DNA of 40,071 nt, taken from positions 1 through 40,071 of the forward strand of contig CABXRL010000007.1 in the NCBI GenBank assembly GCA_902514605.1. The letters are read 5' to 3'. This document shows, piece after piece, positions 1 through 40,071 of this stretch; the stretch's first letter is position 1, and each line of letters starts with the position of its first letter. The notes beneath the pieces are model-generated. The model saw only the letters and a list, made by a program, of their open reading frames with translations. It did not search any database and was not told where the DNA came from. Both the position numbers and the translations under genes were made by a program. The DNA comes from an uncultured Pelagibacteraceae bacterium. Lineage in GTDB: Bacteria; Pseudomonadota; Alphaproteobacteria; Pelagibacterales; Pelagibacteraceae.

Positions 1-1
1 A

Positions 2-295
2 ATGATTGGGGGATTTTTACTATCTATTATTTCAATTTGGTTTTTTATCAAATATTCAAAAATGCTTTTTTATGAAGAAATTTATTTTACTAGTGAAACC
101 TTTATATTCATAATATTGATTTCCTTTGTAAGTCAACTAGGTGATATTCTGATCTCATATTTTAAGAGACTATCCAAAATAAAAAACACTGGAAAAATTA
201 TTCCTGGGCATGGTGGCTTGCTCGATAGAATTGATGGTATGATTTTTGCATTCCCTTTTTCATATGTAATTATTTTATTAGGTATAATTAAATGA
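2..295 (+). CDS. cdsA: Phosphatidate cytidylyltransferase, C-terminal part (5' end outside window)
   Basis: C-terminal CdsA signature SQLGDILISYFKRLSKIKNTGKIIPGHGGLLDRIDG; located just upstream of dxr with ATGA overlap. Confidence 0.9.
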   Translation: MIGGFLLSIISIWFFIKYSKMLFYEEIYFTSETFIFIILISFVSQLGDILISYFKRLSKIKNTGKIIPGHGGLLDRIDGMIFAFPFSYVIILLGIIK

Positions 296-1467
296 AAAAA
301 AAAATAGCTATTCTTGGTTCTACTGGCTCAATTGGATCAACAACATTAAAAATAATCTTAAATAATAAAAATTTTTTCCAAGTAGATCTGTTATCAACAA
401 ATAAAAATATTAATAGATTAAAAAAACAAGTTAGAATTTTTAAAGTCAAAAATGTAATTATTCATAACATTAAAAAATTCAATCAAAATAAACTTTATTT
501 TAAACAAAAAAAAATAAAAATATTTCAAAATGTAAAAGATTTCAAAAAAAATTATAAAGGAAAATTAGATTACGTAATGAGTTCAATTATAGGTTTAAAT
601 GGTCTGGAGCCAACTTTAGACATGATCCAGATTACCAAGAGAATTGGTATAGCAAATAAAGAATCAATTATTTGTGGATGGAATTTAATTAAAAAAAATT
701 TGAAAAAATACAATACTGAATTTATTCCAATTGACTCTGAGCATTTTTCAATTTTTGAATTAATCAAAAATGAAAAACCGGCCTCTATAAAAAAAATTTA
801 TATTACAGCCTCTGGTGGTCCATTCCTTAAAATAAGTAAATCAAAACTTGCTAAATTTAATCCACAAAATGCAATTAAACACCCAACATGGAAAATGGGT
901 AAAAAAATTTCAGTAGATTCTTCCACGTTGATAAACAAAGTTTATGAACTAATTGAAGCAAAAAAAATTTTTGATCTTAGTTATGATAAATTTGAAATTA
1001 TAATCCAGCCAACTTCCTATGTTCATGCTATTGTAGAATTCAAAAATGGTATTTGTAAAATTTTATCTCATCCTACATCAATGAGAATACCTATTTATAA
1101 TTCCTTATTATTTACTAATAAAATTTCTGATGTTTACGAAAGTTTTGATATTAACAAAATTAATAATTTGAATTTTCAAAAAATTGATAAATTTAAATTT
1201 CCTGTTAATAAATTATTAAATCGACTTAGCAGTTTTGATAGTTTGCATGAAACTATTTTAGTTAGTGCAAACGACACTTTAGTAGATTTATTTCTTAAAA
1301 AAAAAATTAAATTTTTCGATATTTATGAAATTTTAGAGAAAGTTTTAAGTCTTAAACAATATAAAAAGTTTAAGTTTTTAAAGCCTCAAAATCTAGATCA
1401 AATCGTTAAATTATCAGAGAATGTAAGATTGAAAACGATATCTTTAAGTGTACAATCCACAATTTAA
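292..1467 (+). CDS. dxr: 1-deoxy-D-xylulose 5-phosphate reductoisomerase
   Basis: N-terminal KKKIAILGSTGSIGSTTL NADPH-binding motif; ITASGGPF and HPTWKMGKKISVDSSTLINK motifs. Confidence 0.96.
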   Translation: MKKKIAILGSTGSIGSTTLKIILNNKNFFQVDLLSTNKNINRLKKQVRIFKVKNVIIHNIKKFNQNKLYFKQKKIKIFQNVKDFKKNYKGKLDYVMSSIIGLNGLEPTLDMIQITKRIGIANKESIICGWNLIKKNLKKYNTEFIPIDSEHFSIFELIKNEKPASIKKIYITASGGPFLKISKSKLAKFNPQNAIKHPTWKMGKKISVDSSTLINKVYELIEAKKIFDLSYDKFEIIIQPTSYVHAIVEFKNGICKILSHPTSMRIPIYNSLLFTNKISDVYESFDINKINNLNFQKIDKFKFPVNKLLNRLSSFDSLHETILVSANDTLVDLFLKKKIKFFDIYEILEKVLSLKQYKKFKFLKPQNLDQIVKLSENVRLKTISLSVQSTI

Positions 1468-1474
1468 ATTTTAT

Positions 1475-3712
1475 ATGAAATCTATTTTTATAATAATAGC
1501 AGGGCTGTTTCTTCTCACAACAAGCTCGAATGCAGTAGTGATTAAAGATATTAAAGTTAATAATAACAAAAGAATTACTAAAAATACTATTATCACTTAT
1601 GGTGAAATTCAACTCAATAAAGATTATAATCAGAATGAACTAAATAGAATTATTAAAAATTTATACGAAACTAATTTTTTTAAAAAAATCTCACTAAAAG
1701 TGGATGGTCAAACACTAGTTTTAAATTTAGTAGAAAATAAGATTATCCAGAATGTAAAAGTTGAAGGCGTTAAATCAAATAAAATTAAAGAAGCAATTTT
1801 AAAAAATTTGTTTTCCAAAGATAAATCTCCATTTTTAATTGAAAAAGTAAAAATAGATGAAAATAGGATGAAAACATCTCTCAATAATATCGGTTATTAT
1901 TTATCTGATGTTAAATCTAAAATCCTTGAAAATGATAATGATACTGTTGATTTAATATTTGATGTCAATATGGGTGAAAAATCTAAAATTAAAAAAATTG
2001 AATTTATTGGTGATAAAAAAATTAAAGACCGTACTTTAAGAAGTGTAATTATTTCTGAAGAGGCTAAATTTTGGAAATTCGTTTCAAATAATAAATTTGT
2101 AAATCGTGATATTATTGAAAGAGACAAAAGGCTTTTAATAAATTTTTACCTATCCAAAGGTTTTTATGACGTTGACGTGCAATCTGCAACTGTCAAATTT
2201 TTAGATAATAAATCATTCAAATTAACTTATAAAATTAATGCAGGTCAAGAATACACCATAAATGACACAAAATTAGTTTTACCAATTGATTATGATGAAA
2301 ACAATTTTGTTGATGTTAAAAAAGAATTAAACAAATTAATAGGCAAAAAATATTCCATATATAAGATTTCTAAAGTAGTTGAGGAAATAGATAAAGTCAC
2401 TTTATCGAGAGAATATGATTTTATTAATGCGAGTTATACAGAAAGTATTCTAGATAATAATAAACTAGATATTACTTTTACTGTAACAGAGAGTGAAAAA
2501 TTTTATGTTGAAAGAATTAATATTTATGGAAATAATATAACTCACGAATCTGTAATCAGAAATGAACTTGAAGTTGATGAGGGTGATCCATATAATGTAC
2601 TTCTAAGCACTAAATCAATTAATAACCTCAAGGCTTCAAATTTATTTAAAAGTGTTGATAGCGTTATAAGCGAAGGTCAAAACTCAAATACTAAAATAAT
2701 TGACATAACAGTCGAGGAAAAACCAACAGGTGAGATAATGGTTGGTGCTGGTGCTGGAACAGAAGGTGGAACCTTTGGTTTTGCTGTAACAGAAAGCAAT
2801 TTTTTAGGTAAAGGAATTAAACTTTCTTCAAGTTTAGATCTAACAGAGGATTCAATTAAAGGACTTTTTGCAGTAACAAATCCTAATTTTAATTATACAG
2901 ATAAATCATTATCGACTTCAGTTGAAAGTACAAATCTAGATAAATTAACTGATAGCGGTTATAAGACTACGAAAACTGGATTTACCTTTGGAACTGGTTT
3001 TGAACAATTTCAAGATGTTTATTTTACTCCTAAATTATCGAATTTCTATGAAGATATAACTACAAAGTCTACTGCCAGTTCAAATCTTAAAAAACAATCA
3101 GGTTCATATTTTGAAAGTAAATTTTCTTATGGCTTGGATTATGACAAAAGAAATCAAAGATTTCAAACGACTGAGGGTTTTAGAAGTCAATTTGCCCAAT
3201 CTATACCTTTAATTTCAGAAGAATATTCTTTTGGTAATATGTATGATTTTAAAACCTGGTATAAATTACCAAATGATATGATCACCAGTTTAAACATTTA
3301 TGGAAAAACTGTGAATTCTTTGACTGGAGAAGATGTAAAAATTACAAATAGATTTTGGTTACCTCGTTCTAAACTCAAAGGATTTAAAACAAGAAATATA
3401 GGCCCAGTAGACGCTGGTGATTATGTAGGGGGCAATTATGCTGCAGCCGTTAATTTTGACACAACTTTACCAATGTTTTTTTCAAATGTTCAAAATGTTG
3501 ATATGAGATATTTTTTAGATTCAGCCAATTTATGGGGTGTAGATTACTCAAATGCTGTAGACCAATCGAACACAATTAGGGCTTCGACTGGAATTGTTGT
3601 TGATTGGTTCACACCAATTGGACCACTAAATTTTTCTTTAGCTCAAGATATATCTAAAGCGGATGATGATAGGACCGAAACTTTTCAGTTTAATTTAGGA
3701 ACAACTTTTTAA
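1475..3712 (+). CDS. bamA: Outer membrane protein assembly factor BamA (POTRA repeats plus beta-barrel); start moved to ATG 1475, which begins a signal peptide MKSIFIIIAGLFLLTTSSNA
   Basis: POTRA-like repeats, barrel region with C-terminal GPLNFSLAQDISKADDDRTETFQFNLGTTF ending in Phe; the ORF-track start at 1448 is an upstream GTG inside dxr. Confidence 0.95.
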   Translation: MKSIFIIIAGLFLLTTSSNAVVIKDIKVNNNKRITKNTIITYGEIQLNKDYNQNELNRIIKNLYETNFFKKISLKVDGQTLVLNLVENKIIQNVKVEGVKSNKIKEAILKNLFSKDKSPFLIEKVKIDENRMKTSLNNIGYYLSDVKSKILENDNDTVDLIFDVNMGEKSKIKKIEFIGDKKIKDRTLRSVIISEEAKFWKFVSNNKFVNRDIIERDKRLLINFYLSKGFYDVDVQSATVKFLDNKSFKLTYKINAGQEYTINDTKLVLPIDYDENNFVDVKKELNKLIGKKYSIYKISKVVEEIDKVTLSREYDFINASYTESILDNNKLDITFTVTESEKFYVERINIYGNNITHESVIRNELEVDEGDPYNVLLSTKSINNLKASNLFKSVDSVISEGQNSNTKIIDITVEEKPTGEIMVGAGAGTEGGTFGFAVTESNFLGKGIKLSSSLDLTEDSIKGLFAVTNPNFNYTDKSLSTSVESTNLDKLTDSGYKTTKTGFTFGTGFEQFQDVYFTPKLSNFYEDITTKSTASSNLKKQSGSYFESKFSYGLDYDKRNQRFQTTEGFRSQFAQSIPLISEEYSFGNMYDFKTWYKLPNDMITSLNIYGKTVNSLTGEDVKITNRFWLPRSKLKGFKTRNIGPVDAGDYVGGNYAAAVNFDTTLPMFFSNVQNVDMRYFLDSANLWGVDYSNAVDQSNTIRASTGIVVDWFTPIGPLNFSLAQDISKADDDRTETFQFNLGTTF

Positions 3713-3714
3713 AA

Positions 3715-4221
3715 ATGCCTAAAATTTTAGGGATTTCGTTAATAATTTTCTTTAGCTTGATACAAGTATCTTTGGCAGAAAAAACAATTGCCTTTATTGA
3801 TATTGATATGATCATGAATAAGTCTGAATTTGGAAAAAAATCTTATAAAAAGATTGATGATGACTTTAATAAAGAAAATAAAAAATTATTAACAATTGAA
3901 AAAAATTTAGTCTCAAAAGAGCAAGAAATTTTAAAACAAAAAAACGTTTTATCAGAGGAGGAATTGAATAAAAAGATAATTGCGTTGAAAAAAGAAATTA
4001 ATGATTTTCAAAATAAAAAGAGATTATTGAATAAAAAGTTTAATGAGATGCGACTTAATATTACAAATCAAATGGCTCAAAGTCTTAATCTTATTCTATC
4101 AAAATACGCAGATGAAAATGATATTTCTTTAGTTATTCAAAAAAAATTTATAGTTATTGCTAGATCTGGATTAGATATAACTAGTGAAATATTAAAAATA
4201 TTTAATAAAGAAAACAAATAA
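3715..4221 (+). CDS. skp: Periplasmic chaperone Skp/OmpH family
   Basis: Signal peptide, IAFIDIDMIMNKSEFGKK, coiled-coil Lys-rich body, position right after bamA. Confidence 0.85.
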   Translation: MPKILGISLIIFFSLIQVSLAEKTIAFIDIDMIMNKSEFGKKSYKKIDDDFNKENKKLLTIEKNLVSKEQEILKQKNVLSEEELNKKIIALKKEINDFQNKKRLLNKKFNEMRLNITNQMAQSLNLILSKYADENDISLVIQKKFIVIARSGLDITSEILKIFNKENK

Positions 4222-4227
4222 AAAATT

Positions 4228-4683
4228 ATGAGTGATAAAGATAAGTTAAACAAAGACGATATAATTAATTTACTGCCCCATAGAGAACCAATGTTGTTAA
4301 TTGATGAGTTAAAAGATATTAAAACACTTCATTCTGCTACAGCTATAGTTAATGTTAAAAAAGACAGTTTTTATGTTCAAGGCCATTTTCCAGAAAATCC
4401 AGTAATGCCGGGAGTTTTAATTGTTGAGGCTTTTGGACAAGCAGCAGCAGCGTTAACAGCCCAAGGAATAGATAAAAAAGAGTATGAAAATAAATTAGTT
4501 TTCTTAATGAGTGTTGAAAAGGCAAGATTTCGAAATCCAGTAATTCCAGATTGTAAATTAGAATTAAAGATTGAAGCTATTAGATCTCATGGCAAAGTGT
4601 GGAAGTATAAAGGAGAAGCTTTTGTTGATGAAAAAAAAATGGCCGATGCCCAATGGTCTGCAACGATAGTTGATAGAAAATAA
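4228..4683 (+). CDS. fabZ: 3-hydroxyacyl-[acyl-carrier-protein] dehydratase FabZ
   Basis: INLLPHREPMLLIDEL and GHFPENPVMPGVLIVEAFGQAAA motifs. Confidence 0.96.
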   Translation: MSDKDKLNKDDIINLLPHREPMLLIDELKDIKTLHSATAIVNVKKDSFYVQGHFPENPVMPGVLIVEAFGQAAAALTAQGIDKKEYENKLVFLMSVEKARFRNPVIPDCKLELKIEAIRSHGKVWKYKGEAFVDEKKMADAQWSATIVDRK

Positions 4684-4737
4684 TCAGTAATATTTATTGA
4701 TAACTATTATTAAAAAGTTTTGATATTAAGTTTACTA

Positions 4738-5715
4738 ATGGGTAATCCTTTTTTTAAGAATACAGGACCACACGGTATCAATCATTTGTTAAGAAATATT
4801 GATTTAACAAATCAAAAATTTTTAGATGAAACGGTTCAAGATATTAAAGATCTTCATTCATCTCAAATTGGTGAAATTACTTTTTTTCATTCAAAAAAAT
4901 ATGAAGATTTTGCTAAAACAACTAAAGCTTCATTTTGTCTTACAACTGAAAATCTTAAATCGATTTTACCAAAAACATGTAAACCTATAATTACAAATAA
5001 AGTTTTATTGCATACTGCTCAAATCACAAAAATCTTTTATCCTGACTCTGTTACTGATGATTTTGATAATACTGTTCAAGATATAATTAAGACTGAATAT
5101 AACGATAAAGTTAAATTTGGTAAAAATGTTTTAATTGGATCTAATGTAAAAATTGGATCAAATTGTTTATTAGGCCATAATTCAATTATAGAAAAAAACG
5201 TTTCTATTGGTGATAATTGCAAAATAGGTTCAAATGTTATCATAAGAAATTCATTAATTAAGAATAATGTTCACATTTTAGATGGCTGTGTAATAGGAAA
5301 AAAAGGGTTTGGTTTTTTTCCAGATAAAATTTTAAATTTTAGATATCCACAGATTGGTTTAGTCATAATTGAAGATAATGCTGAAATAGGAAGTGGTTCT
5401 ACTATTGATAGAGGTTCATTATCTAATACAGTGATTGGAAAAAATACATTTTTAGATAATCAAATTCATGTAGCTCATAATGTTAAAATTGGTGAAAATT
5501 GTATTATAGCAGGACAAGTTGGTTTTGCTGGAAGCTCTATTTTAGGTAACAATGTTATGATTGGTGGTCAAGCAGGAGTTTCAGGACATTTAAAAATTGG
5601 TAATAATGTTCAGATTGGTGGTGGAAGCGGCGTATTAAAAGATATACCAGATAATACTAAAGTGATGGGATATCCTGCCAAAGATCTAAAAAATTTTATA
5701 AGAGAGAATAAATGA
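4738..5715 (+). CDS. lpxD: UDP-3-O-acylglucosamine N-acyltransferase LpxD; likely start ATG 4738 (MGNPFFKNTGP)
   Basis: Left-handed beta-helix hexapeptide repeats, GFGFFPD, IDRGSLSNTVIG, DNQIHVAHNVKIGENC. Confidence 0.93.
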   Translation: MGNPFFKNTGPHGINHLLRNIDLTNQKFLDETVQDIKDLHSSQIGEITFFHSKKYEDFAKTTKASFCLTTENLKSILPKTCKPIITNKVLLHTAQITKIFYPDSVTDDFDNTVQDIIKTEYNDKVKFGKNVLIGSNVKIGSNCLLGHNSIIEKNVSIGDNCKIGSNVIIRNSLIKNNVHILDGCVIGKKGFGFFPDKILNFRYPQIGLVIIEDNAEIGSGSTIDRGSLSNTVIGKNTFLDNQIHVAHNVKIGENCIIAGQVGFAGSSILGNNVMIGGQAGVSGHLKIGNNVQIGGGSGVLKDIPDNTKVMGYPAKDLKNFIRENK

Positions 5716-6380
5716 TAGATAAAACAGCTATTGTAAATAAAAATGCCAAAATCCATTCAAGTGTTAGCATTGGACCTTATTCTGTAATTGGTCCTAATGT
5801 AGAAATTGAAGAGAATACGGAGATACAATCACATGTAAACATTATCGGAAATACTAAAATTGGAAAAAGAAATAAGATTTATCCGTTTGTTTCGATTAAT
5901 GATCCTCAAGACTTAAAATATAATGGTGAAGAAACAAGTTTAGTTATTGGAGATAATAATAAAATAAGAGAATTCGTAACTATAAATCCTGGAACAATTG
6001 GTGGTGGAGGCAAGACTGTAATTGGAAATAATTGTTTATTTATGATTTCATCACATGTAGCTCATGATTGTCAGGTAGGTAATAATGTCATCATAGCAAA
6101 TAATGTACCTTTAGGAGGTCATGCTATTATTGAAGATAATGTGGTCATAGGTGGTAATTCTGCTGTTCAACAGTTTACAAGAATTGGTAAAATGGCAATG
6201 ATTGGTGGGATGACAGGAGTACTACACGATGTCATTCCTTATGGATTATCAATAGGGAATAGAAATTCATTACAAGGATTAAATTTAATTGGGTTGAGAA
6301 GGGCAAAATTTGAAAATAGAGATATTTTAGGATTAAGTGAGGCATATAAAGAGATTTTTGCTACCAAAAATATTAATTAA
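5712..6380 (+). CDS. lpxA: UDP-N-acetylglucosamine acyltransferase LpxA, apparently truncated by an in-frame TAA (6378-6380)
   Basis: Hexapeptide repeats, HVAHDCQVGNNVIIANNVPLGGH, GLNLIGLRRAKF; C-terminal helical domain continues in the same frame after the stop. Confidence 0.9.
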   Translation: MIDKTAIVNKNAKIHSSVSIGPYSVIGPNVEIEENTEIQSHVNIIGNTKIGKRNKIYPFVSINDPQDLKYNGEETSLVIGDNNKIREFVTINPGTIGGGGKTVIGNNCLFMISSHVAHDCQVGNNVIIANNVPLGGHAIIEDNVVIGGNSAVQQFTRIGKMAMIGGMTGVLHDVIPYGLSIGNRNSLQGLNLIGLRRAKFENRDILGLSEAYKEIFATKNIN

Positions 6381-6488
6381 AATATAAGTAAATTAAATGG
6401 CTCATTTCAGGAAAATCCATTAGTTAAAGAAGTAATAGAATTTATTACTAAAGATAAAAAAAGGTCTATTTGTACCCCATTTTCATAA
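6381..6488 (+). pseudogene. lpxA: Detached C-terminal segment of lpxA (NISKLNGSFQENPLVKEVIEFITKDKKRSICTPFS*), same frame as lpxA
   Basis: Hand translation of 6381-6488 in the lpxA frame gives an LpxA-like C-terminus ending in TAA (6486-6488), 1 nt before the lpxI ATG at 6490. Confidence 0.8.
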
Positions 6489-6489
6489 G

Positions 6490-7284
6490 ATGATAGGATT
6501 AATTTTTGGTGATACAGATTTTCCAAATAAAATACTTAAAACAATAAAGAAAAGAAAAATAAAGTACCTAATAATAGATTTATCTAAATCAAAGAGATTT
6601 AAAGAAGAGAGTAAATCTTATTCAGTTTCTATAGGTCAATTTGGTAAAATAATTAATATTCTTAGAGAAAATAGCTGTAAAAGAGTTTTATTTGCAGGAA
6701 AAGTTAACAAACCAAACTTTTCTAAGTTAAAGTTAGATTTTAAAGGAATTTATTATATTCCAAGAATTATTAAAGCATCGAAGCTTGGTGATGCTGCAAT
6801 TTTGAGAGAAATTATAAAAATATTAGCTCAAAATAAGATAAAAACTGAAAATTCACTTAGATTTAATCCAGAGCTCACTCTTAAAAAGGGTAATTATTCA
6901 AAGATTAAGCCCAATAATAAGGATCAGTCAGACATTATAAAGGCCATTAAAACGCTAAATAGTTTAAAAGAGTATAATTATAGTCAAGGAGTTGTAGTCA
7001 GAAATAAAAAGATAGTTTCTATTGAGGGAAAGGGTGGAACAAAAAAATTACTCGAAAAAAGTAAAAGTAAAAAATTTAAAAACAACGGTGTTTTAGTTAA
7101 GTTTCCAAAAAAGAAACAAGACCTAAGAGTTGACTTACCCACTATTGGATTGAAAACACTAAAACAAAGCAAGAATGCAGGATTAAAAGGTATTGTTGTA
7201 AAAAGTAAACAACATGTATTTTTAGATAAAAAAAAATGTATCAGCTTTGCAAATAAAAATAAGATGTTTATCTTGGTTAAATGA
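6490..7284 (+). CDS. lpxI: UDP-2,3-diacylglucosamine pyrophosphatase LpxI (DUF1009 family)
   Basis: Lies between lpxA and lpxB; DUF1009-like motifs GLIFGDTDFPNKI, LGDAAILREI, LPTIGLKTLKQSKNAGLKGIVVKS. Confidence 0.88.
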   Translation: MIGLIFGDTDFPNKILKTIKKRKIKYLIIDLSKSKRFKEESKSYSVSIGQFGKIINILRENSCKRVLFAGKVNKPNFSKLKLDFKGIYYIPRIIKASKLGDAAILREIIKILAQNKIKTENSLRFNPELTLKKGNYSKIKPNNKDQSDIIKAIKTLNSLKEYNYSQGVVVRNKKIVSIEGKGGTKKLLEKSKSKKFKNNGVLVKFPKKKQDLRVDLPTIGLKTLKQSKNAGLKGIVVKSKQHVFLDKKKCISFANKNKMFILVK

Positions 7285-8417
7285 AAAAAATTTTTGTATT
7301 AACCGGCGAACCTTCAGGAGACAAATTAGCATCAACCGTAATTGAAAAACTTCAACAAAATCATTCTGATATAGAATATTTAAGTGTTGGAGGATCTCAT
7401 TTAAATAAACTTGGGGTCAAATCAATATATGATCTTAAAGAGATAACTTATATTGGATTTACGAGTGTTATCTTAAATTTGTTTAAAATCAGAAACAAAA
7501 TAAATGGAACTGTAAAAAAGATAATTGAATTTAATCCTGATATTCTATTTACTGTAGATAGTCCAGATTTTACTTTAAGAGTTGCTGAAAAAGTAAAAAG
7601 TATCAATCCTAATATTAAAATAATACACTATGTTGCACCACAAGTATGGGTATGGAGAGAGGGAAGGGTTAAGAATTTTAAAAAGTTTTTAGATCATGTA
7701 TTATTATTATTTAATTTTGAAAAAAAATATTTTGATAAAGAAAATATCAAGAATACTTTTGTTGGTCATCCCTTACTCGAAAATAAAGAAAATATTAAAA
7801 CAAATTTATCAAATATAATTAATGAAAATAAAAAGATTATATCTTTATTTGCTGGAAGCCGAATATCTGAAACGAACATTCTTTTACCGATCTTAATAGA
7901 TTTTATTAAATTAATGAATGAAAAATTTAACGAATATAATTTTATTTTTCATGCAACTGATCAAAATAAAGATTTGATAAAAAACGAGATTAAAAAAACA
8001 AATTTTGATAACGTCGATGTTATATCAGAAGAAAATATAAAATCACAAATTTTATCAAACTCAATATTTGCTGTGGCGAAATCTGGAACTGTTTCCCTTG
8101 AAATCTGCAATGCAAAAGTTCCGTCTATTATAATTTATAAAATGAATTTTATTAATTTTTTTATCGTAAAATTTTTAGTTAAGACAAAATTTGCAAATAT
8201 AATTAATATAATTAACCAAAAAGAAATAATTCCAGAATTAATTCAAAAAGAATGTAATTCAAAAGAAATTTTTAGATCTGTAGTATACTTTTTAAAAAAT
8301 CCTGAACTTATGGAAAAACAAATTCTCGATGTAAATAAGACTTTAAATGAGATTAAATCTAAAACTTCTTCATCATTAGAAGCCACAGAGGTAGTTTCAA
8401 GCTATCTTAGCTCCTAG
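7281..8417 (+). CDS. lpxB: Lipid-A-disaccharide synthase
   Basis: FVLTGEPSGDKLAS, VDSPDFTLRVA, HYVAPQVWVWREGR, FVGHPLLE, LFAGSR motifs. Confidence 0.95.
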   Translation: MKKIFVLTGEPSGDKLASTVIEKLQQNHSDIEYLSVGGSHLNKLGVKSIYDLKEITYIGFTSVILNLFKIRNKINGTVKKIIEFNPDILFTVDSPDFTLRVAEKVKSINPNIKIIHYVAPQVWVWREGRVKNFKKFLDHVLLLFNFEKKYFDKENIKNTFVGHPLLENKENIKTNLSNIINENKKIISLFAGSRISETNILLPILIDFIKLMNEKFNEYNFIFHATDQNKDLIKNEIKKTNFDNVDVISEENIKSQILSNSIFAVAKSGTVSLEICNAKVPSIIIYKMNFINFFIVKFLVKTKFANIINIINQKEIIPELIQKECNSKEIFRSVVYFLKNPELMEKQILDVNKTLNEIKSKTSSSLEATEVVSSYLSS

Positions 8418-9794
8418 TCGTTTTTGAACTTCCTCTTTTCCTAAGGATAAAATTATATCATAAATACCAGGTCCAAACTTCGAACCTGTTAAAGCAATTC
8501 TTAATGGTTGTCCAACACCCTTAAAATTTGTGCCGTGTGATTTTATGAGCTCATATACTATTGGTTCTAAAATTTCTCTAGATGGCACGTCTATTTTCTC
8601 AAATTGATACTCAAAATCAGAAATTACTTTTCTTGCTCTATCGTCAATTAATTTAAGATCATCTTTATTAAAATCGACCTCATCTTTTAAAATATATTGA
8701 GCATTATTAAATATATCCTCCAAAGTTTTTGCTTTATTTTTCAAGAAAGTAAGAGATTTTTTAATCTTATCTTTTTTATCTGATTGAATTTCACTTTTAT
8801 ATAATTTGCAATATTCAGTTAATTGATTGAATAAATCATTTTCATCTATATTTTTAATATAATGTTCATTCATTGATAAAATTCTGCTCATATCAAGCTT
8901 TGATGGTGATTTACCAATTCCTTCAAGATTAAAATATTTAATACTTTCATCTAAGGTAAATATTTCTTTATCTTTATAAGACCATCCTAATCTCAGTAGA
9001 TAGTTTCTTAAAGCGTCAGGCATAATACCAATTTTAGAGTAATCATCTAATGTAGATGCTTTATCTCTCTTTGATAATTTCTTTCCTTCGATTGTGTGTA
9101 TTAAAGGAATATGGGCAAATGAAGGTAACTCCCATTTCATGGCTTGATAAATTTGTATTTGTTTGAAGGTGTTTATTTTATGATCGTCACCTCTTATGAT
9201 ATGTGTCATATTCATTTGATGATCGTCTACAGATGCTGATAAATTATATGTAGGAGTCCCATCATTTCTTAAGATAATAAAATCCTCAATAGTATTATTT
9301 TCTATTTCGACGTCACCTTGAACAAAATCTTTCAATATTGATGTTCCATCAATCTTACTTTTAAATCTTATAACAGGTTTAATATCTTTGGGAGCATCAT
9401 TTTCACTTTTATCTCTCCATTTTCTATCGTATATATAAGGAACCTTTTTTTGCCTTGCCCTTTTTTTTTGTTCTTCTATGTCTTCACTTGAACAATAACA
9501 TTTATATGCATTACCATTTTTAAGTAGCTCATTTGCAACTTTAATATGATCATCTACTTTTTTTGATTGAATATATTCTTCCCCATCATAATTGATACCG
9601 ATCCATTTAAGCGATTGTATTATTTGATCTTTGAATTCATCTTTAGATCTTTCTTTATCTGTATCTTCCACCCTTAAATAAAATTTGCCATTATGATTTT
9701 TGGAGTATAACCAATTAAATAAAGCTGTTCTAATTCCACCAATATGTAAAGGCCCAGTAGGTGATGGAGCAAATCTAGTTGCTACTTTTTTCAT
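8397..9794 (-). CDS. gltX: Glutamyl-tRNA synthetase
   Basis: RFAPSPTGPLHIGGIRTALFNWL and KKLSKRDKAS class I aaRS signatures. Confidence 0.96.
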   Translation of the reverse strand: MKKVATRFAPSPTGPLHIGGIRTALFNWLYSKNHNGKFYLRVEDTDKERSKDEFKDQIIQSLKWIGINYDGEEYIQSKKVDDHIKVANELLKNGNAYKCYCSSEDIEEQKKRARQKKVPYIYDRKWRDKSENDAPKDIKPVIRFKSKIDGTSILKDFVQGDVEIENNTIEDFIILRNDGTPTYNLSASVDDHQMNMTHIIRGDDHKINTFKQIQIYQAMKWELPSFAHIPLIHTIEGKKLSKRDKASTLDDYSKIGIMPDALRNYLLRLGWSYKDKEIFTLDESIKYFNLEGIGKSPSKLDMSRILSMNEHYIKNIDENDLFNQLTEYCKLYKSEIQSDKKDKIKKSLTFLKNKAKTLEDIFNNAQYILKDEVDFNKDDLKLIDDRARKVISDFEYQFEKIDVPSREILEPIVYELIKSHGTNFKGVGQPLRIALTGSKFGPGIYDIILSLGKEEVQKRLGAKIA

Positions 9795-9816
9795 TAAAAT
9801 GGTTTAGACTATTTTA

Positions 9817-10491
9817 TTAGAAGTTTCTATATAAAGATACTAAAACACCCTGTACTTTTATTCTATCAGGACCAAAAATTTTAGTTTCGTAGTTTTTATT
9901 CGCACTTTCAAGCGCTATTACTTTACCTTTTTTTCTAATTCTTTTGAGCATTGCTTCATGATCGTCTATAAGGGCAACAACAATTTTTCCATTATCTGCT
10001 GTATCAGTTCTCTTTATAATTACTGTATCACCTTCGTTAATACCTGCTTCAATCATCGAATCACCTTGAACTTTGAGACCAAAATAATCACCGTTTTTTT
10101 CTAAATTGGCTGGTAAAGGTATCCTTGAAACCTCATTTTGAATTGCTTCTACAGGTGTTCCTGCAGCAATTTTTCCTAAAACAGAAACCTCTGTTTCAGA
10201 GGATAAATTTTCTTCATCTAAACCACCCTTTATAACACTTGGTGAAAAACTGTTGTAAATATCGTTCGCAGATGCTGTTTCTGGTAATTTAATTACTTCT
10301 AAGGCTCTTGCTTTATGAGCAAGCCTTTTTATAAAACCTCTTTCCTCTAAAGCACTGATAAGCCTATGTATTCCAGACTTAGATTTAAGATTTAAAGATG
10401 ATTTCATTTCTTCATACGAAGGAGAGACACCAGAGCTTCTCAACTTCTTGTTGATAAATAAAAGCAAGTTTTTTTGTTTTTTTGTTAGCAT
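9817..10491 (-). CDS. lexA: SOS regulator LexA
   Basis: N-terminal winged HTH (SPSYEEMKSSLNLKSKSGIHRLISALEERGFI), AAGTP cleavage site, GDSM serine and AMLKRI lysine of the peptidase dyad. Confidence 0.96.
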   Translation of the reverse strand: MLTKKQKNLLLFINKKLRSSGVSPSYEEMKSSLNLKSKSGIHRLISALEERGFIKRLAHKARALEVIKLPETASANDIYNSFSPSVIKGGLDEENLSSETEVSVLGKIAAGTPVEAIQNEVSRIPLPANLEKNGDYFGLKVQGDSMIEAGINEGDTVIIKRTDTADNGKIVVALIDDHEAMLKRIRKKGKVIALESANKNYETKIFGPDRIKVQGVLVSLYRNF

Positions 10492-10515
10492 AAGAACAAA
10501 TATCGTACAAAATCT

Positions 10516-10530
10516 GTTCTACAAAAGTTC
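10516..10530. promoter_or_regulatory. Alphaproteobacterial-type SOS box GTTC-TACAAAA-GTTC upstream of lexA
   Basis: Exact GTTC-N7-GTTC direct repeat 25 nt upstream of the lexA start codon. Confidence 0.85.
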
Positions 10531-10580
10531 TCTTCAATTCACAATAGTAAAAAAAGCCAATAAAATATGGTATTATTTGA

Positions 10581-11372
10581 CTAAAGAACGGAGAAAATAG
10601 AATTATTTTCCAAATTTTTCAAAAGTGATTCACCAATTAGAAAAGTTTTAATAGAGGTTTTATTTGAGAGTTCTAATAGTTCATCTTTTGTTTTTATTCC
10701 ACTCTCCGAAATCAATGGGCCTCGATGGTTAACCAAAATGTCATGAATATCAAAAGTTGTATTTATGTCAGTTTTAAGAGTTTTTAAGTTCCTATTGTTG
10801 ATGCCAATTAATGAATCTTCAAACTTTAAAGCTTGTTTTGCTTCTGCAGCTGTATGGACTTCAACAATGACAGACATATTTAATTTTAATGCTTCCTCAT
10901 ATAACTCATTCGCAAGGCTTTCACTTACACCAGCTAATATAATTAATATTGCATCTGCTCCATGACTTTTTGCTAATGGAACTTGAAATTTATCTACAAA
11001 AAAGTCCTTGCAAAGAATTGGTAAATTAATCTTCCGTTTGATTTCACTTATATGAGTCAAATTTCCTAAAAAAAAATTTTCCTCAGTTAAGACTGATAGA
11101 CAAGTAGCTTTATTTTCATAATATATAGTAGCTATTTTAACAGGGTTATAATTATCTATAATCACACCCGCAGAAGGACTAGCTTTTTTGATTTCAGCAA
11201 TAATTGAAAATTTGTTTTCCTTAATATTTTTTTCAATTTTTTCTTTAAAATTAATTAAAGTTTTATTTTCCTCTATTAATTCTTTTAATGAGTTTAATGA
11301 AATGTTTTTTTTAGAATTTTCTATCTTTTCTATTTTGTTTTTAATTATTTTTTCGAGAATATTTTCAGGCAT
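10581..11372 (-). CDS. trpC: Indole-3-glycerol phosphate synthase
   Basis: IAEIKKASPSAGVI, LCKDFFVDKFQV, IGINNRNLKTL, SESGI motifs. Confidence 0.96.
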   Translation of the reverse strand: MPENILEKIIKNKIEKIENSKKNISLNSLKELIEENKTLINFKEKIEKNIKENKFSIIAEIKKASPSAGVIIDNYNPVKIATIYYENKATCLSVLTEENFFLGNLTHISEIKRKINLPILCKDFFVDKFQVPLAKSHGADAILIILAGVSESLANELYEEALKLNMSVIVEVHTAAEAKQALKFEDSLIGINNRNLKTLKTDINTTFDIHDILVNHRGPLISESGIKTKDELLELSNKTSIKTFLIGESLLKNLENNSIFSVL

Positions 11373-12357
11373 TTTGAATTTTCTCTAAATGTTTGATAAC
11401 TTTGTTTGATAAAATATTCTCTCTCGCATCTTTATAAGCCTCAGCAAACTCTTCATGAGTTTCATTAACAATCAATCCTGCGGCAGCATTTAAACATACG
11501 GCTTTAGAAAAATCGTTATCTTCACCTTTAAATATTCCAAGAATTTTATTAGCATTAAATTCTGCATCATCACCAACAAGATTTTCAAATTTATCCGCAT
11601 TTACATTTAATTCTTTCGGATCAATGATAATTTCCGATATAACATTGTTTTTTAATTGAATAACATTTGTTTTAGCATAGGGAGAGATTTCATCTAAACC
11701 ATCATCACTATTAACGATCCATGCGAATTTTATATCTAAATTGTTTAAAGCATTAGCAAATATTTTTAATAATTTTTTTTCGAAGACACCGACGACCTGT
11801 CTTTTTACTAAAGCTGGACTACTTAGAGGACCAATCATATTAAAAATTGTTCTTTTACCAATTTTTTTTCGAGTAGGTCCAACATACTTCATTGCACTAT
11901 GATAATTAGGAGCAAACATGAAACCAAAATTATTTTTATTAATTTGAGCTTCAATATTTTTTGGCTCTAAATTAATATTAATATTCAAAGATTCCAAAAC
12001 ATCGCCAGATCCACATTTAGAAGATACTGCTTTATTTCCATGTTTTGCTACTTTAACACCCATACTTGCAAGTAATAATGCAGAAGCTGTTGAAATATTG
12101 AGTGTGTTCATTCCGTCACCACCAGTACCGCACGTATCGACACAATTTTCTACATCAACTCTTTTTGATTTATTTCTTAGAACGTAAACACCCCCAGCTA
12201 TCTCATTTGAAACTTCACCTTTAGCTGACAAAAGTGTTAAAAAATCAAATATTTCCTGTTCATTTGCTTTACCCTCCATTAATAATTCAAAAGCTGCCTT
12301 ACTTTCTTCAAAAGTGAGATCTTCTTTATTTTTAATCTTCTCTATGAATTGTTTCAT
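11365..12357 (-). CDS. trpD: Anthranilate phosphoribosyltransferase
   Basis: DTCGTGGDGMNTLNIST, KHGNKAVSSKCGSGDVLE, GPTRKKIGKRTIFNMIGPL. Confidence 0.97.
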   Translation of the reverse strand: MKQFIEKIKNKEDLTFEESKAAFELLMEGKANEQEIFDFLTLLSAKGEVSNEIAGGVYVLRNKSKRVDVENCVDTCGTGGDGMNTLNISTASALLLASMGVKVAKHGNKAVSSKCGSGDVLESLNININLEPKNIEAQINKNNFGFMFAPNYHSAMKYVGPTRKKIGKRTIFNMIGPLSSPALVKRQVVGVFEKKLLKIFANALNNLDIKFAWIVNSDDGLDEISPYAKTNVIQLKNNVISEIIIDPKELNVNADKFENLVGDDAEFNANKILGIFKGEDNDFSKAVCLNAAAGLIVNETHEEFAEAYKDARENILSNKVIKHLEKIQNA

Positions 12358-12362
12358 TGATT

Positions 12363-12932
12363 TTAAATCTTAATAAAATTTTTTAAAATTTTAATACCTA
12401 ATTTAGTTTTAATACTTTCAGGGTGAAATTGCACTCCATGAACAGCATATTTTTTATGCTGAACACCCATAACTAAACCATCTTTGCTTTCAGCAGTGAT
12501 TTCAAGCTCTTTTGATAATGTTTTTTTATCAATAATTAAGCTGTGATACCGTGTTGCTTCAAATGATGTTGGAAGATTTTTTAAAATTCCTAATTTTTTT
12601 GATATAATCTTACTTGTTTTTCCATGCATTAGTTTTTTAGTTTGAACAATTTTGGAGCCAAATACCTGTCCTATAATTTGATGACCAAGACAAACACCGA
12701 GAATTGGAATTTTGTTATATAAAGATTTTACTATTTTTAAACAATTACCTGATTGATTAGGATTACCTGGACCGGGTGAGATTACAATTTTATTATATTT
12801 TTTTTTTAATATCTCATAAGAAGTAATCTGATCATTTCTTATTACATCCACCTTAACTTTCAATGAAGATAAGTAATGATAAAGATTAAAGGTGAAACTG
12901 TCATAATTATCTATAAGAATTATTTTTTTCAT
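12363..12932 (-). CDS. trpG: Anthranilate synthase glutamine amidotransferase component
   Basis: LIDNYDSFTFNLYHY, SPGPGNP, GVCLGHQIIG, GVQFHPES. Confidence 0.96.
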   Translation of the reverse strand: MKKIILIDNYDSFTFNLYHYLSSLKVKVDVIRNDQITSYEILKKKYNKIVISPGPGNPNQSGNCLKIVKSLYNKIPILGVCLGHQIIGQVFGSKIVQTKKLMHGKTSKIISKKLGILKNLPTSFEATRYHSLIIDKKTLSKELEITAESKDGLVMGVQHKKYAVHGVQFHPESIKTKLGIKILKNFIKI

Positions 12933-14389
12933 TTTAAAGCATTAATTAAAGCTTTTGCTTTATTTATGGTTTCTTCATATTCTTTTAAGGGTTTGCTATC
13001 AGCAACAATTCCAGCTCCAGCTTGAACATAAAATTTACCTTTTTTAGCCAAAGCCGTTCTTAAAGCTATACATGTATCAAATTCTCCGTTTGCTGAAAAA
13101 TAGCCAATACCACCAGCATAAACTTTTCTCTTAGCTGTCTCTAATTCATCAATTATTTCCATAGCTCGAATTTTTGGTGCCCCAGAGACAGTACCTGCTG
13201 GAAAACCAGCCAGAAGTGATTTAAACTTTGAAAATTTATTATTATATTCACCAATAACATTTGATACTATGTGCATCACATGAGAATATCTTTCAATAAT
13301 AAAGCTCTCTGTTACTTTTACCGTATTAATTTTTGAAACTTTACCGGCATCATTTCTTCCTAAATCTAATAACATTAAATGCTCTGAAAGTTCTTTTTTA
13401 TCCTGAAGAAGATCTTTTTCATAAAAACGATCCTCACTCAGTGTTTTACCGCGTGGTCTTGTCCCAGCGATTGGTCTTACAGTAATTTTGTTATCTCTTA
13501 GTCTCACCAGTATTTCTGGACTTGCGCCAATAATTTGAAAGTCATCGAAATTGAAAAAAAACATAAAAGGTGATGGGTTAGTTACTCTAAGTTTTTTATA
13601 AATTTCAATTGGTTCTTTTGTTAATTTAGCTTCAAATCTTTGACTTAGAACTACCTGAAATATATCTCCTAATTTTACATATTTTTTTGCCTTATTGATC
13701 ATTTGTAAGAATCTATTTTTTGAAGTATTTGATTTGACTTTAATATTTTTTGATTTTATTTCAGTCCTATTATTCATATTCTTAATTGATGATTGAATTA
13801 GCAATTTAAAAAGATCTGCTCTTACTTCGTCATATTTGTTTTTATAATTTTTGATTTTTTCATCTTTATAGATATTTCTAATATAAAAAATTTCTTTTTT
13901 TAAGTTATCATGAATTATAAGTGTTCTTGGTCGCAGAAGTCTTACATCAGGTATATCTAGATCATCCTTACAATTATTCGGAATTTTTTCTATATATCTT
14001 ATAGAGTCATAGGAAAAATATCCTGAAATTAGAGAACAAATTTTTGGCAAATTTTTAGGAGTTTCGAATTTAAATTCCTCAATAATTTTCTCAATTAATT
14101 TTTCAGGTTTATCTTTAAGTTTAATTTTCTTATTATTTTGAATCAAATAAGAATTTTTATTATTAAATTCCCAGATCTTATCAGGATTCTTACCAAATAT
14201 GGTGTATCTCCCTTTGATTTTACCTTTCTCTACTGATTCAAATATAAAGCTATTTTTTTCATTTAAAAAATTATCTATTAAATTTAAAATCTCTTCATCG
14301 CCTTTGATTTTTTTTGAAGTATATATAATTTGATTTTTATTGCTTCTATGTCGAAACTTAAAATCTTTGAAGCTTCGATTTATGTTCAT
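12929..14389 (-). CDS. trpE: Anthranilate synthase component I
   Basis: GASPEILVRLRDNKITVRPIAGTRPRG, GRNDAGKV, PAGTVSGAPKIRAMEIIDELE. Confidence 0.96.
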   Translation of the reverse strand: MNINRSFKDFKFRHRSNKNQIIYTSKKIKGDEEILNLIDNFLNEKNSFIFESVEKGKIKGRYTIFGKNPDKIWEFNNKNSYLIQNNKKIKLKDKPEKLIEKIIEEFKFETPKNLPKICSLISGYFSYDSIRYIEKIPNNCKDDLDIPDVRLLRPRTLIIHDNLKKEIFYIRNIYKDEKIKNYKNKYDEVRADLFKLLIQSSIKNMNNRTEIKSKNIKVKSNTSKNRFLQMINKAKKYVKLGDIFQVVLSQRFEAKLTKEPIEIYKKLRVTNPSPFMFFFNFDDFQIIGASPEILVRLRDNKITVRPIAGTRPRGKTLSEDRFYEKDLLQDKKELSEHLMLLDLGRNDAGKVSKINTVKVTESFIIERYSHVMHIVSNVIGEYNNKFSKFKSLLAGFPAGTVSGAPKIRAMEIIDELETAKRKVYAGGIGYFSANGEFDTCIALRTALAKKGKFYVQAGAGIVADSKPLKEYEETINKAKALINALK

Positions 14390-15804
14390 TGAAAGAAATT
14401 CTTAACTCGTTCTATTGTTTTTTGATTCAATACCACATTATACTTATCATTTAAAAGTAAATCATAAGATTTAAGTATATTATTTCTGCTATTTGTATTT
14501 TGTTTTTCAGAATATTCTTTAAACTTATCATCATTTATATTTATACTTTCATTCGTGATGTTTTTTATTTTTGCAAGATAAACCACATTTAAATAATCAT
14601 TTATCAAGGTAAAGGATCCGGCTGGTAAAGAGTACAAGAGCTCAATAGTATTTGCTTCAAATTTTTCGTTATCATTAATCGATGTTAATGTTAAAACTTT
14701 TATTTTATCTTTCCCCATTTCTTTAAAATCATTATCATTAAATTTTTTATCATTTATTTTTTTAAATAAAACTCTGTTGTAATCAAATTTATTTCTTTGA
14801 GTGATAAGTTCTAAAACTTCTTTTTTTAAGCTTGAATCATTTATATCTGGTGATCGCTCTTCTGTATTGTTAATATGGTAAACTATATAGTTGTTATCAC
14901 TTTCTATTATATCAAAATCTATTTTTCTTGATTCAAATATTTTTTTTTCAATTTTATTTTTTTCAGAAGTATCTCTGTAATTTTTAACTTCAGTTGTTTC
15001 AATATTAAAGTTTGATAGAGTTGATCTTAAATCTTGGCTATTTAAAAACTTTTTTTCAATTTCATCAATTGCATCAAAGAATGCTTGATTAAAATCATCA
15101 ATGCCGATTAGATTTTTGGGATTTAAAATCGCATAATCAAAGTCAATGTATTCAACCTTTAATTCATCTTTGTTCTCTTTTAAAAAATTTATGATTTCTA
15201 TTTCAGTAAATTCACTCTTTTTTTTATAAAAGTTCTCTAAATTAATATATTCAACCTCAATATTTTTATTTTCCTCTTCATAAAGTTTTTTTACTAAAAA
15301 TTTAGGAACTGAGGTTCCAGCTCCGATGTAATCAAATAAGTTTTTTTGCAACGCAACGCCTTTAATTCCTGACTCAAAAGATGGCGCTGATTGGTTATTT
15401 TCAAGCAAAAATTTCTCATATTTCATTCTATCAAAATTTCCCTTTTCATTTAAAAAATTTTTGTCTGCTTTAATTTTTTTAGATAATATTTCTTTTGTAA
15501 TTTTTATATCAAAGTCTTCTATTTCTAAGTCTAACAAAGATGACGAAATCAAAGTAGATAATAATTCTTCTAATATGTTCTTATCAAGATTTTTTCTGAT
15601 CGTTTCATCTGGTATGTTTGACCTATTTATATGGTTTATAAAATCTTGTGTTGAAATATTCGATTCATTAATTTTAGCAACATTATTTGTATTTCCACTA
15701 CTGAACATACTTCCCATACCCCAAAAAACGAACGGGATTATCATAATGAAAACTAATAAGCCAGCAAATTTGGTTTTTGCAAAATTTCTAAAACTTCCAA
15801 TCAT
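14386..15804 (-). CDS. SurA_N/PpiD-like membrane-anchored periplasmic chaperone; parvulin domain not recognisable
   Basis: N-terminal membrane anchor MIGSFRNFAKTKFAGLLVFIMIIPFVFWGMGSMF followed by a SurA_N-like helical region; position upstream of trpE. Confidence 0.75.
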   Translation of the reverse strand: MIGSFRNFAKTKFAGLLVFIMIIPFVFWGMGSMFSSGNTNNVAKINESNISTQDFINHINRSNIPDETIRKNLDKNILEELLSTLISSSLLDLEIEDFDIKITKEILSKKIKADKNFLNEKGNFDRMKYEKFLLENNQSAPSFESGIKGVALQKNLFDYIGAGTSVPKFLVKKLYEEENKNIEVEYINLENFYKKKSEFTEIEIINFLKENKDELKVEYIDFDYAILNPKNLIGIDDFNQAFFDAIDEIEKKFLNSQDLRSTLSNFNIETTEVKNYRDTSEKNKIEKKIFESRKIDFDIIESDNNYIVYHINNTEERSPDINDSSLKKEVLELITQRNKFDYNRVLFKKINDKKFNDNDFKEMGKDKIKVLTLTSINDNEKFEANTIELLYSLPAGSFTLINDYLNVVYLAKIKNITNESININDDKFKEYSEKQNTNSRNNILKSYDLLLNDKYNVVLNQKTIERVKNFFQ

Positions 15805-15859
15805 TATCTATAAATTTATTGATCTATAAAATGCAATTCTATAGATTAAATTATAGCAT

Positions 15860-16597
15860 ATGACAAATAAATATATGTACTTTATTGCTAATTGGAAAAT
15901 GTTTGGAGGTATAAATTCTGTAAATTCACTCGATAAAGTTATTAAATTTATAAAATCATTCAAAAAAAAAAAATTAGCAAAAATAATTTATTGTCCACCT
16001 CACACACTGATTGACTCAATGTCTAAAAAACTAAAAAATACCAACATAAGCGTCGGTTCTCAAAATTGTCATGAACATGAAAGTTATGGTCCGTTTACAG
16101 GTTCAGTAAATTGTAAGATGTTAAAAAATGTTGGTGCAAAATATGTTATAATAGGCCACTCTGAGGTCAGACAATCTGGAGAGTCAAATAAATTAATAAA
16201 TCAAAAAATACAAACTGCTATAAAATCAGGTCTAAAAGTAATTTTTTGTGTTGGCGAAACTATTCATCAAAGAAAGAAAAAATTAACTAAAAAAATTTTA
16301 AGCACACAAATTAAAGTAGGATTGAATAAGATAAAAAATAAAAAAGGAATTATAGTAGCTTACGAACCAGTTTGGTCTATTGGTACAGGTATAATTCCAA
16401 AACCTCTCGATTTACTAAATACAATAAATTTTATAAAAAAAAGATTAAAAAATAATAAAATTCTTTATGGAGGCTCGGTAAATCCCAAAAATATTAATCA
16501 ATTAAATTCAATAAATAACCTTGACGGTTATCTGATAGGTGGCGCATCACAAGTTTCAAAAAAATTTATTGATATAATTAAAAAAACATATAATTAA
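15860..16597 (+). CDS. tpiA: Triosephosphate isomerase
   Basis: ANWKMFGG, IIGHSEVRQSGE, VAYEPVWSIGTG, ILYGGSVNPKN, GYLIGGAS. Confidence 0.97.
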   Translation: MTNKYMYFIANWKMFGGINSVNSLDKVIKFIKSFKKKKLAKIIYCPPHTLIDSMSKKLKNTNISVGSQNCHEHESYGPFTGSVNCKMLKNVGAKYVIIGHSEVRQSGESNKLINQKIQTAIKSGLKVIFCVGETIHQRKKKLTKKILSTQIKVGLNKIKNKKGIIVAYEPVWSIGTGIIPKPLDLLNTINFIKKRLKNNKILYGGSVNPKNINQLNSINNLDGYLIGGASQVSKKFIDIIKKTYN

Positions 16598-16602
16598 GCG
16601 TC

Positions 16603-16902
16603 ATGGAAAATATTTTATTAGTACTAAATATTGTATTTGCATTAATTTTGGTTTTATTGGTATTAATGCAAAAATCAGAGGGTGGAGCACTGGGGATCGG
16701 CGTTTCTCAAGAAAGTTATATGTTTTCCAGAACAGCAGGAAATTTTATGACAAAAGCCACAGCTGTTGTTGCAACTTTGTTTATAGTTTGTAGTTTAGCA
16801 TTAACCATTGTTTCTAGAGATGAACTAATTCCTACAACTTCAGTTTTAGATACGATAGAGGAAAAATCAGAAGATACGCCTTCAATTCCTGAGAATAATT
16901 AA
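16603..16902 (+). CDS. secG: Preprotein translocase subunit SecG
   Basis: Two TM segments with LVLLVLMQKSEGGALGIG motif. Confidence 0.92.
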   Translation: MENILLVLNIVFALILVLLVLMQKSEGGALGIGVSQESYMFSRTAGNFMTKATAVVATLFIVCSLALTIVSRDELIPTTSVLDTIEEKSEDTPSIPENN

Positions 16903-16942
16903 TCCTTTTCTTTTTAGGTTTTAAGGTCTATAAGATAATTCC

Positions 16943-18559
16943 ATGGCGCGATATATATTCGTTACTGGCGGCGTGGTTTCATCATTAGGTAAAGGACTTT
17001 CCTCAGCATCGCTTGCTTATCTATTACAATCTAGAGGTTACAAGGTACGTCTAAGAAAACTAGATCCCTATTTAAATATTGATCCAGGTACAATGAGTCC
17101 GTTTCAACATGGTGAAGTTTATGTGACTGATGATGGCTCAGAAACAGATCTTGATTTAGGACATTATGAAAGATTTTCAGCTGTATCTGCAAAAAGCTCA
17201 GACAACATTACAACTGGTAAAATTTACAATGATGTTCTTCTAAAAGAAAGAAAAGGAAAATATCTTGGAAAAACAGTTCAAGTGATACCTCATATTACTG
17301 ATAGAATTAAAGAGTTTATTAAAAAAGATTCTTCAAAAGAAGATTTTGTTATTTGTGAAATAGGAGGGATAGTAGGTGATATTGAAAGTTTACCTTTCAT
17401 AGAAGCAATAAGACAATTTGCAAATGATATAAAAAAAAAGAATGCTTTATTTATTCATTTAACATTAGTTCCTTATTTAAAATCCTCAGATGAAATAAAA
17501 ACTAAACCTACTCAGCATTCTGTTAAAGAATTAAGAAGCATTGGTGTTCAACCTGATATAATTATATGTAGATCTGAAAGGTCTATACCTTTAGAGCATA
17601 GAAGAAAAATATCATTATTCTGCAATGTTGACATTAAAAATGTAATTGAAACCGTCGATGTTAAAACTATTTATGAGGCACCAATTAGTTTTCATAAAGA
17701 AAAATTAGATATTAGAGTTCTGGATTATTTCAAGCTGAAGTCAAAAAAACCAGTAAATTTAAAACCTTGGAAAAATATTACTAAAATTATTTTGAATACA
17801 AAAAAACAAGTGAACATAGCGATTATTGGTAAATATGTTGAACTAAAAGATGCTTATAAATCCCTTGATGAAGCTTTAATACATGGAGGTATAAAAAATA
17901 ATGTGAAAGTAAATTTGTTAAGAATAGACTCAGAAAAATTAAAGATTTTAGATATCAAATCTAAACTAAAAAATATATCTGGAATTTTAATTCCTGGGGG
18001 TTTTGGGAAAAGAGGAACACATGGAAAAATTGAGGCAATAAAATATGCGAGAAATAATAAAATTCCATTTTTTGGGATCTGTTATGGTATGCAGATGGCA
18101 ATAATTGAATTTGCTAGAAATGAATTAAATATTAGAAATGCTACATCGAGTGAGTTCGATAAAAATGGTTTACCAATAGTTGGTTTAATTAATCAATGGA
18201 AAAAAGATGGTAAAATTATCAAAGGGACTGATAAATATTTAGGTGGCACAATGAGACTAGGTTCTTATGATGCAAAATTAAAAGATCAATCATTAATAAG
18301 TAAAATCTATGGTAAAAATTTTATTAAAGAAAGACATCGTCACCGATATGAGGTGAATATTAATTATAAGGATAAATTTGAAAAAAAAGGCATGATATTT
18401 TCAGGTTTATCACCTGATGGAGTGTTGCCTGAGATTATAGAGCTCAAAAATCACCCTTGGTTTATTGGTGTTCAATTTCATCCTGAATTTAAATCTAGAC
18501 CTTTGGCTCCTCATCCTTTATTCTCGTCTTTTATCAAGGCATCAAAAAATCATAGATGA
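16943..18559 (+). CDS. pyrG: CTP synthase
   Basis: [50 protein letters not shown]-terminal GATase FGICYGMQ and [12 protein letters not shown]. Confidence 0.98.
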
Positions 18560-19380
18560 GCAATATTAAAGTAAATTGTGGAAAAATAGAAATTTCAAAT
18601 GAAAATAAAATTTGCATTATTGCTGGTCCCTGTCAGCTTGAAAGCGAACAACATGCTTTGGATATTGCCGGAAAAGTAAAAGAAATTACTAATAAATTTG
18701 AACTTGGATTTATTTACAAAACCTCTTTTGATAAAGCAAACCGTACAAGTCTTAAAAGCAAAAGAGGAGTAGGTTTAGATGCATCTCTTCAGGTTTTTGA
18801 AAAAATTAAAAAAGAATTAAATGTACCAATATTAACTGACGTTCATAATGTAGAACAATGCACCGCAATAAGTAAGCATGTAGATGTGATGCAAATACCT
18901 GCATTTTTATGCAGGCAAACTGATTTGTTAATTGCGGCAGCAAAAACAAATAAAATTATTAATGTTAAAAAAGGACAATTTTTAGCTCCTTGGGACATGG
19001 TAAATGTAACTAAAAAAATTTCAGACTCTGGAAATAAAAATATTTTAGTAACTGAGAGAGGGGCTAGTTTTGGATATAACACTCTTGTTTCAGACATGAG
19101 ATCATTACCGATAATGGCAAAAAATGGTTACCCAGTTATTTTTGATGCTACCCACTCTGTTCAACAACCAGGAGGTTTAGGGGAAAAAAGCGGAGGTCAA
19201 AGAGAGTTTATAGAACACTTGGCCAGAGCAGCTGTAGCCGTAGGAGTGGCAGGTGTATTTATTGAAACACATCAAGACCCAGATAACGCTCCCTCAGATG
19301 GCCCTAATATGATCCCATTAAATAAATTAGAAAATTTACTAAAACAACTTACAGATATAGATAATTTAATTAAAAATTAG
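18556..19380 (+). CDS. kdsA: 3-deoxy-8-phosphooctulonate synthase (KDO-8-P synthase)
   Basis: [27 protein letters not shown]-like segment, [27 protein letters not shown]. Confidence 0.97.
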
Positions 19381-20636
19381 TGAGCATAATTTTAAAAGTA
19401 AAAGCACGTCAAGTTTTTGACAGTAGGGGAAACCCAACAATAGAGGCTGAAGTTTTTACGAAAAATAATAGCGCGTCAGCTATTTGCCCATCAGGTGCAT
19501 CAACTGGAACTTTTGAGGCGTTTGAAAAGAGAGATAAGAACAACAAACGATATTTAGGAAAAAGTGTTTTAGGGGCAATTAGTTTAGTTAATACAAAAAT
19601 TGCTAAAAAATTAAAGGGGCACAATGTTCATGATCAAGAAAGAATAGATGCATTAATGATTAATCTTGATGGAACAAAACAAAAAAATAAATTAGGAGCT
19701 AATTCAATTTTAGCTGTTTCTATAGCTGTTAAAAAACTTTCTGCCAAATTAAAAAAGATACCTTTATATAAGTCATTTTTAATCAAAAATAATTTTCAAT
19801 TACCTTATCCACTAATGAATATAATAAATGGTGGAGCTCATGCCAATAATGGTTTGAGGATACAAGAATTTATGATTAGACCAGATAAAGCAAAAAATTT
19901 TTCTGAGGCAATGAGAATTTGTTACTTGGTGGTTAAAAACCTAAGCAAGATCATTAAAAATAAAAATTTATCCACGTCTGTAGGAGATGAAGGTGGTTTT
20001 GCACCAATGATAAGCAGTAATAATCAGGCTTTAGATTTAATTGTATCTGCGATAAAAAAATCAGGATTTGTAAACGGTAAGGATGTCTCAATTTGTTTAG
20101 ATGTTGCAGCCAATGAATTGTTTAGAAATGATAAATATTCAATTCATTCAAAAAAATACGTATCAGTTAATAAATCCATTCAGGAATATAAAAAATTAAT
20201 TAATAAATATAAAATAAAATCTATTGAAGATCCTTTTGCTGAAAACGATTGGATTTCTTGGAGTAAATTAATGAAATCAATAAAAAATGTGCAAATAGTT
20301 GGTGATGACCTTTATGTTACAAATTTAGAAAGACTAAAAAAAGGTTTTTTGAATTTATCATCTAATGCAATTTTAATAAAATTGAACCAAATTGGAACTG
20401 TTTCTGAAACATTAGATGTTATAAAATTTGCACAAATTATTGGCTTTAAAACAATAATTTCCCATAGATCAGGTGATAGTGAAGATACATTTATAGCTGA
20501 TTTTGCTGTTGGAACTAATTCTAATCAAATCAAAACTGGATCATTAGCGAGATCTGAAAGAGTGGCAAAATATAATCAGTTAATTCGTATCGAAGAACAT
20601 CTTGGAAAAAATGCTAGAATGAATAAAGTTGTTTAA
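19380..20636 (+). CDS. eno: Enolase (GTG start, TAGTG overlap with kdsA stop)
   Basis: ARQVFDSRGNPTIEAEV, NGGAHANNGLRIQEFMI, SVGDEGGFAP, IKLNQIGTVSET, SHRSGDSEDTFIADFAV. Confidence 0.97.
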   Translation: MSIILKVKARQVFDSRGNPTIEAEVFTKNNSASAICPSGASTGTFEAFEKRDKNNKRYLGKSVLGAISLVNTKIAKKLKGHNVHDQERIDALMINLDGTKQKNKLGANSILAVSIAVKKLSAKLKKIPLYKSFLIKNNFQLPYPLMNIINGGAHANNGLRIQEFMIRPDKAKNFSEAMRICYLVVKNLSKIIKNKNLSTSVGDEGGFAPMISSNNQALDLIVSAIKKSGFVNGKDVSICLDVAANELFRNDKYSIHSKKYVSVNKSIQEYKKLINKYKIKSIEDPFAENDWISWSKLMKSIKNVQIVGDDLYVTNLERLKKGFLNLSSNAILIKLNQIGTVSETLDVIKFAQIIGFKTIISHRSGDSEDTFIADFAVGTNSNQIKTGSLARSERVAKYNQLIRIEEHLGKNARMNKVV

Positions 20637-20929
20637 TGTTAAAAAAAATTAAAAATAACTATTTTTTATTAATTTTTATATTTTTATTATTATATTTTCT
20701 ATTTAATTTATTATCTGGCCAAAGAGGATTGATCTCATATTTTGATAAAAAAGTGACTTTGAAAAACCTTAAAAATCAAAAACTATCTTTAATAAATCAA
20801 ATTAATGACTTGGATTTTAAAAATTCGTTATTAAGTGACAATCTAGATCTTGATTATGTTGAAATTCTTATCAGAGAAAGATTTTTATTTGGTAAAAAAA
20901 ATGAAAAAATCTATATTTTAAAAAAATAA
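20636..20929 (+). CDS. Septum formation initiator FtsB/DivIC family
   Basis: 97-aa protein: single TM, coiled coil, [17 protein letters not shown]-like C-terminus, directly after eno. Confidence 0.82.
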
Positions 20930-21861
20930 TGGAAAAAATTATTAAACCTAGACATCCCGAAAAAATAAAAAACCCTATAAATCCAATCAAAAAGAAACCA
21001 GATTGGATTAGATCGAAACTTGTTAATAGTAGAGAATTCTTTATTACAAAAACAATTGTCAACAAAAGTAATCTTGTGACTGTTTGCCAAGAAGCTAATT
21101 GTCCAAATATTACTGAATGTTGGAGTAAGAGACATGCTACTTTTATGATAATGGGTGATACATGTACTAGAGCTTGCGGGTTTTGTGATGTAAAAACAGG
21201 AAAACCTGAAAAATTAGATCTGTTTGAAGATATAAAAATTGCTAATGCAGTTAAAAAACTTGATTTAAGACATGTGGTTATTACATCGGTTGATAGAGAT
21301 GATTTACCTGATGGGGGCTCAAATCATTTTAAAAAAGTTGTAGACACTACAAGAAAAAAGAATCCAAATACTACAATAGAAGTTCTTACTCCAGATTTTC
21401 TAAGAAAGGGTGAGTCTTATAAAAAGTTACTCGAGGCTGATTTAGATGTATTCAATCATAATATAGAGACAGTTCCAAGACTCTATTTAAAAGTTAGACC
21501 AGGTGCAAGATATTTTGCATCACTTGAGTTACTTAAAAATGCAAAAAATGTAAATAAAAATGTCTTTACTAAATCTGGAATAATGGTTGGGCTTGGTGAG
21601 AAACATGATGAGATAATTCAAGTTATGGATGACTTGAGATCTGCAAATGTTGACTTTATCACAATTGGTCAATATTTACAGCCATCAGTTAAACATCATC
21701 CTCTTGAAAGATATTATCACCCTGATGAATTTAAAGAATTAGAAAGAATTGCAAAATCAAAAGGCTTTCTATTAGTATCTTCATCACCTTTAACAAGATC
21801 CTCTTATCACGCAGACGAAGACTTTGCTAAACTTAAACAAAATAGAATTAATAGTCATTAA
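20929..21861 (+). CDS. lipA: Lipoyl synthase (radical SAM)
   Basis: [41 protein letters not shown] and [15 protein letters not shown]. Confidence 0.97.
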
Positions 21862-22319
21862 TGCCCAAAGCTTCAGTTAAGCGATTAATTGAATGCGAAA
21901 AAGACGACTTGATTAAATTAGTTTTAGATATTGAAAAATATCCAGAATTTGTTCCTTTTTGTTTTGATGCGAAAGTTTATGAGGAAAAAAACCAAGGTGA
22001 TTTAATAAAAATAATAGCAGACTTAACTATTGGTAAAGGACCATTTAAAGACACATATAAAAGTGATGTAGTTTTAGATAAAAGAAAAGATACAATATTT
22101 GTTAAAAATATTGAAGGTCCGCTAAATCATTTATCAAATAATTGGACATTTACTGATAAACAAAATGGAATTACAGAGATTGCTTTTGATATTGATTTTG
22201 AAATTAAAAATAAATTTTTAAATTCTTTGATGGTTGTCTCATTTCAATTTGGCTTAGAAAAAATAGCTGATGCATTTCAGAAGAGAGCAGAAGAGCTATT
22301 TGGTAGCTCTAAGAACTAA
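21861..22319 (+). CDS. Coenzyme Q-binding protein COQ10 / RatA-like START-domain protein
   Basis: LDIEKYPEFVPFCFDAKV, GPLNHLSNNWTF, FQKRAEELFG; follows lipA as usual in alphaproteobacteria. Confidence 0.88.
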   Translation: MPKASVKRLIECEKDDLIKLVLDIEKYPEFVPFCFDAKVYEEKNQGDLIKIIADLTIGKGPFKDTYKSDVVLDKRKDTIFVKNIEGPLNHLSNNWTFTDKQNGITEIAFDIDFEIKNKFLNSLMVVSFQFGLEKIADAFQKRAEELFGSSKN

Positions 22320-22757
22320 ATTTAATGCTTTTCTAACTGTAGCTTTTTGTATTGATGACCTGTTTTTGCCTTTAAATATACACTTATTTATTAGTATTTT
22401 TTTACCTTTTTTAACTCCAATGAAAACTAGGCCAACTGGCTTTTGTTTTGTACCGCCTTTGGGTCCGGCAATACCAGTTATCGAGACATTGATATTTGCT
22501 TTAGATATTATAGATAAATTTTTGACCATTGCTGAACAACACTCATGACTTACAGCACCATATTTTCTAATTATATTTTTATTGACTTTTAAAACCTTAA
22601 TTTTGGCTTGGTTAGAGTAGGTGACAAAACTTAAATTAAAAACTTTTGATGCACCACTAATTGAAGTAATAGCACTAGCTAATAACCCCCCTGTGCATGA
22701 TTCTGCAAATGAAATTTTAAGTTTCTTTTTGGTTAGTAGTTTTATTAAAGTTTGCAT
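22296..22757 (-). CDS. CinA C-terminal domain protein (nicotinamide-nucleotide amidase type)
   Basis: SFAESCTGGLLASAITSISGASKVF, GAVSHECCSAM, SITGIAGPKGGTKQKPVGLVFIG. Confidence 0.92.
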   Translation of the reverse strand: MQTLIKLLTKKKLKISFAESCTGGLLASAITSISGASKVFNLSFVTYSNQAKIKVLKVNKNIIRKYGAVSHECCSAMVKNLSIISKANINVSITGIAGPKGGTKQKPVGLVFIGVKKGKKILINKCIFKGKNRSSIQKATVRKALNLVLRATK

Positions 22758-23260
22758 TAAATAAAATAACTTTTAAAAATCATAAAACAAATTAATGATA
22801 AAACAACATAAAAACCAGCACAAATATCATCCATGATTACACCAAAACTATTTTTAAATTTTTTATCAAAAAAATTTACCGGAAATGGTTTCACTATGTC
22901 AAAAAACCTAAATAAAATAAAGCAAACACCATAAAAAATAATTGCTTCGTCGAAAGACTTTTTTGTACCATGCGAAATCTCATACATAAATATTGGTATA
23001 GATTGACCAATAAACTCATCGATGACAACTTCTTTAGGATCTTTGTTAGCATTATCTTTGATATGCAACGCAACAGCTTTAAAAGAAAAAACAAAGATAA
23101 CTATTAAAAATACAAATATTAAAATTGAGGACAAATCTAATATATGAAAAAAAATATATAACAAAATCACAGTTACTAATGATCCAATAGTTCCTGGAAT
23201 TTTTGGGATTCTTCCCAAACCAAACATTGTTACAAATAAGGTATTAATTTTTTTAATCAT
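22757..23260 (-). CDS. pgpA: Phosphatidylglycerophosphatase A
   Basis: GLGRIPKIPGTIGSLV, VIDEFIGQ, RFFDIVKPFPVNFFDK, GVIMDDICAG. Confidence 0.92.
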   Translation of the reverse strand: MIKKINTLFVTMFGLGRIPKIPGTIGSLVTVILLYIFFHILDLSSILIFVFLIVIFVFSFKAVALHIKDNANKDPKEVVIDEFIGQSIPIFMYEISHGTKKSFDEAIIFYGVCFILFRFFDIVKPFPVNFFDKKFKNSFGVIMDDICAGFYVVLSLICFMIFKSYFI

Positions 23261-24359
23261 ATTTTGTGATTGAAATTATTACCTCACAAGCAATTGCCTT
23301 TTCTTTTCCTATTAAACCTAATTTCTCTACAGTTTTACCTTTAAGATTTATCAAATCTTTTTTTAGATTTGTGAGTTTAGATATAGAATTAACTATTCTA
23401 GTTCTATATTCTGATACTTTTGGTTGTTCACAAATTAAATTAATATCTAAATTATTTATAGAAAAATTTGATTTATAAAGATCTTTTATAACTGGCTTTA
23501 ACATTTTTGGTGATCTTATATTTTTGTATTTTTCAGTATTTGGAAAATAAGTGCCAATATCTTTTCTTCTTAATGCTCCTAATATTGCATCAGTAATAGC
23601 ATGTAAAATTACATCACCATCAGAATGTCCTTTTAGTCCTGAATGAAAAGGTATCCTCACACCACCCAGAAAAAGTTTTTTGTTTTTAATTAATCTATGA
23701 ATATCAAAACCCAATCCATAAAATGTCTTATTTTCATTTAAATCTTCTAAATAGGTGATCTTATTATTGGAATTCTCACCTTTAATAAATTTTACTTTGT
23801 GATTTCGATTTAAAAAAATTGTTGCCTCATCATTAACCTTCGATTTGTCTTTTATTGCTAAGTTAAATAATTCTTTAAATCTAAAAGCTTGCGGTGTTTG
23901 TGTTAATAGAGAATTCCCTCTATGTAAATTAAAAACTTGATTCTTAAATTTGTATTTTATTGAGTCTTTTGAGGTTATAACTGGAACCACTGCTTTATTA
24001 TTTCTTAAATTTTTTTCAATTTTTTTAAGTAAATCTATAGAAAAATTTGGTCTTGCAGCATCATGTATAAAGACATTCTTTGGCTTATATTTTTTAAGAT
24101 ATTTCAGGGCTTTAAAGGATGAATCGGATCTTTCCTTTCCACCTTTTATTATTTTAATCAATTTAGGGTATTTTCTTTTTTTAAGTCGATTTAAATCATT
24201 TGTAACAATTATAATCTGTTTAAAAATTTTTGAATTTAAGGCCTTTTCAATTGAATGATCAATAATCTCTTTATTTTTATAAACAATGTGTTGTTTAGCT
24301 ATTTTGCTGCTAAATCTTTTACTTTTTCCAGCAGCTAATATTACAAAATAGTTGTTCAT
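23253..24359 (-). CDS. ispDF: Bifunctional IspD/IspF
   Basis: IspD: LAAGKSKRF, HDAARPNF; IspF: GLGFDIHRL, HSDGDVILHAITDAILGAL, KGKTVEKLGLIGK. Confidence 0.96.
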   Translation of the reverse strand: MNNYFVILAAGKSKRFSSKIAKQHIVYKNKEIIDHSIEKALNSKIFKQIIIVTNDLNRLKKRKYPKLIKIIKGGKERSDSSFKALKYLKKYKPKNVFIHDAARPNFSIDLLKKIEKNLRNNKAVVPVITSKDSIKYKFKNQVFNLHRGNSLLTQTPQAFRFKELFNLAIKDKSKVNDEATIFLNRNHKVKFIKGENSNNKITYLEDLNENKTFYGLGFDIHRLIKNKKLFLGGVRIPFHSGLKGHSDGDVILHAITDAILGALRRKDIGTYFPNTEKYKNIRSPKMLKPVIKDLYKSNFSINNLDINLICEQPKVSEYRTRIVNSISKLTNLKKDLINLKGKTVEKLGLIGKEKAIACEVIISITKYD

Positions 24360-24385
24360 TTATTTAAATACTATAATTCTAAATT

Positions 24386-26170
24386 ATGTTTGATTTTTTG
24401 AAAAAAAATATTTTCATAATCATTTTATCTAGTATCACACTATTTATAGGTTTTTTAACATTTTTAACATTTATTGATAGAGGTTTTATAGAATTAAATC
24501 AAAGCAATTTACAATATTTATTAATTTTAAATATTTTTTTACTTTTTTTATTATTTGTATTTATCTTTATTGAAATCAAAAGATCTATTAAAACTGATAT
24601 TGATAAAGATGGATTAACAGCAAATAAAAAATATATTACTTATTTTTCTTTATTCACTTTAATACCATCGATTGTTATATCTATTTTTTCACTATTTTTA
24701 TTTTCATTTGCTTTAGAAAAGTATTTTGATAAAAAAGTTTCAACTGTAGTCAACAATTCGTACGAACTTGCCAAAAGTTATGTTGATGAAGTACGAAATA
24801 AGATTCAATCAGATATTGTTTTAATTGCATTTGATATAAATAAAGGTGCTAATTTCTTAAATAATAATGAAAATGAATATTTGCGTTTTTTAAATACACA
24901 AAGGTTAATTAGAGATGTCGATGAAGTACACATAATTGACGAAAATAAAAAACTTCTTTTCTCATCATTAGAAAATGAAAATAAATATATGCCTCCATTA
25001 GATCGCGCGTTAAAATTAGTTTTAGAGGATGACAGACCATTAAAAATAATTAATGCCCCTGAAAATATGTCAGCTGCTATAATGAGACTTCAAGCTTTCG
25101 ATAATAGGTTCTTGTATGTAATAAAGTTTTTAGAGGAGGATATTTCAAAATATTTAACAGAGTCTCAAGAGGCAATTAATTTTTACTATACGGTTGAAGA
25201 AAAAAGCACAGGAATCAAAATCTCTTTTGCAATTATATATATAATTATTGTTACGTTGTTATTGTTTTTGTCCATTACGATTGCGATTAGATTTTCATCA
25301 AGATTTTTTAGATCAATAAATAATCTTATTTTAGCCTCTACAGCTATAGGTGAGGGTAACTTAGAAACAAAAGTTCCAGAAATTAAAACTGATAAAGATT
25401 TAGAAATTTTAAATAAAAATTTTAATTTAATGATTAGCAAATTAAAAAACCAACAAGAAAAATTAATTATTACAGAAAGACATGAAGCTTGGGGCAGTCT
25501 TGCTAGAAAGTTAGCTCATGAAATTAAAAATCCACTGACTCCAATTCAACTAACAATTGATAGAATTAAAAATAAATTTTCAAAAGATCTTTCTTCAAAT
25601 GATAAAGATGAGTTCAAAGACAACTTAAAGATTATAAACAATCAAATAAAACAGATTGAAAAACTTGTAAATGAATTTTCAGACTTTGCAAGAATGCCAA
25701 AACCAGTAATGAAAAAGAATAATCTCGTTACTTTACTGAATGATACTATTAATCTCTTGAGTGAATTAGATAAATCTATTGATATTAGATTTAATAGTAA
25801 TCAAGAAAATATAGAATTAAACAGTGATCCTGAACAGTTGAGTAGAGTCTTTTTTAATTTAATAAAAAATTCTATAGAAAGCATTCAACAAAAAAGTGAA
25901 AAAAGCCCAGATTTTAATAAAAAAATCTCTATTGAATTAAATGATTTTGATGATCATATACAATTGATTATAAATGATAATGGCATTGGTTTTGGAGTAT
26001 TAGAAAACAACATTAAAGACATTCTTAATCCATATTTTACAACTAAAAAAAATGGAACTGGATTAGGTTTATCAATAGTAAATAAAATTATAAATGATCA
26101 CAACGGAAATATTAAATTTTTAAATATTGATAATGGAGCCAGTATAAAGATTGTTTTTTCAAAAAAATGA
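24386..26170 (+). CDS. ntrY: NtrY-type membrane sensor histidine kinase (HAMP-HisKA-HATPase; no evident PAS)
   Basis: TM segments, HAMP region, LAHEIKNPLTPIQLTIDRI H-box, NLIKNSIESI N-box, GTGLGLSIV G-box. Confidence 0.9.
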   Translation: MFDFLKKNIFIIILSSITLFIGFLTFLTFIDRGFIELNQSNLQYLLILNIFLLFLLFVFIFIEIKRSIKTDIDKDGLTANKKYITYFSLFTLIPSIVISIFSLFLFSFALEKYFDKKVSTVVNNSYELAKSYVDEVRNKIQSDIVLIAFDINKGANFLNNNENEYLRFLNTQRLIRDVDEVHIIDENKKLLFSSLENENKYMPPLDRALKLVLEDDRPLKIINAPENMSAAIMRLQAFDNRFLYVIKFLEEDISKYLTESQEAINFYYTVEEKSTGIKISFAIIYIIIVTLLLFLSITIAIRFSSRFFRSINNLILASTAIGEGNLETKVPEIKTDKDLEILNKNFNLMISKLKNQQEKLIITERHEAWGSLARKLAHEIKNPLTPIQLTIDRIKNKFSKDLSSNDKDEFKDNLKIINNQIKQIEKLVNEFSDFARMPKPVMKKNNLVTLLNDTINLLSELDKSIDIRFNSNQENIELNSDPEQLSRVFFNLIKNSIESIQQKSEKSPDFNKKISIELNDFDDHIQLIINDNGIGFGVLENNIKDILNPYFTTKKNGTGLGLSIVNKIINDHNGNIKFLNIDNGASIKIVFSKK

Positions 26171-27522
26171 ATGCAGAAATTTTAATTGTTGATGATAATG
26201 CTGATATCAGAAATATTCTAAATGAACTTATTTCTGATCATGGATTCAAAACTAGAGTTGCAGCAAATTTTGGTCAAGCTTTAAATGAAATTGATAAAAA
26301 ATTACCAGATGTAGCAATTATAGATGTAAAATTAGATAAAGGTGATAACGATGGTATAGAATTATTATCTCATATCAAAAATAAAAATAAAGATGTTCCT
26401 GTAATTATTATATCAGGACATGCAAATATTGAAATGGCAGTAAAATCTTTAAAATCTGGTGCATTTGAATTTATAGAAAAACCTTTCGATCAAGAAAGAT
26501 TAATGAATTTTGTTAACAGAGCTGTCGAAAATTTTAATTTAAAAAAAGAAAATAAAGAATATGAAACCAAATTATTTTCTTCATATGATTTGATTGGAGA
26601 AAGTAAAAATATTAATTCAATAAGAGATCAAATAGAAAAGATTTCGCAAACAGAAAGCCGAGTTTTTATCAGCGGTCCTTCAGGTTCAGGAAAAGAACTA
26701 ATAGCAAGAAAAATTCATAAAAAATCAAAAAGAAATAAAAAACCTTTTGTAATATTAAACGGTGCACTTTTAGACACCACAAAATATGAGCAAGAGCTAT
26801 TTGGAGAGGAAAAAATAAATGGTATTATCTCATATGGTGCATTAGAAAAGGCAAACAAAGGAACTTTACTTATTGAACAAATATCTGAAATTCCATTAGA
26901 TATTCAATCAAAAATTCTTAGAGTTTTAATAGATCAAAAGTTTAAAAGAATAAATGGGAATACTGATATTAATGTTGATGTAAGATTAATTTGCTCATCA
27001 AGTGAAAATCTAAAAAACGAAATCGATTTGGGAAATTTTAGGGAAGATCTTTATCATCGGTTAAATGTGTTTGAAATAAATATTGACCCTTTAAACCAAA
27101 GAATTTCAGATATACCTATTTTAATTAAATATTTTTCAAAAAAAATTTCTGATAATTATAATATTAAAGAGTTAGAAATTGATCATAATAATAGTTATCT
27201 TTTAAACCATCTCTGGCCTGGGAATGTTAGAGAATTGAGAAATATGATTGAAAGAATTGCTATTCTGCAACCAGATACAAAAGATAAACTTTCGAATATA
27301 ATTAAAGAATCAGTCAAAACAGACAATTTAAATGAAAAAATCAGAGAAAATAGTTTATCCGTGCCATTAAAAGAGGCTAGAGAAAAATTTGAAAAAGAGT
27401 ATTTAACTTTACAGATCAAAAAATTTAATGGAAATATTTCTAAAACAGCAAGCTTTGTTGGAATGGAAAGAAGTGCCTTACATAGAAAACTAAAAGTTTT
27501 AGGTATAAAAGAATTTAATTAA
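26167..27522 (+). CDS. ntrX: NtrX-type response regulator with degenerate AAA+ domain and Fis-type HTH
   Basis: Receiver EILIVDDNADIR...VAIIDVKL...KPFD; Walker A GPSGSGKE; FREDLYHRLNVFEI; WPGNVRELRN; C-terminal HTH NISKTASFVGMERSALHRKLK. Confidence 0.92.
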   Translation: MNAEILIVDDNADIRNILNELISDHGFKTRVAANFGQALNEIDKKLPDVAIIDVKLDKGDNDGIELLSHIKNKNKDVPVIIISGHANIEMAVKSLKSGAFEFIEKPFDQERLMNFVNRAVENFNLKKENKEYETKLFSSYDLIGESKNINSIRDQIEKISQTESRVFISGPSGSGKELIARKIHKKSKRNKKPFVILNGALLDTTKYEQELFGEEKINGIISYGALEKANKGTLLIEQISEIPLDIQSKILRVLIDQKFKRINGNTDINVDVRLICSSSENLKNEIDLGNFREDLYHRLNVFEINIDPLNQRISDIPILIKYFSKKISDNYNIKELEIDHNNSYLLNHLWPGNVRELRNMIERIAILQPDTKDKLSNIIKESVKTDNLNEKIRENSLSVPLKEAREKFEKEYLTLQIKKFNGNISKTASFVGMERSALHRKLKVLGIKEFN

Positions 27523-27523
27523 A

Positions 27524-28915
27524 ATGAACATTATAATTTGTGGTGCAGGCAGGGTAGGCTTTACTATAGCGAAACTTCTTAGTGAACAAGGTCACTCCAT
27601 TACTGTAGTTGATCTTTCGAGTGAGGATATACAAAAAATTTCTGACACATTAGATGTCAAAGTAATTTTAGGAAAAGCCACCTATCCGTCAATTTTAGAA
27701 AAAGCTAATGCCTCTGAGGCTGATATGATAATAGCTGTAACTCGTAATGATGAAATTAATATGTTGATTTGTCAAATAGCATTTTCTATTTTTAATATAC
27801 CTAAAAAAATCGCAAGAATAAGGTCTCAAGACTATCTAAACCCTAAATACACAAATGTTTATAATAAAGAAAACTTACCAATAGACGTGATTATTTCTCC
27901 TGAAATAGAAATAGCTAAATCCATTCAACAGAAATTAGAGGCACCAGGTGCATTAGATAGCGTTCCTTTTGCAGAAAATAAGATAAGATTATTAGAAATT
28001 TTAATTAAGGATAATTGTTCATTAACTAATGTTAAGCTTAACGAAATAACCAAGAAATATCCTAAGTTAGATGCAAATATAATAGGAATTATTAGAGATA
28101 ATAAATTTATCATACCAAAAAAAAATGACACAATAAATTATCTAGATAAGATCTATATAATCATCAATTCCTCACAAATGGTAGAAACTCTAGATGCTTT
28201 TGGTCACAATGAAAAAATGACTAAAAAAATATTAATCATTGGTGGAGGAAACATTGGTTTTAATTTAGCAAAAAATCTTGAGGAGAGCCTTGATTCTCCT
28301 AGAGTTAAAATAATAGAAAAAGACAAAACAAGAGCTGAATTTTTAGCTAACTCTTTAAATAATACAATAGTAATTAATGGCAATGGATTGGACGAAGAGA
28401 TTTTGGCAGAAGCAAATTTAGAAGAGGCCGAGACTGTATTAGCATTAACAAATGATGATGAAGATAATTTAATGGTTAGTGTTTTAGTAGAAAAGTTTAC
28501 GAAAGACAGCTCATCTATTGAGGACAAAAGAACTATGGCTTTAATAAATAAACCCAATTATTCACTTTTACAAAATTCATTAAAAATTGATGACTTTATA
28601 GATCCTAGAATGAACACTGTATCAAGTATTTTAAAACATATTCATAAGGGAACGATCGAAACTGCTCATACAATTTTAAATGGTGAATACGAGGTGATAG
28701 AGGCCGATATAATTGAGACATCTGAACTTATAAATCAAAGTTTAAAAGACTCTAATTTACCTGAAGAAATAAGAATTGGAGCTGTTTTAAGAAACAGCAA
28801 AGTATTAATACCGAGATCTGATTTTGTATTCAAAAAAAAAGATACAGTAGTTTTTTTAGCAAAAAAAGATGCAATTTCTGTTGTAGAAAATTTATTTAGA
28901 ATTAGCTCAATATAA
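27524..28915 (+). CDS. trkA: Trk potassium uptake regulatory protein TrkA (two RCK units)
   Basis: MNIIICGAGRVGFTIAKLLSEQGHSITVVD and second Rossmann motif ILIIGGGNIGFNLAKNL. Confidence 0.95.
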   Translation: MNIIICGAGRVGFTIAKLLSEQGHSITVVDLSSEDIQKISDTLDVKVILGKATYPSILEKANASEADMIIAVTRNDEINMLICQIAFSIFNIPKKIARIRSQDYLNPKYTNVYNKENLPIDVIISPEIEIAKSIQQKLEAPGALDSVPFAENKIRLLEILIKDNCSLTNVKLNEITKKYPKLDANIIGIIRDNKFIIPKKNDTINYLDKIYIIINSSQMVETLDAFGHNEKMTKKILIIGGGNIGFNLAKNLEESLDSPRVKIIEKDKTRAEFLANSLNNTIVINGNGLDEEILAEANLEEAETVLALTNDDEDNLMVSVLVEKFTKDSSSIEDKRTMALINKPNYSLLQNSLKIDDFIDPRMNTVSSILKHIHKGTIETAHTILNGEYEVIEADIIETSELINQSLKDSNLPEEIRIGAVLRNSKVLIPRSDFVFKKKDTVVFLAKKDAISVVENLFRISSI

Positions 28916-28918
28916 TAA

Positions 28919-30325
28919 ATGCTTAAAATTAGATTAAAGTATTTAAGTATTTTTTTAGCACTTATTTCATTATTGTCTTTTTTAAATATATTGTACTCAT
29001 ATTATTTTAATCTCTATTTAAATCTTAACACATATTTTTACACATTACTGATTTCTGGTTTTTTCTCTTTAATTTTCTTCAAGTTTCAATCGAATAGAAA
29101 AAGACCAAATTTATTCGAGAAAATTTTAACAATACTCTTTGGTTATATCTTTATTCCTCTTATTTTATCAATACCGTTTTATTTTAGTATTTATAATCTA
29201 ACTTTTTTAAACTCGTTATTCGAGAGTGTTTCTGGTTTTACTTCTACAGGTTTTTCAATATTTGATAATATCAAACAAATAGATCAAAGCTTAATATTGT
29301 GGCGATCAACAACTCAATGGATAGGTGGATTATACTTTTTATTTTCTATTATTTTTTTGATTGATATTTACGATGAAAGTTTAAAAAGATCTTTGACTAA
29401 CTTTATTTCATTAAATAATTCAGAAATTATCAAACAAACTGTCAAAGTCTTTATCCTCTATATTTTGATAACTTTTTTTATTTTTATAATACTTGAACTG
29501 GTAGGTTTAAGAACTTTTAATTCAGTTAATTTAGCGTTGACCTTAATTTCATCTGGTGGGTTTTTACCCTTTAATGATATATCTGTAATATTAAACACAG
29601 ATTTTAAAAAAATAGTTTTTTCGATCTTAATGTTAATTTCTTTTTTTAGTATTTTTTTTATTTATAATCTGATTTTATTTAAAAATAGAGATAAAGATTT
29701 TTTTTATGAAGACTATAACTTATTATTATACGTAATAACTTTAGTTTTGGTTTTTCTTCTTTTTTTTGGTTATAACAATGATTTTATAATAATCGTATTT
29801 TCAATTTTTAGTAGTATATCTAATATAGGAATTTCATTGAATAGTAATTTTACAAATCTTCATTTTATATTTTTAATATTAGTTATTATAGGAGGTTCCT
29901 TTTTTTCAACTAGTTCTGGATTGAGATTTATTAGGATATACTCTCTAATTATATTTTCTTTTAATCAAATACTTTCTTTTAGTAAGCCTAGAAATATATT
30001 CATGAATCGACTACTTTTTTCAAAAACAAATTTTGAATTAAATGAAATTAATAAGTACTTTCTTTCAATCATAATTTTTATTATATCTTTATTTGTACTT
30101 ACATCTTTAATAACATTTTCTGGGATTGATTTTGAAAAATGTCTAAAAATATCAATACTCACATTAATGAATACAGTTAATTCAACTGCATACGGTATTA
30201 ATGAGTTTGATTTCCAAAGGATCAATTTTTTAACTAAATATAGTCTGATTTTGTTTATGATTGTTGGTAGAATTGAGTTGTTAACATTATTGTTAATTAT
30301 TAAAAAATATCTTTTTAAAAATTAA
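28919..30325 (+). CDS. trkH: Trk potassium uptake transmembrane protein TrkH
   Basis: Multi-TM; ESVSGFTSTGFSIF, STTQWIGG filter/pore-like motifs; adjacent trkA. Confidence 0.92.
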   Translation: MLKIRLKYLSIFLALISLLSFLNILYSYYFNLYLNLNTYFYTLLISGFFSLIFFKFQSNRKRPNLFEKILTILFGYIFIPLILSIPFYFSIYNLTFLNSLFESVSGFTSTGFSIFDNIKQIDQSLILWRSTTQWIGGLYFLFSIIFLIDIYDESLKRSLTNFISLNNSEIIKQTVKVFILYILITFFIFIILELVGLRTFNSVNLALTLISSGGFLPFNDISVILNTDFKKIVFSILMLISFFSIFFIYNLILFKNRDKDFFYEDYNLLLYVITLVLVFLLFFGYNNDFIIIVFSIFSSISNIGISLNSNFTNLHFIFLILVIIGGSFFSTSSGLRFIRIYSLIIFSFNQILSFSKPRNIFMNRLLFSKTNFELNEINKYFLSIIIFIISLFVLTSLITFSGIDFEKCLKISILTLMNTVNSTAYGINEFDFQRINFLTKYSLILFMIVGRIELLTLLLIIKKYLFKN

Positions 30326-30354
30326 ATTTGTAATATAAATCAAATATTCTTTAT

Positions 30355-30431
30355 GCGCCCTTAGCTCAGCTGGATAGAGCATCGGTTTTCTAAACCGAGG
30401 GTCGGAGGTTCGAATCCTCCAGGGCGCGCCA
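30355..30431 (+). tRNA. tRNA-Arg (anticodon TCT), CCA encoded
   Basis: Cloverleaf GCGCCCT...AGGGCGC-G-CCA; anticodon arm TCGGT-TTTCTAA-ACCGA; GGTTCGAATCC T-loop. Confidence 0.96.
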
Positions 30432-30548
30432 AGAATTGGTCAAAATGGGTTTCTTGCGCCAATATAGCATAATATTTTTGATTTAATTTATCTTGATCAG
30501 TATTTTCTTACGTGCTTAAATTGTAAATATTCAAAAGTTATTTTTGAA

Positions 30549-30566
30549 TTATTTGTTAACAAATAA
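30549..30566. promoter_or_regulatory. 18-bp perfect palindrome TTATTTGTTAACAAATAA upstream of aapJ
   Basis: Sequence equals its own reverse complement; lies 19 nt upstream of the aapJ ATG. Confidence 0.5.
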
Positions 30567-30585
30567 ATAAACAATAGGAAGAAAT

Positions 30586-31626
30586 ATGTTTAAATACTTA
30601 AAACAATTAACTTCTTTAGTTGCTATGGTTGCTGTGTTGTTCACTTTTACAACAGAGTCAATGGCTGCTAAAAAATCTAAAACACTTAAAAATACTCAAA
30701 AAAAGGGTTTTGTAAGATGTGGAGTATCTCAAGGTCTTCCAGGATTTTCTAATGCTGATGCTGCAGGAAATTGGACCGGTGTTGACGTTGATGTATGTAG
30801 AGCAGTAGCTGCTGCAGTATTAGGTGATGCAAACAAAGTTAAGTTTACACCACTAAGTGCTAAAGAAAGATTTACGGCTTTAACTTCTGGTGAGATCGAT
30901 ATCTTATCAAGAAACACAACTTGGACACTTTCTAGAGATGCTGATATCGGACTTACTTTCGTAGGTGTGAACTTTTACGATGGACAAGGTTTCATGGTAA
31001 GAAAAAGTTCAGGTATTACTTCAACAAGCCAATTCAAAAATGGTATCTCAGCTTGTACAAATATTGGTACAACAACTGAGTTAAATATGAGAGATTTCTT
31101 TAATTCAAGAGGAATTTCATATGAACCAGTTGCATTTGAAAAAGCTGACGAAGTTGTAGCTGCATACGATGCAGGTAGATGTGATACTTACACTACCGAT
31201 AAATCTGGTTTAGCTGCGCAAAGAACTAAAATGAAAAATCCTGATGAACACATTGTATTACCAGAAACTATTTCTAAAGAACCTTTAGGACCAGTTGTAA
31301 GACAAGGTGATTCTGTATGGGAAGATATCGTTAGATGGTCTTTGAACACTATGATCGAAGCTGAGGAATACGGCATTACTTCGGCTAATGCAGACATGAT
31401 GAAAACTTCAGATAATCCACAAATCAAAAGACTTGTTGGTGCTGAGGGTGAAATGGGTGCAGCATTCGGTTTAGATAATGAGTGGAACTTGAGAATTATC
31501 AAACAAGTTGGAAACTATGGTGAAAGTTATAAGAGAAATATAGCTGACACTGGTATTTTACCAGACAGAGGTCCAAATGAGTTATGGACCAAAGGTGGTA
31601 TTTTATACGTTCCACCATCAAGATAA
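30586..31626 (+). CDS. aapJ: General L-amino acid ABC transporter, periplasmic substrate-binding protein (AapJ/BztA/YhdW family)
   Basis: Signal peptide ending SMAA; VRCGVSQGLPGFSNADAAGNWTGVDVDVCRAVAAAVLGD; followed by matching permeases and ATPase. Confidence 0.93.
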   Translation: MFKYLKQLTSLVAMVAVLFTFTTESMAAKKSKTLKNTQKKGFVRCGVSQGLPGFSNADAAGNWTGVDVDVCRAVAAAVLGDANKVKFTPLSAKERFTALTSGEIDILSRNTTWTLSRDADIGLTFVGVNFYDGQGFMVRKSSGITSTSQFKNGISACTNIGTTTELNMRDFFNSRGISYEPVAFEKADEVVAAYDAGRCDTYTTDKSGLAAQRTKMKNPDEHIVLPETISKEPLGPVVRQGDSVWEDIVRWSLNTMIEAEEYGITSANADMMKTSDNPQIKRLVGAEGEMGAAFGLDNEWNLRIIKQVGNYGESYKRNIADTGILPDRGPNELWTKGGILYVPPSR

Positions 31627-31645
31627 TTTAAGTTATAAATTACAT

Positions 31646-31679
31646 AAAAAGGGCTAGATTTTTCTAGCCCTTTTTTTTT
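31646..31679 (+). terminator. Rho-independent terminator after aapJ (13-bp stem AAAAAGGGCTAGA/TCTAGCCCTTTTT, TTTT loop, U tract)
   Basis: Perfect inverted repeat followed by T run, 20 nt after the aapJ stop. Confidence 0.92.
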
Positions 31680-31701
31680 AAACTCATATATAATCTTAAT
31701 A

Positions 31702-32853
31702 ATGAATTTTAAACCTAAAGATATAGGTCCACAATTGATGACGGTTATTGCTGTTGTTCTTGTCTTTGGTTTTTTTACTTATAACGCTCAAGTCAATATG
31801 GAGAATAGGGGTATTGATTTTGGATATGGATTTTTATCACAAGAATCCTCTTTTGATGTTCAATTTTCCTTAATAGAATATGATGGATCCCATTCATATT
31901 TTAGAGCTTATTTAGTTGGTTTATTAAATACCATCCTTGTTTCAGTTATAGGAATTTTTTTTGCTACTATTTTGGGTGTGATGGTTGGTATAGCAAGACT
32001 ATCGCCTAATTATTTAATAAATAGATTTGCTGCCTTTTATGTAGAATTTTTTAGAAACATACCTTTACTTCTACAAATATTTTTCTGGTACTTTGCAGCT
32101 TTAAGAGCTTTACCACTTCCACAAGATGCTGAAGCAATCTTTGGAATTTCATTCTTAACAATAAAGGGATTATTTGTTCCTGCTTTTATTTGGCAAAACT
32201 TTAATATTTTCTTTTATTCTATAGTTGCTGCTACTATTGCGATAATAGTAATTCGCTATCAAGCAAAGAAATTACAAGAAACTCAAGGTAAACAGACACC
32301 AGTTTTGCTTATATCAATAGGTTTAATTTTAATTTTACCTCTTATAAGTTTTTTGATTGGTGGAGTAAGATTGTCATTTGAAGTTCCTGTTTTAAAGCAG
32401 CTAGCCACTACATCATTTATTTATGAGGGTGGCGTAAGTTTACCTCCTGAATTGATAGCTTTAGCGCTATCCTTATCTTTATACACAGCAACATTCATAG
32501 CTGAATGTGTTAGAGCAGGAATTCAAGGTATTAGTAAAGGTCAAAAAGAAGCTGCTGCATCAATTGGTTTAACTCCAAATCAAGTACTTAAATTAGTAGT
32601 GATGCCTCAAGCTTTAAGAATAATAATACCACCTACAACAAACCAATATCTTAACCTTACTAAAAATTCTTCACTAGCTGCAGCTATAGCATATCCTGAT
32701 CTAGTACTTGTTTTTGCTGGAACTGCTTTAATGCAAACAGGTAAGGCAATAGAAATAGTATCTATTACAATGTTTACATATTTATCTTTGAGTATAGCAA
32801 TTTCATTATTTATGAATTGGTACAACAACAAAATAGCAATCCAGGAAAAATAG
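31702..32853 (+). CDS. aapQ: General L-amino acid ABC transporter permease (AapQ/BztB)
   Basis: YVEFFRNIPLLLQIFFWYFA; EAAASIGLTPNQVLKLVVMPQALRIIIPPTTNQYLNLTKNSSLAAAIAYPDLV. Confidence 0.93.
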   Translation: MNFKPKDIGPQLMTVIAVVLVFGFFTYNAQVNMENRGIDFGYGFLSQESSFDVQFSLIEYDGSHSYFRAYLVGLLNTILVSVIGIFFATILGVMVGIARLSPNYLINRFAAFYVEFFRNIPLLLQIFFWYFAALRALPLPQDAEAIFGISFLTIKGLFVPAFIWQNFNIFFYSIVAATIAIIVIRYQAKKLQETQGKQTPVLLISIGLILILPLISFLIGGVRLSFEVPVLKQLATTSFIYEGGVSLPPELIALALSLSLYTATFIAECVRAGIQGISKGQKEAAASIGLTPNQVLKLVVMPQALRIIIPPTTNQYLNLTKNSSLAAAIAYPDLVLVFAGTALMQTGKAIEIVSITMFTYLSLSIAISLFMNWYNNKIAIQEK

Positions 32854-34295
32854 TGTCTAAAATAAATTTTTTAAAACCGAATAAGTCAAATCTATATTCC
32901 TTTTTATATTTGGGAACTTTTTTGTTTTTTGCAAGTATTTTGGATGTTCTTTTAAATTCTTTTTTTAGTCTTAATCTAACAGGTTTTTTACCTGGTTTTT
33001 TAAGTTATTTTTTACCATTAATACTCGGCTTTATTGGTCTTTACTTTATAAGAATTGAGTTAAGCGGCATCAAACAATTAGATCTACTTAATAAACACAT
33101 TAATACGAATAACTTTAACGCGATATTATCATTATTAATTATATTTATAATTTTAAAATCAATTCCACCGATACTAAGTTGGTTTTTTATTGATGCTAGT
33201 TTTGCAGGCGACACAAAAGACGTTTGTACAGGCACAGGCGCCTGTTGGACCTATATCAAAGTTTGGATAAGAAGATTCATGTATGGCATGTATCCCAATG
33301 GTGAACAATGGAGAATTAATTTATCATTTATTGCTTTAACTTTACTTGGATCTGTTGGATACTTTGTAACGGATAAATTTAAAAAATACTTAACTTTATA
33401 CTATGTCGTAATTTATCCTTTTATTGCTTTCTTGTTTATTTTCTTCTTTATTTCAGGAGGTCCAGTATTCTTTGATTTTTCGTATGGAATAATTGCTGCG
33501 ATACTATCTATAATAATTGGTTTTTTTATTCCAAGTAAATTCAAATTTTACTATTTCTTAATTGTTCCTTTTGCTCTTTATGTTTTATTAAAATATTTTA
33601 TTTTTTACGAGGAATTAATTGAGTTAGGAAAACTAGATGGTTTAAACTGGGTAGAAACAGGTGCTTGGGGTGGTTTATCGTTAACTTTTATAATTTCCTT
33701 TTTTTGTTTGATCTTTTGCTTTCCGATAGGTATGGCTTTTGCGCTTGGAAGAAGATCTGGATTTCCTTTGATTAGATACATATCTATTGGTTTCATTGAA
33801 TTTTGGAGAGGTGTCCCATTAATTACAGTGTTATTCATGTCAGCTGTAATGTTTCCAATGTTTCTACCAGCGGACTTTTTTATAGATAAATTGGTGAGGT
33901 GCATAATAGCTATTTCATTGTTTGAGGCAGCATATGTCGCTGAAGTAATAAGAGGGGGCTTACAAGCTCTTCCTAGAGGTCAATATGAAGCTGCAAAATC
34001 CTTAGGAATGGGATACTGGAGAATGCACATATTTGTAATTCTACCCCAAGCTTTAAAACTTGTTATTCCAGGTATAGCTAATACATTTTTAGCTTTAGTC
34101 AAAGATACACCATTAATTTTTGTTGTTGGTCTTTTAGAAATAGTAGGAATGTTAAATTTAGCTAAAACTAATCCAGAATGGTTGGGTTTTGCTATGGAAG
34201 GTTATGTTTTTGCAGCAATAATTTTCTGGATTATTTGTTATGCAATGAGTAAGTATAGTTATAATCTAGAACAAAAATATAAAACTGATAGATAA
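32853..34295 (+). CDS. aapM: General L-amino acid ABC transporter permease (AapM/BztC); likely GTG start at 32853
   Basis: [83 protein letters not shown] overlap with aapQ stop. Confidence 0.92.
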
Positions 34296-34296
34296 G

Positions 34297-35031
34297 ATGT
34301 CTGATAGCATTATTCAAATAAATAATATGAATAAATGGTTTGGTGATTTCCAAGTGCTTAAAGGAATTAATCTAGAAGTAAAACCTAAAGAAAAAATTGT
34401 TGTTTGTGGCCCATCTGGTTCTGGTAAGTCAACATTAATAAGATGTATAAATAGACTAGAGGAACACCAAGAAGGAAATATCGTTGTTGATGGAACGGAA
34501 TTAACTGAAGATACAAAAGATATAGAACAAATACGAGCTGAGGTTGGAATGGTATTTCAACAATTCAATTTGTTTCCTCATTTATCTATTTTAGATAATT
34601 GCACTTTGGCTCCTATTTGGGTTAAGAAAATGCCAAAAAAAGATGCAGAGGAACTTGCTTTAAAACATTTAGAGAGAGTACAAATTCTTGATCAAGCACA
34701 AAAATATCCCGGCCAATTATCTGGCGGACAACAACAAAGATGTGCAATTGCTAGAGCTTTATGCATGGAACCGAAAATAATGCTTTTTGATGAACCAACT
34801 TCAGCATTAGACCCAGAAATGATAAAGGAAGTTCTTGATGTTATGGTTAATTTGGCAAAACAAGGAATGACAATGATAGTTGTTACTCATGAAATGGGCT
34901 TTGCTAAAGAAGTTGCGGATCAAATGATATTTATGGACGAAGGGATGATAGTAGAAAAAGCTGATACTAAGGAATTTTTTGCTAATCCCAAAAGTGATAG
35001 AACTAAACTTTTCTTAAGTCAGATATTGTAG
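34297..35031 (+). CDS. aapP: Amino acid ABC transporter ATP-binding protein
   Basis: Walker [20 protein letters not shown]-loop [11 protein letters not shown], signature [15 protein letters not shown], Walker [13 protein letters not shown]. Confidence 0.96.
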
Positions 35032-35194
35032 TCAACCACTTAATTATCAAATTTTCTCAAATAAAAGCTCAAGTATTTCTTGACATATATTACCAATAAT
35101 GGGCTTTTTAGTAAAAAAAATAAAAAAATATTGTTGCAGTAGCTATCAAAAACTAGTTGAATTAAGTATTAATAAAAAATTAAGAGGGGTCTTA

Positions 35195-35566
35195 ATGGAA
35201 GATAATTTTAATAAGCATTTAGGTAATAAACTTAAGCTAAGACGTTTAGCGTTAGGTTTAACACAAACAAAAGTAGCAAAAGCTATAAACGTCACCTTCC
35301 AGCAAATACAAAAATACGAGAAGGGCACAAATGGAGTAAGCTCTATAAGATTATTGCAACTTTCAAACTATTTGAAAGTTCCGATTAATTATTTCTATGA
35401 GGACTTTTCAGAATACTTGCTAAATTTACAAAAATCTCAGGAAGGGCATCTTAATGTAAATTATAATTTTTTATCAAAAGTGTATTCAGAATTAACAACA
35501 GATCAAAAAATTAAATTTAATAAATCTCTTCAAGGAGTTAATCAAACAGTTACGAAAATTGGTTAA
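35195..35566 (+). CDS. XRE-family HTH transcriptional regulator; likely start ATG 35195
   Basis: LGNKLKLRRLALGLTQTKVAKAINVTFQQIQKYEKGTNGVSSIRLLQLSNYLKVPINYFYED; AAGAGGGG ribosome-binding-like sequence before ATG 35195. Confidence 0.9.
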   Translation: MEDNFNKHLGNKLKLRRLALGLTQTKVAKAINVTFQQIQKYEKGTNGVSSIRLLQLSNYLKVPINYFYEDFSEYLLNLQKSQEGHLNVNYNFLSKVYSELTTDQKIKFNKSLQGVNQTVTKIG

Positions 35567-35569
35567 ATT

Positions 35570-35645
35570 TGGCTCCTCGGGCAGGACTCGAACCTGCGAC
35601 CAATTGATTAACAGTCAACTGCTCTACCAACTGAGCTACCGAGGA
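35570..35645 (-). tRNA. tRNA-Asn (anticodon GTT), CCA encoded
   Basis: Reverse complement TCCTCGGTAGCTCAGTTGGTAGAGCAGTTGACTGTTAATCAATTGGTCGCAGGTTCGAGTCCTGCCCGAGGAGCCA. Confidence 0.96.
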
Positions 35646-35694
35646 ATATTAAAGACACAACTTACTTTTTTTTTTTACTAAAACAAGATTTTTT

Positions 35695-35768
35695 TGGAGG
35701 CAACGCCCGGAATCGAACCGGGATACAAGGATTTGCAATCCTCTGCGTAACCATTCCGCCACGTTGCC
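35695..35768 (-). tRNA. tRNA-Cys (anticodon GCA), CCA encoded
   Basis: Reverse complement GGCAACGTGGCGGAATGGTTACGCAGAGGATTGCAAATCCTTGTATCCCGGTTCGATTCCGGGCGTTGCCTCCA. Confidence 0.96.
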
Positions 35769-35888
35769 ATGTGTTTTAGTAGATAGCTACAAGTTGTTTT
35801 ATATAAAATATCTGTGATTAGTCTATTAAATAACGTTTTAATTTGATTATTGTTAATTTAGATTATTAAATTATAAAATACTTAACTC

Positions 35889-38516
35889 ATGAATAGTGAT
35901 AAATATATACATTCTGAAGTAGAAGATAATATTTATTCTTATTGGGAAAAAAATAAATTATTTAAACCTAAGAAAAATTCAAAAAAATATTCAATTGTCA
36001 TTCCACCGCCTAATGTTACTGGAAGTTTACATATGGGGCATGCTCTTAATAACTCAATTCAGGATCTTTTAGTTCGTTATTATCGAATGAATAATTATGA
36101 GACTTTATGGCAACCAGGAACCGATCACGCTGGAATAGCCACTCAAGCACTTGTTGAAAAACAACTTGAAAAGGATAATTTAAATAAAAATGATTTAGGT
36201 AGAGAAAAATTTATAGAAAAGGTTTGGGAATGGAAAAATCAGTATGGTGACATTATTATAAATCAACTAAAGAAATTAGGATGTTCATGTGACTGGTCCA
36301 GAAACGCGTTCACAATGGATGAAAATTTATCAAAATCAGTCATTAAAGTTTTTGTCGAACTACATAAAAAAAAATTAATTTATAAAGCAGAAAAATTAGT
36401 CAATTGGGATACAGTTTTAAAAACAGCAATATCAGATTTAGAGGTCGATCAAAGAGAAATGAACTCTAAGATTTACTATATTAGATACCCAATCGATAAA
36501 TCTTCTGATTTTATAACTATTGCAACCACAAGACCTGAAACAATGCTTGGAGATACAGCTATTGCTGTCAACCCAAAAGACAAAAGATTTAAAAAATATG
36601 TGGGCAAAACTGTCACAATCCCAATAGTAGGAAGAAAGATAAAAATCATTAAAGATAATTATGCAGATCCTGAACAAGGAACTGGTGCATTAAAGATTAC
36701 ACCAGCTCATGATTTTAATGACTATGATGTTGGTCAAAGAAATAAACTAGATATAATAAATGTATTTACTGAAGATGGTAATATAAACAATAATGCTCCA
36801 GATGGTTACGTTGGATTAAATAGATTTGAAGCACGTAAAAAAATTTTAAATGAATTAAAAGAAAAAGATTTTTTTGTTAAAGAACAAAATATTAAAAATA
36901 AAGTACCATATGGCGATAGATCAAATTCTATTATCGAACCTTTTTTAACTGAGCAATGGTTTGTAAATGCAAAAAAATTATCTACCAAAGCAAAACAAAT
37001 AGTTAAATTAAAGAAAACAAGTTTCTTTCCGGAGAATTGGTCAAAAACTTATTTTCAATGGATGAATAATATTGAACCATGGTGTATTTCTAGACAACTT
37101 TGGTGGGGTCATCAAATACCTGCTTGGTATGGTCCTGATAAAAAAATCTTTGTTGCAGCAAATGAAGCTATTGCAAAAAAACAAGCAAAAAAATTTTATA
37201 AAAAAAATGTTAAAATTATCAGAGATCCTGATGTTTTAGACACATGGTTTTCATCCGGATTATGGCCTTTTGCAACTTTGGGCTGGCCTGATAAAAAAGA
37301 ATTCGTTAAAAAATTTTATCCAACAACTGTTTTAGTAACTGGTTTTGATATTATTTTCTTTTGGGTTGCTAGAATGATGATGTTTGGCATGGAATTTTTA
37401 AACAAAGAACCATTTAAAGATATTTACGTTCATGCTTTAGTTAGAGATGAAAAAGGACAAAAAATGTCTAAGTCAAAAGGCAATGTAATTGATCCATTAG
37501 ATTTAATTGAAAAGTATAGTGCTGATGCTTTAAGATTTACTCTTCTTTCAATGGCATCACCAGGAACAGATGTTAAACTTTCAGAGGATAGAGTTAAGGG
37601 GTATAGGAATTTTTTAAATAAATTATGGAATGCTAATAATTTTTTAATTACTAATAAATGTGATTTTAACAAAACTGGTAAAATTCCCAAAACTACATTA
37701 AATATAAATAAGTGGATTTATTCAGAATTAATTCAAACCAAAGATAAAATTGAGAAAAATCTTAAAAATTATCGATTTGATGAAGCAGCCAAAAATGCTT
37801 ACCAGTTCGCTTGGCATTCTTATTGCGACTGGTACATTGAGCTTTCAAAAACTATTCTGTTTTCAAACGATGAAAAATCTAAAAAAGAAGTAAAAGAAGT
37901 ATCAGCTTATATTTTTAAACAAATACTTGTTATTCTTCATCCATTTATTCCATTTGTTACTGAGAAAATCTGGTTAAAAAATAAATTTGATAAATCAAAT
38001 AAGAATTTTCTAATGTACACTAATTGGCCATTAGGAAAAGCCAGGAAAGATCAATCTATGAAAGATGTAGAAAGTATAATTAATGTAATTTCTGAGCTTA
38101 GATCCTTTAAAAATGAATTAAATGTGAGCCCAGGTTCATTTATTGATATTTCTATTAATAAAATTGCTAAAAAAAACAAAACATTAATGACCAATAATGA
38201 AATTATTCTCAAAAAACTTGGTCGTATCAATAATTTCTATAATAAAGACCAAGAAAAACCTTCAGCTACATTGGTTATATCTGGCGACCTATTTAAGATC
38301 TATTTTGATGAAAGTGTAGATTTAAATCTAATAAAAGAAAACTTAGTTAAAAGACAGAACAAATATCAAGAGGAAATGGACAAAATATCTCAACGATTAT
38401 CCAACAAAGGATTTACCGATAGAGCTCCAAAAAATATTGTTGAACAAGAAAAAACTAACTATAGTAATCTAAAAAATGATATCAAAAAAATATCATTAAC
38501 AATTGAAAGTTTATAA
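35889..38516 (+). CDS. valS: Valyl-tRNA synthetase
   Basis: [44 protein letters not shown]-terminal coiled coil. Confidence 0.97.
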
Positions 38517-40071
38517 TGCGGAAGTTTAATAAAAAGAAGTTACCTAGTAGACACACATCATTAGGTGCTGATAGAGCGCCACATAGATCATTTTATTATG
38601 CAATGGGTGAAACTGAGAAAGATGTTTCAAAACCATTTGTCGGTGTTGTATCAACATGGAATGAGGCAGCTCCGTGTAATATTGCTCTTATGAGACAAGC
38701 ACAATCGGTTAAGAAGGGCGTTAGAGCTTTTGGAGGAACACCAAGAGAATTTTGTACAATTACTGTTACTGATGGTATTGCTATGGGCCATGAAGGAATG
38801 AAATCTTCATTAATCTCTAGAGAAGTAATAGCAGATAGTGCGGAATTAACTGTAAGAGGTCATTGTTATGATGCATTAGTAGGTATCGCAGGTTGTGATA
38901 AATCTCTACCAGGTTTAATGATGTCCATGGTTCGATTAAATGTTCCAAGTGTTTTTATTTATGGAGGATCAATACTACCAGGTAGATATAAAGGTAAAGA
39001 TGTAACTGTTGTAGATGTATTCGAAGCAGTTGGAAAACATTCATCAGGGCAAATGTCAGCAAAAGAATTAAGAAAATTAGAATTAGTTGCATGTCCAAGT
39101 GCAGGTGCCTGTGGTGGTCAATTTACTGCAAATACGATGGCCTGTGTATCAGAAGCAATTGGTTTAGCTTTACCTTATTCAGCAGGGACACCAGCTCCTT
39201 ATGAAGAAAGAGATAAGTATGCAAAGTTAAGTGGTAAAATGGTAATGGAATTATTAGCTAAAAAAATTAAACCAAGAGATATTGTTACAAAAAAAGCTTT
39301 AGAAAATGCTGCAACAATTGTTGCTGCAACTGGCGGCTCAACTAATGCAGCTTTACACTTACCTGCAATTGCAAATGAAGCAGGAATTAAATTTGATTTA
39401 ATGGATGTTGCAAAAATATTTAAAAAAACTCCTTATCTTGCCGATTTAAAACCAGGCGGAAAATATGTTGCAAAAGACATGTGGTTAGCTGGTGGTGTAC
39501 CAATGTTATTAAAAACTCTTTACGATGGTGGTTATATTCATGGTGATTGTTTGACAGTTACTGGAAAGACTATGAAAGAAAATTTAAATGGGATTAAGTT
39601 TAATCCAAAACAAAAAGTTTTGAGAGCTTATGACAGACCTTTATCACCAGATGGAGGTGTTGTTGGACTTAAAGGTAATTTAGCTCCAGATGGAGGAATT
39701 GTAAAAATTGCAGGATTAAAAAAATTACAGTTTACTGGAAGAGCAAGATGTTTTGATAATGAGGAAAGTGCAATGAAAGCAGTTCAAAGTAAAAAATATA
39801 AAGATGGAGACGTAATTATTATTAGATACGAAGGACCAGTAGGAGGACCAGGTATGAGAGAAATGCTTTCTACAACAGGTGCAATTTATGGACAAGGTAA
39901 AGGTGAGAAGGTTGCTTTAATAACTGATGGGAGATTTTCAGGAGCGACTAGAGGTTTTTGTGTGGGTCATGTAGGCCCAGAGGCTGCTTTGGGTGGACCA
40001 ATAGCCTTACTGCGCAACGGAGATCTAATAGATATTGATGCTAAGAGAGGAACAATAAATGTTCGATTATC
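38516..40071 (+). CDS. ilvD: Dihydroxy-acid dehydratase, 3' end outside window (not in the ORF track)
   Basis: Hand translation from ATG 38516: [55 protein letters not shown]...CDKSLPG...[17 protein letters not shown]...; open to window end. Confidence 0.95.

Follow-up and report, generated by a model that had tools for sequence, protein, structure and literature searches.

The lpxA gene in the window (the whole stretch of DNA analysed here, 40,071 nucleotides) is closed by an in-frame TAA at codon 223, and this stop is probably a one-base amplification, sequencing or assembly error in an otherwise ordinary gene. One base of codon 223 would then be wrong in the draft, where a glutamate codon reads TAA, and the source cell would most likely make a full-length LpxA of 258 aa. 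We consider the finding ordinary and rank its explanations with an error first and a private, recent mutation second.

Read directly from the sequence, the lpxA ORF as written (5712..6380, forward strand) starts with an ATG at 5712 and ends with the TAA at 6378-6380, in agreement with the earlier note. It encodes 222 aa, corresponding to a UDP-GlcNAc O-acyltransferase minus its last 36 residues. Past the TAA, the same frame is open as NISKLNGSFQENPLVKEVIEFITKDKKRSICTPFS and finishes at a second TAA at 6486-6488. This detached stretch of 35 codons plus stop (6381..6488, forward strand) had been proposed to be a normal LpxA C-terminus, and it is indeed the still conserved tail of the protein: a profile search with PF13720 (LpxA domain 2) matched 6228-6473 over 82 of 82 model positions, spanning one TAA, and the tail aligns gap-free with the C-terminus of dozens of relatives, so the continuation is not due to chance. 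The 222-aa product contains the hexapeptide beta-helix with an LpxA-type catalytic region (Pfam Hexapep, 1e-27). It reaches only positions 1-47 of the 82 of PF13720 (1.5e-11) and thus does not include a complete C-terminal helical domain, the remainder of which sits after the TAA. The conserved LRR motif is encoded upstream of the stop, as is the catalytic beta-helix. A close homologue of the window LpxA matched 47 solved structures, the best of them being LpxA (1.5e-64).

The window LpxA resembles the E. coli enzyme (1LXA) in its left-handed beta-helix repeats, in the catalytic-type SSHVAHDC segment and in the GLRRAKF motif. The gene order around lpxD, lpxI and lpxB is also alike, as is the full coverage of PF13720 once the tail is included. 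The two differ in that the window frame ends early, at a TAA located 35 codons ahead of the usual end. In E. coli LpxA the C-terminal alpha-helical domain comprises residues 187-262, and R258 is among the residues proposed to contact ACP (PMC6408518). According to the alignment, residue 222 of the window LpxA corresponds to about E. coli residue 230, and approximately the last 32 residues are lost. A real truncation should be harmful because the lost tail includes an arginine that, aligned by eye, matches R258.

lpxA is an ordinary gene of a SAR11-like (Pelagibacter-type) alphaproteobacterium and lies in a standard cluster with the order bamA-skp-fabZ-lpxD-lpxA-lpxI-lpxB, the other members of which are open and tightly packed. 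It is preceded by an intact lpxD (4720..5715), so assigned on the basis of LpxA homology and cluster position, and followed by an intact lpxI (6490..7284) and, downstream, an intact lpxB (7281..8417), which its homologues match over the full length; all are on the forward strand. The integrity of these neighbouring lpx genes favours an error in lpxA. The lpxI ATG at 6490 is placed 1 nt beyond the end of the lpxA frame, which would be the whole spacing between the two genes without the stop, and the relatives checked show the same spacing, their lpxA frames running up to the start of lpxI as the frame to the second TAA does in the window. As written, the two ORFs are separated by 109 nt, the widest gap between neighbours inside the bamA-lpxB cluster, where all others are of 36 nt or less. 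Both the tight placement of the second stop and the oddity of the gap had been pointed out in the earlier note, and both hold. The lpxI product contains both Pfam LpxI domains; the cluster thus uses LpxI, the non-LpxH enzyme for UDP-diacylglucosamine hydrolysis. The contigs of four relatives (G359, G255, G169 and G269) each break inside lpxI, at residues ~112-154, representing a recurrent assembly break beside lpxA.

Homologues of lpxA were taken from match lists drawn from 61 relatives and from 397 genomes of the family. Codon 223 encodes an acidic residue in all of the 49 nearest distinct homologues (GAA in 44, GAG in three, GAT in one and GAC in one), which align with the window lpxA at 81-91% nucleotide identity; the nearest is 91% identical, so that the comparison rests on other species. 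These codons support the earlier proposal that a single substitution made the stop, and the alignment with close relatives that had been called for shows a sense codon at this site in 49 of 49. No stop was identified in any other LpxA among the matches listed, more than 150 of which are full-length. The change is therefore private to one assembly, the codon being sense elsewhere, and this pattern favours an error. Relatives whose LpxA naturally ends at this position, the case that would have spoken against a broken gene, were likewise not found among the matches listed, and naturally short forms of the protein were discarded because LpxA in these matches has the usual length unless it is cut by a contig end.

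The tail also retains the marks of a functional sequence. It shows ~93-96% nucleotide identity with the nearest species, as compared with ~88-91% for the body of the gene, and its differences are mostly synonymous (synonymous to nonsynonymous changes of 7/0, 5/0 and 5/0 against three near neighbours). This higher conservation of the tail, with mostly silent differences, again favours an error. An established pseudogene would show decay or relaxed selection beyond the stop, and few amino acid changes were observed in the tail. Since the tail is undecayed and constrained, the stop is either very recent or not real; judging from these sequence comparisons, the putative truncation is neither ancestral nor old.

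The draft that contains the window (G000) consists of 726,753 bases in 45 contigs and is 52% complete; its size, fragmentation and completeness suggest a single-cell genome. It belongs to a large, low-GC (28%) alphaproteobacterial genus with gene content and size of the SAR11/Pelagibacter type. To see whether the assembly contains further unlikely interruptions, we took 325 kb of the draft, including the window, and compared them with the ORFs of an 800-kb portion of a relative (G063) that is 99% complete and in one contig. In the 196 kb that matched (214 genes, 65,573 residues) two true interruptions were located, a small count: the lpxA stop and a frameshift in carB. The latter lies at about 49,200 of contig C1 (L080 ~9,170-9,200) and is due to an A run with one extra base, the shorter spacing being common to the 18 relatives that span the site. 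The carB frameshift is likely a second base-level error of the draft. When ten relatives were submitted to the same test, none showed a true interruption in the 214 kb compared, and this difference with a draft in which carB is also broken favours an error in lpxA. carB encodes the large subunit of carbamoyl-phosphate synthase, and its frame might in principle be restored if RNA polymerase slipped on the A run.

The two interruptions resemble the errors described for single-cell and fragmented drafts (PMC6122165), as they consist of an isolated substitution and an isolated homopolymer indel, each of which is private to the assembly and disrupts a conserved gene. In a benchmark of marine single-cell assemblies, 5.0 mismatches and 3.0 indels per 100 kb were reported (PMC6122165). 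Random substitutions in the window genes yield a stop in 5.5% of cases, and the benchmark rate predicts ~0.5 chance nonsense codons in the 196 kb and ~1.9 in the whole draft. The two observed interruptions are in line with this error rate, and no special biology is needed to account for them. With GAA as the ancestral codon, the change at codon 223 would be a G to T, a type of substitution that arises from oxidised guanine.

Next to an error, the explanation to be weighed is a recent, real nonsense mutation private to the cell or strain, which would abolish or diminish lipid A synthesis or leave a short form with partial activity. We regard it as unlikely. The deposited sequence does carry the stop, the catalytic region and the LRR motif precede it, and a recent event would leave the tail intact, as is seen; the TAA may be a real polymorphism of this species. 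Recent nonsense alleles of ordinary pseudogenization likewise show one substitution and a tail that has not yet decayed, but a free-living bacterium with a streamlined genome is expected to carry them very rarely in an essential core gene. Most Gram-negatives depend on LpxA for viability, the relatives examined retain its tail, and no second lpxA was identified in the 52% complete draft, where PF13720 has one match and the remaining hits correspond to LpxD and a distant hexapeptide protein. Furthermore, the break of carB, a second essential-type gene, in the same draft points to error. There was also no sign of natural loss. Twelve genomes of the genus, 87-97% complete and without a strong lpxA match, were probed with lpxB and bamA: lpxB was also absent from seven of the twelve, the contig ended inside lpxI in four and within lpxB in one. 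This pattern looks like assembly gaps, the lpxA-less genomes checked having no contig across the site, and natural loss in near-complete relatives was rejected. As far as can be told from sequence, conservation of the tail throughout the family speaks against a tolerated shorter LpxA, and it seems very improbable that the stop is genuine and that the cell lives with a 222-aa LpxA lacking the end of the helical domain, or with much less lipid A.

Two other arrangements would preserve the function of the tail in spite of the TAA, and we give scarcely any credence to either. Readthrough at some rate by a near-cognate or suppressor tRNA would provide some full-length LpxA and would agree with a tail still under constraint. 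However, no UUA-anticodon tRNA was present among the 16 tRNAs found in this ~52% complete genome, and 20 of the 34 window genes terminate with TAA, so its suppression would be costly. TAA is, moreover, generally the least leaky of the stops. Programmed readthrough or recoding would be expected to conserve the stop at the site, and the arrangement is absent from all relatives examined. Concerning a two-piece LpxA, in which the tail would be translated separately and join the 222-aa body, the tail is in the same transcript and is conserved, but there is no in-frame ATG, GTG or TTG in 6381-6485, the piece would have 35 residues, and no split gene appears in relatives among the matches listed. A split or recoded lpxA is thus unsupported. 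From the alternatives raised in the earlier note (a tolerated short protein, readthrough, two pieces or an error), the error is the one that the evidence favours.

If the stop were real, a free-living ocean bacterium could dispense with the end of LpxA, or nearly with lipid A. Under the preferred explanation, an error, a core essential gene can appear broken through one base of a partial draft, and to rank the explanations it is enough to compare relatives and to count the further interruptions that the assembly contains.

A comparison with phage DNA gave no match. Other apparent interruptions of the draft (G000 C9:7673, C1:17450, C5 near 14420 and a short C-terminus in C2) were rejected, as they reflect over-extended starts or length variation of the reference ORF. 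In contig C5, a tmRNA gene with the tag ANESYALAA was located at ~14,090-14,400 beside a tRNA-Leu, a region into which the reference thyX ORF is over-extended.
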